Assembly (NCBI RefSeq): GCF_002208135.1
Contig: NZ_CP021646.1
Location: 2,978,001-3,042,000 of the forward strand
Length of the DNA: 64,000 bases
From: Pseudoalteromonas piscicida
GTDB lineage: Bacteria; Pseudomonadota; Gammaproteobacteria; Enterobacterales; Alteromonadaceae
Direction: 5' to 3'
The number at the start of each line of letters is the position of its first letter. The stretch's first letter is position 1. Below the pieces are notes generated by a model, which saw only the letters and a list, made by a program, of their open reading frames with translations, was not told the DNA's origin and ran no database searches. The position numbers were made by a program, and so were the translations under genes. This document shows, one piece after another, positions 1-64,000 of this stretch.

Positions 1-222
1 AATAGCTAGCCTAACCTTTCATTCTATTGACCTTTAATATCAATCATATAATTGATATTAAAGGTGCAGCTAACAGAAAAATTCGCCAAATTGAAATTTA
101 ATAAAACTGTTCATACTTTAACCACCTCAAACAATATCAATCTAATAATTTGACGACTACTCACAGTTTCTAACATGAAATTCTCATATAGTTTGCTGAC
201 TCATCCGGTTAAGGAAAAACTC

Positions 223-1263
223 ATGGTAGTACAGCACAAACTCTTAGTAACAATATTCTCTTGTTTTTTAGCTTGTATATTATCTGCCTGTAACAATCAG
301 TCAGAACAAGGCAAGCTTCAATATACAACGCATACCTTCGATTCCTTCGAGCACCAGCTTGAAGGGCGACTCTATACTCCTAAAAGCCTCGCAGAAACAG
401 ATACTATCGTTATTCTTGTTCATGGTGATGGAGCAATGGACACTACGGCAAAAGGCTACTATTTGCCCATAATACAATCTTTGGTAAGTGCAAATATTGC
501 TACTTTCTCGTGGGACAAACCAGGAGTAGGTAACTCACAAGGTAACTGGTTATCACAATCTATGGATGATAGAGCTACCGAAGTAAAAGATGCAATTCGA
601 TATCTGCGTAACACAGGCTATCAGCAAAATAAAATAGCCGTGCTTGGCTTTAGTCAAGCAAGTTGGGTATTTTCGAACTTGTACGACGAGGAAAATATCG
701 AATTTATGGTACTGGTTGGAGGCGCTGCAAACTGGCTGGCTCAGAGCCAATACAGTATGTGGGTACGATTGATAGAGGAAGAAAAGATCAGTGCAAATGA
801 TGAAGCGGCGATAGCACGCATCGAGCAGCTGAGCATTAAAGAGATGCAACTTATCAAAGCAGGATACGACCAATACATTTCCGCAGCATTGCACCAAGAC
901 CCTTTTATGCCAAAGCCTATTGAAGATGAAGCACGCTATAATTTCGTCAGAAAAAATATTGAGGCAGATGTATTTGAAGGTTTTACTCGACTAAACTTAC
1001 CAATGCTAGCAATTTATGGCGACAGCGATTTTCATGTCGACATAGAACATAGTCAATCAGAGTTTGCACGCGCTTTTGCAAACTCAAGCCAAATAAACGC
1101 CGAGCTAGAACAAATCACTATCGCCGATGCTGCACACAGTTTAATGAAACCAGAACTGCCACTTGATGCAATTTTCTCGATTAAAAAAAACCACTTTGCT
1201 CCCAGTGCAATCGAAACTATCGTCGATTGGGTCAAGGAGCAAAGCGGCTCTAGCCGCGAGTAA
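223..1263 (+). CDS. Alpha/beta-hydrolase-fold lipoprotein
   Basis: Predicted secreted serine hydrolase of unknown substrate. From ATG 223 (AAGGAAA about six bases upstream; an earlier in-frame ATG at 175 lacks a comparable site) the product is 346 aa. It opens with a lipoprotein signal ending in lipobox LSAC, acyl-Cys about residue 23. The core shows an oxyanion-type HGDG segment, a nucleophile elbow GFSQA (Ser about 144), an acid region YGDSD and a late His in ADAAHS. The elbow ends in Ala where the usual GxSxG has Gly. It stands alone: the next gene is convergent. An esterase or dienelactone-hydrolase-like role is inference. Confidence 0.75.
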   Translation: MVVQHKLLVTIFSCFLACILSACNNQSEQGKLQYTTHTFDSFEHQLEGRLYTPKSLAETDTIVILVHGDGAMDTTAKGYYLPIIQSLVSANIATFSWDKPGVGNSQGNWLSQSMDDRATEVKDAIRYLRNTGYQQNKIAVLGFSQASWVFSNLYDEENIEFMVLVGGAANWLAQSQYSMWVRLIEEEKISANDEAAIARIEQLSIKEMQLIKAGYDQYISAALHQDPFMPKPIEDEARYNFVRKNIEADVFEGFTRLNLPMLAIYGDSDFHVDIEHSQSEFARAFANSSQINAELEQITIADAAHSLMKPELPLDAIFSIKKNHFAPSAIETIVDWVKEQSGSSRE

Positions 1264-1276
1264 GCTGTATAAATGG

Positions 1277-2164
1277 CTAATGAAGCTCGTGTAATGGGTT
1301 CACAACTTGGTACTTATCCAAATCAGGTATTAACCCTGCTTGCTGATATGCGCTAGTGATCCGGCCTTGTTCACGAAGTATTGCAAGGCCTTTTTGTAAT
1401 GCAGCAAACGCTCGTTCACCTTCTGGATGAAGCCGAGACACCGCAAAGTGCCTGCTGTCGTTTAACAGTACGACTAGATGTTCATTAGCAATGAGCTCAA
1501 CATCTTCCAAAACAAAACGATTATCTAGCTTCGGCATAAGCGGCATCAACATAAAGTCGACCCAACCTTTGCTCACCATACGCGCTTGTGACATCCAATC
1601 GGGTTCAGCATGAAGCTGTTTAAGCGGAAGTGACTCCAAGGTTTGCCAATCGGTCTGCCACTTAGGGTTGGATACCGAAGTTAGCTGGGTGAGCCCTTGC
1701 TCCCCTTTTAGCTGTATTACTTTTTGATTATCTATCCCGTGATAAATACCAGCAAAATACTGACCTTTTTGAATAACAGGCTCACTGATAAAAAGCAGCC
1801 GACCTTTATTTTCAAGGTCTGCTTTCCAATAACTATCAAAGTGAAGTAGTTGTTCTCCTTTTTCAAGCAAATTGGATTCACGAAAACTGACAAAACCAGG
1901 AGTAAAGATAAACGTTTTATCGAAGCCACCTTTTTGCAAGGCTTGCTGTGCTATCACCATATCGACAACATCGCGACGCAAATACTGACCACTAAAGTCG
2001 GTGATTTTTGTGACGTCGCGTTCACCAACAAAACGTTGATAGTCAGCGAGGACATCATCTCTAATAAAAACATTAAGTGCTTCGCTGGCATTCAGTACAC
2101 CAGCAAAGCTCAGCACAAAAGCGAAGAATAGATGGCTGCGTTTAGTTTTTCGAATCCAACCCAT
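1277..2164 (-). CDS. Periplasmic solute-binding-like protein, function unknown
   Basis: 295 aa with a clear Sec signal (basic RKTKR, hydrophobic core, likely cleavage near LNA-SEA). The rest has the look of a family-3 extracellular solute-binding fold (COG0834-like), such as are found near amino-acid transporters or as sensor proteins, but no permease or ATPase is nearby. Its ATG lies inside the last codons of pilU, overlapping by 23 bp, so it is probably translationally coupled to it. A link to type IV pili is suggested only by position. Family assignment is moderate; ligand unknown. Confidence 0.6.
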   Translation of the reverse strand: MGWIRKTKRSHLFFAFVLSFAGVLNASEALNVFIRDDVLADYQRFVGERDVTKITDFSGQYLRRDVVDMVIAQQALQKGGFDKTFIFTPGFVSFRESNLLEKGEQLLHFDSYWKADLENKGRLLFISEPVIQKGQYFAGIYHGIDNQKVIQLKGEQGLTQLTSVSNPKWQTDWQTLESLPLKQLHAEPDWMSQARMVSKGWVDFMLMPLMPKLDNRFVLEDVELIANEHLVVLLNDSRHFAVSRLHPEGERAFAALQKGLAILREQGRITSAYQQAGLIPDLDKYQVVNPLHELH

Positions 2165-3266
2165 CTACCGTCACCCCTTGTAAGAAACCTGCACCTTTTT
2201 GTTCATTGTTTTGTAACTTGATCATCAGGCGCAGATCGTTTGGCGAGTCAGCATGATGTAATGCATCGGCATAATTGATCCGCTGCTGTTTATAAAGCTC
2301 AAACAACGCTTGATCAAAGGTTTGCATGCCCATGTCTTTCGATTTTGCCATTGCCTCTTTAATTGAACCAATATCGCCTTTTTTAATCAGCTCGGCAACA
2401 AGTGGGGAGTTGAGTAGTACTTCAATGGCCGCTTCTCGCCCTTCGCCTTTTGAGGAAGGCACGAGCTGTTGCGCGACAATAGCCCGTAGGTTCAGCGCCA
2501 AATCGTACTTCAGTTTATCGTGTTTTTCTTTCGGGACTAAGTGCATGATACGGTCGATAGCCTGATTGGCATTATTAGCGTGTAAGGTAGCTACACATAA
2601 ATGCCCTGTTTCGGCAAAACTCAATGCATACTCCATAGTTTCTTGTGAACGGATCTCACCTATCAGAATGACATCTGGCGCTTGGCGTAATGAGCTTTTT
2701 AAAGCAGATTCGAAACTCTCAGTATCAATGCCTACTTCACGCTGGGTAATGATGCTTTTTTGGTGTTGATGCACAAACTCAATAGGGTCTTCAATCGTCA
2801 AAATGTGGCCACGTTGGTTACGATTGCGATAGCCAAGCAGTGCCGCAAGTGAGGTTGATTTCCCCGTGCCTGTGCCACCCACAAATAACACCAAGCCACG
2901 TTTAAACATGATCACATCGGTGAGTACCGACGGTAACCCCAACTCATTGACGTCAGGAATAGCGGTAACGATACGGCGGATAACCATGCCCGCACAATCC
3001 CGTTGCCAAAATGCTGAAACACGAAAACGACCAATATCGTTAGCAATCGCAAAGTTACACTCTTTAGTATCAAAGAATTCTTGCTTTTGCTTGTCGCTCA
3101 TAATCGACGTGACAAGATTAAGTGATTGCTCGGCATCTAAGCTTTCTTCACTTAGCGCTCTAAGCTCACCATCAATTTTAGCGCTCACCGCAAGCCCAGC
3201 CGAAACGAATAAGTCGGATGCTTGCTGATTGGCCATCGATTGCAAAAACGGTTCTATATTCATCAC
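2142..3266 (-). CDS. pilU: Type IV pilus retraction ATPase PilU
   Basis: Cytoplasmic hexameric ATPase that assists PilT in pilus retraction. The 374-aa protein has a PilT-type N-terminal domain, Walker A GGTGTGKST at about residues 130-138, an Asp box around IEDPIEF, Walker B LIGEIR, and the His-box region TGHLCVATLHANN. Length and the diverged Walker A separate it from the neighbouring PilT. It lies 11 bp downstream of pilT on the same strand. Start ATG 3266 is followed directly by a second Met codon, which could also be used. Confidence 0.93.
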   Translation of the reverse strand: MMNIEPFLQSMANQQASDLFVSAGLAVSAKIDGELRALSEESLDAEQSLNLVTSIMSDKQKQEFFDTKECNFAIANDIGRFRVSAFWQRDCAGMVIRRIVTAIPDVNELGLPSVLTDVIMFKRGLVLFVGGTGTGKSTSLAALLGYRNRNQRGHILTIEDPIEFVHQHQKSIITQREVGIDTESFESALKSSLRQAPDVILIGEIRSQETMEYALSFAETGHLCVATLHANNANQAIDRIMHLVPKEKHDKLKYDLALNLRAIVAQQLVPSSKGEGREAAIEVLLNSPLVAELIKKGDIGSIKEAMAKSKDMGMQTFDQALFELYKQQRINYADALHHADSPNDLRLMIKLQNNEQKGAGFLQGVTVDGLDSKN

Positions 3267-3277
3267 TACATCACCAC

Positions 3278-4324
3278 TTAATAGCCGCTATTGAACTGGT
3301 TTTTGTCATGGGCTTTCGCACGCGCATCTTGCTGTGTGATCAAACCACGGTTTAATAGGTTTGTGAGGCATTGATCCATGGTTTGCATACCGTGCATTGC
3401 ACCGGTTTGAATTGCCGAATACATCTGTGCAATCTTGTCTTCACGAATAAGGTTACGAATAGCAGGGATCCCGAGCATGATTTCATGCGCTGCTATTCGC
3501 CCGCCGCCTACTTTTTTCACCAACGTTTGTGAAATAACCGCTTGTAGCGACTCTGACAGCATAGAACGCACCATGTCTTTTTCTTCACCTGGGAACACGT
3601 CCACAATACGGTCGATGGTTTTAGGTGCTGAGGTAGTATGCAAAGTACCAAATACTAAGTGACCTGTTTCCGCGGCAGTTAGCGCCAAGCGAATGGTCTC
3701 AAGATCACGTAATTCACCGACTAAAATAACGTCTGGGTCTTCACGGAGTGCACTTCTCAGTGCCGCGTTAAAGCTGTGTGTATCTCTATGTACTTCACGT
3801 TGGTTAATAAGGCTTTGCTTGTTGTCGTGAACAAATTCAATCGGGTCTTCGATGGTCAGAATATGGTGATGTTTGTTGTTATTAATATAATCCACCATCG
3901 CAGCTAGTGTAGTTGATTTACCAGAACCCGTTGGGCCAGTTACCAATACTAAACCGCGTGGGTTGTCAGAAATTTTGGTAAAAATATCAGGCGCACCTAA
4001 ATCGTCTAAGCTCAGTACTTGATTTGGAATAGTACGGAACACCGCAGCAGGACCACGATTTGAATTAAAGGCGTTAACACGGAAACGCGCCAAATTTGGC
4101 ACTTCGAACGAGAAATCCACCTCAAGGTTTTGCTCATAGTCACGACGTTGATTATCATTCATAATATCGTAGATGAGGCTGCTGACGTCTTTTGCTTCTA
4201 ACGACGGGATATTCACCCGACGTACGTCCCCGTCAACTCGGATCATGGGGGAAACTCCTGAAGAAAGGTGTAAGTCAGATGCTTTGTGTTGAACACTAAA
4301 AGCCAATAATTCTGTAATATCCAT
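3278..4324 (-). CDS. pilT: Type IV pilus retraction ATPase PilT
   Basis: Motor ATPase driving pilus retraction and twitching motility. It is 348 aa with the PilT start MDITELL, Walker A GPTGSGKST at about residues 130-138, Asp box IEDPIEF, Walker B LVGELRD, and the conserved AETGHLVFGTLHT stretch with HGMQT near the C-terminus. First gene of a pilT-pilU transcript and divergent from yggS (30 bp between the start codons), an arrangement common in Vibrio, Pseudomonas and Alteromonadales. Length matches the family. Confidence 0.96.
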   Translation of the reverse strand: MDITELLAFSVQHKASDLHLSSGVSPMIRVDGDVRRVNIPSLEAKDVSSLIYDIMNDNQRRDYEQNLEVDFSFEVPNLARFRVNAFNSNRGPAAVFRTIPNQVLSLDDLGAPDIFTKISDNPRGLVLVTGPTGSGKSTTLAAMVDYINNNKHHHILTIEDPIEFVHDNKQSLINQREVHRDTHSFNAALRSALREDPDVILVGELRDLETIRLALTAAETGHLVFGTLHTTSAPKTIDRIVDVFPGEEKDMVRSMLSESLQAVISQTLVKKVGGGRIAAHEIMLGIPAIRNLIREDKIAQMYSAIQTGAMHGMQTMDQCLTNLLNRGLITQQDARAKAHDKNQFNSGY

Positions 4325-4354
4325 TTATAACTCCATAATGAGCACAAGTACTAT

Positions 4355-5038
4355 ATGGTTACAATAGCAGAACGCTTAGATAACGCCTACGGCAGGATAG
4401 AAAAAGCCAAGCAAAACTGTCAATTCAAAGAAACAGTACAATTACTTGCGGTTTCTAAAACCAAACCTATCGCCGATATTGAGGCTGCGATTACGGCAGG
4501 TCAAACCCAATTCGGTGAATCTTACGTACAAGAGGCAGTTGATAAAGTTGCTTATTTCAAACAAAACAAAGCGCTTGAATGGCACTTTATTGGTCCAATC
4601 CAGTCCAACAAATCAAGATTAGTCGCAGAGAATTTCCACTGGGTACAAAGCGTGGATCGAGAGAAAATCGCACGCAGGCTAAATGAGCAAAGACCAAAGA
4701 ACTTAAAGCCGCTCAAGGTGCTGTTGCAGGTAAATATTAGCGGGGATGAAAACAAATCTGGTTGTCACCCAGATGAAGTTGATACGCTCGCCCAGTTTAT
4801 TAATGACTGCCGTCAATTAGAGCTTCGTGGCTTGATGACTATCACAGAGCAAACCGATGATAACCAAAAGCAATTACAATATTTCCAGCAAATGCGCGCT
4901 TGCTTTGATAGACTAAAGGACCAATATCAACAGCTAGATACCTTATCGATGGGAATGAGTGGCGACTTAGAAACTGCAATTGCAGCAGGTTCCACTATGG
5001 TTCGCATTGGTACTGATATTTTTGGCAAACGACAGTGA
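4355..5038 (+). CDS. yggS: PLP homeostasis protein (YggS/PROSC family)
   Basis: 227-aa cytoplasmic pyridoxal-phosphate-binding protein that buffers free PLP and affects amino-acid and keto-acid balance; no catalytic reaction is known for the family. The PLP lysine is seen in LAVSKTKP (Lys about 35), and the C-terminal phosphate-binding segments LSMGMSGDLETAI and GSTMVRIGTDIFG are intact. First gene of a co-directional run with proC, yggT, DUF4426, rdgB and hemW. Proximity to the PLP-independent proC is a conserved arrangement rather than proof of shared function. Confidence 0.93.
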   Translation: MVTIAERLDNAYGRIEKAKQNCQFKETVQLLAVSKTKPIADIEAAITAGQTQFGESYVQEAVDKVAYFKQNKALEWHFIGPIQSNKSRLVAENFHWVQSVDREKIARRLNEQRPKNLKPLKVLLQVNISGDENKSGCHPDEVDTLAQFINDCRQLELRGLMTITEQTDDNQKQLQYFQQMRACFDRLKDQYQQLDTLSMGMSGDLETAIAAGSTMVRIGTDIFGKRQ

Positions 5039-5051
5039 GGTGAATAACACA

Positions 5052-5873
5052 ATGTCAAATAAGACAATTGCATTTATTGGAACGGGAAATATGAGCTATG
5101 CCATTATCGGTGGCATGATCAAAAGTGGCTTTGACGCGCAGTCAATTATTGCCACCAACCGCAATGCAGAGAAACTTGCCAAAGTCGCAGAGCAATTATC
5201 GGTAAGAACAACACAAGATAATCTAGAAGCAGTCGCCGCTGCCGACGTCATCGTCTTGTCTGTAAAACCACAGATGATGGCCGAGCTGTGTCAGACCTTT
5301 CAAGATGCAGATATTGATATTAGCAACAAACTGTTTATCTCTGTCGCCGCAGGTATTACCGTTGCACGACTGAGAGAAATGCTCGGCCAACCGGTAAAAA
5401 TGGTGCGCTGTATGCCTAACACGCCATCGCTGCTCGGACGCGGTGTGTCCGGCCTGTATGGCGTCGATATCAGCGATGAAGAAAAAAGCTATGTTGAGCA
5501 AGTATTTTCATCCACGGGTATTGCCCTGTGGCTTGATGAAGAGTCGAAAATCAACGACGTTATTGCGGTAACCGGTTCGTCTCCAGCGTATTTCTTCTTA
5601 TTTATGGAAGCCATTGAAGAAAAAGCTAAAGCCCTAGGCTTTAGTACTGAGGAAGCCAGAAAGCTTGTGCAACAAACTGCGCTAGGCGCGGCTGAAATGG
5701 CATTATCGCAACCAGAAATTAGCATTGCTCAGCTACGTGCTAACGTCACTTCTAAAGGTGGCACAACCCACGCAGCCGTTGAGCATTTAAAAGCACAGCA
5801 ATTACCAAAAACCGTAGCGGACGCGATGGATGCATGTATCGCGCGCGCTGAAGCAATGGAAAAAGAAATCTAA
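5052..5873 (+). CDS. proC: Pyrroline-5-carboxylate reductase
   Basis: Last step of proline synthesis: NAD(P)H-dependent reduction of 1-pyrroline-5-carboxylate to L-proline. The start is placed at ATG 5052 (MSNKTIAFIG), preceded by GAGGTG at about 5035-5040, rather than an upstream in-frame codon inside yggS; this gives 273 aa, the usual length. The Rossmann motif GTGNMS is at residues 10-15, and the family signature in the C-terminal helical domain is visible around LRANVTSKGGTTHAA. Thirteen bases separate it from yggS. Confidence 0.95.
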   Translation: MSNKTIAFIGTGNMSYAIIGGMIKSGFDAQSIIATNRNAEKLAKVAEQLSVRTTQDNLEAVAAADVIVLSVKPQMMAELCQTFQDADIDISNKLFISVAAGITVARLREMLGQPVKMVRCMPNTPSLLGRGVSGLYGVDISDEEKSYVEQVFSSTGIALWLDEESKINDVIAVTGSSPAYFFLFMEAIEEKAKALGFSTEEARKLVQQTALGAAEMALSQPEISIAQLRANVTSKGGTTHAAVEHLKAQQLPKTVADAMDACIARAEAMEKEI

Positions 5874-5882
5874 AGGTGACCA

Positions 5883-6416
5883 ATGAATGCCATGCAATTT
5901 TTAGTCGGGATCGTATTTGATCTATTTTTAATGGTCGTATTACTACGATTCTGGTTGCAGCTTGTCAAAGCGGATTTTTATAACCCGCTAAGCCAAGCGG
6001 TTGTTAAAGCGACCTCTTTTGCCGTGACTCCACTGAGAAAAATCATTCCAGGTGTGGGCGGTTTAGATCTTGCCTCTTTGGTGCTGGCATTCATTATTGG
6101 TTTTGCCAAAATGGCGACGCTGATGACGTTATTCGGTGGTTACTTTGACGCGTTAGGTGCGCTGATTGGTGGCGCTATTACGGTGGTAAAAGAAGCATTT
6201 AGTCTGGTGTTTTGGATCCTCATCATTCGCGCAATTTTAAGCTGGGTAGCGCAAGGATATAATCCCGTTGCCGCAGTGTTCGAGCAATTAACAGAGCCGA
6301 TGCTAAGACCTATCCGTAAAGTGATCCCACCTCTGGGCGGACTGGACTTATCTATTTTAGTGCTAATTATCGGCATGCAATTTTTGCAGATCCTAATGAT
6401 GGATTTACTGAGATAG
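5883..6416 (+). CDS. yggT: YggT family integral membrane protein
   Basis: 177-aa inner-membrane protein with two YGGT domains, each a pair of hydrophobic helices around a conserved loop of the type PLRKIIPGVGGLDLASL (first half) and PIRKVIPPLGGLDLS (second half). The internal duplication is visible by eye. Members are linked to osmotic or cation stress and to division-site proteins in various bacteria, but the molecular role is unsettled. It sits nine bases after proC in the same operon. Confidence 0.88.
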   Translation: MNAMQFLVGIVFDLFLMVVLLRFWLQLVKADFYNPLSQAVVKATSFAVTPLRKIIPGVGGLDLASLVLAFIIGFAKMATLMTLFGGYFDALGALIGGAITVVKEAFSLVFWILIIRAILSWVAQGYNPVAAVFEQLTEPMLRPIRKVIPPLGGLDLSILVLIIGMQFLQILMMDLLR

Positions 6417-6425
6417 GAGCCCCCA

Positions 6426-6860
6426 ATGAAAGCATTTATTATTGCGTTAATGATGTTACTAGCACCTGGCGCATTCGCTCAAGATGAACAAGGCGGCCAA
6501 TTTAAAGACTTAGGTCCTTGGGAAGTGCATTACATCGCCTTCCCGTCCACCTTTGTTCAGCCCACAATTGCAAAAGCGCATGGCTTAATTCGTAGTGGTA
6601 ATAAAGCGATTGTGAATATCTCAGTATTAGCCGACAAGCCAGGAAAACCCGCGGTTAAGGCACGTGTTGTAGGTAGCGCCAAAAACTTACTTGGTAAAAC
6701 CGTACAACTAGAATTTAAAGAAGTCGTAGAAGGTGAGGCAATATACTATCTTGCCCAATTAGATTACGACGATGAAGATATTTTTCGTTTCGACATTGAG
6801 ATCAGTGAAGGTAAGCAAAGCCGCAAACTCACGTTCTCACAAAAGTTTTATGTAGAGTAG
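6426..6860 (+). CDS. DUF4426 domain-containing secreted protein
   Basis: 144 aa with a Sec signal peptide ([18 protein letters not shown], cleavage after AFA). The mature part matches the DUF4426 family found in this position in gammaproteobacteria, starting near [18 protein letters not shown]. Predicted beta-rich periplasmic protein; function unknown. It is nine bases after yggT and eight before rdgB, so clearly part of this operon. Confidence 0.82.
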
Positions 6861-6868
6861 AGAAACAT

Positions 6869-7462
6869 ATGGCAAATAAGGTGGTACTTGCCACAGGCAA
6901 CCAAGGTAAAGTCAAAGAGCTTAGCGCGATGCTAGACCAGTATGACATTGAGATATTACCGCAAAGTGATTTCAACGTGCCAGAGGTTGCAGAAACCGGC
7001 ACGACCTTTGTGGAAAATGCCATTATCAAGGCACGTCACGCCGCTAAGATCTCTGGTTTGCCTGCCATTGCCGATGACTCCGGCCTTGAAGTGGATGCTT
7101 TAAATGGCGCACCTGGGGTGTATTCAGCGCGTTATGCTGGCGCTAACGCCGACGATCAAAAAAATATTGATCACTTACTCGCAGCGCTTGGTGAACAAAC
7201 TGAGCGTAACGCCCGTTTTTGGTGTGTGTTAGTTTATATGCGCCACGCTGACGACCCAACACCGATTATTTGTCAGGCAAGTTGGGAAGGTGAAATCACC
7301 ACAACGCAACAAGGCAGAGAAGGTTTTGGTTACGACCCAATCTTTAAGGTACAAGGTTTAGACTGCACATCAGCAGAGCTAACCAAGGAAGAAAAAAACG
7401 CAATCAGCCATAGAGGACAGGCACTTAAACAACTCGTCAGTCACTTTCAAGGCCTCGCGTGA
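6869..7462 (+). CDS. rdgB: XTP/dITP diphosphatase (house-cleaning nucleotide pyrophosphatase)
   Basis: Hydrolyses XTP, dITP and ITP to monophosphates, keeping deaminated purines out of nucleic acids. 197 aa with the Ham1/RdgB signature: substrate-binding [11 protein letters not shown] at the start, the metal/acid stretch [17 protein letters not shown], and the C-terminal SHRGQAL. Length is typical. Its stop overlaps the start of hemW by four bases, indicating coupling. Confidence 0.94.
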
Positions 7463-8595
7463 AACTACCTCCATTAAGTCTTTATGTGCACGTACCTTGG
7501 TGCGTGCAAAAGTGTCCTTACTGTGATTTCAACAGCCATGGTAAAAAGGGCGATATTCCGGAAACGGAATATATCCAACATTTACTCCACGATATCAAAG
7601 CCGATCTACACTATGTTCAGGGCCGTAAACTCAGTAGTATTTTTATTGGCGGTGGCACCCCTAGCCTGCTTTCAGGCGAAGCGTACCGCTATTTACTCAG
7701 TGAAATTGAAGCGCTAATTGGTTTTGAGGATGACATTGAGGTCACTTTAGAAGCAAACCCTGGCACAGTTGAGACAGATCGTTTTAAGCATTATGTCGCA
7801 GCTGGCATCAATCGTATTTCGATAGGTGTGCAAAGCCTGCAACAGGAAAAACTCACTCAACTTGGTCGTATTCATGGCGAGCAAGAAGCGCTAAACGCCG
7901 CTCAAGAAGCCCATCAAGCAGGATTAAACAGCTTTAATCTTGATTTGATGCATGGCCTTCCCAATCAATCTGTTAGCGATGCCTTAAGTGATTTAGAAAA
8001 AGCCATTGCGATGGCACCGCCACACCTTTCTTGGTATCAATTAACCATTGAACCAAATACGCAGTTTGCCTCTAAACCTCCGGTTTTGCCAGAGGATGAA
8101 ACACTCTGGGACATCCAAGAACAAGGTCAGGCACTACTTGCAGAGCACGGCTACCAGCAATATGAGATCTCGGGCTATGCCAAAGCGGGATTTCAATGTC
8201 GACATAACTTAAATTATTGGCAATTTGGCGATTATCTCGGGATTGGCTGTGGTGCACATGGCAAAATCACTTTGCCTGAGCAGCAACAGATCTTAAGAAC
8301 CGTAAAGGTAAAACACCCTCGCGGTTATATGGATCTGAGTAAACCCTATTTGTACGAGCAATGGCATGTTGAAAGTGACGACAGGCCATTTGAGTTTTTT
8401 ATGAATGTGTTCCGTTTAAAGACTGCTGCATCAAAACAACAGTTTGTTGACTTCACTGGTCTTGAACTTAGCACTATTGCCACGCAAATTGACGAGGCCG
8501 TAAATAAAGGCTTGCTTGAGGAAACCAGCGATTCATGGCTAGTTACAAATAAAGGCCACAGGTATCTCAACGATCTGCTAGAGTTATTTGTTTAA
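7459..8595 (+). CDS. hemW: Radical SAM heme chaperone HemW
   Basis: 378-aa radical SAM protein related to coproporphyrinogen dehydrogenase HemN but thought to bind and deliver heme to respiratory enzymes. The [4Fe-4S]-binding CxxxCxxC is seen as Cys15, Cys19 and Cys22 (WCVQKCPYC), followed by the GGGTPS SAM-binding motif and the C-terminal HemN domain. The cluster motif lacks the extra Cys after it that is typical of true HemN. It begins with GTG at 7459 overlapping rdgB. Older databases call it an oxygen-independent coproporphyrinogen III oxidase-like protein. Confidence 0.93.
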
Positions 8596-8674
8596 TATAG
8601 AAATTATGCGGGTGATATTCACTGCAACCCGCATTAAAACCGCCATTCGGCAGCATATAATAAAAGGGTATAAA

Positions 8675-10507
8675 ATGCGTAAATTAACCATTTTAGCAGC
8701 AGCGGTAAGCGTCGCGCTTATTGCTGGCTGTCAACAAACCACACACTCTCCAGCACCTGCTCCAAAAGCTGAACAACAAGTTGTAAAAAGTGAAGTAGAA
8801 AAGGCGAATGCTCTTTTTGAAGCGTCGTTTACCCGTGGCGTAATGCGCAGCCCAGTTTACCAAACTTATATGGGTATCAAACAAGACTACGACAAGTGGG
8901 ATGACGGCAGTGAAGCGCGCCAACTTGAAGATCTTGAATTGACGAAACAAGACTTAGCCGCGCTTGATGCAATTGATCGAAGTAAGCTAGATGCCAATAC
9001 GCAAGTGAGCTACGACTTATTCAAGCAAGGTCTTGAAAACACCATTGCTGACTTTAAATGGCGCTACCATTCTTATCCGGTCAATCAGATGTATGGTACA
9101 CACTCAATGGTGCCAGCATTTTTAATCAACCAGCATCAAATTACCGACGTAAAAGATGCCAAAGCGTATATCTCACGTTTAAACGGCGTACCCGCTGTAT
9201 TTGATCAGCTCATCGTTGACTTAAAAGCGCGTGCGGATAAAGGTATTATTGCACCAAAATTTGTTTTCCCTCATGTCATTGAATCAAGTGAAAATATCAT
9301 CAAAGGTGCACCATTTGCAGCGGGTGACGATTCAACGTTACTGGCTGACTTCAAACGCAAAATAGCAACACTTGAAATCAGTGAAGACGAGAAATCAGCG
9401 CTGGTAAAAGAAGCTACGGACGCACTAACAACGGCAGTAAAGCCTGCTTATAACAAGTTGATAGGCTACCTACATAAACTTGAGAAAAAAGCAGACAACC
9501 GTGACGGGGCATGGAAATTCCCTAACGGCGAAAAGTTTTATAATAACGCCCTAGCACGTACGACAACCACAGCACTAAGCGCTGAAGAAATTCACGAAAT
9601 CGGTTTATCTGAAGTGGCGCGCATTCATGACGAGATGCGAGCAATCAAAGAGAAAGTGGGCTTCAAAGGTGATTTAAAAACCTTTATGGAGTTCATGAAA
9701 ACCGACAAGCAGTTCTACCTACCAAATACGGAAGCAGGTAAAGCACAATATTTAGCAGAAGCCAAAGCGATGATCGATAATATGAAATCTCGCTTAGACG
9801 AGCTATTTATCGTTAAGCCTAAAGCAGACATGATAGTAAAACGGGTAGAAGCATTCCGTGAAAAGTCCGCAGGTAAAGCTTTCTACCAGCAACCCGCTCC
9901 TGACGGCTCACGTCCAGGCGTTTACTATGCAAACCTTTACGACATGGAAGCAATGCCAACTTACCAAATGGAAGCGCTGGCTTATCACGAAGGTATCCCG
10001 GGTCACCACATGCAGATCGCGATTGCTCAAGAGCTAGAAGATATGCCTAAATTCCGTAAGTTTGGTGGCTACACTGCATACATTGAAGGTTGGGGCTTAT
10101 ATTCTGAACTTGTACCAAAAGAAATGGGTTTATACGAAGACCCCTATTCAGATTTTGGTCGCTTAGCGATGGAGCTATGGCGTGCATGCCGCTTAGTGGT
10201 AGATACAGGGATCCACGCGATGAAGTGGACACGTCAAGAAGGTATTGATTACTACGTAAATAACACACCGAATGCTAAGTCAGACGCGGTGAAGATGGTA
10301 GAACGACATATTGTAATGCCTTCACAAGCAACCGCATACAAAGTGGGTATGTTGAAGATCCTAGAGCTTCGCGAAGCCGCTAAGAAAGAGCTGGGTGATA
10401 AGTTTGATATTCGTGAGTTCCACGACGTGGTACTTAAAAATGGTCCGGTACCGCTAAACGTACTTGAATCATTTGTTGATGAGTGGGTAGCAAGCAAAAA
10501 AGGCTAA
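8675..10507 (+). CDS. DUF885 family lipoprotein, putative zinc metallopeptidase
   Basis: 610 aa from ATG 8675, which is preceded by AAAAGGG and begins a lipoprotein signal MRKLTILAAA ending LIAGC (Cys19); an in-frame ATG 29 codons upstream overlaps hemW and is unlikely. DUF885 proteins carry a gluzincin-like motif, here YHEGIPGHHMQ with His438 and Glu439, followed further down by an acidic helix. This suggests an envelope-anchored zinc peptidase. A strong terminator follows at 10532. Substrate unknown. A 13-base-loop inverted repeat (ATGCGGGT/ACCCGCAT) lies between hemW and this gene. Confidence 0.85.
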   Translation: MRKLTILAAAVSVALIAGCQQTTHSPAPAPKAEQQVVKSEVEKANALFEASFTRGVMRSPVYQTYMGIKQDYDKWDDGSEARQLEDLELTKQDLAALDAIDRSKLDANTQVSYDLFKQGLENTIADFKWRYHSYPVNQMYGTHSMVPAFLINQHQITDVKDAKAYISRLNGVPAVFDQLIVDLKARADKGIIAPKFVFPHVIESSENIIKGAPFAAGDDSTLLADFKRKIATLEISEDEKSALVKEATDALTTAVKPAYNKLIGYLHKLEKKADNRDGAWKFPNGEKFYNNALARTTTTALSAEEIHEIGLSEVARIHDEMRAIKEKVGFKGDLKTFMEFMKTDKQFYLPNTEAGKAQYLAEAKAMIDNMKSRLDELFIVKPKADMIVKRVEAFREKSAGKAFYQQPAPDGSRPGVYYANLYDMEAMPTYQMEALAYHEGIPGHHMQIAIAQELEDMPKFRKFGGYTAYIEGWGLYSELVPKEMGLYEDPYSDFGRLAMELWRACRLVVDTGIHAMKWTRQEGIDYYVNNTPNAKSDAVKMVERHIVMPSQATAYKVGMLKILELREAAKKELGDKFDIREFHDVVLKNGPVPLNVLESFVDEWVASKKG

Positions 10508-10531
10508 ATCCTACTATTAATGAACCGAATG

Positions 10532-10564
10532 AAGGCCAGCATGATCAATCATGCTGGCCTTTTT
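10532..10564 (+). terminator. Rho-independent terminator after the DUF885 gene
   Basis: A perfect 13-bp stem (AGGCCAGCATGAT with its complement) with a two-base centre at about 10533-10560 is followed by a T-run. It sits 25 bp after the stop codon at 10507. Confidence 0.9.
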
Positions 10565-10582
10565 AACTTATTTTTCTTACTT

Positions 10583-10823
10583 AACCTGAGGTTTGGATAA
10601 GAAATGAGCTAACTCATTATTTTTTAATCACCTTAAACTATCCTCTTATCTAGCCAGAGAGTTTTGGGGATAACTCCGCTTCCGCGTCATGCTACCGCCC
10701 TAGTACCTACATCCTGTAGGCAAGGCGAATTCACTTCCAATAGCTGGCTATTGGAAGTGAATTCAACGCAGTTAGCGCTAAAACTGGCTGCTAGAAAGGC
10801 ATTAATTATCCGAAGTTCAGGTT
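10583..10823. mobile_element. MITE-like 241-bp element, copy 1
   Basis: The stretch is bounded by inverted ends AACCTGAG...TTCAGGTT, extending imperfectly to about 20 bp (left AACCTGAGGTTTGGATAA, right complement AACCTGAACTTCGGATAA). It contains a perfect 17-bp-arm palindrome at 10727-10764 and a small CCTACA/TGTAGG hairpin. A near-identical copy in the same orientation lies at 57699-57941. No transposase gene is inside. It fills the gap between the DUF885 terminator and the stop codon of the kinase at 10826. Confidence 0.7.
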
Positions 10824-10825
10824 GC

Positions 10826-12628
10826 TTACTCTTCGGTGAAATTAAATTCCGTTCCGGTTAAAATAATATGCAAGCAGGCACCGCCATGCGCTGGGCTCTG
10901 CATTTTGATTTCGCCCTTCAGCTTCTGCGTTACTAAGTTATACACAATACTCAAGCCAAGTCCTGTACCACCCGAAAAACGCTTTGAAGTGACGAAAGGC
11001 TCAAAGATAGCGGGTAATAGCTCTTTATCTATACCAGCACCGTCATCTTTAAAATAAAAATGGATATAGTCATTAATTAACACAGTAGAGACCACAATAT
11101 TGAGCTTTTTCCCGTCAATCTTGGCATGCTTGATACAGTTGTTAATGCTGTATCCTACAACTTGGCTAAACACGGATGGGTAACTGTTCATTTCTAAGGT
11201 TTCGGGGATTTCGAGCTCAATGGCATAGTCTTTTTGATTTAATTCTGATTGATAGCAATCAAAGACATTTTTAACCAAATGCTTAAGGTTGAAGCTGCTC
11301 TTTTCTTCAAACTCTCGATTTACAGCCACTAGCTTGAAGTCATCTACAAGCGAAGCCGTGCGATGTAGGTTATTTTCTAATAAATAGAGCGCAGCTTCCG
11401 CCTCCGTAATTAACGTAGTTAAGGTTTGTCGCTGTAACTTACCAAGTTCAAGTTGCGATTTTAGCGTGGCGACTTGCTCTTTTAAATGCGATTGGCTGGT
11501 AATCGCAACACCAAGCGGAGTATTAAGCTCATGGGCAAAGCCACTTACCATATTTCCTAGGCTCGCCATTTTGGCTTCTTCGATTAAGCGTTGCTGCGCT
11601 GCGCTTAAACGCGCGAGCAAAGTTTCAATAAATGCTAATAAGTCATCAAGTTGATGGGCGATTTGTGCAATCTCATCGTTGCCATCAATATTTGCCCTTA
11701 AGCTAAAATCCTCAAGCTTAGCAACTTTGACTAGTACTTTATTGATAGCCAGAATATGCCGTGTGACTTTGCTATTTTGATAATTAAGTAAGATAAGCAC
11801 AGCAATATTCATCAGTACAATTAAAATAAGACCATATAAAATGATACTTTCTTTACGTTCTTGCGTAACGGCTTGGGTACGGATTGATACCAGTTCAAAC
11901 TGGCTTCTTAATTTTTGCTTCTCAGTGAACAGCTCCGCACGTACACCTTCACCATCGTTTAACCCTAGCTTCCTTAAAATAGTGACATAGCTTGCAAAAC
12001 CCGCTTCATAACGTTTAAGCAAGTTGCTTATCTCTTCACTAAGCACGTTGTCTTTGATTAGTTGCTCAATATGCATTACTAGTTGTTCATGCTGCTGCAA
12101 ATAACTTAAGTCAGCTCTTAACAAAAAGTCCTTTTCTCGACGCCGTAATTCCAATATGGCAATTTCCAACTGGGGCATAGCCTTGCCAGAAATCCGATCC
12201 TGCAAAGCATGGGCACTGCGCCTAAACTCACCGTAAATACCTGCATTTTCGTCATAGCCGAGCTGTTCATACAAATGGATAAGTTCATCCAGTTTACTAA
12301 AGTAGGCTTTTGACAGTTCATCGAGCTGTAATAGCAACGGCAATAAGGCCTCTTCATTGGCCATGGAGTTGAGTAAGTTGCTAAAGCTATCCTGGTAGCT
12401 GTACTTTAACTGGGGGATGGCAGAAACATCGTCTTTTTGTGCTCTAATAAGAATATGCTCTTCTTGATCCATGGTTCGCTGTAGAGCTGTTTGTACATGA
12501 GTAAGCTGTGTCGTAAGGCGCGCACTTCGGCTCACCTCGTAATACAAAAACCAGCTGACAAAAATAATCACAATCGCAGACGTCAGCGCGGCGATTTTGA
12601 AAAATAAAACTGATTGCTTTAGCTGCAC
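10826..12628 (-). CDS. Membrane sensor histidine kinase
   Basis: 600 aa. Transmembrane helices at about 8-29 and 262-283 flank a mostly helical periplasmic sensor of around 230 residues. A HAMP-like linker (about 285-337) and a short coiled coil follow, then a DHp domain with phospho-acceptor His366 in GFAHELNTP, and an HATPase_c domain with N-box NNCIKHA, G1 DDGAGID and G2 GGTGLGLS. There is no receiver domain and no response regulator next door, so its partner is unknown. The HELNTPLG form resembles kinases of the DctB/NtrB-like group. The stop codon directly abuts the MITE-like element. Confidence 0.85.
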   Translation of the reverse strand: MQLKQSVLFFKIAALTSAIVIIFVSWFLYYEVSRSARLTTQLTHVQTALQRTMDQEEHILIRAQKDDVSAIPQLKYSYQDSFSNLLNSMANEEALLPLLLQLDELSKAYFSKLDELIHLYEQLGYDENAGIYGEFRRSAHALQDRISGKAMPQLEIAILELRRREKDFLLRADLSYLQQHEQLVMHIEQLIKDNVLSEEISNLLKRYEAGFASYVTILRKLGLNDGEGVRAELFTEKQKLRSQFELVSIRTQAVTQERKESIILYGLILIVLMNIAVLILLNYQNSKVTRHILAINKVLVKVAKLEDFSLRANIDGNDEIAQIAHQLDDLLAFIETLLARLSAAQQRLIEEAKMASLGNMVSGFAHELNTPLGVAITSQSHLKEQVATLKSQLELGKLQRQTLTTLITEAEAALYLLENNLHRTASLVDDFKLVAVNREFEEKSSFNLKHLVKNVFDCYQSELNQKDYAIELEIPETLEMNSYPSVFSQVVGYSINNCIKHAKIDGKKLNIVVSTVLINDYIHFYFKDDGAGIDKELLPAIFEPFVTSKRFSGGTGLGLSIVYNLVTQKLKGEIKMQSPAHGGACLHIILTGTEFNFTEE

Positions 12629-12673
12629 GGCACACTCTCATCTAAATTGATACTCTGTAAGCTTAGTATAGTT

Positions 12674-14065
12674 CTAATGAGTTTCCTGATTTGTCTCCAA
12701 AACCTCGCTTTCTTGCTGCTGGCGTCGCGACAAGCTTTTATCGTAATACATATTGTGATCGGCCCGCGCCATTAGCTCCGAGACACTATCTTGGTTTACC
12801 GTTGGAAAAGCATAGCCAACGCTCACCGTCGTTTGAATGGTGTGTCTATCAACTTGTAGGGGTTGACTGGCAACCTGCTCCTTAATATTTTTTATGATTG
12901 AGTTAACCAAAGCGGCTTCTGACACTCTGTGCAAAATAATAACAAACTCGTCTCCCCCTAAACGTGCTATAAAATCGTACACTCGCACAGAGTTCATCAA
13001 AATTAACGAGACATGGAGTAATAGCTTATCTCCCACTTCATGACCAAACTTATCGTTTACCTGCTTAAAATTATTCAGATCTAGGTTAAGCAGCACAAAT
13101 GACGGTTGCTCTGAACGACCAAGTAAAGTATTGAGTTGCCTAATCGCATAACGACGGTTAGGCAACTTAGTTAAATCATCTTCCAGCGAGGCTGTATGTG
13201 CTAAGTGATACGCTCGGTAGAGCACTAATAACGAGAGAAATAATATTGATGAAACAGCAGTAACCAATACCTGTGCTTGCTGCCTTGCTTCTGCATAAGT
13301 GCTCTCGTCAATTTGATAGTCAGCCACAAGCTGCCATTCACCAGAAGGTAAATTGATTGGTATGGCTAAATCTGGTGTATCAAACAAGGTGGCAGTACCA
13401 TAAAAAACATCTCCCCGTTCACCTAGCCCATCTCGGCCTCGAATAGCGATAATGGCGCTGTCCAACTCGTTAATACCGCTGTATTCAAGCAGCTTTTGAT
13501 AATCTAAAACCGCACTAATCGCTCCCCAGTAGTTTTCATTCCTAGGATAGTCCGAAAACACTGGAAACCTCGCAATTAACGCTTCACCACCTTGTACTAG
13601 TTGTAACGGCCCTGCAATAAATACCTTTTGAGAGGTTCTTGCTATTTCAACGGTGCGAAATTGCTCAGGGTTAGTTCGAAAATCAAAGCCGATAGCCGCT
13701 CGATTATCTTCGACAGGGTAGACATGACTGATAATATTGTTAGGTGCAAGACCAACGTGGCGAATAAGCGTCGACTTTTCAACAGCTTTTGATACAACAT
13801 GCGACCAGTGCTCGATAGCAAAATCAGGGTCGATTGTAACGAAAGTAGCCAAGCTCTCAGCCAAGTAAGTGTCCATGAAAATGGCATTTTCAATTTTTGC
13901 GCGAACAAGCGAAACGTTAGACCTTACTATCTCGGTCCTTTCACTGATTTCTTGAACCACAATAGAATGAGAAATAAGATTTACCGCGTAGAAAGTCAAA
14001 CTCCAGAATACGATGGTAAACAGCGATAACAGCACTATGGTTTGTTTTTCTACGGTTACCTTCAT
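12674..14065 (-). CDS. CHASE-domain diguanylate cyclase
   Basis: 463-aa membrane enzyme predicted to make cyclic di-GMP. A TM helix at about 9-31 is followed by a periplasmic CHASE-type sensor (about 60-230) recognisable from HVGLAPNNIISHVYP and AAIGFDF...AGPLQLVQGG. A second TM is at about 265-287 and a GGDEF domain spans about 295-450. The active site GGDEF is intact at residues 370-374, and the inhibitory RxxD I-site (RVYD, 361-364) is five residues upstream, so product inhibition is expected. It lies 45 bp upstream of the kinase on the same strand; a shared transcript is plausible. Confidence 0.9.
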   Translation of the reverse strand: MKVTVEKQTIVLLSLFTIVFWSLTFYAVNLISHSIVVQEISERTEIVRSNVSLVRAKIENAIFMDTYLAESLATFVTIDPDFAIEHWSHVVSKAVEKSTLIRHVGLAPNNIISHVYPVEDNRAAIGFDFRTNPEQFRTVEIARTSQKVFIAGPLQLVQGGEALIARFPVFSDYPRNENYWGAISAVLDYQKLLEYSGINELDSAIIAIRGRDGLGERGDVFYGTATLFDTPDLAIPINLPSGEWQLVADYQIDESTYAEARQQAQVLVTAVSSILFLSLLVLYRAYHLAHTASLEDDLTKLPNRRYAIRQLNTLLGRSEQPSFVLLNLDLNNFKQVNDKFGHEVGDKLLLHVSLILMNSVRVYDFIARLGGDEFVIILHRVSEAALVNSIIKNIKEQVASQPLQVDRHTIQTTVSVGYAFPTVNQDSVSELMARADHNMYYDKSLSRRQQQESEVLETNQETH

Positions 14066-14519
14066 CGCCTCTCTTGCCTAATAAAATTTAGCCGCTTAAA
14101 TTTACAGTAAACTAATTTAATTACAAAAGCATAGGCAAATTACTGAAAACCGCCAGTTTTATGCGGAGATAAAAACTCTTCGAAGATTTAATAATGAACG
14201 CTTATTCTCTCTTGTTGAGTATGTTTCACCAATACCTAGCGAATTCTCAGGTGGCATTTAAGACAGACAAGAAATTGCTCACATAAAATTTAATTAAATG
14301 CAATAATTACCATACTCAATCTAGTTAGAGTGTTTGTCTTATGACGACCCACCAATAAATTGGTGTTTACATTGAAAATCAGTATCGTTCATAAAAAATA
14401 TGCATGGCGGCTGACACACCGTCGCTTGGAGGACCTGCTAATATGTAACATTAGTAGTCAACCCGTAAAATACGTATCAAGGATATGATTTAATAAAATT
14501 TGATATTCAGGTGGTAACA
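14066..14519. other. Non-coding gap between divergent diguanylate cyclase and MCP genes
   Basis: About 450 bp of AT-rich sequence between two divergent start codons. It must hold both promoters. I see a short inverted repeat CTAAT...ATTAG at about 14440-14456 but no convincing sigma-28 motif, terminator, tRNA or ORF, and no match by eye to a c-di-GMP riboswitch. Confidence 0.5.
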
Positions 14520-16127
14520 ATGAAATTAAGTAAAAAACTCTACCTTGCCTTTGGTACGCTAATACTACTGATGACATTCTCGAGCATCCTAGTATGGTTC
14601 AAAATCTCATCAGAAACCGCACGAGCTTTCGAGATCAAAAATGATGATCTTCCAGGCATGATTTACTACAACCAGCTATTAGATATTGGTCATAAATTAG
14701 AGGCCTCTGCGCTCGAATATGCAAATGGTGATAAAAGCAAAAAACAGCTATTCGAGAACCTATTTGAAGAATTCAAAGAAACACATAAAACGCTTTATAT
14801 CTACGAATCAAGTAAAGCTTCGGACCGTGAAAAGATGGCTGAAATACTGAACTTGATATCTCAATATCAAAAGCGCATCCAGACTGAGTTGTTCAATGTT
14901 CAAAATATAAGTCTAGAAGATAGCAACCGAGCTCTAAAATCTGCAGATGACACTTATCTTCAAGCACTAAATAAAATATTAACAGTATCTGCCAACGAAG
15001 AAAGAGCGGACGCAACCCAGTCTCTCGATAATTTAGTTAATGGCCTCAACTCAACGCTCTTAGTGATAATTATCATTTGTATCGTTGCAGCAATATTAGG
15101 GGCGATTGTGGCTTACTCAATGAATAAGTCCATTATAAATCGCCTGAGTCAAGTACTTGAAATTGCAGAGCGCGTGAGCAATGGCGATATTTCTCAGCCC
15201 GATATCGTCCATCAAGGCAAAGATGAAATAGATAGTCTTGCCTCGTCAACAAATAAAATGGCTGTTTCATTGAATAATCTGCTCAAAGAGATCAGTAAGG
15301 TCGTTGGAGAAGTGCGTACATCAAGCAGTAATATCGCCGCTACAAATAACCAAATTGCCGTACGTAGCCAATCCTCTTCAGATCAATCAACCCAAGTTGC
15401 GACGGCGATAGAAGAAATGAGCGCGACCGTTTCCGAAGTTGCAGCACAGAGTCAAGTCGCAGCAGGCCATGCTGATCAGGCAAGAGCTCTAGCAAGTCAA
15501 GGTGGTAAGTCAGTAGGCGAAACTATAGAAAAAATCCGTGCTGCTTCAAAAGATGTGCAAAGTACCGCTAGCAACGTAACCAATTTGGGCGAGCTAAGTA
15601 GTCAAATAGGCAATGTAATTAGCGTAATAGGCAGTATTGCTGAACAAACCAATTTACTCGCGCTTAACGCTGCGATTGAGGCAGCAAGAGCTGGCGAACA
15701 AGGCCGAGGGTTTGCCGTTGTGGCCGACGAAGTAAGAACGTTAGCCGAACGCACTTCAAAAGCCACAGAAGAAGTTGTATCAACAGTACAATCAATCCAA
15801 TTACAAACAGAGCATGCGGTCACTTCAATGCAAAGCAGCGTGAATCAAGTTGAGCAGAGTGTTTTAATGGCGGAAGAAGCAGGCACTCAGCTTGAAGAAA
15901 TTGTCAAAAGTGCTTCAGAAATCGCGACTATGATCCAGTCCATTGCAACAGCGACGGAGGAGCAGTCGGTAGTTGCAAGTGAAATGGCCCGGGATGTATC
16001 ACATATTGAAGAGTCTAGTCGTAGCTCATTGCAAGACACCCAAGTTGCTGCTCATTCAAGTGAGGAGTTGCGTAAACAAGCAACGGCCCTTGCACAATTA
16101 GTGCAAAAATTCACATTACGCTCATAA
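14520..16127 (+). CDS. Methyl-accepting chemotaxis protein
   Basis: 535-aa chemoreceptor from ATG 14520; AGGTGG lies five bases upstream, so the GTG at 14511 is part of the ribosome-binding site. TM helices lie at about 7-29 and 182-205 around a small helical ligand-binding domain of the 4HB type. HAMP follows, then the coiled-coil signalling domain with hairpin tip [20 protein letters not shown] and the usual [18 protein letters not shown]. It relays to CheA/CheW at cell-pole arrays. Ligand unknown. No C-terminal CheR-tether pentapeptide is seen. Confidence 0.92.
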
Positions 16128-16183
16128 AGTACCTAGTTATGTTTTAAACCTAAAAAAGCCGCTGTTATTTAGCAAGCCAATTC

Positions 16184-16206
16184 GTCGAGATAAATCTCGA
16201 CCTACA
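16184..16206. repeat. Single REP-like palindrome
   Basis: GTCGAGATAAATCTCGAC followed by CTAC. It has the same design (GTCG arm, CGACCTAC end) as palindromes at 51210-51298 and is related to the array at 21797. Confidence 0.5.
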
Positions 16207-16216
16207 GATAATTCAA

Positions 16217-16908
16217 GGCATAAAAAAACCCTTGCTAAAAAGCAAGGGTTATAAAAAGTGGTACTAGTGGGCGGACTCTTAACCTGTATTAGCGCAACCT
16301 GCGTGGCGTCCAAGTCCGATACCGTAATTTTAAAGCATAGATTTGAGGCATAAAAAAACCCTTGCTAAAAAGCAAGGGTTATAAAAAGTGGTACTAGTGG
16401 GCGGACTCTTAACCTGTATTAGCGCCACCTGCGTGGCGTCCAAGTCCAATACCGTAACTTTAAAGCATAGATTTGAGGCATAAAAAAACCCTTGCTAAAA
16501 AGCAAGGGTTATAAAAAGTGGTACTAGTGGGCGGACTCTTAACCTGTATTAGCGCCACCTGCGTGGCGTCCAAGTCCGATACCGTAATTTTAAAGCATAG
16601 ATTTGAGGCATAAAAAAACCCTTGCTAAAAAGCAAGGGTTATAAAAAGTGGTACTAGTGGGCGGACTCTTAACCTGTATTAGCGCCACCTGCGTGGCGTC
16701 CAAGTCCGATACCGTAATTTTAAAGCATAGATTTGAGGCATAAAAAAACCCTTGCTAAAAAGCAAGGGTTATAAAAAGTGGTACTAGTGGGCGGACTCTT
16801 AACCTGTATTAGCGCCACCTGCGTGGCGTCCAAGTCCAATACCGTAACTTTAAAGCATAGATTTAAGGCATAAAAAAACCCTTGCTAAAAAGCAAGGGTT
16901 ATAAAAAG
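16217..16908 (-). repeat. Tandem 130-bp repeats carrying tRNA-Leu 3' ends and terminators (RtT-like)
   Basis: Five complete 130-bp units begin at 16217, 16347, 16477, 16607 and 16737; a sixth partial unit at 16867 runs into the true tRNA-Leu. Read on the minus strand, each unit holds the last 19 nt of the tRNA with one change (CTAGTACCA for CTGGTACCA), a spacer, a terminator hairpin (AACCCTTGCT/AGCAAGGGTT with T-run) and a segment with a CGCCAC-GCAG-GTGGCG hairpin. Units differ at only a few bases: unit 1 has GCGCAACC, and units 2 and 5 share TCCAAT and TAACTT. The layout matches the rtT repeats behind E. coli tyrT. Confidence 0.85.
16870..16900 (-). terminator. Terminator directly downstream of tRNA-Leu
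   Basis: The perfect 10-bp stem AACCCTTGCT/AGCAAGGGTT, read on the minus strand, is followed by a seven-T run. It starts nine bases after the tRNA 3' end. Five further copies occur at 130-bp intervals in the array. Confidence 0.85.
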
Positions 16909-16993
16909 TGGTACCAGTGGGCGGACTTGAACCGCCACGCCCGAAGGCAACGGATTTTGAATCCGTCATGTCTACCAATTCCATCACACTGGC
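16909..16993 (-). tRNA. tRNA-Leu(CAA)
   Basis: The complement folds as an 85-nt class II tRNA. The acceptor stem pairs GCCAGTG with CACTGGT and the encoded CCA is at 16909-16911. The anticodon stem ACGGA/TCCGT encloses loop TTCAAAA, giving anticodon CAA. The long variable arm is TGCCTTCGGGCG, and the T-arm contains GGTTCAAGTCC. It decodes UUG. The promoter is probably about 90 bp upstream, and the repeat array lies downstream. Confidence 0.96.
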
Positions 16994-17087
16994 ATAATTT
17001 TTCTTTCATCTTCTAAAACAAGAGAAAATAAAGAAAAACCACTTTGAGCTCAGGCTTTTTTTATTTGCCTTCGTCTCTATGCTTTGC

Positions 17088-17115
17088 ATTATACAAAGGC
17101 GATTAAGAACGGCAA
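17088..17115 (-). promoter_or_regulatory. Probable sigma-70 promoter for tRNA-Leu
   Basis: On the minus strand TTGCCG (17115-17110), a 16-bp spacer and a perfect TATAAT (17093-17088). Transcription would start near 17081, leaving a leader of about 88 nt before the tRNA. The rest of the 16994-17310 gap shows nothing else I can name. Confidence 0.5.
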
Positions 17116-17310
17116 GTAATTTTTTTGCAATACGGCGTTAACTGCTTGTTATTTGCGCACAAGCAGATAAATATTGCCCTAAAGTAAACTTTATTCCTGC
17201 CAAAACTGCAAAGACAAGGCGTTACTAATTCATCAGTTAACGTAATTCAGTAAACGTTTTATCAGTTTATGTGTAAAATACTCCGCAACCTTGTAATTAT
17301 GAGAGTTGTT

Positions 17311-17808
17311 ATGTCACATTTTGCTCCAGCGAATTTCAGCCGTCGCTTGGCTTCACTTATATACGACAGCTTAGTGGTCGTCGCGTTCGCAATGCTGACT
17401 ACCGTGTTATTTTTACTCACCATCAATACCTTAATTTCATTTAACGTGCTCGCGCTTGGCAATCATGAAGACGTATCGGCGCTGATCCAAGCGGATCCTA
17501 TCTTATATACACTTAGAGCCACGTTATTAGTGTTGGTTGCGGTGCTGTTTTTTGCCTATTTTTGGACTAAGAGCGGTCAAACTATCGGCATGCGCGCATG
17601 GCGCCTAAAAGTGCAAACCCCCGACGGAGCACTGTTAACTTGGCCAAAAGCAATCGCTCGTAGCCTATGCGCGCTACTTGGACTGGGTAATCTGATAGTG
17701 TTGTTAGACTTTAAAAAGAAAAGATCGCTCCAGGATATGCTGTGTGGCACTGAGGTAGTGGTACTGAGCAAAGAGGAAAATAAAAAGGTGTATAACAGCT
17801 TAGATTAA
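17311..17808 (+). CDS. RDD family membrane protein
   Basis: 165 aa from ATG 17311 (GAGAG five bases upstream; earlier in-frame ATGs at 17269 and 17299 are possible). The protein has the RDD pattern: an N-terminal RRLASLIYDSL segment with Arg and Asp, two to three hydrophobic helices, and the conserved block SGQTIGMRAWRLKV. A C-terminal RSLQDMLCGTEVV segment is typical of the family. Inner membrane; members are proposed ion antiporters or transport accessories, without a general function. A bidirectional terminator separates it from convergent lptG. Confidence 0.85.
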   Translation: MSHFAPANFSRRLASLIYDSLVVVAFAMLTTVLFLLTINTLISFNVLALGNHEDVSALIQADPILYTLRATLLVLVAVLFFAYFWTKSGQTIGMRAWRLKVQTPDGALLTWPKAIARSLCALLGLGNLIVLLDFKKKRSLQDMLCGTEVVVLSKEENKKVYNSLD

Positions 17809-17854
17809 CTTGTCTAAACCTCGGATAACGACTTCTTTCCTTGCCTCATCCATA

Positions 17855-17889
17855 AAAAATATAGGCCTCAACATGAGGCCTATATTTTT
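17855..17889. terminator. Bidirectional terminator between the RDD gene and lptG
   Basis: A perfect 15-bp stem AAAAATATAGGCCTC with its complement around loop AACAT, with A- and T-rich flanks that serve both converging genes. Confidence 0.9.
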
Positions 17890-17904
17890 ACTTAATTCAA
17901 AACG

Positions 17905-18972
17905 TTAATTTTGTTTCTTCAGCAGATGGATAGCCAATCCAATAAATAACAAACTTGGCATTAGCGCGCCAACCACCGGTGGAACTTGATATACCATCAC
18001 AATGGGGCCAAAAATTTCATTACTCAAATGGAAAGCTAAGCCGGTTACCACACCCATAATTATCCGAGCCCCCATACTCACCGTCCTCAGTGGCCCGAAG
18101 ATAAATGACAAAGCCACCAGCAGCATTACTCCAATCGTCAGCGGCTGCATCACCTTACGCCACAGCGCGAGTTCATAGCTACTGGAATCTTGCTCATTTT
18201 GCTTTAGATAAGCGAGAAATGACCATAGCCCTGTAAAAGACAGAGCATCAGGTTCTATCGACACAACACCTAATCTGTCCTCACTTAATTCAGACTCGTA
18301 GAGCATTGATTTTGAATAATGTGTTGTAATTTGCTGTTGATCGATATGCACTTCTTCCACATCTTGCAGTTGCCAGCCATTAGACATGCTTTGCGCCGAC
18401 TGAGCGCGTACAATTTTTGCGAGTGTTAGTGAGTCATCAAAATAATAAATCGCGATATCTTTAAGCTTACCGTTTTTTTCAACATTACCAATGTTAATAA
18501 AATTGCCGCCATCTTTAGCCCAAACACCACGCTGTGCACTGTAGACTTCACCGCCATAAATGGCTTCGTTCTTTAACCGTTTTGCGGTTTGCTCCGCTTT
18601 TGGTGCGCCCCACTCTCCAAGCGCCATCATCAGTAGCGCAAGCACCACAGCGGTTTTCATCACCGACATAATGATCTGGAAACGTGACCACCCCGCCGCT
18701 TGCATAACGATAAGCTCACTGCTTGAGGCAAGTGCACCAAGGCCAATCAGGCCACCTATCAACGCAGCCATAGGAAAGAATACGACGATATCGCTTGGCA
18801 TGCTGTAAATGGTATAGAGCATGGCACCGAGTAAATCATAGCTACCACGACCAACCGAGCGCAGTTGCTCAATAAACTTAATAAGTGTATTGATCCCAAC
18901 AAAAACTAATAGCGCGAAACCTGTGGTTTGTAAGATGCTACGCCCTAAATACCAATCTAGCGTCTTCATCAT
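17905..18972 (-). CDS. lptG: LPS export permease LptG
   Basis: Inner-membrane subunit of the LptB2FG transporter that extracts lipopolysaccharide and feeds it to the LptC-A-DE bridge. With the start at ATG 18972 (MMKTLDWYLGR; GGGAG upstream) it is 355 aa, close to the family norm; a 35-codon upstream extension inside lptF is rejected. There are six predicted TM helices, three at each end, around a periplasmic beta-jellyroll segment (about 130-260). Its ATG overlaps the TGA of lptF (ATGA), indicating coupling. Confidence 0.93.
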   Translation of the reverse strand: MMKTLDWYLGRSILQTTGFALLVFVGINTLIKFIEQLRSVGRGSYDLLGAMLYTIYSMPSDIVVFFPMAALIGGLIGLGALASSSELIVMQAAGWSRFQIIMSVMKTAVVLALLMMALGEWGAPKAEQTAKRLKNEAIYGGEVYSAQRGVWAKDGGNFINIGNVEKNGKLKDIAIYYFDDSLTLAKIVRAQSAQSMSNGWQLQDVEEVHIDQQQITTHYSKSMLYESELSEDRLGVVSIEPDALSFTGLWSFLAYLKQNEQDSSSYELALWRKVMQPLTIGVMLLVALSFIFGPLRTVSMGARIIMGVVTGLAFHLSNEIFGPIVMVYQVPPVVGALMPSLLFIGLAIHLLKKQN

Positions 18973-20081
18973 ACTGTCGTCTCCCGTTTCATAAATACCG
19001 AGCGAACCCACACACCAAAAGGTCTTCCTTTTGCAATTAAGTAAATACCAATAAAGAGCACGCTTAAGTGGATCCACCAGAGGCCGACTGAGGTTGGCAC
19101 TTTTTCTTCAGCTAACAGAAACTTGCCTGCATTGAGTAAGATGAAATAGCCCAAATATAGCGTAATTGCTGGCACGAGCTTAGCGAACTTGCCTTGTCTT
19201 GGGTTAACCACACTCAGTGGCACAGCCAGTAGAGTGAGTAACAAAATGGAGATAGGCACCGATAATCGCAACTGAAATTGCGCTTTTGCTTCTGGCGTAT
19301 CCATTTCAAGTAACTGCAAGCTTGGAATGGCCTCTAATTTACGGCGCTGGTGTTCAATTTCTTGTTCTTTAATTTGCACTTGATATGTACCGAATTCGGT
19401 GCGATTAAGTGCTTGGCTAAAGCCATCAGTCTCGTATCGTTTACCTTCATGAAGGAGTAATTGCTGCTCACCACTATCAAGCTCAATCACTTCACCTTTT
19501 TGCGCATACACTAAACGAGCGGCTTGATTTGAGTCCTTCTCAGGTAATTGCGCGACAAACACTTTGTCTAATTCCCGGCCTTGTTCACTGATGCCGTGGA
19601 CAAACACCACCGCCTTTTCATTGCCCGTTTGCTGAAATCTACCGGCTCTGAGGGTAGAAAGCCCCGATTCCGCATCGGCTTGCTCTCTTAATTGATATTC
19701 TTTTTCACTCGCCCAAGGTGCAATATACATGCTCACACAAGCGGCCAGCAGTGCAAAAAACACACTAGAGACTAAAGTCACTCTAACAACATACCACTCA
19801 CTAACTCCGCAAGCGCGCAGCACCGTCATTTCACTGTCGGCGTAGATGCGACTGTAGGCTAAGATGATCCCAAGAAAGAGACTAAGCGGTAAAATATAAC
19901 CGGCCAACTGTGGCAGTTTTAACGCAAGCATAGCAAGTACTAACTTACCTGGTATACTCCCTTCAGACGCTGAGCTCAGAATGAGTACAAACTTTTGTGA
20001 CAAAAATATTGTCATTAAGGTGAGAAAAACCGCAACCTGAGATTTTAGCACTTCACCCGTTAAATAGCGGAAAATAAGCAA
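18969..20081 (-). CDS. lptF: LPS export permease LptF
   Basis: 370-aa partner of LptG in the LptB2FG ABC transporter. It has the family's N-terminal LIFRYLTGEVLKS, TM helices at about 12-30, 50-75 and 95-120, a periplasmic beta-jellyroll domain, and three C-terminal TM helices including LRLSVPISILLLTLLAVPLS. It is first in the lptF-lptG pair, divergent from pepA with about 200 bp between, the arrangement conserved in enterics and Vibrio. Confidence 0.94.
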   Translation of the reverse strand: MLIFRYLTGEVLKSQVAVFLTLMTIFLSQKFVLILSSASEGSIPGKLVLAMLALKLPQLAGYILPLSLFLGIILAYSRIYADSEMTVLRACGVSEWYVVRVTLVSSVFFALLAACVSMYIAPWASEKEYQLREQADAESGLSTLRAGRFQQTGNEKAVVFVHGISEQGRELDKVFVAQLPEKDSNQAARLVYAQKGEVIELDSGEQQLLLHEGKRYETDGFSQALNRTEFGTYQVQIKEQEIEHQRRKLEAIPSLQLLEMDTPEAKAQFQLRLSVPISILLLTLLAVPLSVVNPRQGKFAKLVPAITLYLGYFILLNAGKFLLAEEKVPTSVGLWWIHLSVLFIGIYLIAKGRPFGVWVRSVFMKRETTV

Positions 20082-20277
20082 TGTTCGTCCCTATAAAACG
20101 TCTTGTTTCACTGGAATAGTGGGAAAAATTGAGTAAACTGATTATTTTAGTCACTTTATTATATGTCAATGCGCCGGAATATCCTACCTAAGGTTAAAGC
20201 ATATTCATGACTTTAATGTAGGAAAGTGTGTTGGCATAAAAAGTTCAAAATGACATGACAAAGACTCAGGAGTCGCA

Positions 20278-21789
20278 ATGGAATTCAGCGTTAAAAGTGG
20301 TAGTCCAGAGAAACAGCGTAGTGCATGTATTGTTGTAGGTGTATACGAGCCACGCCGTCTCTCACCAATTGGTGAACAGCTGGATAAAATAAGCGAAGGC
20401 TATATCTCAAATTTACTCAGACGTGGTGATCTTGAAGGCAAACCAGGACAAGTTTTACTTCTTCATCATGTACCAAATGTGTTAAGCGAACGCGTTTTGT
20501 TAGTGGGTTGCGGTAAGGAAAGAGAGCTTGACGATAAACAATACAAACAAATTATCTCTAAGACCATCAACACGTTAAATGAAACAGGCTCTATGGAAGC
20601 GGTATGTTTTCTTACTGAGCAACATGTTAAAGGTCGTGATACTTACTGGAAAGTTCGCCAAGCGGTCGAGACCACGCAAGATTGCCTGTATACCTTTAAT
20701 CAACTAAAAAGCAAAAAGAGTGAGGCTAGACGCCCACTACGTAAAATCGTCTTTAACGTACCAACGCGTCGTGAATTAACGATCGGTGAGAGCGCGATTG
20801 AACACGGTCTTGCTATCGCTGCTGGTAGTAAGCTATGCAAAGACGTTGCTAATATGCCACCAAATATCTGCAATCCTCGTTATTTAGGCGAGCAAGCACA
20901 GCAGTTGGCTGAAGACTTTGATAACGTCACCGTTAACCTTGTTGGCGAACAAGAAATGGAAGAGCTAGGCATGCACTCATATCTAGCCGTTGGCCGTGGC
21001 AGCCGCAACGAGTCGGTGATGTCAGTTATCCACTATAACGGTGGTGACGAAGGCCAAGCACCAATTGTGTTCGTTGGTAAAGGTTTAACATTTGACTCAG
21101 GTGGTATTTCTATCAAACCTGGCGAAGCCATGGATGAAATGAAATACGACATGGGTGGAGCTGCGGGCGTGCTTGGTTTAATGCGAGCCGTCGTGCAAAT
21201 GCAGCTGCCACTAAATGTAATTGGCGTTTTAGCTGGCTGCGAGAATATGCCTGGGGGCGATGCTTATCGCCCGGGTGATATTTTAACGACCATGTCCGGC
21301 CAAACCGTTGAAGTACTCAATACTGACGCAGAAGGCCGATTAGTACTGTGCGATGCACTAACTTACGTTGAAGCATTCGACCCAGAAACCGTTGTTGATG
21401 TTGCGACATTAACAGGGGCATGCATTGTTGCGCTTGGTAGTCATGCGACAGGTTTACTATCTAACCACAACCCGCTCGCCCATGATTTGCTAAAAGCGTC
21501 AGAACAAAGTGGCGACAGAGCGTGGCAACTGCCGCTTTGGGATGATTATCAAGAACAACTTGAGAGCCCATTTGCTGACTTTACTAACTTAGGTGGTCGC
21601 GCAGCTGGCACAATTACAGCCGCGTGTTTCTTGTCTAAGTTTACTAAAAAGTACAATTGGGCACATTTAGATATCGCAGGCACGGCATGGCGTAGCGGCA
21701 AGAACAAAGGCGCTACGGGTCGTCCAGTACCTATGCTGATGCAATACTTACTTAACCGTGCCAATATCACGGATACACAGCAAGACTAA
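20278..21789 (+). CDS. pepA: Leucyl aminopeptidase (cytosol aminopeptidase, PepA)
   Basis: 503-aa M17 metallopeptidase; releases N-terminal amino acids and in enterics also binds DNA as an accessory in recombination and regulation. The two-metal site is visible: Lys268 and Asp273 in [10 protein letters not shown], and the signature NTDAEGRL at about residues 348-355. An N-terminal macro-like domain precedes the catalytic half. A 58-bp palindromic repeat array starts only a few bases after its stop and separates it from holC, with which it is usually close-coupled. Confidence 0.96.
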
Positions 21790-21796
21790 TAGTCTA

Positions 21797-22430
21797 GTCG
21801 CGACACTTAAATATGCATAAGTCGCGACATAAAGTCGCTGCTACGAAAGGTTGCTCCAAACCGTAGCAGCGGGTTTATCCCGCGACATAAAGTCGCAGCA
21901 ACACAAGGTTAATCCAAACCGTAGCAGCGGGTTTACCCCGCGACATAAAGTCGCAGCAACACAAGGTTAATCCAAACCGTAGCAGCGGGTTTATCCTGCG
22001 ACATAAAGTCGCAGCAACACAAGGTTAATCCAAACCGTAGCAGCGGGTTTATCCCGCGACATAAAGTCGCAGCAACACAAGGTTAATCCAAACCGTAGCA
22101 GCGGGTTTACCCCGCGACATAAAGTCGCAGCAACACAAGGTTAATCCAAACCGTAGCAGCGGGTTTATCCCGCGACATAAAGTCGCAGCAACACAAGGTT
22201 AATCCAAACCGTAGCAGCGGGTTTACCCCGCGACATAAAGTCGCAGCTCACAAGGTTAATCCAAACCGTAGCAGCGGGTTTACCCCGCGACATAAAGTCG
22301 CAGCAACACAAGGTTAATCCAAACCGTAGCAGCGGGTTTACCCCGCGACATAAAGTCGCAGCTCACAAGGTTAATCCAAACCGTAGCAGCGGGTTTACCC
22401 CGCGACTATATCCCGCGACAACTTAAGATC
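21797..22430. repeat. 58-bp tandem array of REP-like palindromes
   Basis: Ten head-to-tail units start at 21861, 21919, 21977, 22035, 22093, 22151, 22209, 22266, 22324 and 22381. The period is 58 bp (57 where GCAGCAACAC is shortened to GCAGCTCAC); the last unit is truncated and a diverged partial unit precedes the first. Each unit has two hairpins: GCGGG-TTTAT/C-CCCGC and GCGAC-ATAAA-GTCGC. Units are nearly identical, differing mainly at TTTATCC/TTTACCC. There are no unique spacers and no ORF. Confidence 0.9.
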
Positions 22431-22705
22431 ACAAAGCGGTTAAACCACCGCCGCAAGCGCTCCCCACCACTTGCCATATTTTATTCTGCTTCTCTTGCTT
22501 CTTGATTGATGGTATTGCCTTTATATGGCAGAATACAGGCTTATTTATGTGCATTTAAGTCGCGCCATATTTAGTTTTAGTTTTAAACTAAGCCGCGCAT
22601 ACTAATTTTATTAGTCTACTCTATCACAGTAACTAGATTACTGAGATAGAGCAGCTGTGGAGCCTGTGGCAAACCACAAAACTCCATGCAACTGGTATTA
22701 TTATC
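22431..22705. other. Non-coding gap between the repeat array and holC
   Basis: About 275 bp of AT-rich sequence. It holds a 33-bp imperfect inverted repeat at 22619-22651 (CTCTATC...GATAGAG with inner AGTAA/TTACT) and a short palindrome TTAGTTT/AAACTAA at 22577-22591. It may carry the holC-valS promoter. No T-run follows the hairpin, so it is not an obvious terminator. Confidence 0.45.
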
Positions 22706-23151
22706 ATGACTATCAAAGCGCGCTTTTACGTGTTAAAACAAAATGATGAGCCGGGGATTAGCGTTCCGGCTCATTTTGATCTGGCAGCACAAACTGCGGC
22801 GAGCTTATACCAAGCTGGACACCGTATCTTTGTTAACGTCGATAATACTGACGACGCTCATTTATTCGATGAGCACCTTTGGTGTTTTGACGCAGACAGG
22901 TTTGTGCCCCACAACTTACAAGGCGAAGGCCCCAAAGGCGGCGCTCCGGTGGAAATTGGCACTATGCCCCTGCTGCTCGTCGCCCCGTGCTCATTAATTT
23001 GGCTCGGGTCGTCCCTGACTTTATTCGTCGCTTTGACCAGGTAATCGATTTTGTGCCTGTTGAAGCCAGCGCTAAGCAAGCCGCACGAGAACGCTTTAAG
23101 CAACTTCGTGCACTTGGCGCAACAATTTCCACTGAAGATATTGAGAAATAG
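22706..23151 (+). pseudogene. holC: DNA polymerase III chi subunit, frameshifted as read
   Basis: HolC links the clamp loader to SSB. From ATG 22706 the reading matches HolC through NLQGEGPKGGAPVEIG, then continues into unrelated sequence and stops at 23044. The expected C-terminal half is in another frame: VLINLARVVPDF, then IDFVPVEASAKQAARERF, ending at TAG 23149-23151. Restoring one base between about 22967 and 22987, where two CCCC runs lie, would give 148 aa, the normal length. The flanking gene order pepA-holC-valS is conserved. A base-call error is at least as likely as a true mutation, since holC loss is severely harmful in E. coli. Confidence 0.88.
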
Positions 23152-23171
23152 CATTTTTAGGGTTCTGTGTA

Positions 23172-26021
23172 ATGGATAAAACCTACAATCCACAAGATAT
23201 TGAACAGTCTTTGTATCAAGACTGGGAGTCAAATGGCTACTTTAAGCCATCAGGCAAGGGTGACGCGTATTCGATTATGATCCCACCGCCGAATGTCACA
23301 GGTAGTCTACACATGGGCCACGCGTTCCAAGACACTATCATGGACACTTTGATCCGCTATCAGCGTATGAAAGGCAAAAACACACTATGGCAAGTGGGTA
23401 CTGATCACGCAGGTATCGCAACTCAGATGGTTGTTGAGCGTAAGCTTGCAGCCGAAGAAGGTAAATCACGCCATGATTTAGGCCGTGACGAATTCATCAA
23501 TAAAATCTGGGAATGGAAAGCGCAATCAGGTGGCACTATTACCAAACAGTTACGCCGTTTAGGTGCGTCTGTAGATTGGGATAGAGAACGTTTTACGATG
23601 GATGATGGCCTGTCTGAAGCTGTAAAGGAAGTATTCGTTCGCCTATATCAAGACGACTTAATTTATCGTGGTAAGCGTCTAGTTAACTGGGATCCTAAAT
23701 TACACACTGCGATTTCTGATTTAGAAGTTGAGAATAAAGACAAGCAGGGCCATATGTGGAATTTGCGCTATCCACTTGCGGATGGCGTAACCACCAAAGA
23801 TGGTAAAGACTACATTATCGTAGCAACCACTCGTCCAGAAACCATGCTTGGTGACACTGGTGTTGCGGTCAACCCTGATGATGAACGTTACCAAGACTTA
23901 ATTGGTAAAGAAATTCTACTTCCTATCGTCAACCGTCGCATTCCTATCGTTGCCGATGAACATGCGGATATGGAAAAAGGCACGGGCTGCGTAAAAATCA
24001 CGCCTGCACATGACTTTAACGATAACGAAGTTGGTAAGCGCCATGAGCTGCCAATGATCAACGTGTTCAACAAAGACGCGGCAGTTCTGAATACGGGTGA
24101 ATGCTTTACTTTTGATGGTAAGCCACTTGAAGCGGTGGATGCACCAATTCCTGAGCGTTTCCACGGCCTTGACCGTTTCGACGCGCGTAAGCAAATCGTT
24201 GACGAGTTTGAACAGCTTGGTCTACTTGAGAAAATTGACGACCACAGTCTAACCGTTCCTTACGGCGACCGCTCTGGCGTAGTTATCGAACCACTACTTA
24301 CCGATCAGTGGTATGTTCGCGTTGCCCCGCTTGCAGAGCCTGCGGTAAAAGCGGTAGAAGATGGCGATATTCAGTTCGTTCCTAAGCAATACGAGAACAT
24401 GTACTTCTCTTGGATGCGTGATGTTCAAGACTGGTGTATTTCACGTCAGCTTTGGTGGGGCCACAGGATCCCGGCATGGTACGACAGCGAAGGCAATGTG
24501 TATGTTGGCCGTGACGAAGCCGAAGTACGTCAAAACCATAACCTTGATGCAAGTGTGACGTTGACACAAGATGAAGACGTGCTAGACACTTGGTTCTCTT
24601 CCGCACTGTGGACTTTCTCAACGTTAGGATGGCCTGAAAACACGGAAGATCTAAAAGTATTTCACCCTTCAGATACCTTGGTTACTGGTTTCGATATTAT
24701 CTTCTTCTGGGTAGCTCGCATGATCATGATGACCATGCATTTCATCAAAGATGAAGATGGTAAACCTCAAGTTCCATTTAAGACCGTTTATGTAACTGGC
24801 CTTATTCGCGATGAAAATGGCGATAAGATGTCTAAGTCAAAAGGTAACGTGTTAGATCCACTAGATATGATTGATGGTATCGATCTTGAGAGCCTAGTGA
24901 CTAAACGTACTGGCAACATGATGCAGCCACAGCTTGCGGCAAAAATCGAGAAGAATACGCGCAAAACATTTGTTGATGGTATTGAAGCACACGGTACTGA
25001 TGCATTGCGTTTCACTCTTGCAGCAATGGCGTCAACGGGACGTGATATCAACTGGGATATGAACCGTCTTGAAGGTTACCGTAACTTCTGTAACAAGCTT
25101 TGGAATGCCAGCCGTTATGTATTGATGAACACAGAAGAACAAGACTGTGGCTTCAACGATAATGAAAAAGTGTATTCTCTTGCGGATCGTTGGATTTTAG
25201 GTCAATTCCAAAATACGGTTAAGGTGTTCTCTGAGCACTTGGATAACTATCGTTTTGACCTTGCGGCAAACACCATTTATGAGTTCACATGGAACCAATT
25301 CTGTGACTGGTATCTAGAGCTAACTAAGCCAATTCTATTTAAAGGCAATGAAGCGCAGCAACGTGGTACACGCCATACGCTTATCACCGTATTGGAAGGC
25401 TTACTTCGCTTGATGCACCCACTGATGCCTTATATCACAGAGACAATCTGGCAACGAGTAGCACCAATCGCAGGTGTCGACGCGAAGACGATTATGCTTG
25501 AAGCCTTCCCTGTATTCGATGAAAGCAAAGTTGATGCGCAAGCGATGGCCGACCTTGAGTGGGTGAAGCAATTTATTATTGCTATCCGTAACATTCGTGG
25601 TGAAATGGACATCAGCCCAAGTAAGCCGCTAAACGTGCTGCTTACTGGTGCCAGCGAAGATGACAAACGTCGTTTAGAAGAAAACCAAGCTTTCTTAAGC
25701 GCACTGGCAAAACTTGAAACGGTAGACTTACTTGCAAGCAAAGATGAAGCACCAGCTTGTGCGACTGCATTTATCGGTGATCTTGAAATCATGATCCCGA
25801 TGGCAGGCCTGATTGATGTAGAAGCGGAACTTGCGCGTATTGCTAAGCAGCTTGAAAAAGCAGAGAAAGGTCTTGATCAGGTTGAAAAGAAACTCGCAAA
25901 CGAAAAGTTTGTAAGTAATGCGCCTGAAGCGGTACTTGCTAAGGAAAAAGCAAAATTAGCTGAGTTTAGCGACGCAAAAACTAAGCTACTTGAACAAAGA
26001 GCAAAGATAGAGAGCTTGTAA
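23172..26021 (+). CDS. valS: Valyl-tRNA synthetase
   Basis: Class I synthetase charging tRNA-Val, with editing of Thr-tRNA-Val. 949 aa, normal for the family. Visible features: HIGH-type motif in [13 protein letters not shown] (about residues 39-51), the CP1 editing domain with [25 protein letters not shown] at about 552-556, an anticodon-binding domain, and a C-terminal coiled-coil arm (about 880-949, [15 protein letters not shown]). It starts 20 bp after holC and ends at a bidirectional terminator shared with rpoS. Confidence 0.97.
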
Positions 26022-26062
26022 TCGCTTTCTATCTTGGCTGGTTTTATACCACTGCAAGAATT

Positions 26063-26089
26063 AAAAAAGCCGCATATTGCGGCTTTTTT
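26063..26089. terminator. Bidirectional terminator between valS and rpoS
   Basis: AAAAAAGCCGCA/TGCGGCTTTTTT stem between convergent genes, with A/T runs on both sides. Confidence 0.9.
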
Positions 26090-26109
26090 AATGAGTAAAT
26101 TACACTAAT

Positions 26110-27090
26110 TTACTGTTGTTCGAATAGGCTGTCAGTACTTAACCCTTCGTGTTGTAAAATGTCTTTTAAGCGTCTCAACGCCTCAACTTGAATTTGTCTT
26201 ACGCGCTCTCTCGTCAACCCGATTTCGCGACCAACATCCTCAAGCGTAGACGGCTCATAACCAAGCAAACCAAAGCGTCTCGCGAGCACCTCTCGCTGTT
26301 TTGGATTTAACTCTCCAAGCCAATCAACAATGTGTTTATTAATATCGTTGCTCTGCACTTCCGTTTCTGGACCACCGCCCTTTTCATCCGCGATAATATC
26401 GAGCAATGCCTTATCATTTTCACCACCGATAGGCGTATCAACCGAAGTGATCTTTTCATTTAGACGGAGCATCTTACTGACTTCTTCGACGGGTTTATCG
26501 AGACATTCAGCGATTTCTTCGGCGGTAGGTTCATGATCCAACTTTTGCGTCAACTCACGTGCCGTACGTAGGTATACATTGAGCTCTTTGACAACATGAA
26601 TAGGCAAGCGAATGGTACGAGTTTGGTTCATGATCGCGCGTTCGATGGTTTGGCGGATCCACCAAGTTGCGTAAGTAGAAAATCTAAATCCACGTTCTGG
26701 ATCAAATTTTTCTACCGCTCGGATCAAGCCTAAGTTACCTTCTTCAATGAGGTCAAGTAATGCCAAACCACGGTTATTATAACGACGAGCGATTTTAACC
26801 ACCAATCTCAAATTACTCTCTATCATCCGTTTACGCGAGGCTTCACAACCTTTTAACGCTTTACGCGCAAAGTAAACTTCTTCTTCTGCACTGAGCAGCG
26901 GTGAAAACCCAATTTCACCTAAATAGAGTTGAGTGGCATCTAAGTTTTTGACCACTTCTTCTTTGGCAAAAACTTCTTCGTCGTCTTCGAGGTCTTCAAG
27001 TAATTCGTCTTTTGGTTCGTCAATATTATCATCGTCGAACTTATCTGACTCTGGAGTAGATTTTGTAGGTAATTTTGCAGTGTGAGCCAT
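26110..27090 (-). CDS. rpoS: RNA polymerase sigma factor RpoS
   Basis: Stationary-phase and general stress sigma factor. The start is placed at ATG 27090 (MAHTAKLP) because GGGGAG lies seven bases upstream; this gives 326 aa. An acidic N-terminus is followed by region 1.2 ([19 protein letters not shown]), region 2 ([12 protein letters not shown]...[20 protein letters not shown]), region 3 and the region 4 helix-turn-helix ([20 protein letters not shown]). Placement after nlpD is typical, and in enterics the main rpoS promoter lies inside nlpD. Confidence 0.96.
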
Positions 27091-27153
27091 AAGTATTCTC
27101 CCCAAGCGAATAAAAGTAAGGGTACTCGAACCAATCGATGTACTCGCATTACT

Positions 27154-27975
27154 TTATGGCAAGTATTTTGCCGGGTTTACAGCTTGACCTTTAAAACGGA
27201 TCTCAAACCTAAGCGCCGTCTTTGAAGCATCTGTACTACCCATTTCGGCAATTTTTTCCCCAACTTTAACTTTTTGCTGTTCTCTGACGAGCAACTTAGC
27301 GTTATGAGCATACGCACTTAGATAATCATCTGTATGCTTCAAAATGATTAAATTGCCATACCCACGCAACGCACTCCCTGCATATACAACTACACCGCCA
27401 GCAGCAGCCTTAACTGAAGTGCCCAGTTTATTAGAGATCTCCAATCCCTTATAACCATTCTCCTTAACGGAGAAGTGACGAGTCACTTTACCTTCAGCTG
27501 GCCAATTCCATAGTACCTTATTATTATACAAAGCCTTGGTACTATTAGATTTTTGTGTGGCTTGTCTTTGAACATACTCTCGTTGATTTGGCTTATCAAG
27601 CTCTTTTTTAGGGCTTTTGTTACTTTTTTGTTTTAAAGACTGAGACTTGTGGTTTACTTTCGTGTATTTTATGTTCTTTTTATTTTTATTTCTGGGATAT
27701 TCTAGACGAATGATCTGATTGGGGTAGATCGTGTACGGAGGCTTAATTTTATTGATTTTCGCGAGTGCTCTCACATCTTTATTAGCACTAAATGCAATTG
27801 CAAATAAAGTATCGCCTTTTTTTACTTTGTAACTGCTTCCGTTAATATTAATTTTATGTGTCGAAGTGGTCTTACCAGAGTATAAAGTTGTTACAGGTGC
27901 AGGTGTATGATTCGACGAGCAAGCAACAAGCAGGCCGCTCAAACAAATCGATATGATAACCTGAGCCTTATGCAT
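27154..27975 (-). CDS. nlpD: Murein hydrolase activator NlpD (LysM and degenerate LytM lipoprotein)
   Basis: 273-aa outer-membrane lipoprotein that activates septal amidases. The lipobox LLVAC is near residues 15-19. A LysM domain (about 50-93, YKVKKGDTLFAIA) binds peptidoglycan, a Lys-rich linker follows, and the LytM/M23 domain occupies the last 110 residues (ALRGYGNLIILKHTDDYLSAYAH). Zinc ligands look incomplete: LRFEIR replaces the usual LHFEIR. A non-catalytic activator is therefore expected. Its likely client in this window is AmiB at 46730. Confidence 0.92.
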   Translation of the reverse strand: MHKAQVIISICLSGLLVACSSNHTPAPVTTLYSGKTTSTHKININGSSYKVKKGDTLFAIAFSANKDVRALAKINKIKPPYTIYPNQIIRLEYPRNKNKKNIKYTKVNHKSQSLKQKSNKSPKKELDKPNQREYVQRQATQKSNSTKALYNNKVLWNWPAEGKVTRHFSVKENGYKGLEISNKLGTSVKAAAGGVVVYAGSALRGYGNLIILKHTDDYLSAYAHNAKLLVREQQKVKVGEKIAEMGSTDASKTALRFEIRFKGQAVNPAKYLP

Positions 27976-28099
27976 TACTTATATTTTCCAGTGCTACTAT
28001 TAACGACTATCATATCAATCTAACTTAATTTTGCTTGGTTTTCACATTTTAGTAGAAAAAATAGTTATATTTTATGGAGTTGCTTTTAAAGCCTACAAA

Positions 28100-28738
28100 T
28101 CAACCAACTTCACCAGCAACTAAAGGTACAAATCGCACAGGTGCTAGTGCGTGACGAATAAACTGCTCACCCTGTTTAACAAATAACGTGAGCGTTTGCT
28201 CTTCAACCCCAATAGGAATGACCATAGCACCGCCATCTTCTAGTTGTGCCAACAAATCATCCGGAACTGATTGTGCAGCGGCAGTGACAATGATCCCTGC
28301 AAAAGGCGCTTTTGAAGCCCAGCCTTTCCAACCGTCTCCATGCTTCATCGTAACATTGTATAAATCCAGCAAATGCAGCCTTCTGCGCGCTTGCCACTGC
28401 AACGACTTGATCCGTTCAATGCTAAAGACCTGTTCAAACACTTGAGCTAGTATGGAGGTCTGATAACCAGAGCCTGTACCCACTTCCAAAATGCGACCTT
28501 TAACACCAACCTGTTTTAACACTTCAGTCATTTTTGCGACGATAAAAGGTTGTGATATCGTTTGCCCTTGACCGATAGGAAGTGCAGTATTTTCATACGA
28601 CTTGTGTTTAAGCACTTCATCGACAAACATATGCCTAGGCGTGTTAGCGATAGCGTTGAGTACCACTTCATCTTGTACGCCTTGCTGTTTTAGCAGTTCC
28701 ACCAGCGTTTTGGCACTGCCCTGATAATTACTCAGCAC
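28100..28738 (-). CDS. pcm: Protein-L-isoaspartate O-methyltransferase
   Basis: SAM-dependent repair methyltransferase acting on isoaspartyl residues in aged proteins. 212 aa with SAM motif I EVGTGSGYQTSILAQV and the N-terminal family stretch NTPRHMFVDEVLKHKSYENTALPIGQGQTIS (quoted here in part: PRHMFV, GQGQTISQP). Nine bases after surE, in the conserved surE-pcm-nlpD-rpoS order that links protein repair with stationary-phase survival. Confidence 0.95.
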   Translation of the reverse strand: MLSNYQGSAKTLVELLKQQGVQDEVVLNAIANTPRHMFVDEVLKHKSYENTALPIGQGQTISQPFIVAKMTEVLKQVGVKGRILEVGTGSGYQTSILAQVFEQVFSIERIKSLQWQARRRLHLLDLYNVTMKHGDGWKGWASKAPFAGIIVTAAAQSVPDDLLAQLEDGGAMVIPIGVEEQTLTLFVKQGEQFIRHALAPVRFVPLVAGEVG

Positions 28739-28747
28739 ATGCGCCTC

Positions 28748-29488
28748 TTAAGATAACCAACTCGCCACAGCTTCTAAACTATCGTACGCCGTCATATCCA
28801 CTTTTAGTGGAGTAATAGCGGCATAACCGTTGTTTACAGCATGAAAATCCGTGCCTTCACCAGCGTCACTTTCATGACCTAACGTGCCATACCAATACAC
28901 ACTTCTGCCCCAAGGATCGATTTGTTCGGTCATAGTATCCGCTTTATGACGCGAGCCTAATCGGGTTACTTTTATCCCTTTTAAGTCACTTAATGGAATA
29001 TCCGGCACATTGATATTAATGATTTGATCTTTTGGTAGTGGGTGATTTGCAAGCTTTTTAATGATCTCTACGGTGACATGCGCTGCAGTCTCGTAGTGGA
29101 CTTCATTTTTTGAGCAAAGCGAAACAGCAATAGCCGGTAAGCCTAAATGACGACCTTCTGTGGCCGCTGCAACGGTGCCGGAGTACAGCGTATCATCGCC
29201 AAGATTAGCGCCATTGTTGATCCCTGCAACGACTAAATCCGGCAATTCATCAATAAGCTTATTCACTCCAAGGTGAACGCAGTCGGTTGGGGTGCCATTT
29301 ACTGAGATAAAACCATTATCTAGCGTAGTCGCTCTTAATGGGTTCAATAAAGTTAGCGAATTACTCGCACCGCTACAGTTTCTATCTGGACCAATGACGG
29401 TAACGTCCGCAATTTGCGATAGTGCTTGATACAAGATAGCAATGCCTTTGGCGTGAACACCATCGTCATTACTCAATAGGATCTTCAT
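28748..29488 (-). CDS. surE: 5'/3'-nucleotidase SurE
   Basis: 246-aa metal-dependent phosphatase acting on nucleoside monophosphates, with some exopolyphosphatase activity in the family. The N-terminal acidic metal site [13 protein letters not shown] is intact, as are [12 protein letters not shown] and the loop [21 protein letters not shown]. Length is standard. It is transcribed between truD and pcm; ATG 29488 has a purine-rich site upstream (GAGGTG). Confidence 0.95.
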
Positions 29489-29523
29489 TTTTCACCTCTT
29501 TTTCTTGTTAGACAATGAGTACC

Positions 29524-30561
29524 TCACTGCTGTATCGATTCTTCATGTTTATTAAACTTTTTGCTGGCATCACGGTGATTAACAAGCTCTCTGAGCAGCG
29601 CCGTGGCAAAAGTTCCTTTTGGTAAACTGAATTCTAGGGTTAGCGTGCTATCGTCAGCCATACTCACCTGAAGCGCTTCGGGTATTAATCTAAGCGCTCT
29701 GCGCTCATTTTTCATCCCAAACTCTGCTAATCCTTCGTGCCATTTAGCGAAAGGTGCCAACCATTCACGCTCTTGCGGCAATAAGCCCTTTTCACCCTTA
29801 CCAACCAATGGCGCCGAAAGTAAAATGTCGCCATTCAGTAACCGCTCAATGAGCTCGCAATCAATCTCTGAATCAAAAAATGCGTTACTGCCACTAAGTA
29901 AAAAGATTTCACGATGCCAAGTCGTTGCCAAGCCATGCTCTGCCACCCGGCGACTGACTACTTCGTTGAACAGATGGGAGCGAGCGGCTGAAAGCACAAG
30001 CCCTCTGAGCTTTTTATCGCGGATCTTTTCACCGTCAAATAACCTATCTGCCATGGCTAAGTTGTGGCCATCATGACCAAAACGTTGTTCTCCAAAATAA
30101 TTAGGAACCCCTTGGCGTACGGCATTAATACGCGACAGAATATCAAGTGGAGCAGTCACGTTTCTGAGGGTAATGGCAAAGCGATTGCCCTTATGACAAC
30201 CTGTTTTTAACTTTCGATTGTGCCGTATTTGTTGCACCACAAAAATAGAGTCACTATTTAATGCACTAAAATCTACCGACTTTTTAATTGGCACCGGCAC
30301 GCTAAACCACTGCGTACATACGCCGTGTCTGTCTTTAATTCCTGCATAGCTGACATCTCGCGGTGAAATTTGGGCAAACTCTGCAAGCTTTTTAGCGACA
30401 AAGGCAGTGTTTTCTCCCTTTTTAACTATCTGCAAGCAAACATGCTCACCTTCGCCAGTAAAAGGAATATCTAAAATTTCTTCGACTCTAAAGTCTTCTG
30501 GTTGTGACTTATAATCGCCATCAGATAACGGTTTGCCGTAAAGATAATTTAGTGTCTTCAT
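29524..30561 (-). CDS. truD: tRNA pseudouridine(13) synthase
   Basis: 345-aa enzyme isomerising U13 of tRNA-Glu. The catalytic Asp is in the motif [17 protein letters not shown]; the TRUD insertion domain and [12 protein letters not shown] are visible. Its ATG overlaps the stop of ispF by four bases, so it is coupled within the ftsB-to-rpoS cluster. Confidence 0.95.
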
Positions 30562-31034
30562 GCTTTTACCAATAGCACCACAGCATGGCTTGAGATCCCT
30601 TCCTTACGTCCCTCAAAACCCAACTTTTCAGTAGTGGTTGCTTTAACATTAACTTGGTCCAGCTGCGCTTCACAGTCGTTTGCGATATTACCGCGCATCG
30701 CATCAATATGTGGTCGCATCTTTGGTGCTTGTGCGACAATCGTGACGTCGATATTGCCTATTTGATAGCCAAGCGTTTTCACTTGTTCCATCACGCGGCG
30801 CAATAAAATACGACTATCGATATTTTCAAATTCACTCGCGGTATCAGGAAAGTGCTTACCAATATCTCCCAACGCAAGCGCTCCCAACAAGGCATCACAC
30901 AATGCATGAATTGCCACATCACCATCAGAGTGAGCAATAAAACCCTGTTCGTAAGGAATTTTTTCCCCACAAATCGTCAATGGACCGGCTCCACCAAATT
31001 TATGAACATCAAATCCGTGGCCAATTCTAATCAT
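30558..31034 (-). CDS. ispF: 2-C-methyl-D-erythritol 2,4-cyclodiphosphate synthase
   Basis: MEP-pathway enzyme forming the cyclodiphosphate from CDP-ME phosphate. 158 aa; metal-binding Asp and His in [10 protein letters not shown] (residues 8 and 10), the second site AHSDGDV, and the family segment [12 protein letters not shown]. Overlaps ispD by eight bases and truD by four. The later pathway enzyme IspG is at the right end of this window. Confidence 0.96.
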
Positions 31035-31725
31035 GCTGTTTACCTTGTTGTTGAATTATAAACTCCGCCAGAGGTAAATCCTCCGGCGTCGTGATCTTAA
31101 TGTTATCCGTACGCGCGGCAATGAGTTGGACTGGCTGATTTTGTAATTCCATCGCTGATGCTTCATCTGTGATATTTGCACCTTGAGAAAGCCCAAGCTC
31201 CAGCGCAGCCAATAACTCTTCATACCTAAACATTTGAGGCGTAAAAGCCTGCCATAACGACGCTCTAGGTACGGTCTCCTGTACCAACTCCGCACCACGT
31301 TTGATGGTATCTTTAACCTTGGCAGCCAGTATGCCACCTTGCTGTTGGTTTATACATTGTGAAATCAGCTGATGAATATCGTCCAGCGCAACTAAAGGTC
31401 GAGCTGCATCATGAACTAACACCCAGTCAGGGCGACTTGGTGCTAACGCTTTTAGCGCCAATAAAACGGAGTCGGCCCGTTCTTGTCCACCTTCACAATA
31501 GCTAAAACGGCTATCAGGTAGTAACGCCGATGAAAAATATCCATCTTCTTTGGAAACGGCGACCATAAATTGATCGACGCACTCAAGTCCGGCTAGCTTT
31601 TCCAGTGTGTGTACTAAAATCGGTTTACCTAATAGTGGGATATATTGTTTAGGCATCTGCGCCTGCATACGACTGCCAACCCCAGCTGCGGGGATGACGA
31701 CTGCAAGTTTATCGTTTCTTTTCAT
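31027..31725 (-). CDS. ispD: 2-C-methyl-D-erythritol 4-phosphate cytidylyltransferase
   Basis: Third step of the MEP isoprenoid pathway, making CDP-methylerythritol. 232 aa from ATG 31725 ([15 protein letters not shown]); a GTG seven codons upstream lies deeper in ftsB and is less likely. The nucleotide-binding motif [10 protein letters not shown] and the signature VLVHDAARP are intact. It overlaps the end of ftsB by about 17 bp. Confidence 0.95.
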
Positions 31726-32002
31726 GAGGTACTTTCGGTAATACACGGATAAAAGTTTCGCCAGGCTTAATCATGCCAAGCTCATGACGAGCACGCTCCT
31801 CAACCCCTTCAAGGCCGAGTTTTAAGTCTTCAATATCCGCTTTTAATAATTTATTTCGTTTACTGAGATTGGCATTGGTTTCTTGGTGCGATTTAACCAC
31901 GGATTTTATCCGAGTGTAGTCCTCCACGCCGTTGTGGCCGAACCAAAGTCTGTACTGAATAAATAGCGCTAAAACCAACAGCGCTAACTGAAAAAATCGC
32001 AT
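31709..32002 (-). CDS. ftsB: Cell division protein FtsB
   Basis: 97-aa bitopic divisome protein that bridges FtsL and FtsQ. An N-terminal TM helix (about 4-21) is followed by a coiled coil (about 30-65) with NLSKRNKLLKADIEDLK and the conserved VEERARHELGMIKPGE. First gene of the cluster running to rpoS. Confidence 0.93.
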   Translation of the reverse strand: MRFFQLALLVLALFIQYRLWFGHNGVEDYTRIKSVVKSHQETNANLSKRNKLLKADIEDLKLGLEGVEERARHELGMIKPGETFIRVLPKVPHEKKR

Positions 32003-32040
32003 TGCTTAATCCAAACTTCTGTTTTTTGAGTCGATTAGGA

Positions 32041-32679
32041 TCACTGACTCATTTTTGTTTTTTGTACTTGTGGCCAATTAATCGCGCTGGCAAGTAACAT
32101 TTCTCTTAGCGTCAGCCTTCGTGGTATTGCCGCTTTGCCAAAATGCCAAGTATGGCCACAACAAGCCGCTGTCATTAACGCTTTCGTTGGTTTTAGCAGT
32201 TGTACACACGCTTCATCACTTGCTTGTAAGCTATTGCCATTAACACTAAACCAGCCAAATTGATTACAGTGCAATTTGTCAGCCTCACCCACTTGGTCGA
32301 CACTGTCGAGCCTAACGTTTGTCCCCGTCGAGTCTGCGTATAGCACAGGAACTACCAGCCCCACTTTCACCTTAGTGGTAAAAAATGCAGCGTTGGCAGC
32401 GTCATCACATTTAGGCTGTGATTTTTGCTTTGCTAACCAACATCCATTGAAACTATCTAGCTCAAGCGGAACATCGCCATGAATAATATGTGTGGCCGCG
32501 CGCTCAACATAATACGGCAAGCTGTTTAACAAACGCTGAAGGCGAGTATGATCGGAGAGCTCAGCAAGTTTTGGCAACTCTCTGGCATAAAATACATTTA
32601 CAAGCTCGGCAAATACAAGGCGAGATGCTTCGTCATACCAGATTGTATTTTGCTGCTGCTCCAAAACGCCTCCCGTCAA
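32041..32679 (-). CDS. Uncharacterised 212-aa protein
   Basis: I do not recognise a family. No signal peptide or TM helix. The N-terminal half is helical and hydrophobic (YDEASRLVFAELVNVFYARELPKL); the C-terminal half is rich in Cys, with NGCWLAK, KCDDAA, LHCNQF, EACVQL and TAACCGHTW. The Cys/His set might bind a metal, but spacing fits no motif I know. It ends 38 bp before ftsB on the same strand, so it may share its promoter region. Codon use resembles its neighbours. Confidence 0.6.
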   Translation of the reverse strand: MTGGVLEQQQNTIWYDEASRLVFAELVNVFYARELPKLAELSDHTRLQRLLNSLPYYVERAATHIIHGDVPLELDSFNGCWLAKQKSQPKCDDAANAAFFTTKVKVGLVVPVLYADSTGTNVRLDSVDQVGEADKLHCNQFGWFSVNGNSLQASDEACVQLLKPTKALMTAACCGHTWHFGKAAIPRRLTLREMLLASAINWPQVQKTKMSQ

Positions 32680-32752
32680 TGCAATCTACTTTAGTAGACT
32701 GGTGTACATCCTTTATACACTAGCCATGTTTCAAATCAAAGCAAACTGCTCT

Positions 32753-32818
32753 GTTGTACTTGCTTACGGCTTGGTTCCTAGTTTTGTTGTACTTGCTTAC
32801 GGCTTGGTTCCTAGTTTT
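32753..32818. repeat. 33-bp perfect direct tandem duplication
   Basis: GTTGTACTTGCTTACGGCTT plus 13 further bases occurs twice without a gap, at 32753-32785 and 32786-32818. It covers the stop codon of the DUF2947 gene (32797), so the last codons and the stop are duplicated; only the upstream copy is read. Confidence 0.9.
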
Positions 32819-33267
32819 GCTTGCCCCTCAGCCATAAATTGTACTACCGAACTGCGTTTTTTTCCTATTAAGAAACTGCCGTCAGTCAAAAACATAAAGT
32901 TCTGCCAACATCGCTTAAACACGTCAAAACGGGTCTCGATCACATCATCTCGAGAGAGACAAAAATACACGGTGGTATTAGCTTGCCAATCAAGAAATTG
33001 CTCGATAGTCTCAGGAAACGCTTCTCCTGCTTCCCACGGCTGCTCCCAATTGAGGGTTTCTTGCCATGAGTCCGCTTTACCAACCCAGTCTGTTTTATCA
33101 AAGAAATCAGGGTGATCTTTTTCGTTGCTTACCATAGTGCTCCAAAGCACCGCAGCGCGCGCCGCTGACATTGGTTTTATCAATGCCAGGTCGGATTCTT
33201 CGATTGGAAGATCTTTATGTTTGAAAACCCAAGCTTTCTTATAATCGTCCAGCGCAATATAATTCAT
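32797..33267 (-). CDS. DUF2947 family protein
   Basis: 156-aa cytoplasmic protein matching the DUF2947 family found in Vibrio and Alteromonadales (start like MNYIALDDYKKAWVF, core PMSAARAAVLW, and FDVFKRCWQNFMFLTDG). Rich in Trp and acidic residues. Function unknown. Its final codons lie in a 33-bp tandem duplication. Divergent from the DUF1653 gene. Confidence 0.75.
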   Translation of the reverse strand: MNYIALDDYKKAWVFKHKDLPIEESDLALIKPMSAARAAVLWSTMVSNEKDHPDFFDKTDWVGKADSWQETLNWEQPWEAGEAFPETIEQFLDWQANTTVYFCLSRDDVIETRFDVFKRCWQNFMFLTDGSFLIGKKRSSVVQFMAEGQAKLGTKP

Positions 33268-33351
33268 CTTTAAACACCTTCAGTCTTAATGGCACGGATT
33301 ATAACATTTCAGTCCGTCACGTACGGCTTTTATTTTTTGGAGCTTGAATTA

Positions 33352-33588
33352 GTGGATATCACACCTGGAATTTACCGCCACTACAAAGGAAAATTATATC
33401 GAGTGCACGCCTTGGCAACGCACAGTGAAACGCAAGAGAAGCAAGTGGTTTATCAAACCCTATATGGAGATATGAGCTTTTGGGTTCGACCACTTGAAAT
33501 GTTTTTAGAAGACGTTATGGTCGAAGGCGAAGCGGTGCCTCGCTTCACTTTAATCGAAACCGAAGCAGGGTTGGCAGCGAAAAGCTGA
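33352..33588 (+). CDS. DUF1653 domain protein
   Basis: 78 aa if started at GTG 33352, which has GGAG nine bases upstream; an ATG at 33289 would add 21 residues and leave only 21 bp to the divergent gene. The DUF1653 pattern is clear: PGIYRHYKGKLYRVHALATHSET, VVYQTLYGD, FWVRPLEMF. Small beta-rich protein of unknown role. It precedes the MoxR gene by 46 bp. Confidence 0.8.
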   Translation: MDITPGIYRHYKGKLYRVHALATHSETQEKQVVYQTLYGDMSFWVRPLEMFLEDVMVEGEAVPRFTLIETEAGLAAKS

Positions 33589-33634
33589 TTGTGGCAAGAT
33601 GAGTCTATCTCATCTGACCACAAGAAGCTGAATT

Positions 33635-34468
33635 ATGTTTAAAGGTACTGATCAATATATTGCTACCTCTGCTCTACAACAGGCCGTGAACGCGGCCATC
33701 GTTTTAGAAAAACCACTCCTGATTAAAGGTGAACCTGGCACAGGCAAAACCTTACTCGCCGAAGAACTGGCAAAAAGTTTAGATACCGAACTCATCCAAT
33801 GGCATATAAAGTCAACAACCAAAGCACAGCAAGGCCTATACGAATACGATGCGGTCTCGCGTTTACGCGACAGTCAACTTGGCGATCCTCGCGTTAATGA
33901 TGTTGGCAATTACATTATCAAAGGTAAGCTGTGGCAGGCATTTACCGCCACAAAGCGCCCCGTTCTGCTGATTGATGAAATCGACAAAGCCGATATTGAG
34001 TTCCCCAATGACCTGCTGTTAGAGCTCGATAAAATGGAGTTTCATGTCTACGAAACCAACGAGCAAATAAAGGCCAAAGTACGCCCTATCGTCATTATCA
34101 CCTCAAACAATGAGAAAGAGCTACCAGATGCCTTTTTACGCCGCTGCTTTTTCCACTACATCGACTTTCCGAGCAAAGAAGAGATGCAGCAAATTGTAGA
34201 CGTGCATTTTCCACATATTAAAGCGAATTTAGTGCAACGAGCACTCGAAAGCTTTTTCCAATTACGCGACACACCAAACCTAAAGAAAAAGCCAAGTACG
34301 AGTGAACTACTCGACTGGTTAAAACTATTATTAGCGGAAGATATTTCCCCTGACGCGTTACATGATAAATCCAACCAAGGTGGCCTAATGCCGTTATTTG
34401 GTGCGCTACTTAAAAACGAGCAAGATGTTTCTTTGGTTGAAAAGCTCGCCTTTATGAGCCGCCGCTGA
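33635..34468 (+). CDS. MoxR-family AAA+ ATPase
   Basis: 277-aa AAA+ ATPase. Walker A GEPGTGKT is at about residues 32-39 and Walker B is VLLIDEIDKAD; sensor 1 is ITSNNEKELPDAFLRRC. MoxR ATPases act with VWA-domain partners as chaperones for metal insertion or complex assembly. The partner is presumably the next gene, two bases downstream. The client is not evident from the neighbourhood. Confidence 0.9.
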   Translation: MFKGTDQYIATSALQQAVNAAIVLEKPLLIKGEPGTGKTLLAEELAKSLDTELIQWHIKSTTKAQQGLYEYDAVSRLRDSQLGDPRVNDVGNYIIKGKLWQAFTATKRPVLLIDEIDKADIEFPNDLLLELDKMEFHVYETNEQIKAKVRPIVIITSNNEKELPDAFLRRCFFHYIDFPSKEEMQQIVDVHFPHIKANLVQRALESFFQLRDTPNLKKKPSTSELLDWLKLLLAEDISPDALHDKSNQGGLMPLFGALLKNEQDVSLVEKLAFMSRR

Positions 34469-34470
34469 TC

Positions 34471-35655
34471 ATGCTCATCGATTTTGTACTCACCCTTAGG
34501 CGTTACGGTATTAAAGCGAGCCTGCGCGAATTACTAGACTGTTTAGAGGCGCTAGATAAAGAAGTTTGCTTTGCCGATCTGGACAGCTTTTACTTTTTGG
34601 CAAAAACTATCTTCGTGAAAGATGAAACCTTGTTTGATAAATTCGACCGCGCGTTTGCTGATTATTTTGAGGGGATAGAGTCAATAGACCTCTTTTCACA
34701 ACTTCAACAACAGCAATTGCCTGAGGACTGGCTGCGTAAAGAATTTGAGAAATTGCTGTCGGAGGAAGAAAAAGCCAAACTTAACGCGATGGGTGGACTC
34801 GACAAGCTCCTTGAAACGTTAAAAGCACGCTTGGCAGAGCAACGAAAACGCCACGCAGGCGGTAATAAATGGGTTGGTACAGGCGGCACCTCACCTTTTG
34901 GCGCTTATGGCTATAATCCTGAAGGGATCCGCATTGGCCAAGACGGAAACCGTCATCGCAGGGCAGTCAAGGTCTGGGATAAAAGGCAATACCGTAATCT
35001 CGATAGTAATACTGACATCAGCAGCCGCAATATTAAGCTCGCACTCAAGCAATTGCGTAAATTTGCACGCAGCGGAGCCAGCGATCAGCTCGACCTTAAT
35101 GAAACCATCCGCGCTACCGCAAGACAGGGCGGCATGCTGGATGTGAAAATGGCGCCTGAGCGGCATAACTCAGTGAAAGTACTGATGCTGTTTGATATTG
35201 GCGGCTCTATGGATGACCATATCCAACTTTGTGAACAACTATTTAGCGCCGCACACAGTGAATTTAAGCACCTTGAGTTTTTTTACTTTCATAATTGTGT
35301 GTACGAACATGTTTGGCACGATAATGACCGTCGTGACAGCGAATTGCTTGATACTTATCAGCTAATTAACCGTTACGGCTCAGACTATCGACTAATATTT
35401 GTTGGTGACGCGACAATGGGCCCCTATGAAATCACCTATCCCGGCGGTAGCGTAGAGCATTGGAATCAAGAAGCAGGAGCTACTTGGTTGAATCGTTTAA
35501 CCAATCACTTTAGTAAGGTGGCTTGGCTTAATCCTCAGCCGCAAAGCTATTGGTCTTATTACCATTCGATCGAGCTAATAAATCAATTAATGCAAAATCG
35601 AATGTATCCGCTAACAATTGAAGGTCTAAGTCAGGCGTTTAAAGAATTAAGCTAA
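34471..35655 (+). CDS. VWA domain-containing CoxE-like protein
   Basis: 394 aa. An N-terminal helical region (about 1-120) precedes a Gly-rich linker (about 130-160) and a C-terminal von Willebrand A domain with a MIDAS-type motif DIGGSMDDH (Asp242, Gly244, Ser246). The block NRYGSDYRLIFVGDATMGPYEI carries the later acidic MIDAS residues. No TM helices, so cytosolic. Two bases after the MoxR ATPase gene: together a MoxR/VWA chaperone pair. A 26-bp perfect inverted repeat without T-run lies just after the stop. Confidence 0.88.
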   Translation: MLIDFVLTLRRYGIKASLRELLDCLEALDKEVCFADLDSFYFLAKTIFVKDETLFDKFDRAFADYFEGIESIDLFSQLQQQQLPEDWLRKEFEKLLSEEEKAKLNAMGGLDKLLETLKARLAEQRKRHAGGNKWVGTGGTSPFGAYGYNPEGIRIGQDGNRHRRAVKVWDKRQYRNLDSNTDISSRNIKLALKQLRKFARSGASDQLDLNETIRATARQGGMLDVKMAPERHNSVKVLMLFDIGGSMDDHIQLCEQLFSAAHSEFKHLEFFYFHNCVYEHVWHDNDRRDSELLDTYQLINRYGSDYRLIFVGDATMGPYEITYPGGSVEHWNQEAGATWLNRLTNHFSKVAWLNPQPQSYWSYYHSIELINQLMQNRMYPLTIEGLSQAFKELS

Positions 35656-35664
35656 AGCAGTGCT

Positions 35665-35690
35665 GCTTGCAAGGTAAACACCTTGCAAGC
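35665..35690. terminator. Inverted repeat between the VWA and regulator genes
   Basis: A perfect 11-bp stem GCTTGCAAGGT with its complement around AAAC, between convergent genes. It lacks a clear T-run, so termination strength is uncertain. Confidence 0.5.
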
Positions 35691-35702
35691 AATGATGCGA
35701 AA

Positions 35703-36356
35703 TTAGTCACTCACTTCGATGGGTTCTAATTGTAATTTTGAAGCAATCAATACGGCTTGAGTACGGTTATAGACGCCCAACTTTCTGAAGATAGCGGTGA
35801 TATGTGCTTTCACCGTTGCCTCTGAAATATTTAGCTCATAGGCAATTTGCTTATTCAGCAAGCCTTCGTGTAAATATTGCAGCACTTTATATTGCTGCGG
35901 CGTAAGCGAGGCCACTTGTTGGGCAAGCTCTTTGTCTTCTCCTTCAAGTTCAGCCACTTTGTCTTTCATGCCTTCAGGCAACCACGTGTCACCTTCGAGC
36001 ACTTGATCTATGGCTTCGGTAATTTGTTCTACTGACGCCGCTTTTGGGATAAAACCCATCGCGCCGTATCCCATCACTTTAGAGATGATAGAAAGGTCTT
36101 CGCTTCCCGAAACCACAACAACTGGAAGACTTGGGTGATCCTCACGGATCCGAATTAGTCCATATAAATCACCATTGCCCGGCATATGTAAATCGAGCAG
36201 GAGTAGGTCTAGTTCTTCTTGTTGTTGTAAGACCGAGAGCGTAGTGTCAAAGTTTTCAGATTCGAATACCTCTAGTCCTTCAAACTGCGCTTTTAGAGCC
36301 CCCTTAAGCGCCTCTCGAAATAGAGGGTGATCATCCGCGATTAAAAACTGATACAT
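35703..36356 (-). CDS. LuxR/NarL-type response regulator, candidate CrbR
   Basis: 217 aa: receiver domain (about 1-118) with phospho-Asp55 in LLLLDLHMPG and the conserved Lys in FIPKAAS, then a LuxR-type HTH (about 148-205: TPQQYKVLQYLHEGLLNKQIA, SEATVKAHITAIFRKL). Located directly downstream of acs on the same strand. In Vibrio and Pseudomonas a regulator of this type (CrbR, also called AcsR) activates acs, so that role is proposed here by context. The CrbS kinase is not in the window. A terminator separates it from acs, so it probably has its own promoter. Confidence 0.82.
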   Translation of the reverse strand: MYQFLIADDHPLFREALKGALKAQFEGLEVFESENFDTTLSVLQQQEELDLLLLDLHMPGNGDLYGLIRIREDHPSLPVVVVSGSEDLSIISKVMGYGAMGFIPKAASVEQITEAIDQVLEGDTWLPEGMKDKVAELEGEDKELAQQVASLTPQQYKVLQYLHEGLLNKQIAYELNISEATVKAHITAIFRKLGVYNRTQAVLIASKLQLEPIEVSD

Positions 36357-36365
36357 GCTATGCTC

Positions 36366-36401
36366 CTAAAAAATCGGCTGTTATCGTAAAGATAACAGCC
36401 G
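36366..36401 (-). terminator. Terminator downstream of acs
   Basis: A perfect 11-bp stem CGGCTGTTATC with its complement around GTAAA (36375-36401), followed on the minus strand by a T-run. Confidence 0.85.
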
Positions 36402-36442
36402 TTATAGTATGTTTATATTAGGTCGCAATTCAAGTTATTCAG

Positions 36443-38383
36443 TTAACGATTCAATCTATTCTCGATTAATTCATCAACCACACTTGGATCGGCAAGTGTA
36501 GAAGTATCTCCTAACTGTTGATACTCATTGGCTGCAATCTTACGCAAAATACGGCGCATGATTTTACCAGAACGGGTTTTAGGTAAACCTGGAGACCATT
36601 GGATCATGTCAGGGGTTGCAATTGGGCTTAGCTCTTTACGCACCCAATTTCTCACCTCTTTAGTTAACTCATCTGATACCGTCACTCCTTCATTTGGCGT
36701 GATATAGACATAGATCCCTTGGCCTTTAATATCGTGTGGATAGCCTACCACAGCCGCTTCAGCAACCGCTTCGTGGGCCACTAACGCACTTTCGATTTCA
36801 GCAGTACCGAGGCGGTGACCTGAAACGTTAAGTACGTCATCCACGCGACCTGTGATCCAGTAGTAACCGTCTTCATCACGGCGACAACCATCGCCCGTAA
36901 AATAAACGCCCGGATAAGCCGAGAAGTACGTTTGCTCGAAGCGCTCATGGTCACCATAAACTGTGCGAGCTTGTGAAGGCCAGCTATCCAAAATCACCAG
37001 ATTACCCTCGGTCGCGCCTGTCAGCGTATTGCCTTCAGCGTCAAATAGTGCAGGAGCAATACCAAAGAATGGACGGGTCGCAGAACCCGGCTTAAGTGCG
37101 GTAGCGCCAGGTAGTGGCGTGATCATGATGCCGCCCGTTTCGGTTTGCCACCAAGTATCGACGATAGGACAATCGCTATTACCAATTTGTTCGTAATACC
37201 AAGACCAAGCCTCTGGGTTAATTGGCTCACCGACCGAACCCAAAATACGTAAACTATCACGCTTAGAACTTGCAGTCGGCTCGTCACCTTTCGCCATCAA
37301 AGCACGGATCGCGGTAGGCGCAGTATAAAGGATAGTAACGCCATGTTTATCAACGATTTCACCCATGCGACCAGACGTTGGATAAGTTGGTACGCCTTCG
37401 AATACAACTTGAGTACAACCATTCACAAGTGGGCCATAAGCAATATAACTATGACCTGTGATCCAACCCACATCTGCACTACACCAGTAAATATCATCTT
37501 CTTGGAGATCGAATACATACTCATGCGTCATCGATGCATACACCAAGTACCCACCTGTCGTATGAACAACCCCTTTCGGCTGACCAGTAGAGCCCGAGGT
37601 GTAAAGAATAAAGAGCGGATCTTCCGCATTCATCATTTCAGGTTCACATTCGGCTGGCTTATCAGCAACTAATTCATGCCACCATACATCGTGAGCATTC
37701 CATTCAACATCGCCACCTGTTAATTGATGTACAACCACATGCTCGATAGTGGTGACGCCAGCTTGCGCCACCGCTTCATCGACATTTGCCTTCAGCGGCA
37801 CACAATTACCACCGCGACGACCTTCATCTGAAGTGATCACAACTTTGGCGCCAGAATCTTTAATACGATCTGCAATCGCTGAAGGTGAAAAACCACCAAA
37901 CACTACAGAATGGATAGCACCAATTCTTGCACAGGCCTGCATGGCGTAAATCGCTTGTGGAGTCATCGGCATGTAGATAGCGACGCGGTCACCCTTTGCA
38001 ACTCCTAGGCTCTTAAGGCCATTGGCAAGCTTTGCGACTTCATCGTGGAGTTGCTGGTAGGTTATATTTTCCGTTTGTTCTGGGTTATCGCCTTCCCAAA
38101 TCAATGCGATTTTATCGGCGCGCTTTTCGAGGTGTCTATCGATACAGTTATAAGAGGCATTTAGTACGCCGTCTTCATACCATTTAATATTGATATGGCC
38201 TTTGTCGAATGAGGTATTTTTAACTTTACTATAAGGTTTGAACCAATCTAAACGTTGACCGTGCTCTTTCCAAAACTCTGCGGGGTCATCAACCGACTTT
38301 TGATATAGTTCTTGATATTGCTCGTCGTTGATTAATGCTGCGTTCTTGATTTTTTCAGGAACTGGATAAATGCTCTGTGACAT
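36443..38383 (-). CDS. acs: Acetyl-CoA synthetase
   Basis: AMP-forming acetate:CoA ligase for acetate scavenging. The start is ATG 38383 ([12 protein letters not shown]) with GGAG six bases upstream; an in-frame ATG 20 codons earlier is less likely. 646 aa, typical. Adenylate-forming motif [23 protein letters not shown], and the C-terminal [11 protein letters not shown], whose Lys is the site of regulatory acetylation in the family. The gene is divergent from a porin and next to a LuxR-type regulator. Confidence 0.97.
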
Positions 38384-38412
38384 AGTCATCTCCATTATAT
38401 TTAGAGGTCTAG

Positions 38413-38566
38413 GTCTGCTAGACACGCTTTTCCTAAGGATCACCCAGCCTTGGGTGTTTAAGTATTAGACCTTAGTTGTAGAACACCTGCAAACGTAAAA
38501 GTTTCATACAAGCAATATACTCGCCTCCCCCCATTTATTTGCCGCATACCACCTTAGTCTAATAGA
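38413..38566. promoter_or_regulatory. Two GTCT-N3-AGAC palindromes between acs and the porin gene
   Basis: GTCTGCTAGAC at 38413-38423 and GTCTAATAGAC at 38556-38566. Both have GTCT/AGAC arms around three bases and lie in the divergent acs/porin interval. They are candidate operators for a dimeric regulator such as the LuxR-type protein at 35703; this is inference only. Confidence 0.35.
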
Positions 38567-38673
38567 CCAATAGGTAATTGAGTAAAAACCAACCTTAAAC
38601 AACAGTTAGTGATGATTAAAAATGAATGTCAGCTGCTGCCAACTGCAAAGCACAGCTATTGAGGAACTGGATT

Positions 38674-39834
38674 ATGACAACGAATAACATTAATAAAAAA
38701 CTGCTCGCAGTTGCTATCAGTAGTCTCTGCGCTCTCCCTGCCACTGCGGCTGAGATTGGCGATACTAAGGTCAATTACGGTGGTTATATCAAGCTTGATG
38801 CCATTTGGAGTGACTTTTCCGACGGCGCGTTAGGTGCGCAAAATATAGGTCGAGATTTTTACGTTCCAGGTACGACTCCTGTCGGAGTTAACTCTGATAG
38901 CGATGCTGTATTTGATATGCATGCTCGTCAATCTCGCTTCAATTTTGCCACCGATACTAAACTCGATGATGGCAGCAGCATCAAGACTAAAATCGAGCTA
39001 GATTTTATTGCGTCAACCGGTGGTAATGAGCGCGTTAGTAACTCCTACTCACCTCGTATTCGCCAAGCCTTTGTGGCCTACAAGGGCTTCTTGTTTGGTC
39101 AAGCTTGGTCAAACTTTCAAAATGTTAGTGCATTACCAGAGACTTTAGACTTCGTCGGCCCAGCTGAAGGCACCGTTTTCGTGCGTCAAGCCATGGCTAA
39201 ATACACCACGGGAAACTGGTCTTTCTCTATTGAAAACCCAGAAAGCACAGTGACCACTGCAGATAGTGGCCGTGTAGTCACCGATGACGCTAGCATGCCT
39301 GATTTCACAGCACGTTACACACACAATGCAGATTGGGGTCATATTGCGGTAGCGGCACTTGCGCGCCAAATTACCTATAAAGTCGGTGGAGCTGATGAGT
39401 CGGAAAGCTCATTTGGGATCAGTGCATCTGGTCGTGTTAATTTTGGCAACAATAACTTGAAATTTATGCTTACCCAAGGTCAAGGGCTTGGTCGTTACAT
39501 AGGCCTAAATGTTGCTAATGGCGCGGTATACGACGGTAACTCGTTACATGCAATTGACTCGACGTCGGGCTTTATCGCTTATCAACATAGCTGGAACGAT
39601 CAGTTCCGATCAACATTCTTATACTCTTTCTTTAATGCTAATAACGAAAACGATTTACTGGCGATAACTGGTGACCCGACAAAATCAAGTATGAGTTACA
39701 GCGCAAACCTACTTTATTCCCCCGTGAAAAAGCTCACCTTTGGTGCTGAATATAAGATGGGCACTCGTGAAACTGAAAGTGGCCTTGAAGGTGATTTGGA
39801 CAGACTACAACTTTCAGTGAAGTACGTGTTTTAA
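38674..39834 (+). CDS. DcaP-like outer-membrane porin
   Basis: 386 aa from ATG 38674 (GAGG nine bases upstream), with a signal peptide ending PATAA-EIG. The mature protein resembles the DcaP-type trimeric porins: KVNYGGYIKLDAIWSDFSDG, DMHARQSRFNF, alternating beta-strand pattern and terminal aromatic LSVKYVF for BAM recognition. DcaP porins admit dicarboxylates and other small anions in Acinetobacter; the substrate here is unknown. Divergence from acs suggests a role in organic-acid uptake (inference). A terminator follows. Confidence 0.85.
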   Translation: MTTNNINKKLLAVAISSLCALPATAAEIGDTKVNYGGYIKLDAIWSDFSDGALGAQNIGRDFYVPGTTPVGVNSDSDAVFDMHARQSRFNFATDTKLDDGSSIKTKIELDFIASTGGNERVSNSYSPRIRQAFVAYKGFLFGQAWSNFQNVSALPETLDFVGPAEGTVFVRQAMAKYTTGNWSFSIENPESTVTTADSGRVVTDDASMPDFTARYTHNADWGHIAVAALARQITYKVGGADESESSFGISASGRVNFGNNNLKFMLTQGQGLGRYIGLNVANGAVYDGNSLHAIDSTSGFIAYQHSWNDQFRSTFLYSFFNANNENDLLAITGDPTKSSMSYSANLLYSPVKKLTFGAEYKMGTRETESGLEGDLDRLQLSVKYVF

Positions 39835-39878
39835 GGGTTTGTTATTTTAATAGGCTAGTACCAATTCACTTCCTAACT

Positions 39879-39901
39879 GCGGCTTAATGGCCGCTTTTTT
39901 A
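39879..39901 (+). terminator. Terminator after the porin gene
   Basis: GCGGC-TTAATG-GCCGC followed by six Ts, about 45 bp after the stop codon. Confidence 0.8.
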
Positions 39902-39910
39902 TTATTGGTG

Positions 39911-39965
39911 GCGACATGAGGTCGCTGCTACGATGTACTTTTCGCGACTAAAGTCGGCTGCTACT
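39911..39965. repeat. REP-like palindrome pair
   Basis: GCGACATGAGGTCGC followed by GCTGCTAC, then CGCGACTAAAGTCGGCTGCTAC. It has the same hairpin design and GCTGCTAC end as the 58-bp array units near 21797-22430. Confidence 0.65.
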
Positions 39966-40009
39966 GGTGGGGGTCATCATCTAACGTCATGACCATATCG
40001 CGCCAATAA

Positions 40010-40035
40010 AAAACCCCGCTGGCTGGCGGGGTTTT
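40010..40035 (-). terminator. Terminator after hflC
   Basis: Stem AAAACCCCGC/GCGGGGTTTT with loop TGGCTG, T-rich on the minus strand, 24 bp past the hflC stop. Confidence 0.88.
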
Positions 40036-40058
40036 ATTATCGTCTCAAAAGCATGATC

Positions 40059-40937
40059 TTATTGTGCTTTTGCATCCTTCATATAGTTAAAGAACTCGCT
40101 GTTTGGTGATAGCACCATGACGTCATTCTTATCTTTGAAGGTATTTTTATATGCTTCAAGCGAACGAACGAAACTAAAAAACTCAGGGTCTTTGTTATAT
40201 GCTTCAGCGTAAATGTTTGCAGCTGTTGCGTCACCTTGACCACGAACCGCGCGAGCATTTCGCTCAGCATCTGCAAGCATAACGGTAACACGACGGTCAA
40301 CATTAGCACGGATGGTCTCCGCCTTCTCTTGGCCCTCAGAACGGTGCTCTTTAGCCACTGCTTGACGCTCCGCACGCATACGCTGGTAGATTGAGTTACT
40401 TACTTCGTTAGGTAGGTTAATTTGCTTAACACGGACATCAAGTACTTCAATCCCAAGCTCAGTTGCACTTTCTGACGCTTGAACTAACGCTTCTTCCATT
40501 AGCTCGCTACGTTCACCAGATACTATTTCTTTAATAGTACGCGAACCGAAGTTTGTTCTTAGACCGTTATTGACCTTTTGTTTTAGTAGCGTTTCAGCAT
40601 ATTGCTTATCGCCACGCGCACGTAGGTAATAAGAGCTAAAATCGTTTACGCGCCACTTTACATACGAATCCACAATTAAGTCTTTTTTCTCGCTCGTTAC
40701 AAAGCGATCAGGTTGACCATCAAGTGTTTGGATCCGTGCGTCTAATTTTCGTACTTGGCTAAAGAAAGGCACTTTCAAGTGAAGGCCAGGTTCATACACC
40801 AAAGCATCGCCATTCGCGTCTTTTTGTACCTTACTAAATAGCAGTACAATCGCTCTTTGACCTTCGTTTACTACAAAGATACCAGAGAACGACATGATCA
40901 CGGCAGTGACTAATAGAAGTAGACTAAAATTCTTCAT
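40059..40937 (-). CDS. hflC: FtsH regulator HflC
   Basis: 292-aa membrane-anchored SPFH/prohibitin-domain protein; with HflK it forms the large cage that controls FtsH protease. One N-terminal TM helix (about 5-22), SPFH domain with VVNEGQRAIVLLFSKV, a long helical arm (AERQAVAKEHRSEGQEKAE) and the C-terminal YKNTFKDKNDVMVLSPNSEFF. Five bases after hflK and last gene of the superoperon. Confidence 0.95.
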   Translation of the reverse strand: MKNFSLLLLVTAVIMSFSGIFVVNEGQRAIVLLFSKVQKDANGDALVYEPGLHLKVPFFSQVRKLDARIQTLDGQPDRFVTSEKKDLIVDSYVKWRVNDFSSYYLRARGDKQYAETLLKQKVNNGLRTNFGSRTIKEIVSGERSELMEEALVQASESATELGIEVLDVRVKQINLPNEVSNSIYQRMRAERQAVAKEHRSEGQEKAETIRANVDRRVTVMLADAERNARAVRGQGDATAANIYAEAYNKDPEFFSFVRSLEAYKNTFKDKNDVMVLSPNSEFFNYMKDAKAQ

Positions 40938-40942
40938 ATTGA

Positions 40943-42117
40943 TTATCTCCCGTTACCAAATCTGTCGCGATTAAATCTATCACCGCCTGAATTGACAGAA
41001 CTATTTTGCTGCTGATTACCTTCAATCCTTTTACGAAGTTGCTCTATTTCACTCTGATTTGGTAAACGTACTGGTGACGAAGCATTGTTATGTGATTGCA
41101 TAATCTTATCAAGCGGTAGATACAGCATGTTATTACCACCTTCAACATCTACTAATACTTTTGAGCTTCGACCTAAAACTTGCTCCATCGCATCAATATA
41201 TAAACGTTTACGCGTTACTTCTTTCGCAGCTTGGTACTCTGGCAGTAACTTTTCAAAGCGCTCCACTTCACCTCGAGATTCAAGAATAATACGTTCACGA
41301 TACGCTTCTGCTTCTTGCGTCATACGAGTCACTTGACCACGGGCACGTGGTTCAATTTCTTTCGCATAAGCTTCTGCTTCACGAATGAAACGCTCTTCAT
41401 CTTCCTGTGCAGCAATCGCATCATCAAATGCATCTTTTACTTCTGAAGGGGGACGCGAGTCTTTAAAGTTGACGTCAGTTACAATCAAACCGAGATTGTA
41501 AGGTTCAATAATACTGTTTAGCTCTTCCCAAGTGCGCTGACGAACCACTTCACGACCAGTCGTTAGCACTTGATCCATACGAGAGTGACCCACGACGTAA
41601 CGTAGAGCACTGTCCAGCGCTTGTTGTAAGCTGTGGTCAGCATCGGTCACACTGAAACGATAAAGCGTTGGATCTACAACACGATATTGCACTTCAAACT
41701 CAACGCTTACTACGTTTTCGTCTTCCGTCAGCATAAAGCCAGAAGCCGACAATGAACGTACCGCTTCAATATCAACAGGAATAACACGTTCGATGAACGT
41801 GGCTTTCCAACGCAGACCTGGCTCAGCAATACGGTCAAACTTACCAAATTGCAACACGATGCCGCGTTCAGCCTCTTTTACTGTGTAGATACCGCTTAGT
41901 GCCCATACAATGGCTGCGATAATAAGTATAAAGACGAAACCAGCACCGCCTAATCCGCCATTACCACCTTTCCCCGGCTTACCACCGAAAATACCGCCGA
42001 ATTTATTACCAAATTTACGGAATACTTCATCTAGATCAGGTGGGCCTTGATCCCGCCCCCGCGGTTTTTCCACGGATCGTTATCATTGCCATTATTACCC
42101 GGTTCGTTCCAGGCCAT
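40943..42117 (-). CDS. hflK: FtsH regulator HflK, N-terminus frameshifted as read
   Basis: Partner of HflC in the FtsH-controlling complex: a Gly-rich N-terminus, a TM helix near GFVFILIIAAIVWALSG, an SPFH domain and a long helical arm. The open frame ends (5') at GTG 42073 and lacks the conserved N-terminus. That N-terminus (MAWNEPGNNGNDNDPW) is encoded just upstream in another frame from ATG 42117, with GGAG seven bases before it. Restoring one base, best in the run of five C at 42056-42060 (G on the coding strand), gives ...KNRGGRDQGPPDLDEVF and a 391-aa protein. Sequencing error is likely; if real, a GTG start would still make most of the protein. Confidence 0.88.
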
Positions 42118-42209
42118 AGCTATACTCCATTGTTATTTAAATGAATTAGGTTAAATCTAACAAAATTCGAGCGACTCTCATATAAAAATACGCTCGAATT
42201 TGACGATTT

Positions 42210-43499
42210 TTAACTACCAACGACTAAATCATTGAGATTTCGCCCGAATTCCTTATTGAGCTTTTCCCATTCGATTTTTGGCATTCTTACCGAAACAAGC
42301 CAATTGCCTTGCTCGTCGTAGCCTTTTTCATCCACGGCATTAAGCTCAAATAGTGCACCTCGTAAGCGCCCAAGGGCTGGAGGTACCGCAAGCTCAGCTG
42401 TGAAAACGGTTTTTGCCAACAACTCTTTAACTGCATCGAATAACAGCGAAATCCCTTCTCCCGAGTGGGCACTTAACCAAACTCGGATCGGTTTTCCTTC
42501 ATCGTCCCTATCTATTCTAGGCGCAACTTCGTCCATTAGATCAATTTTGTTGTAGACCAAAAGTTGAGGAATGTCATTGGCTTCAATTTCCTCTAGAACC
42601 AATTGTACCTGTTCTATATTTTCTTTTCTTCTCGGATCTGCAACATCGATGACATGAAGCTGTAAATCCGCTTCACGGGTTTCTGTTAAAGTCGCTTTAA
42701 ATGCTGCTACCAAGTCATGAGGTAAATGACGAATAAAACCTACTGTATCTGCTAAGATAACGGGGCCAACATCATCGATTTCTATCTTTCTTAGCGTAGG
42801 GTCAAGCGTTGCGAACAATTGGTCAGCAGCATAAACATCCGCATCTGTAATTTTGTTAAACAGTGTCGATTTACCCGCATTGGTGTAACCTACCAGAGAA
42901 ACGGTTGGGATCTCGTTACGACTTCGTGCTCGACGCCCTTGCTCACGCACAATGGCAACCTTGTCCAATCGTTTGCGAATACTCTTAATTCGCTCTCGAA
43001 GCAACCGTCTATCGGTTTCTAATTGGGTTTCACCAGGACCACGTAAACCGATCCCCCCTTTTTGCCTTTCTAAGTGCGTCCATCCTCGAATTAAGCGCGT
43101 AGAGATATGCCTTAGCTGAGCAAGCTCAACCTGCAATTTACCTTCGTGGGTACGGGCTCTTTGCGCGAAAATATCTAAGATCAGCGTTGTCCTATCTAAC
43201 ACTCGACACTTACAAACGCGTTCTAAATTGCGCTCTTGTGAGGGACTGAGTTGGTGGTTAAATATGATGACATCTGCGTTGTGGATGTTGACAATCTCGG
43301 CAATTTCTTCAGCTTTACCCGTTCCGACAAACAACTTTGCATGTGGTGCTTGACGGCTGCCTTGCACAACCGCCACACTACTAACACCAGCAGAAGAAAC
43401 TAGCATTTCCAATTCACGTAGATCTTCGCGATCTCCTTCGTGAGGAAATTCTATATGAACCAAGACTGCCTGTTCGCCGGCTTCATAACGGTCAAACAA
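42210..43499 (-). CDS. hflX: Ribosome-associated GTPase HflX
   Basis: 429-aa GTPase that splits stalled or heat-damaged ribosomes. N-terminal HflX domain (GTGKAEEIAEIV, FNHQLSPSQERNLE), a coiled linker (GPGETQLETDRRLLRERI) and a G domain with G1 GYTNAGKST, G3 DTVGF and G4 NKID. Located 24 bp after hfq, the usual hfq-hflX order. Confidence 0.96.
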   Translation of the reverse strand: MFDRYEAGEQAVLVHIEFPHEGDREDLRELEMLVSSAGVSSVAVVQGSRQAPHAKLFVGTGKAEEIAEIVNIHNADVIIFNHQLSPSQERNLERVCKCRVLDRTTLILDIFAQRARTHEGKLQVELAQLRHISTRLIRGWTHLERQKGGIGLRGPGETQLETDRRLLRERIKSIRKRLDKVAIVREQGRRARSRNEIPTVSLVGYTNAGKSTLFNKITDADVYAADQLFATLDPTLRKIEIDDVGPVILADTVGFIRHLPHDLVAAFKATLTETREADLQLHVIDVADPRRKENIEQVQLVLEEIEANDIPQLLVYNKIDLMDEVAPRIDRDDEGKPIRVWLSAHSGEGISLLFDAVKELLAKTVFTAELAVPPALGRLRGALFELNAVDEKGYDEQGNWLVSVRMPKIEWEKLNKEFGRNLNDLVVGS

Positions 43500-43523
43500 G
43501 CATTAAGCTCCTACTAATAAGAA

Positions 43524-43787
43524 TTAATAATTACCTTCATCACCTTGGTCACCCGCTTCGCTTCCGGTTGCATTTTGGAAGTTAACCGCACGAGCTGGAA
43601 CCACTGTGGAGATGGCGTGTTTGTAAACCATTTGGTTTACTGTGTTTTCAAGCAAAATCACAAACTGGTCAAATGACTGGATCTTGCCCTGTAATTTAAT
43701 ACCGTTCACTAAAAAAATTGAGACGGGAATGCGCTCACGACGCAAGACATTCAAAAATGGGTCTTGTAAAGATTGGCCTTTTGCCAT
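43524..43787 (-). CDS. hfq: RNA chaperone Hfq
   Basis: 87-aa Sm-like hexameric RNA chaperone for small RNAs. Sm1 ([21 protein letters not shown]) and Sm2 ([10 protein letters not shown]) are intact, with a short acidic C-terminal tail. The purine-rich ribosome site AAGGAT precedes the ATG. Sits between miaA and hflX as in most gammaproteobacteria. Confidence 0.97.
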
Positions 43788-43863
43788 TTTCTTATCCTTC
43801 GTTTTAGGTGTTATTATGTCAGGTCGTTGATTTAATCAGAACACGCTGATTTAACAACTACTA

Positions 43864-44781
43864 TTAGCTTAGCGAAGTTAGAACACGTTGCAAGTTTTCT
43901 TGACCATCGGTGTCAAGCCAAGTCACATCTTGCCACCCCCTCAGCCAAGTTAATTGCCGCTTCGCCAGTTGTCTGGTCGCTGCGACGCCTTTGAAAACCA
44001 TTTCGTTATAATCGCACTCGCCAGCTAAATACTCCCACATTTGCCGATATCCGACACAGCGAATAGAAGGCAAATCAGGGTGTAAATCTTTCCGTTGATA
44101 TAAGGCCAAAACTTCATTTTTAAAGCCTTCATCCAACATTATTTTAAATCTTTTCTCTATACGTTCATGTAAGGCTTTTCGGTCACTTGGTGCAATCGCA
44201 AATTGATGAAATTGATACGGCAAAGCATCTTGTTTGCTTTGCTGCAATTGAGTCATCGTTTTGCCACTAATGCGATAAACTTCCAGAGCACGGTTTATAC
44301 GTTGCGAATCGTTTTCGCTGATTTTTGCCGCTGCTTCTGGGTCGATATTTTTTAATTGCTGATGCAGCGCAGGCCAACCCATTTGATCAGCCTCACGCTC
44401 TAATATCGCCCTAACTTCGGTATCAGCCTCAGGTAATGGCGACAGGCCTTCAATTAAGCCTTTAAAATACATCATCGTGCCACCAACTAAAATTGGCACT
44501 TTTCCCCGCTGATGGAAATCATCAATTAGTTTAATAGCATCAGCACGAAACTCTGCAACCGAATAACTTTGTGCAGGGTCAATAATATCAATAAGGTGAT
44601 GTGGTGCCATTGCTTGCTCTTGTGCGCTCGGCTTTGCCGTACCAATATCCATCCCTTTGTACACTAACGCCGAGTCTACACTGATGATTTCGGTATTTAA
44701 CGCTTGGCATAACTCTATGGCCAATGCGGTTTTGCCCGCAGCTGTCGGTCCCATAAGGGTAATGACAGGTAACTTGTTCAC
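43864..44781 (-). CDS. miaA: tRNA dimethylallyltransferase
   Basis: Adds dimethylallyl to A37 of tRNAs reading UNN codons, using DMAPP from the MEP pathway. Visible motifs: P-loop [28 protein letters not shown], and the C-terminal [13 protein letters not shown]. No ATG fits the start: the frame opens at GTG 44805 (313 aa) and GTG 44781 (305 aa) is preferred because AGGTTAGAT lies just before it and the P-loop then sits at the usual distance. Start uncertain. Confidence 0.93.
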
Positions 44782-44860
44782 ATCTAACCTACTAATAAAC
44801 TGCACTAATCTCGTATTATAGCTGATAGTACATGGTAATTAATACCTACTTAGGCACGAA

Positions 44861-46729
44861 TTACAGCAAACTTAAAAAACTGACCAACTTCTGGGTATCA
44901 ATTGTAACCGCGCTTTTATGAATACGAGCCAAACATGGGGCTTTTGAAAGTAATTTTTCTTTAACTAAATCAAAATGCTGGCTATCAAAATAGCTACTGG
45001 GTGTTGATACTTCTAGCCACTGTAACCAATCTTGGAGTTCGGCATCTGAGCTTGGTTCCATCATCTTCTTGGAAATTTCACCAACATCTATACTATAGAG
45101 CGACACAGGTAACTTTTTAACTAAAATATGGCCATCAAAAATTTCTATCGCAAACCCTAAAATTGCTAACCATGTTTCACGCTGCTGCAATGCTTCCAGT
45201 GCGGGTTTCTCTAGTTTGATTCGAACAGGTAACAGCAAAGCTTTGCCTTGCAGTGTGCCATCTTGCTCAATTTGCATTTGCCAATATGGCAACAGCCCCT
45301 GCCGACAATCACCAAACAACAGCTGTTTATCTTGCTCAAGCATGACTTTACCTTGTGGTAGCAACATCCAGCTGGATTTACGGGCGGATACCGGGACGCT
45401 ACTTGTTTCGCTTAACGGTAATGTACCTTCTTCAACTTTGTCGAAGTGTTGCATTTGTTGATGTGAAAGCCCTTGATAGAGTTGATTCACATTTACCTGC
45501 TTTTTGCCACTGCCCGTTGCACCGCCATAATTACTTTGACCACGACTTGAAGCTGCACTTGGCGCTTCGGAGCGTTCGCTAAAGGCACTCGGGACCGAAC
45601 TGGCGTGCGCTTGCGCTTCAGGTTGTAAGGTTGAGCGATAACTTTGATGATAGGTTTCATCTACCTGTTCTTGGGGCGTAAATAATGGCGATGTGGTATC
45701 AGGTGCTTGAGTTTTGGTCTCACTTGCACAAGATAAATCAATTTGTTCCGTCGCGACCTGCTTTATTGCTTGTACAATAAAGTCGTGAACCAAGCGCGCT
45801 TGATGAAAGCGAACTTCGTGTTTCGCGGGATGAACATTAACGTCAACTTGCCTCGGATCTAACTCAAGATATATGACAAAACCGGGAAGCTCTTCATGCC
45901 CGAGTGACTCATCAAATGCTTGGCGAATCGCATGCAAGATGAGCTTATCTCGCATCATACGACCATTTACGTAAGTATATTGCGTGCCGTTGTTAACCCC
46001 CGCAGGTAACACCCAACCGAATAGCCTCAGTCCCTCATGACCTGAGTCAATAAAGCTTGCTTGCTGTAAGAATGCTTTACCACCAACTTGCGCAACTCGC
46101 TCAACACCTTTTTCAATAGTGCGCGGGCGATATTGGCGAACCACCTTTTGGTTATGAGTGAGCGTAATGGCAATATCAAAGCGACTCAATGCAATGCGCT
46201 TAACCAGTTCATCTATATGGCTAAACTCGGTTTTTTCCGTGCGTAAAAACTTTCTGCGTGCAGGCGTGTTGAAAAACAGATCTTTGACTTCGATAGTGGT
46301 ACCGTCTGGGTGTGCGGTAGGTTGAACCTGTACAGCCATCTCTCGCCCTTCGGCGAAAGCCTGCCAAGCAGTTTCTTGCGCTTGAGGCTTAGAGCTCAGA
46401 GTCAGTCGCGATACTGAGCTGATAGATGCAAGCGCCTCACCTCGAAAGCCAAGCGAAGCAATACATTCTAGGTCATCCAAACTTTTAAGTTTACTTGTCG
46501 CATGGCGAGACAACGCCAACGTCAGTTCGTCTTTAACAATACCGATGCCGTTATCACGGATACGAATAAGCTTATGTCCTCCGCGCTCAATATCTATTTG
46601 AATGCGCGTTGCACCAGCATCTATACTGTTTTCCACCAGCTCTTTCACCACAGAGGCTGGACGCTCCACCACCTCACCGGCAGCAATTTGGTTGGCTAAC
46701 CGAGCTGGAAGAATTTCTATCGTCATCAT
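44861..46729 (-). CDS. mutL: DNA mismatch repair protein MutL
   Basis: 622-aa GHKL ATPase that couples MutS recognition to MutH or another nuclease. N-terminal motifs: [37 protein letters not shown] and [16 protein letters not shown] low-complexity Ser/Gln linker (about 340-430) leads to the C-terminal dimerisation domain. I see no DQHA(x)2E(x)4E endonuclease motif, in line with a non-nicking, MutH-dependent type. Its ATG abuts the amiB stop; a second Met codon directly follows. Confidence 0.95.
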
Positions 46730-48073
46730 TTACGCTTTCGGAATAGTTAAGACTTGCCCAATAAACAAGGTATTGTTTTTCAGGTCATTTGCTTTTTTCA
46801 ATTCACTGACCGTAATGCCATAACGGCTAGCCAGCACACTCAGTGATTCGCCACTTTTTACTTTATGTGTAACCGGCTTGTTGGATTGCATACGCGCAAA
46901 GAGCGAATTATCCGGTGGATTTTTCTCATAATAGCCTTTTATCGAACTAAAAATAGCCCGAGCTAAACGCTCTTGATAATGTGGAGACATTAATAGCTTT
47001 TCTTCTTTGGGGTTTGAAATAAAGCCAGTTTCCACCAGAATCGAAGGTATGTCTGGTGATTTTAGTACCCCAAAGTTTGCAGCTTGCGGTCGGCTTTTGT
47101 GCATTTTTGCCACTTTTTTCAGCTCTTTGACGACTTCTTCTGCGACCTGAAACCCAGTTTTCATCGAATGTTCCATCGACATATCAAGTAGCGCTTTGGC
47201 TAAATATTTTTCGTTGGCCGTGTCTTTAATTAAATCGGCTGCTCCACCTAACAGTTGTGAGTGCTTTTCTTTGTCTTCCAGCCACTTACCTATTTCAGAA
47301 TTTGCTCTGCGCAGTGACAAAACCCAGACCGACGCACCGCGTGGTTGAGGGCTGGTGAAAGCATCCGCGTGAATGGACACAAAGAAATCCGCTTTTCTCT
47401 CTCGCGCTCTTGCGGTTCTCGTATTCAACTTGAGGTAATAATCGCCGGTACGGATAAGTTTTGCGCTCATCCCCGGCTGGCTATCTACTAAGCGTGCTAA
47501 ACGCTTCGCAATCTGAATGGTTACGAGCTTTTCATAGGTGCCTGAAGGCCCAATAGAACCTGGATCTTCACCGCCATGACCGGCATCGATGGCGATGACA
47601 ATATCTCTGTCTTGCGCGAGTGTTTTTCGTGGTGCGGTAGCTTTTGTATCGTCATAAGCGCTCATCTGCTTACCATACAAATCAACGACTAGTCGGTTTT
47701 TATAAGGACCAGTTGGTGCTAACGCAAAGATTTTTGGCGTAGCGCTACGACTTAACTCCACAACAATCCGTGCAGAATTGCTATTCTTCGGTTTGCTGTG
47801 ACGCACTTTGTTTACAACGCGATGTTCGTCAGGAATACTCGGAAAGTCTTTTTGTTGCTTAGTGTTTTCAAGGTCGATCACTAAGCGCAGCGGATTTTTC
47901 AGCACAAAATAGCTGTAATCCGGCTTATCGCTCATATCAAAAACAATACGAGTGCTTTCTGGAGAGGGCCAAACACGCACACTTTCGATGGCGTTTTGGG
48001 CAATGGTGTGCATGCTCGTTAAGAGCATGCAGATAAAAATGAAAATATAACTAATAGTCGGCTGATTACGCAT
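46730..48073 (-). CDS. amiB: N-acetylmuramoyl-L-alanine amidase AmiB
   Basis: 447-aa periplasmic zinc amidase cleaving peptide stems from septal peptidoglycan. Signal peptide (about 1-25), AMIN domain (about 30-120), Amidase_3 domain with DAGHGGEDPGSIGPSG and catalytic Glu in VETGFISN, and one C-terminal LysM (about 402-446, HKVKSGESLSVLASRYG). Family members are activated by LytM-domain proteins; NlpD is encoded at 27154. Overlaps tsaE by eight bases. Confidence 0.95.
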   Translation of the reverse strand: MRNQPTISYIFIFICMLLTSMHTIAQNAIESVRVWPSPESTRIVFDMSDKPDYSYFVLKNPLRLVIDLENTKQQKDFPSIPDEHRVVNKVRHSKPKNSNSARIVVELSRSATPKIFALAPTGPYKNRLVVDLYGKQMSAYDDTKATAPRKTLAQDRDIVIAIDAGHGGEDPGSIGPSGTYEKLVTIQIAKRLARLVDSQPGMSAKLIRTGDYYLKLNTRTARARERKADFFVSIHADAFTSPQPRGASVWVLSLRRANSEIGKWLEDKEKHSQLLGGAADLIKDTANEKYLAKALLDMSMEHSMKTGFQVAEEVVKELKKVAKMHKSRPQAANFGVLKSPDIPSILVETGFISNPKEEKLLMSPHYQERLARAIFSSIKGYYEKNPPDNSLFARMQSNKPVTHKVKSGESLSVLASRYGITVSELKKANDLKNNTLFIGQVLTIPKA

Positions 48074-48539
48074 AATCTTGTAATTGTTTTAATAGTGCCT
48101 CGCCGCGGCTAGACTTGGCCTCAAGTGTAATTTGACGGCCATCACCAGCATACTGCATTGTGACGTCTATATCTGGGTTTGGAATAAAGCCTTCACCTTT
48201 TTCAGGCCACTCAACAACACAGATAGCATTACTTGCAAAGTAATCCCGGATCCCCATGTATTCGAGCTCTTCAGGCGAACCTAATCGATATAAATCAAAA
48301 TGATATATTGAGACATCATCCAGTTCATAAGGTTCAACTAAGGTATAAGTTGGACTTTTTACCTTACCTGAATGACCAAGGCTTTGCACAATACCGCGAG
48401 TGAGCGTGGTTTTACCTGCGCCTAAATCACCGTGTAAAAATAGTACCGCACCTTGACGAATAACATTGGCAATTTTATTACCCATGGCAACTGTTGCTGG
48501 CTCATCAGCCAAATCGAATTTCATATGACCTGTCGTCAC
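48066..48539 (-). CDS. tsaE: tRNA threonylcarbamoyladenosine biosynthesis ATPase TsaE
   Basis: 157-aa P-loop ATPase that works with TsaB, TsaC and TsaD to make t6A37 in ANN-decoding tRNAs. Walker A HGDLGAGKTTLTRG, then SPTYTLVEPY and the conserved YHFDLYRLGSPEELEYMG and VVEWPEKG. Overlaps nnr by four bases and amiB by eight, so tightly coupled. Confidence 0.95.
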   Translation of the reverse strand: MTTGHMKFDLADEPATVAMGNKIANVIRQGAVLFLHGDLGAGKTTLTRGIVQSLGHSGKVKSPTYTLVEPYELDDVSIYHFDLYRLGSPEELEYMGIRDYFASNAICVVEWPEKGEGFIPNPDIDVTMQYAGDGRQITLEAKSSRGEALLKQLQDYA

Positions 48540-50020
48540 CCTAAAATACCTCGAATATGTTCGAATAAATCCCCAGCCAACATACCTTTTTCGCCATCAT
48601 GGGCGGCCTGCTCGGCAGCTAAACCATGAATATACACGGCTAGGTTTGTTGCAGCAAATGCTTCCATCCCTTGGGCAATTAAACCGCCTATGATACCAGA
48701 TAAAACATCGCCCATCCCAGCACTCGCCATTCCAGCACAGCCTGAACGATTAATATTTATCCGCTCATCTTCAGATATCAAACTTCCCGGCCCTTTCAAT
48801 ACCGTAACAGCGCCATATTCATGGCTAATTTTTTTAGCCACCGCGAAGCGGTCGTGTTCATTTAGCGGTGTCTTTGAGTGACTCAATAACCGCTTTGCTT
48901 CACCTAAGTGAGGCGTTAACACCCAGTTTGATTTTTGCCTCGGTGAATCCGCTAAACAATTGAGTCCATCAGCATCCACAACCATCGGCAATTCAGTTGC
49001 CATCGCACACTTAAAGAGTGCTTTGGCCCAAGCGTCTTGACCAAGCCCGGGACCAAGCACTATCACACTGGCTTTTTTCATCAGTGGCGATAACTCATCT
49101 GCACTTTCAACACCGTGCACCATTAATTCAAAACGCCCTTGTAAGACGCTCGCAATATTATCTGGATGAGTGGCTACCGACACTAGGCCCGCACCAGCAC
49201 GCAGGGCTGCTTCTGCCGCCAATCGAATTGCCCCCGCCATGCCACGATTACCGCCAATAAGTAACACATGCCCATGTGCATTTTTGTAGCTATCTAGCGC
49301 TCGCTCGGGCCTTGCTGCCATTAACGTGTCATGATTTAAGTAATTAGATGTTGGCGTTACTAGAGTTTTAAATGCGTCACCAACATCCAAGTCGGCTAAC
49401 CATAATGTCCCCACAAAGCGTCTTGCAGAGCCGCTAAGTAAACCCTGTTTTAACGCGATAAAGGTCATGGTTTCGGTGGCTAAAAATGCGCTAGGTGCAA
49501 TTTCTCCAGTTGTGGCATTTATCCCGCTTGGTACGTCAAGGGCCAACCTAGTGATCGGCAGCTTATTTATTTTGTCAAAACAATGACAAATGTGCTCAGG
49601 TAGTTCACCTCTAAAGCCTGTACCAAACACGCCATCAACTACAACCGTAAACTGACTTAACTCTACATCGCCTAATGAAAAAACCAATGCGCCTTGATAT
49701 TGAGAAAATGCCTGCTGCGCATCGCCCGTCAAATTTTCGGGTTCAAATAGCGCGAATACTGTTACGGAAAATCCGGCCTGCTGACATAATTGAGCGACGA
49801 CAAAACCGTCTCCCGCGTTATTGCCTTTACCTGTGATAATTAAGATATGACTGGATTTGGGCTGGCTGTTTTCAATAAAGCGAAATGCAGCGGCCCCAGC
49901 TCGCTGCATTAAAGTACTCAGATCAGTGCCTGATAACTTTGCCGCTTTTGCTTCATATTGCTGCACTTGCTGGGCTGAATAAGCAAATTGTGGTAAATTG
50001 TCCGTGTATTCATTAGCCAT
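48536..50020 (-). CDS. nnr: Bifunctional NAD(P)H-hydrate epimerase/dehydratase
   Basis: Repairs hydrated NAD(P)H. 494 aa with two domains: N-terminal YjeF_N epimerase (about 20-215; GKGNNAGDGFVVAQL, DGVFGTGFRGEL, LDVPSGINATTGE) and C-terminal YjeF_C ADP-dependent dehydratase (about 230-490; GGNRGMAGAIRLAAEAALRAG, DADGLN, LTPHLGEAKRL, GMASAGMGDVLSG). First gene of the superoperon. Its ATG is only 11 bp from the divergent queG start, so each gene's promoter must extend into the other's coding region or 5' end. Confidence 0.95.
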   Translation of the reverse strand: MANEYTDNLPQFAYSAQQVQQYEAKAAKLSGTDLSTLMQRAGAAAFRFIENSQPKSSHILIITGKGNNAGDGFVVAQLCQQAGFSVTVFALFEPENLTGDAQQAFSQYQGALVFSLGDVELSQFTVVVDGVFGTGFRGELPEHICHCFDKINKLPITRLALDVPSGINATTGEIAPSAFLATETMTFIALKQGLLSGSARRFVGTLWLADLDVGDAFKTLVTPTSNYLNHDTLMAARPERALDSYKNAHGHVLLIGGNRGMAGAIRLAAEAALRAGAGLVSVATHPDNIASVLQGRFELMVHGVESADELSPLMKKASVIVLGPGLGQDAWAKALFKCAMATELPMVVDADGLNCLADSPRQKSNWVLTPHLGEAKRLLSHSKTPLNEHDRFAVAKKISHEYGAVTVLKGPGSLISEDERININRSGCAGMASAGMGDVLSGIIGGLIAQGMEAFAATNLAVYIHGLAAEQAAHDGEKGMLAGDLFEHIRGILG

Positions 50021-50031
50021 TATTTCTTCCC

Positions 50032-51165
50032 GTGACGACCGATAATATCAATTATAGTGAACTTGCAGCACAAATTAAGCAATGGGGCCAAGAACTTGGC
50101 TTTGCAGAAGTCGGTATAACCGACATTGATTTAAGTGAGCATGAAGCACAACTTCAGCGCTGGTTAGACGCAGGTTACCATGGTGAAATGGCTTATATGG
50201 CGGCGCATGGAATGAAGCGTGCCCGCCCCGCCGAACTGGTTCCAGGCACTCAGCGTATTATTTCGGTCAAAATGAATTACCTGCCACCAGATGCCAGCTT
50301 TGCCAGAGCGCTTGGTAACAAAACCACAGCTTATCTCTCTCGTTATGCATTAGGTCGAGACTATCATAAGGTGATGCGCAATAAGCTAAAGCAGCTCGGA
50401 CAAAAGATTGAGCAAGAAGTCGGCACGTTAGGGTTTCGCCCTTTTGTCGACTCAGCCCCTGTACTGGAGCGACAAATTGCTGAAAAAGCCGGACTTGGCT
50501 GGCGTGGAAAAAACAGTCTAGTGATTAATAAGCAGGCGGGTTCTTGGTTTTTCTTGGGTGAGCTGTTTGTTGATATTCCACTTCCCGTTGATAAACCAAA
50601 CCAAGAAGAAGGTTGCGGCCGTTGTACCGCCTGCCTAACTTTATGCCCCACCGGCGCCATCGTGGAACCTTATGTCGTCGATGCAAGACGTTGTATTTCT
50701 TATCTCACCATAGAGCTTCAAGGCGCCATTCCAGAGGAGTTTAGGGCAAAAATGGGCAATCGAATATATGGTTGTGATGATTGCCAGTTGGTTTGTCCAT
50801 GGAATCGCTATGGTCAAATAACGGAAGAAGCCGACTTTTTGCCGCGAACTCAACTTAAAGATCAGCAATTATTAACCTTATTCGCTTGGGATGAAGCCAC
50901 ATTTTTGAAAAATACCGAAGGTAGCCCAATTCGCCGGATTGGACATGAACGTTGGCTACGAAACTTAGCCGTTGGCCTTGGCAATGCCCACTACGACGAA
51001 GCTATCGTTACAGCACTGGAAGACAAGCGTCAAAGTGCAACCCCACTTGTTATCGAGCATATCGACTGGGCGTTGGAGCGACAAAAACAAAAGTCCGACC
51101 AGCATGAGCGCAAAAAAGCAAGGCTGATCCGCATTATTGAAAAGGGCTTGCCACGAGATGCTTAG
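50032..51165 (+). CDS. queG: Epoxyqueuosine reductase QueG
   Basis: 377-aa cobalamin-dependent iron-sulfur enzyme, last step of queuosine modification of tRNA wobble G34. Two [4Fe-4S] motifs are visible: CGRCTACLTLCPTGAI (Cys195, 198, 201, 205) and CDDCQLVCPWNR. Start GTG 50032 with weak upstream Shine-Dalgarno; no better in-frame start fits the N-terminus. The divergent queG/nnr arrangement is the same as in E. coli. Confidence 0.95.
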   Translation: MTTDNINYSELAAQIKQWGQELGFAEVGITDIDLSEHEAQLQRWLDAGYHGEMAYMAAHGMKRARPAELVPGTQRIISVKMNYLPPDASFARALGNKTTAYLSRYALGRDYHKVMRNKLKQLGQKIEQEVGTLGFRPFVDSAPVLERQIAEKAGLGWRGKNSLVINKQAGSWFFLGELFVDIPLPVDKPNQEEGCGRCTACLTLCPTGAIVEPYVVDARRCISYLTIELQGAIPEEFRAKMGNRIYGCDDCQLVCPWNRYGQITEEADFLPRTQLKDQQLLTLFAWDEATFLKNTEGSPIRRIGHERWLRNLAVGLGNAHYDEAIVTALEDKRQSATPLVIEHIDWALERQKQKSDQHERKKARLIRIIEKGLPRDA

Positions 51166-51209
51166 CGGGCTTGTCGTGAGGTGTTTTAAAGGGTTTTCGT
51201 GCTAAAAAA

Positions 51210-51298
51210 GTCGCGCTAAAGCACGAACTACGGCAAAATAGGTCGAGAGAATCTCGATAAAAATTCGAGCTAAAAAGTCGCGCTGAAGCACGACCTAC
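51210..51298. repeat. Three REP-like palindromes
   Basis: GTCGCGCTAAAGCACGAACTAC (51210), GTCGAGAGAATCTCGATA (about 51242) and GTCGCGCTGAAGCACGACCTAC (51277). They fill the gap between queG and the next convergent gene. Confidence 0.65.
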
Positions 51299-51321
51299 AG
51301 CTTTATTGGAAATTAGGGTTA

Positions 51322-52455
51322 CTATTCTGAACGTCGAGAGAGCAGTTTTAAATCTTCTTCGATATCATGGAAAGCAATTTTAACTTCTCGCACACTTTCT
51401 TCCCGTGCGACAGAGCTTTGAATCGCTTTATCGACGTTTTGATAGATAAACATCTCCTGATCTTCGTCTAGGCCCATAGTAGGAATTCGCTCTTCGAATA
51501 GCTCCTGTAATGAGCGGAACACTTTTTCGTTTTCTTGACGATTTTTATCAAGCAGCGACACCATGCTGTTAAACTTACCTTGCACCATTTTTATCGCTTC
51601 TTCCAAGTCTTCGTGTTGCTGTACCAGCTTGCGTTTAGTGGAAATGGCAATTAACTGTTGCTCCGTTACACTGGCAATAAAACAAATATGATCCCGTAAT
51701 CTACCGTGTTTATCAGGGTCGTCTCCCGGCATATTGAGGATCAAAATGCTCAAAAATGGATAGTTAACCAATATACGGTTAGTAAATTCATGTAATCGCC
51801 CTTTGGTGTGTAAGATCTCAAATAATTCAATGACGATAGGCGAGCAAATACCCGTCGTTGCAAAGTGATGCTTTTGCCCCTCGAGTCGAACCTCAACATT
51901 GCAGTTAAGCCCCAGCCCCTTTAAACATTGACATAACGCTTCTGCGAGCCGTGGGATCGTTTCTATTTCACCTATCTGCTCAATGTAGGTAACAATTTGC
52001 CCCATTTCACTGCTATTCGCCATGGCGCTAAATGCTGTGGAGGTTGCATCTTCAATTTGCTGAGCCAGAATATCTTTTTCTAGTAGCATTTGGTTCAAGT
52101 GCGTTAGTTTGGCTTTTAGTTCACCTTGGCCAAACGGCTTAACAATATAATCTTCAGCACCCACCGAGTAGCCTTCCATTCGCTCTTCAACAGAACCTCT
52201 TGCTGAGACAAACATAACGATAATATGCTGCGTGTTTGGGTTGGCTTTTACTGCCTTACATACCTCATATCCGCTCATTTTTGGCATACTTACATCAAGT
52301 AAGATAACTTGAGGATCAAAATCTTCGACTACAGCTAGACATTCATGGCCGCTTTCAACGGTTTTTAACTCAAAGTCTAAGTCTTCTAAAATCTCTTCAA
52401 TGATTTCTAGATTAAATGGTTCGTCGTCAACTGCTAAGATTCTGCGTAAAGCCAT
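51322..52455 (-). CDS. Response regulator with uncharacterised output region
   Basis: 377 aa. A CheY-like receiver domain (about 1-122) has the acid pocket DDE, phospho-Asp54 in ILLDVSMPKMSGYEV and Lys in YIVKPFGQ. The remaining 250 residues show no HTH, GGDEF, EAL, HD-GYP or PP2C motif I recognise; they look globular (about 140-260) and then coiled-coil (about 265-377, EDLEEAIKMVQGKF). It lies downstream of a hybrid kinase with 156 bp between, so the two may form one phosphorelay. Protein-protein output is inferred. Confidence 0.8.
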   Translation of the reverse strand: MALRRILAVDDEPFNLEIIEEILEDLDFELKTVESGHECLAVVEDFDPQVILLDVSMPKMSGYEVCKAVKANPNTQHIIVMFVSARGSVEERMEGYSVGAEDYIVKPFGQGELKAKLTHLNQMLLEKDILAQQIEDATSTAFSAMANSSEMGQIVTYIEQIGEIETIPRLAEALCQCLKGLGLNCNVEVRLEGQKHHFATTGICSPIVIELFEILHTKGRLHEFTNRILVNYPFLSILILNMPGDDPDKHGRLRDHICFIASVTEQQLIAISTKRKLVQQHEDLEEAIKMVQGKFNSMVSLLDKNRQENEKVFRSLQELFEERIPTMGLDEDQEMFIYQNVDKAIQSSVAREESVREVKIAFHDIEEDLKLLSRRSE

Positions 52456-52611
52456 AAATGAATATCCTTCGTCGGTTCACAATGGGAAAGGCACTGTGGG
52501 GAAATACGGTAACTTAAAGCCAATGCTTAAACAGCTCCCAATCACATTGTATAAGTACTTGCTCTATTATTATTTATAGACGCTTACTCAACGCCTTTCC
52601 AATCACAACAA

Positions 52612-54579
52612 TTACACCGCATTACTCTCAAGATGCTCTGTTAAAGGCAGGCTCACATTTATACATGCACCGCCCTCGGGATTATTCTCGGCGTAAATCT
52701 GCCCTTTATGCAGTAAAATAAACTCCTTACAAATAGCAAGACCTAAACCCGTGCCGCCGGCACCACTGTCTGTTTTACTGCTTTGCACAAACTTGGCAAA
52801 GACCTGCTCCAATTCGTCATCTGGGATACCAACCCCTTGATCGGCAATCTTAATATGAATATCTTGATCTTTGCAGCTTAACAGCACACTCACCTCACTA
52901 CCTTCGGGGCTAAACTTTAACGCATTACCCAATAAATTTCTGATCACTTGGTTCATTTGCTCCGGATCGCAAAACGTCACCACTCCTTGTTCAGGCTTTT
53001 CAAAGCGGATTTTTATCTTTTTCTCAAGCGCGGTACCCGATACATCTTCAATACCACTTTGGATCACATTAACCAGATTGTGAAAGCTTGGATTAAATGG
53101 AAAGCGACCTGCGTCTAACTTTGATAAATCAAGCAGATTATTAAGTAGTACCAACAGACGCTCACCGCTGGTTTCGATACGAGATAAATACTTTTTGAGT
53201 TTATCCGCTGGCACTTCAGGGGCCGTTAGCTTATCTAAACCAAATCGCGCAAAACTTAAAATGGAGTGCATTGGCGTGCGTAACTCATGGGACATATTGG
53301 CTAAAAATTCAGATTTTGATAAGTTGGCCGCTTCCGCTGCCTCCTTGGCTTTTTGTAACTGTGCGGTTCGAGCTTGCACTTCAAACTCTAGCAACTCTTT
53401 GGTTTCTTCTAGTACTTCTTGCTGCTCTTTAAGCTTTGAGACATTTTTAAAAATGACCGCAAATGCCATGTCACCATGATGATCGATTTCATTAAACGTT
53501 CCCATCAAGGGAATACTACGTTCACCCGCTTTTGGCAGACTCAGCTCACAGTTAAAGTGTTTTAACATACCAACATGTTTCATCAAATCGCGTAATTGCG
53601 ACACGGATATTTCATCAAATAGCTCAAAAATTGATAGCGGTTGCAGCTCTTCTTCCGTCAAATCAAATAGTTCGCAACACGCGTCATTTGCTTCAATAAT
53701 ATGACCTTGACGGTTGAACAGCATAATCGGGTCTGGGGTATGTTTATAAATCACGCGCAATAGGCTGTCGCGTTCAATCAAGGCATCTACCGTATCCTGT
53801 AGGCGCTCAACTAACTCTTGGTTATGACGTCTTAAGAGCTCTGTTTGCCATAATTTATGTAGGCTTTGTAATAAATCGCTCTCATCAAACGGTTTAATCA
53901 GAATATCCTCAACCCCTTGACGCACGGCTTCTAGCATATCCACTTGATTAACTCGGGAAGTCATCAATAAGCAGCGGCAATTGTGATGCACTTGACGTAC
54001 TTTATTAAACACATCTAAGCCAGTGTCTTTTTCTAAGTTAAAGTCACAAATCAGGAGGTCAACCGGATGTCGCTCGGCAACTCGCATTGCTTCATCAAGT
54101 GTCGTTGCGGTGGTCACTGCAAGCTGCGCACCTCGTAGGCCATTAGCCAGGCTCTCAAGGCGAGGCGTATGATGGTCAACCAGCAACACTTTGGGTAGCA
54201 CCAAAGTATTGGTTGAACCAATTTCTAGTAGGCGTTCAAGTAAGCCGGTAATATCTTTGTTAGCAAAGAAGGGATAGATAACAATACCATTTGGCAAGGC
54301 ACGATTGATTTCACTAAAAGACTTTAAGTGCTCAGCATTGTCAGGCTTAGGTGCCAGCAACACTAACTTATCATGATTCCTCAGTTGATATAACGCTTGG
54401 AGCTTATTGGCGGGTACCCCATGAGCAATAACAACAACATCAAATTTATCAAAATCGAGATTTGCTTCCAGACTCCGGTAATGCACATGCTCTACTTCAC
54501 CACCGAGTAACTCAAATAATACCTTTACTCGCATCGCTTGCACACTGCTGCTGTCAATAATCAGCACTCGACTCGTCAT
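52612..54579 (-). CDS. Soluble hybrid sensor kinase (REC-REC-PAS-HisKA-HATPase)
   Basis: 655 aa from ATG 54579 (MTSRVLIIDSS; AAAGGA nine bases upstream); an earlier in-frame start 17 codons upstream is less likely. Order: a degenerate receiver-like domain (about 1-120), a full receiver (about 128-245) with Asp179 in LLICDFNLEKDTG, a PAS domain (about 270-385), a coiled linker, HisKA with His431 in NMSHELRTPMHS, and HATPase_c ending near 645 (GGTGLGLAICKEF). No TM helix. Receivers at the N-terminus suggest that it takes phosphate or signals from another kinase. Its likely partner is the regulator just downstream. Confidence 0.88.
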   Translation of the reverse strand: MTSRVLIIDSSSVQAMRVKVLFELLGGEVEHVHYRSLEANLDFDKFDVVVIAHGVPANKLQALYQLRNHDKLVLLAPKPDNAEHLKSFSEINRALPNGIVIYPFFANKDITGLLERLLEIGSTNTLVLPKVLLVDHHTPRLESLANGLRGAQLAVTTATTLDEAMRVAERHPVDLLICDFNLEKDTGLDVFNKVRQVHHNCRCLLMTSRVNQVDMLEAVRQGVEDILIKPFDESDLLQSLHKLWQTELLRRHNQELVERLQDTVDALIERDSLLRVIYKHTPDPIMLFNRQGHIIEANDACCELFDLTEEELQPLSIFELFDEISVSQLRDLMKHVGMLKHFNCELSLPKAGERSIPLMGTFNEIDHHGDMAFAVIFKNVSKLKEQQEVLEETKELLEFEVQARTAQLQKAKEAAEAANLSKSEFLANMSHELRTPMHSILSFARFGLDKLTAPEVPADKLKKYLSRIETSGERLLVLLNNLLDLSKLDAGRFPFNPSFHNLVNVIQSGIEDVSGTALEKKIKIRFEKPEQGVVTFCDPEQMNQVIRNLLGNALKFSPEGSEVSVLLSCKDQDIHIKIADQGVGIPDDELEQVFAKFVQSSKTDSGAGGTGLGLAICKEFILLHKGQIYAENNPEGGACINVSLPLTEHLESNAV

Positions 54580-54733
54580 AACCAGATCCTTTACCGATAA
54601 TTCTGAGATCCAGTTTAGTAGAAGAATCACAAGACGCTAAAAAATAGCACTATTTTGATATGTTCAGCGCAGCAGACCAAAACCCACGCTGAGGAACAAA
54701 AGGTCTAGCCGCAAAGGTCTACAGCACATAAGG

Positions 54734-55222
54734 TTAAGCGAGTGACTTACCCAAAATCGTCAAGCTATAGTGATTACCATCCATGACAGCAATATTTGGT
54801 AGTTCTCCCCACTTTTCATAGCCATGCTTTTTAAACAGGCGGATGCTGGGGAGGTTATGAGAAAAAATAAAGCCAAGTAAGGTTGAAATAAGTAGTTTTG
54901 GCGCTTGCTGCTCGGCAAAATCCATGAGTTTACTGCCTAACCCTTGGCCTTGCGCCGCTTTTGCAAGATAAATACTCACCTCAGCCGTACCATCATAGGC
55001 GGGACGACCATAAAAGCTGCTAAAGCTCATCCACCCGATAACCTCTCCCCCTTGTTCTACCACATAAATTGGGCGATTTTTCGTATGTGCGGCGAACCAA
55101 CTTTGCTTTTGTGCTACGCTTACGGGCTCCGTATCCGCTGTGACTTGGCGGCTCGGTATCGTTTCGTTGTAAATGGCAACAATAGCGCAAAGATCTTGCG
55201 GTTTAGCGAGTCTAATATTCAT
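54734..55222 (-). CDS. GNAT family N-acetyltransferase (phosphinothricin acetyltransferase-like)
   Basis: 162 aa with the single-domain GNAT fold: N-terminal IRLAKPQDLCAIVAIYNETI, acetyl-CoA-binding AAQGQGLGSKLMDFAE, and C-terminal SIRLFKKHGYEKWGELPNIAVMDG, the pattern of the Pat/Bar-MddA subfamily. These enzymes acetylate methionine sulfoximine and related amino-acid analogues; the true substrate is unknown. Divergent from the glutathione peroxidase gene. Confidence 0.85.
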   Translation of the reverse strand: MNIRLAKPQDLCAIVAIYNETIPSRQVTADTEPVSVAQKQSWFAAHTKNRPIYVVEQGGEVIGWMSFSSFYGRPAYDGTAEVSIYLAKAAQGQGLGSKLMDFAEQQAPKLLISTLLGFIFSHNLPSIRLFKKHGYEKWGELPNIAVMDGNHYSLTILGKSLA

Positions 55223-55289
55223 GAAAGCTGATCAAGGTAACGAATATTTTCGTATCATAAGAGATAACATAAATAAAAGGAAAGCACTG

Positions 55290-55841
55290 ATGACAAAAAG
55301 TCTTTCGATTCTGAGCTTAGCGCTTGGTTTCCTAATCTCAAGTAACGCTCATGCTGAGGCAGCTAGCTGTGATGACTTTACCAATGTCGAGCTGCGAAAA
55401 CTGCGCTCTGATGACTCACTTAACCTTTGTGAATTTAAAGACAAACCGCTCCTTATCGTGAACACGGCGAGTAACTGTGGATTTACCGGTCAGTTCGAAG
55501 GCCTTGAGCAACTACACCAAAAATATCAAGATAAAGGCCTTGTTGTACTTGGCTTTCCCTCTGATGATTTTTTCCAAGAAGAAGATGACGAAAAGGAAAC
55601 AGCCAAAGTATGCTTTATCAACTACGGTGTAACATTCAATATGTTTGCGACATCGGAGGTCAGAGGCTCAGATGCCAACCCCATATTTCAACATTTGAAC
55701 GAAGTAACAAGTTCTCCAAACTGGAATTTTTACAAATACTTAGTGTCAGCTGATCGTAAAACAATTAAGCGCTTTAACAGCCGCACTAAACCAATGTCTG
55801 ACGAACTGACTAGCGAAATTGAAAAACTCTTGCCTAGATAA
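55290..55841 (+). CDS. Periplasmic glutathione peroxidase-family protein
   Basis: 183 aa from ATG 55290 (AAAAGGA upstream; an upstream in-frame extension overlaps the GNAT gene). A signal peptide ends SSNAHA-EAA, so export is predicted. The GPx core is present: peroxidatic Cys63 in NTASNCGFTGQ, Gln96 (FFQEE), Trp145 and Asn146 in NWNFYKYLV, and a possible resolving Cys108 (KVCFINYGVTF). The usual FPCNQF is replaced by FPSDDF. Thioredoxin-type reductant is more likely than glutathione in bacterial members. Confidence 0.85.
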   Translation: MTKSLSILSLALGFLISSNAHAEAASCDDFTNVELRKLRSDDSLNLCEFKDKPLLIVNTASNCGFTGQFEGLEQLHQKYQDKGLVVLGFPSDDFFQEEDDEKETAKVCFINYGVTFNMFATSEVRGSDANPIFQHLNEVTSSPNWNFYKYLVSADRKTIKRFNSRTKPMSDELTSEIEKLLPR

Positions 55842-55905
55842 GCTGATTTTTTAACGCAGCTAGATTAGAATAAAGTATGAATAATAAATAATCATCGGAG
55901 AAATT

Positions 55906-56187
55906 ATGGCAATCGCTAGTGCAAGACACATCCTAGTAGATAGTGAAGCGCAATGCATGGAGCTCAAAGAACGCATTGCAGCAGGGGAAGATTTCGCAGA
56001 AATCGCAAAGCAGTACTCCAATTGCCCATCGGGCCAAGATGGTGGTGCGCTAGGTGAGTTCGGACCAGGTATGATGGTGCCTGAATTCGATAAAGTGGTT
56101 TTTTCAGCCCCAATCAATCAAGTGCAAGGGCCAGTACAAACGCAGTTTGGTTTTCACTTGCTTGAGGTAACCAGCCGTAGCGATTAA
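55906..56187 (+). CDS. ppiC: Parvulin-type peptidyl-prolyl isomerase
   Basis: 93-aa single-domain rotamase, the size of E. coli PpiC. Parvulin motifs are ARHILVDSE at the start, FAEIAKQYSNCPSG, GGALGEFGPGMMVPEFDKVVF and QFGFHLLEV at the end. No signal peptide, so cytosolic. GGAG lies just upstream of the ATG. Expressed alone, 64 bp after the peroxidase gene. Confidence 0.93.
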   Translation: MAIASARHILVDSEAQCMELKERIAAGEDFAEIAKQYSNCPSGQDGGALGEFGPGMMVPEFDKVVFSAPINQVQGPVQTQFGFHLLEVTSRSD

Positions 56188-56286
56188 TTCGCTTGCGAAA
56201 AGTTAATAGCTTCGCCATCATTCCTTAATACCAACTCGCTACATTTGCTTAATGAGCGAATAATAATTAGTTGAAGGAATGATGGC

Positions 56287-56865
56287 ATGAAACTTATCGG
56301 TTCAAATACCAGTCCATACGCCCGTAGAATTAGAATGTGGGCCGCGGCTAAACAGCTCCCAATGAGCTATCAGCATATAGATATATTTTCAGAAGCAGGT
56401 CATGACGAACTTATTCGCCATAATCCTGCTCGTAAGATCCCGTTTTTAATCGACGACGCACAACTTATTTGTGATTCTAATCTGATTGTTCGCTACCTCC
56501 GTGAAAAACATCAACTTCCGTTTCCCAGTTGGGATCAAGAGAACTGGCTGGTCCTTATCAATGCCTGTAATGATTCTTTGGTGGAGTTATTACTTAGTAA
56601 GCGCTCTGGTTTTGATATTGAACAAGATAAACTTTTTTTTAATCTACAGCGGGAACGAATTGGCCATACCTTGCACTATCTCAATGAAGAGTGTGTGACA
56701 GAAGAGTTTTTACACTGTGATTATCTCAAAATCAGTTTATACTGCCTTATTGATTGGGTTCTATTTAGAGAGCTCGTCGACCTGAGCGATTACACCAACC
56801 TGATGGCATTTCATGGCCGTTGGCAAAGCCAAACGATCGCCCAGCAAACTGATCCACGAAATTGA
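56287..56865 (+). CDS. Glutathione S-transferase-like protein
   Basis: 192 aa. Thioredoxin-fold N-terminal GST domain (about 1-78): LIGSNTSPYARRIRMWAA, cis-Pro region KIPFLIDD and the glutathione gamma-Glu-binding CDSNLIVRYL. A helical C-terminal half is short and divergent. Ser9 stands where catalytic Ser/Cys is found in bacterial GSTs. Substrate unknown. The stop is nine bases before the ATG of the DUF2750 gene, so the pair is probably co-transcribed. Confidence 0.85.
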   Translation: MKLIGSNTSPYARRIRMWAAAKQLPMSYQHIDIFSEAGHDELIRHNPARKIPFLIDDAQLICDSNLIVRYLREKHQLPFPSWDQENWLVLINACNDSLVELLLSKRSGFDIEQDKLFFNLQRERIGHTLHYLNEECVTEEFLHCDYLKISLYCLIDWVLFRELVDLSDYTNLMAFHGRWQSQTIAQQTDPRN

Positions 56866-56873
56866 GAACACCT

Positions 56874-57233
56874 ATGATGAATGAAGAAGAAATTGGCTCA
56901 GAAGTCAGTGAGTTTATTGAGCAAGTAAAAAATACTGAAAGCGTTTGGGCACTTAGCTCTGATGACGGCGGTATGGTTGTGGTTGACTCAAACCAGTTTG
57001 ACGAGATTGATGTGTTATTGCTGTGGGATAGTGAAGAAAAAGCGCAAGCTCAATGTCGCGACGAGTGGAGTGAGTTCTCGCCGATGAGTATTGATGTTGA
57101 GAGTTTTCTTGACGAATGGGTACTCGACCTAAAAGAAGATGATGCACTCGTTGGTCTAAACTGGAATGATGACAACGTTTGTGTTGAAATCGAGCCCGTT
57201 GGTCTTGCTAGACTACTTGTGGATATCGAATAA
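56874..57233 (+). CDS. DUF2750 domain protein
   Basis: 119 aa from ATG 56874 (a second ATG follows immediately; a TTG at 56862 overlaps the GST gene). Very acidic; DUF2750-like pattern with FIEQVKNTESVWAL, LLLWDSEEKAQ, FLDEWVLDLKEDDALVGLNW and VEIEPVGLARLL. Function unknown. Confidence 0.78.
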   Translation: MMNEEEIGSEVSEFIEQVKNTESVWALSSDDGGMVVVDSNQFDEIDVLLLWDSEEKAQAQCRDEWSEFSPMSIDVESFLDEWVLDLKEDDALVGLNWNDDNVCVEIEPVGLARLLVDIE

Positions 57234-57249
57234 AGGCAAATCGCCCCTA

Positions 57250-57278
57250 AGTGGCGCTCATCTCTTGTGAGTGCCACT
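57250..57278. terminator. Inverted repeat between convergent DUF2750 and VOC genes
   Basis: AGTGGC-CTCA...TGAG-GCCACT hairpin with one internal mismatch; lacks a strong T-run and overlaps the VOC stop. Confidence 0.45.
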
Positions 57279-57663
57279 ATTCACTCGGCTTTGACACCAA
57301 AGCAACTAAAGTCCCTTCAATGGCTCTCACATAAGCTTGTGTCACTCTACCTTTTTGGTTTGGCGGGCTTAATGGTTCAGCCCCAGCGGCTACCGCTTTA
57401 TCATAGCATTCGGGCACATTTTCACAGCCGATGGTAATTTCAAATCCAAGTGCAGGTTGTTTGGGATGACAACGAATGTAGTCTTGCCTAAATTGTGATT
57501 GGGCTAGCGGGTGGCTGGCAAAAGCGAGTTTCACTTCTCCGGTATCTAGCTCACCATAATCCCCTTCATCGGTCATATCAAAAGTGCTCAAGCCAAATGC
57601 TTGATAGTAAAAATCCAGCACTTCCTCAACACTTTCTACATAAATCACCGTTTTAGCAAACAC
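57277..57663 (-). CDS. VOC (glyoxalase/bleomycin-resistance fold) protein
   Basis: 128 aa, one vicinal-oxygen-chelate module pair: VIYVESVEEVLDFYYQAFGLST at the start, YGELDTGEVKLAFASH, LGFEITIGCENVPECYDKAVAAGAEPLSPP and VRAIEGTLVALVSKP at the end. Such small proteins serve as lyases, dioxygenase-like enzymes or binding proteins; metal ligands are not confidently assigned. The MITE-like element starts 36 bp upstream of its start. Confidence 0.82.
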   Translation of the reverse strand: MFAKTVIYVESVEEVLDFYYQAFGLSTFDMTDEGDYGELDTGEVKLAFASHPLAQSQFRQDYIRCHPKQPALGFEITIGCENVPECYDKAVAAGAEPLSPPNQKGRVTQAYVRAIEGTLVALVSKPSE

Positions 57664-57698
57664 CTAAGCCTCACTATCAATAAAACCTAATGTAACTT

Positions 57699-57941
57699 AA
57701 CCTGAGTTTTGGGTAAGGAATGAGCTAACTCTTTATTTTTCAAGCTTGTCTAAACCATATACTTGTCTAGCCAGAGAGTTTTAAGGATAACTCCGCTCTC
57801 GCGTCCTGCTACCGCCCTAGTACCTACATCCTGTAGGCAAGGCGAATTTACGCACCAATAGCTGGCTATTGGAAGTAAATTCAACAAAGTTAGCGCTGAA
57901 ACTAGCTGCTAGAAAGGCATTAATTATCCGAAGCTCAGGTT
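57699..57941. mobile_element. MITE-like 243-bp element, copy 2
   Basis: Same structure and orientation as 10583-10823: ends AACCTGAG...CTCAGGTT, identical core segments (TAGCCAGAGAGTTTT, CCGCCCTAGTACCTACATCC, TAGAAAGGCATTAATTATCC). Its central palindrome (57844-57882) has decayed through several substitutions in one arm. No ORF of note. Confidence 0.7.
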
Positions 57942-58106
57942 ATATATAACTTAAGCACAAATATTGGGCAAGGTAAAACAAAGCGAGAGAGCACTGCATT
58001 AAATATAGTCGGATGTGGAAAAGGAGTTGGTTGGATCGGTATGGAACTTATGTTCAGCTCGACGCGCTGACCAGATGGCGTCGAGCTAAAATTCCCGCAA
58101 ACAGCC
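57942..58106. other. Gap between MITE copy 2 and der
   Basis: Contains a perfect inverted repeat AGCTCGACGC...GCGTCGAGCT at 58056-58087 with a 12-base loop, 20 bp beyond the der stop. It could end der transcription but has no T-run. Confidence 0.35.
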
Positions 58107-59576
58107 TTACGACTTATTGCGGTTTTCTTTTGCGAATGCGCGAAGCTTACGCTTTTGCGATAGCGTCATTTTGTTTGAACGACCAGCGTAAGGGTTGTCC
58201 CCTTCGCGGAATTCAATCTTAATCGGCGTACCCATTACATTAAGCGCTTTACGATAGTAGTTCATCAAATAGCGCTTATAGCTATCTGGCAGTTCGTGCA
58301 CCATATTGCCGTGGATAACAATGCGCGGCGGGTTATAACCACCTGCGTGTGCGTACTTAAGCTTTACACGGCGTCCACGAACCAGTGGTGGCTGGTGATC
58401 CGCCTGAGCCATATCCATGATACGACGTAACATTGCCGTACTTACTCGTTTAGTCGCTGATTCATAAGCTTCGTCAATCGACTCAAACAAGTGACCAACG
58501 CCTGTACCATGTAATGCGCTGATAAAGTGCAAACGAGCAAAATCAACAAAGCCCAGTCGTCTGTCTAGTTCAGTTTTGATACGCTCTTTGACATAGTCAT
58601 CAAGACCATCCCATTTGTTTACCGCAATAACCAACGAGCGACCCGCATTTAGTGCAAAACCAAGCAGACTCAAGTCTTGATCAGAGATCCCCTCGCGCGC
58701 GTCTACAACGAGCAATACCACGTTTGCATCTTCAATCGCTTGCAGTGTTTTGATTACCGAGAATTTCTCTACAACATCACTGACTTTCTTGCGCTTACGT
58801 ACACCTGCGGTGTCGATTAGCACGTACTCTTTATCATTACGCGTCATTGGAATGTAAATTGAATCACGCGTTGTACCCGGCATATCGTAAACGATAACGC
58901 GGTCTTCACCTAAAATACGGTTAGTTAGTGTTGACTTACCTACATTTGGACGACCAATAATCGCAAGCTTAACAGGTTTGTCTTCAAATCCCGTTTTGCC
59001 CTCTTCGGCTTCTTCACCTTCAAGGTAAAGCTCGGCGATATCTTCATCGTCATGCTCAAGTTCTTCATCTTGAGCCGTGAGCTCAGCGATAACCGGTTGT
59101 AGCGTCAACTCTAATAATTGAGTAACACCACGACCATGCGCGGCGGCGATCTGTTGAACGTCGCCTAGCGCCAGCTGATAAAACTCAGCACAGTTGGAAT
59201 CAGCATCAATGCCATCCGTTTTATTGGCGACAACAAAGCAATTCTTCTGTTGTTTACGAAGGTGCTGTGCGATAGCTTGATCAGCAACCGTCATACCTGC
59301 GCGCGCATCCACCAAAAATAGCACAATATCCGCTTCTTCAATTGCCAGTAGCGACTGCTCCGCCATTTCAGTTTCAATGCCTTCTTCAGAGCCATCGATA
59401 CCACCCGTGTCTACCACAATAAACTCGTAGCCTTCATAGTTTGCTTGGCCGTATTTACGGTCGCGAGTCAGACCCGGAAAGTCAGCAACTAACGCGTCAC
59501 GAGTACGTGTTAAACGATTAAACAGTGTGGATTTACCCACATTAGGTCGCCCAACCAGAGCGATCACAGGAAGCAT
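58107..59576 (-). CDS. der: Ribosome biogenesis GTPase Der (EngA)
   Basis: 489-aa essential GTPase with two G domains in tandem and a C-terminal KH-like domain; acts in 50S assembly. First G1 [14 protein letters not shown] (about 8-21), second [14 protein letters not shown] near 210, separated by an acidic linker ([21 protein letters not shown]). KH-like end: [10 protein letters not shown] and [18 protein letters not shown]. Last gene of the ispG-hisS-yfgM-bamB-der series. Confidence 0.96.
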
Positions 59577-59595
59577 AGACTACCTCTTTTAAAAA

Positions 59596-59623
59596 CAACA
59601 AAAGGCTTCGCCAAAGCGAAGCC
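59596..59623 (-). terminator. Hairpin between bamB and der
   Basis: GGCTTCGC-CAAA-GCGAAGCC followed on the minus strand by TTTTGTTGTTTTT. It could partly end transcription before der, which may need its own promoter. Confidence 0.65.
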
Positions 59624-59650
59624 CCATAAAATATCTAAAAATTCAGAAAG

Positions 59651-60832
59651 TTACTGCGGAATTTGAACTGCGCTAAGTTCACCATCACGCGTGTAAACAA
59701 ATACTTTGCCATCAACCACAATCGGTTCTACAAAAAAACCTGAACTATCAAACTCGGTACGCGATACCAACTCACCAGAGCTCTTATCCAGCCAATGTAA
59801 GTTACCTTCCTGATCGCCAACCACTACGTAGTTGCCAGCAACCGTTGGCGCAGTTAGATACCAACCGCGCAGTGCTGGTTGCGTCCAACGTTCAATACCT
59901 GAGTTTTTGTCTAGTGCGTACAACACGCCATCGCTATCAACCAAATAAATGACGTCAAGATCGAGTGTAAGGTCTCGGTAACTACTGTACTCACGATCCC
60001 ACACCACATTGCCGCTGCGCACATCAATGGCGACTAGTTTACCATTATAGGCGATAGAATACACATATGCGCCGCTTACAACGGGTTTAGTATCGACATC
60101 GACCAAACGTTCAAACTCAGAAGCCCCTTTTGCAATTGCAACATCCGAGCTCCATGCGGTAAAACCGTTTTCAGCGATCAGTGCAGTTAATTTACCACTT
60201 TCTTCGCCAACTAATACGCCACCATTCGCGCTGGTTGGTGAGCTTAAACCACGTAATGTCAGCGCAGGAACTTCTTGTTCATAGTGCCAACGTTCTTCAC
60301 CTGTATCTGGGTGTAGCGCAACCAGCTTGCCAGAACCTAAGTTAACGTAAAGAAGACCATCGCCTGCAGCTGGCGCAGACAGCGCTTCACCCGGTACCGA
60401 CTTACGCCAAACTATTTCGCCGGTTTCACGGTCAAGCGCAAAAACCTGTCCGTGCTCAGAGCCAACATATAGTTTGCCATAAGCTTGTGTGATCCCACCT
60501 GACAGCTTCGCACTGTCGTTGTCTTCCCATGGCCAAAAGTTCTTATTCTCACGAACATCAACTCGCCACTTTTCTTTACCTGTTTCAGTATCAAACGCTG
60601 TCACTATACCTTCACGGGCAGCGGCAAAAACAGTGTTCTGGTAGCTTACTGGAGATAAACGTGAAAAGTAGTGCTCAACCCCGTCACCAATCCCTTCTTG
60701 CCATACAACAGCGGCGTCGAATTGATTGTTGATCTCAGGGAGCTTTAACTCTTCTTCATCATCACTAGAAGAACAACCAGCGGTGAGTGCTGCAACACAT
60801 AAAGCCAATGAGGCCATCGTTAACTTCTTCAT
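59651..60832 (-). CDS. bamB: Outer membrane protein assembly factor BamB
   Basis: 393-aa lipoprotein of the BAM complex. The lipobox LTAGC is near residues 16-20, followed by an acidic linker and an eight-bladed PQQ-like beta-propeller with repeated motifs such as ALDRETGEIVWR, ALHPDTGEERWH, AIDVRSGNVVWD and ALDKNSGIERWT. Ten bases after yfgM. Confidence 0.95.
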   Translation of the reverse strand: MKKLTMASLALCVAALTAGCSSSDDEEELKLPEINNQFDAAVVWQEGIGDGVEHYFSRLSPVSYQNTVFAAAREGIVTAFDTETGKEKWRVDVRENKNFWPWEDNDSAKLSGGITQAYGKLYVGSEHGQVFALDRETGEIVWRKSVPGEALSAPAAGDGLLYVNLGSGKLVALHPDTGEERWHYEQEVPALTLRGLSSPTSANGGVLVGEESGKLTALIAENGFTAWSSDVAIAKGASEFERLVDVDTKPVVSGAYVYSIAYNGKLVAIDVRSGNVVWDREYSSYRDLTLDLDVIYLVDSDGVLYALDKNSGIERWTQPALRGWYLTAPTVAGNYVVVGDQEGNLHWLDKSSGELVSRTEFDSSGFFVEPIVVDGKVFVYTRDGELSAVQIPQ

Positions 60833-60841
60833 GGCAACTCC

Positions 60842-61459
60842 TTAAACCGTTGTCTTTTGTGCAAGATCATCCAGTTTAATTTGCAGCATAGGATTGCTAT
60901 TACCTTTCGCCGCCTCTAATGCCGATTGATAAGCACTACGTGCTTTATCTTTATCGCCTTGAGCAAGGTAAATATCACCTTGGATCTCAGCAAGCTGTGC
61001 CTTAAACGCTTCAGGCATAGGCTTAGCCAGTGTTGCAAGCGCTTGCTCGTATTGAGACTGAGCTGCTTGTACACGTGCCAGTCTTAATAAAGCCGTTGCT
61101 TTAAGCTCAGCATTGGCAACATTATCAGCAGCCCAAGTTAATTTCTCAGCAGCTAGCTTAAGATCGTCTTTGTCGATTGCCTCTTTAGCAGCAACGAAAG
61201 CCGCTAACACGGCGTAGTTAGAATCTGCATTTGCAGCAACAAAAGCATCGCTTTTTGCTAGTACATCGTCACTTTCAACAACCTGAGTGTATGCTTCTGA
61301 TGCCGCTTCTGCGCTATCGATCTGACTTTGGTTATATGCTTTCCAGCCATACAGACCACCTAGACCAAGCACGGCACCAACTACAATCGTTGTACCATTT
61401 TCACGGAAAAATCGTTTTATTGCTTCTGCTTGTTGTTCTTCTGTTGAATAAATTTCCAT
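60842..61459 (-). CDS. yfgM: YfgM family tetratricopeptide membrane protein
   Basis: 205-aa bitopic inner-membrane protein, cytosolic N-terminus EIYSTEEQQAEAIKRFFREN, TM at about 23-42, and a periplasmic TPR-like domain (YEQALATLAKP, GDIYLAQGDKDKARSAYQSALE). In E. coli YfgM associates with the Sec translocon and PpiD and helps periplasmic chaperone hand-off. Nine bases after hisS. Confidence 0.92.
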   Translation of the reverse strand: MEIYSTEEQQAEAIKRFFRENGTTIVVGAVLGLGGLYGWKAYNQSQIDSAEAASEAYTQVVESDDVLAKSDAFVAANADSNYAVLAAFVAAKEAIDKDDLKLAAEKLTWAADNVANAELKATALLRLARVQAAQSQYEQALATLAKPMPEAFKAQLAEIQGDIYLAQGDKDKARSAYQSALEAAKGNSNPMLQIKLDDLAQKTTV

Positions 61460-61468
61460 TCTAACCTC

Positions 61469-62746
61469 TTAGCTTACCAGCTCTGCTAATAGCGTTTTTA
61501 CTTCTGCAAGTGGTAAGGTGATTTGTTCTTTCTCTTCACGCAGATACTTCACTGTCACTTTGCCTTCAGCGAGTTCATCTTCGCCTAGCACCAGCGCAAT
61601 AACAGCATCGCTTTTATCTGCACGTTTAAATTGTTTCTTAAAGTTGCCACCGCCACAATGAACCATCACGCGAAGGCCAGCAATATCATCTCGTAATTGC
61701 TGTGCAACCACTGGAGCTTGAATCGCCGCTTTATCACCCATCGCAACTACGTATACGTCAGCATTACGACGAATATCACCCACACATTCTAGCGTTTGTA
61801 ACATCAACACTAAACGTTCGATACCCATAGCAAAGCCTACGGCTGGCGTTGCTTTGCCGCCAAGTTGCTCAACCAAGCCGTCGTAGCGGCCGCCAGCACA
61901 TACTGTGCCTTGAGAACCTAAGCTTGTCGTCACCCACTCAAATACAGTGCGGTTGTAGTAATCTAGGCCACGTACCAGCTTTTCATTAACTTGGTATTCG
62001 ACGCCAGCTGCGTCTAAACGTTCACACAAATTAGCAAAATGTTCGCGTGATTCTTCATCTAAATGTTCAGAAAGCTTTGGCGCATCAACAAGTACAGCTT
62101 GCACCTCTGGATTTTTGCTATCTAACACGCGCAGTGGATTGCTATACATGCGACGCAAACTGTCTTCATCAAGCGCTTCTTTGTGTTGCTCCAAGTATGC
62201 AATCAACGCATCTCGATATTCAGCACGCGCTTCATTTGACCCCAAAGAATTCAGCTCAAGCGTAACATGCTCTTGAATACCAAATTGCTGCCAAAGACGC
62301 GCTGTCAATAAGATCACTTCTGCATCAATGTCTGCCGTTGCAACACCAAAAGTTTCCACACCAAACTGGTGGAATTGGCGATAACGACCTTTTTGCGGTC
62401 TTTCATGACGGAACATCGGCCCCATGTACCAAAGGCGCTGTTCTTGGTTATATAACAAACCATTTTGATTACCCGCACGGACGCACACAGCAGTGCCCTC
62501 AGGACGTAGCGTTAAGCTATCGCCATTACGGTCATCAAAGGTATACATTTCTTTTTCAACGATATCGGTGACTTCACCGATAGAGCGTTTAAATAGATCG
62601 GTCGACTCAACGATTGGAAAACGGATCTCTTGGTAGCCAAATGCCGCTACTGTATCTCTTAATACCGATTCTACTTTCTGCCAGACTTGCGTGTCACCTG
62701 GCAGACAATCATTCATTCCACGGATTGCCTGAAGTTGTTTAGTCAC
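61469..62746 (-). CDS. hisS: Histidyl-tRNA synthetase
   Basis: Class II synthetase, 425 aa. Family motifs: N-terminal [11 protein letters not shown], motif 2 [20 protein letters not shown], the His-specific [15 protein letters not shown] and motif 3 [11 protein letters not shown], then the anticodon-binding domain. Start ATG 62746. Downstream of ispG with a 178-bp gap in which I see no clear signal. Confidence 0.96.
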
Positions 62747-62924
62747 TGAAAACCCTAACTTAAATTTGTCACCAATCGATTTATTGCTGCTTGAACCTTT
62801 GACTAAATACGCTCGAATAGCTTCATCGCATTGGTTTTATTTCTTTAATGCCATTTATCGTCGTGCAGTGTAGCACGCCGTGAGAAAGCGCGAAAATTCG
62901 CTTATCTTAACGATTACGCTGGTG

Positions 62925-64000
62925 TCAGTCGATGATTTTTACATCGATTTTTTCTTCGCTTTCTTTTTTCTCTACATATTCTCGGATCTGAGACTCTAAT
63001 TGAGCGACGATATCATCATTATCAATCCGTGTTTTTTGGCGCTCGCCATTGATATAAAGCCCTGAACGACGATTTGCTCCGGCAAGACCCAAGTCACTGA
63101 CGAGTGCTTCACCGGGGCCATTGACCACGCAGCCAATCACAGACACCGAAATTGGTGTGACGATATCTTCTAATCGCTCTTCTAACTGATTCATTGTATT
63201 CACTACATCAAACTCTTGACGTGAACAACTTGGGCAAGCAATAAAATTGATGCCACGCGAACGAATTCGCAGTGACTTTAGAATATCAAAACCCACTTTG
63301 ATTTCTTGCACCGGATCAGCCGCAAGAGAAACACGTAATGTATCACCAATCCCTTCAGCAAGTAACATCCCTAGACCAACTGCCGATTTCACCGAACCGG
63401 CTCTAAAGCCACCTGCTTCGGTGATCCCAAGGTGCAGGGGTTGGTCTATTTCTTTTGCCAGTAATCGATAAGCGCCAACGGCCAAGAATACGTCGGAAGC
63501 TTTTACCGAGACTTTAAACTGATCAAAGTTATGGCGCTGGAGAATTTCGACATGTCGCATCGCGGACTCAAGCAAAGCTTCAGGTGTTGGTTCACCATAC
63601 TTTTCTTGCAAATCGCGCTCCAGTGAGCCGCCATTCACGCCAATACGAATTGGGATGTTGTGTTCACCCGCCGCATCAATCACTGCACGAATACGGTCTT
63701 CACTGCCGATATTACCAGGGTTTATACGCAAGCAATCGGCACCGTACTTAGCCACTTGTAATGCAATACGATAATCGAAGTGAATATCCGTGACGAGTGG
63801 AATATCCACTTGCTCTTTAATACTTTTGAATGCTTCAGCCGCATCCATTGTCGGCACAGAGACACGGACAATATCCGCTCCGGCGTCTTGGATAGCTCTA
63901 ATTTGTGCCACCGTCGCATCAACGTCTAAAGTGTTCGTGTTCGTCATAGACTGTACAGCTATCGGTGCACCATCACCAATAGGCACATTACCGACATAGA
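62925..64000 (-). CDS. ispG: 4-hydroxy-3-methylbut-2-enyl diphosphate synthase, 5' end beyond window
   Basis: MEP-pathway [4Fe-4S] enzyme (GcpE). The reading frame is open to the window edge: [20 protein letters not shown] continues past 64000, so the N-terminus is missing. TIM-barrel part, then the cluster ligands in [11 protein letters not shown] and [10 protein letters not shown]. It lies upstream of hisS in the conserved ispG-hisS-yfgM-bamB-der order. About 359 of an expected roughly 370 residues are present. Confidence 0.95.

Follow-up and report, generated by a model that had tools for sequence, protein, structure and literature searches.

A tandem array of tRNA 3′-end repeats behind tRNA-Leu(CAA) in Pseudoalteromonas piscicida and its likeness to the tRNA-linked repeats of Escherichia coli

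Repeats that carry the end of an upstream RNA gene have been described in several forms. The tRNA-linked repeats (TLRs) were first described in 1978; E. coli K-12 has 22 of them, spread over ten loci that include tyrT (Rudd 1999 as cited in PMC8144298). Each ends in 18 to 19 bp identical to the upstream tRNA or rRNA gene, and their function was given as unknown as of 2021 (PMC8144298). At tyrT the repeats, named rtT or rttR (Rfam RF00391), form three 178-bp units, each with a 5′ inverted copy and a 19-nt tail, and the rttR annotation ends exactly at the CCA of the tail copy. The fold of the tyrT repeat has been treated as partly supported by covariation (PMC8250186), and a 175-bp variable-number tandem repeat occurs at the rtT RNA in Salmonella enterica (PMC2658671). 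RtT matches have also been placed upstream, not downstream, of tRNA genes (Asn, Lys, expressed, Actinobacillus; PMC4986893). Further rtT-like sequences lie inside BIMEs upstream of protein genes in Enterobacteria, which shows that the kind is not confined to tRNA ends (PMC2965389). Two sets of RNAs are also pertinent. RrA, RrB, and RrF come from three E. coli rRNA operons, in each of which they occupy the space between two terminators, and are made by read-through; they bind Hfq and CsrA, and their repeated 3′ end has been proposed as an RNase E signal (PMC8144298). The E. coli sponge RNA 3′ETS-leuZ derives from the 3′ side of a tRNA-Leu transcript (PMC8144298). Our literature search returned no paper on arrays of this type in Pseudoalteromonas or on an inverted arm that follows its tRNA.

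We analyzed a 64,000-nt stretch of the P. piscicida genome (the window), the sole tRNA gene of which is tRNA-Leu(CAA) with its 3′ CCA encoded (16909–16993, minus strand; one call each by ARAGORN and by Rfam RF00005, 54.8 bits). Upstream of the gene is a promoter-like site, TTGCCG-16-TATAAT (17088–17115, minus strand), which is a consensus match only (10/12) in a region where two such sites were found and 2.7 are expected by chance. On the 3′ side, Tandem Repeats Finder returned a tandem repeat at 16216–16927 with a period of 130, 5.5 copies, and 98% matches. It comprises five complete 130-nt units on the minus strand that span 16259–16908 (unit 1, 16779–16908; unit 2, 16649–16778; unit 3, 16519–16648; unit 4, 16389–16518; unit 5, 16259–16388) and a partial sixth of 43 nt (16216–16258, minus strand) that holds only a trailer and the last terminator. 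The initial annotation had reported five 130-bp units after this tRNA, each with a terminator and with the terminal 19 nt of the tRNA bearing one substitution; all of this was borne out, with the partial sixth unit in addition.

Each unit is ordered as trailer, terminator, spacer, inverted tRNA copy, hairpin, and tail copy. The 5′ part consists of the trailer CTTTTTATA and a hairpin resembling an intrinsic terminator, with a 10-bp stem and a T-tract. A scan found this hairpin six times on the minus strand at the 130-bp period, first at 16877–16900 and then at 16747–16770, 16617–16640, 16487–16510, 16357–16380, and 16227–16250, as compared with 1.5 expected. TATGCC and an A+T-rich spacer follow, then the inverted piece (CGGACTTGGACGCCACGC in unit 2), and the 3′ part is made of a short hairpin and the tail AGTCCGCCCACTAGTACCA. 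This tail is the last 19 nt of the tRNA with a single change from G to A (18/19), identical in all five units; in unit 2 it lies at 16649–16667 on the minus strand. The tail sequence AGTCCGCCCACTRGTACCA occurs six times in the window, in the tRNA and the five units, at 130-bp spacing; the count does not change when up to three mismatches are permitted and is zero in 100 shuffles. The direct tail had been seen in the initial annotation, and the inverted copy had not. The latter is the reverse complement of the tRNA variable arm and T-arm with small changes. In unit 2 (16691–16708, minus strand) its score of 26 was equaled by none of 1000 shuffles, and the other units have it at the same place. 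Two main types can be told apart among the units (1 and 4 versus 2, 3, and 5), with single differences. Since the unit types differ, the assembly consists of two contigs, and near relatives carry like arrays, it is unlikely that the array is an assembly artifact.

The array shares with TLRs its position directly behind a tRNA gene and a tail that repeats the 3′ end of that gene; TLRs stand one to five per E. coli locus. All unit matches in the P. piscicida genome lie at this locus, among the 31 of 31 candidates scored in one search and the 150 of 951 scored in a second; the refuting condition of the initial annotation, units with no tRNA association, thus found nothing in its favor among those matches. 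By the defining feature, the array would therefore be classed as a TLR, one base short of identity in all five units. This class was already named, a point that the initial annotation did not make. Its comparison with rtT was sound and extends further than it had stated, as both kinds of unit combine an inverted and a direct copy of the tRNA 3′ end. The inverted copies of the E. coli rtT unit and of the tyrT-tyrV spacer each outscored all of 1000 shuffles, although by a small margin (29 versus best shuffles of 28 and 27), and an inverted copy is also implied by the Rfam RtT model, in which the inverted arm and the tail form the closing stem.

There are differences too. The window units are short, carry one terminator-like hairpin per full unit, and have a middle that no RtT model matches and core hairpins unlike those of rtT. 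In the same scan, the E. coli rtT units showed no terminator-like site on the tRNA strand, so a terminator in each unit is not general. When the window was searched with the RtT covariance model, as the initial annotation had proposed, there was no match at the gathering threshold (45 bits) nor at E values up to 10, whereas E. coli tyrT gave four matches of 133 to 138 bits; RtT membership was rejected on this basis. Conversely, R1, a model of the 3′ part of our unit, matched neither E. coli tyrT nor any of the 80 RtT loci when E values as high as 1 were allowed. R1 is a model of sequence only, since RNAalifold gave no pairs on the MAFFT alignment A1 from which it derives. The two failed searches are what one would expect if the Pseudoalteromonas unit were unrelated to TLR and RtT elements and had simply arisen in the same way. 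The plan common to both (inverted copy, hairpin, and 19-nt tail directly behind a tRNA) argues against this, as do related units behind tRNA-Leu(UAA) in another family (see below), and we consider separate origin unlikely, yet still a serious contender. We thus describe the array as an apparent RtT look-alike and not an RtT member. The other RNAs introduced above are further parallels. RrA, RrB, and RrF likewise repeat the 3′ end of the upstream gene and lie between terminators, but they are linked to 5S rRNA, and their Hfq and CsrA binding has been shown for the E. coli RNAs. For 3′ETS-leuZ the likeness is an RNA 3′ of a tRNA-Leu transcript; it is, however, a single trailer with known targets, while the window array is a repeat.

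Like arrays, with 0 to 8 copies, were found when Pseudoalteromonas loci were compared as the initial annotation had suggested. At E 0.01 the unit query matched 80 of 108 genomes of the genus, its own included, where at most eight candidates were scored per genome and many of the matches listed span only trailer and terminator. Among 105 fetched loci with an intact tRNA-Leu(CAA) gene, 37 have tailed units directly behind it, in one to eight copies (window included). This number counts L121, a plain duplication with no inverted copy, and was reduced from 38 by removal of the spurious L096. The other 68 loci have no adjoining tailed unit, which makes the array dispensable; in four of them (L055, L068, L140, and L142) the contig stops less than 65 nt or at most 65 nt past the tRNA. 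Units at a greater distance from the tRNA were found in genomes G058, G052, and G021, and those of G028 lie at the end of another contig. The maximum of eight copies was reached at L061 and at L074, where the eighth is degenerate. Copies that lack the CCA tail were detected at L105, L109, L111, L129, and L131 by searching 100 loci with a unit model that was built from units of many of those same loci. At L105, L109, L111, and L114, about 100 to 150 nt behind the tRNA, the unit loses CCA and enters a shared sequence starting with GGTGAGAGT, which is another repeat family joined at the same tail point in all four.

Unit length also varies. The units of L058 and L062 (189–231 nt) are usual units with an extra spacer that carries a palindromic TAGGTCGAGATTTATCTCGAC repeat, which is also present just past the array of the window; units of L048 and L039 are longer for other reasons. 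A palindrome, GTCGAGATTTATCTCGAC, lies at 16184–16204 just past the window array and in unit spacers of L058, L061, and L062, and it seems that an interspersed repeat has entered the units of some relatives. At two loci, L121 (G103) and L203 (G944), about 45 nt from the 3′ half of the tRNA, together with the terminator, are simply duplicated in tandem with no inverted copy; arrays perhaps start in this manner.

Such uneven occurrence would be expected of a neutral by-product, in which the tRNA 3′ end was by chance duplicated as a palindrome, the product was amplified and homogenized by slippage and unequal crossing-over, and the RNA has no role. The restriction of adjoining tailed units to 37 of 105 loci, the range of 0 to 8 copies, the degenerate copies without CCA, and the plain duplications without an inverted copy all fit this explanation. 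For the comparison of units, we used 100 units of 39 loci after four of 104 rows were dropped (L121.1, a plain duplication; L096.1, spurious; L144.1, cut by a contig end; L074.8, degenerate). A terminator-like hairpin with a T-tract is kept in 97 of the 100, although the stem sequences differ widely. That the hairpin is kept despite differing stems fits selection on an RNA, as may be judged from these sequences, and counts against a neutral by-product, which we regard as doubtful and a shade less probable than separate origin from TLRs. Among the 90 units of 110 to 150 nt, identity is 0.90 within a locus versus 0.75 between loci.

tRNA-Leu(CAA) has several alleles within the genus, and the tail and the inverted arm of a unit mostly carry the bases of the tRNA of their own locus, which likewise weighs against the neutral explanation. 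The tail has the T-stem base of its own tRNA in 95 of 100 units (39 loci), 93 of the 100 being of the commonest T-stem allele, and its acceptor bases in 95 and 98. The inverted arm complements the T-loop base of its tRNA in 93 of the 95 units that are readable there and the T-stem base in 89 of 95, and the right arm of the hairpin conforms in 83 of 87. For instance, the C-G T-stem allele, which is one of the informative minority alleles, is matched in both tail and inverted arm by all seven of its units and in the right arm by all five that are readable. All 11 units that belong to the T-loop G allele, another of these, conform as well. The tRNA of G028 has an A-T pair in the T-stem, a third state, which is shown by all four of its inverted arms and by three of its four tails. 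Over the full 19-nt tail, 41 of the 100 units are identical to their own tRNA, 22 differ from it by one base, 19 by two, 7 by three, and 11 by four to five. With kinship ignored, reassigning the tRNAs at random among the 39 loci gave a mean tail mismatch of 2.12 (1.66 at the lowest in 2000 shuffles) in place of 1.27. Related species share an allele state on a tree made from 400 nt of neighboring DNA, and the number of independent following changes is probably small. Parts of the unit that do not derive from the tRNA (GAGC, and a AGTTAAGAG/AGTAAAAG stretch before the tail) recur among the allele lineages, which suggests that the units share a single ancestor and did not arise afresh at each locus. 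Likeness within loci, combined with the following of alleles, amounts to concerted evolution. One base that differs from the tRNA persists in all five window units, so conversion is incomplete.

To look outside the genus, we ran R1 on a sample of 394 genomes of the order at E 1e-4 under tightened filters, and it matched only the P. piscicida genome itself, G028, and G397. The last is the sole match beyond Pseudoalteromonas and has three units that lie behind, and match, the tRNA-Leu(UAA) of a Gly-Cys-Leu cluster; the gene order of this cluster is that of the 3′ETS-leuZ locus. Of the 20 loci returned from the family of G397, five have tails repeated behind tRNA-Leu(UAA). An inverted copy was seen at four of these five by alignment, for which no shuffles were made, and the fifth is the plain duplication L203. 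Since related units lie behind tRNA-Leu(UAA) in another family, the unit type is not tied to one tRNA. At L187, tRNA-Gly also has a repeated tail, apparently in a broken tRNA copy. In 369 genomes of the class, R1 yielded, besides its own genome, three weak matches (E 4e-4 to 8e-4) that we dismissed as chance, there being no tRNA in the stretch around them.

The same class was surveyed with the Rfam RtT model, which matched 65 of the 369 genomes at E 0.001, 23 of them above the cut-off; among 14 control genomes it matched E. coli only. We studied 80 RtT places: the 20 returned, an additional one from each of the 45 remaining genomes, and another 15. At 68 of the 80 there is a same-strand tRNA no more than 450 nt upstream; the tail count excludes the other 12, several of which lie at contig ends. 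The RtT match ends in the last 19 nt of its own tRNA with at most three changes at 60 of the 68 places, and with no change at 43, as judged with a model that itself holds a Tyr-type tail and favors AATCC and CCA. The remaining eight do not repeat the tail of the upstream tRNA. Only one of 21 other tRNAs in the same stretches has such a repeat. Random assignment of tRNAs to the units gave a mean mismatch of 5.75 (4.84 at the lowest in 2000 shuffles) in place of 1.56, and the own tail beats all other tails in 56 of the 68 places. The tRNAs of the 60 are of ten kinds: Gln (two), Ser (four), Tyr, Glu, and Arg (two).

The inverted arms of these 60 units follow their tRNAs as well. Their score falls from 20.9 to 15.7 on shuffling (500 shuffles, highest 16.8), and in 33 of the 60 the own tRNA is at least as good as all others. 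With Leu-CAA and Leu-UAA included, the survey shows that the E. coli cases fit a pattern present behind twelve kinds of tRNA in the gammaproteobacterial sample. The inverted-plus-direct plan recurs behind many tRNAs of the class, which a neutral by-product would not lead one to expect. The initial annotation had left the choice between convergent amplification and a general mechanism open; the 22 E. coli repeats and the RtT places behind ten tRNA kinds lean to a general kind.

Pairing of the two copies was examined on the alignments as well. In the window unit, pairing of the inverted copy with the tail is possible, and 86.5% of the alignment cells are paired over the two stems, as opposed to 33 to 49% in the slid control. 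Covariation in the hairpin, however, was not above column shuffles: 415 of 500 reached the count of doubly changed pairs and 171 of 500 reached 86.5% paired. RNAalifold gave no structure on the unit alignment. Leu-type inverted arms gain next to nothing from their own tail, with −14.4 kcal/mol as against −14.0 for other-allele tails, and the own tail is best in 9 of 100 units. These three results weigh against a reading in terms of RNA structure. For the RtT units, the 5′ arm pairs with the own tail at −18.7 kcal/mol on average versus −13.4 with other tails, the own tail being best in 19 of 60.

With all of this weighed, we find it somewhat probable that the array consists of tandem, terminator-bounded RNA modules of the TLR kind that are made by read-through, have their tRNA-like tail cut, and keep their copy number and tail through recombination. 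Under this model, which we derive from the arrangement of the locus, transcription of tRNA-Leu(CAA) would, in a minority of cases, run past the first terminator and on into the unit behind it. The unit RNA would fold into a hairpin with the tRNA tail as its 3′ strand; the tail, CCA, and U-rich trailer would be cut like a tRNA 3′ end to yield short structured RNAs, and the terminator of the unit would stop the remaining transcript. We infer low-level read-through, tail cutting, and termination within units for this organism; the annotated end of rttR and the read-through RNAs RrA, RrB, and RrF are parallels in favor. The tRNA tail and the DNA that follows it match the unit tail and the DNA that follows that (19 + 130 nt, or 19 + 43 nt for the last copy), and they could thus serve as a substrate for homologous recombination. 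Unequal exchange would then add, remove, and homogenize units and re-copy the tRNA tail, which would explain copy-number change, homogeneity, and tail re-copying together. Realignment of the inverted arm would take a second step, either selection that maintains pairing or template switching on a fold-back.

A more far-reaching reading, which we think rather improbable, is that TLRs are a class-wide element that rewrites both of its ends from the upstream tRNA by an active copying step, such as template switching, reverse transcription, or folded single-strand recombination. The Pseudoalteromonas arrays would then be a fast-evolving branch of such an element, with both ends following the tRNA allele. 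As the genus varies from no unit to eight behind this tRNA gene, which has several alleles, it offers a natural experiment on how the link between repeat and tRNA is maintained and whether the repeat matters.

Folded single-strand recombination sites are known from integron attC and folded phage attP. By comparison, a unit could be a tiny non-autonomous cassette that, as a folded single strand, mimics the tRNA 3′ end and is joined to it by a tyrosine recombinase. At L181, the inverted and direct copies fold to a duplex equal to the tRNA end (15 bp and then CCA), and the units are stacked immediately behind the tRNA. Stretches containing open reading frames separate the tRNA from the unit at L054 and one unit from another at L144, and the gene itself is an integration site in the genus (G058 and G033), the G033 element having a Phage_integrase domain. 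Yet 130-nt units leave no room for a protein, the insertions in tRNA-Leu(CAA) share a longer core that starts at the anticodon loop, and the L144 insert apparently, by eye, contains transposase remnants. Moreover, in the 20 of 30 phage records listed and in all 12 plasmid records, the match is to the tRNA part of the query only, on which ground a phage or plasmid origin was rejected. We therefore judge site-specific accretion to be very improbable. An integron-like cassette reading was set aside as well, the DNA between copies at L054 and L144 not being decisive.

About 1.6 to 1.8 kb separates the tRNA from the unit at L054 (600–2520 of the minus strand), and a stretch of like length separates units at L144 (400–2200 of the minus strand). 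At L089 (G058) and L097 (G033), tRNA-Leu(CAA) carries insertions with a common core from the anticodon loop; in G058 the repeat array is left beyond the insert, and genes for a Phage_integrase protein and a C-5 cytosine DNA methylase lie within the insert of G033. Such tRNA-targeting integrative elements were rejected as a source of the units, as they use the longer core and leave the array aside. Elsewhere in the window, Tandem Repeats Finder returned a second array at 21823–22406 (period 58, about ten copies), which lies behind a cytosol aminopeptidase gene (Peptidase_M17) and whose copies hold the palindrome GCGGGTTTAYCCCGC. A perfect 33-bp tandem repeat of 2.1 copies is present at 32752–32819.
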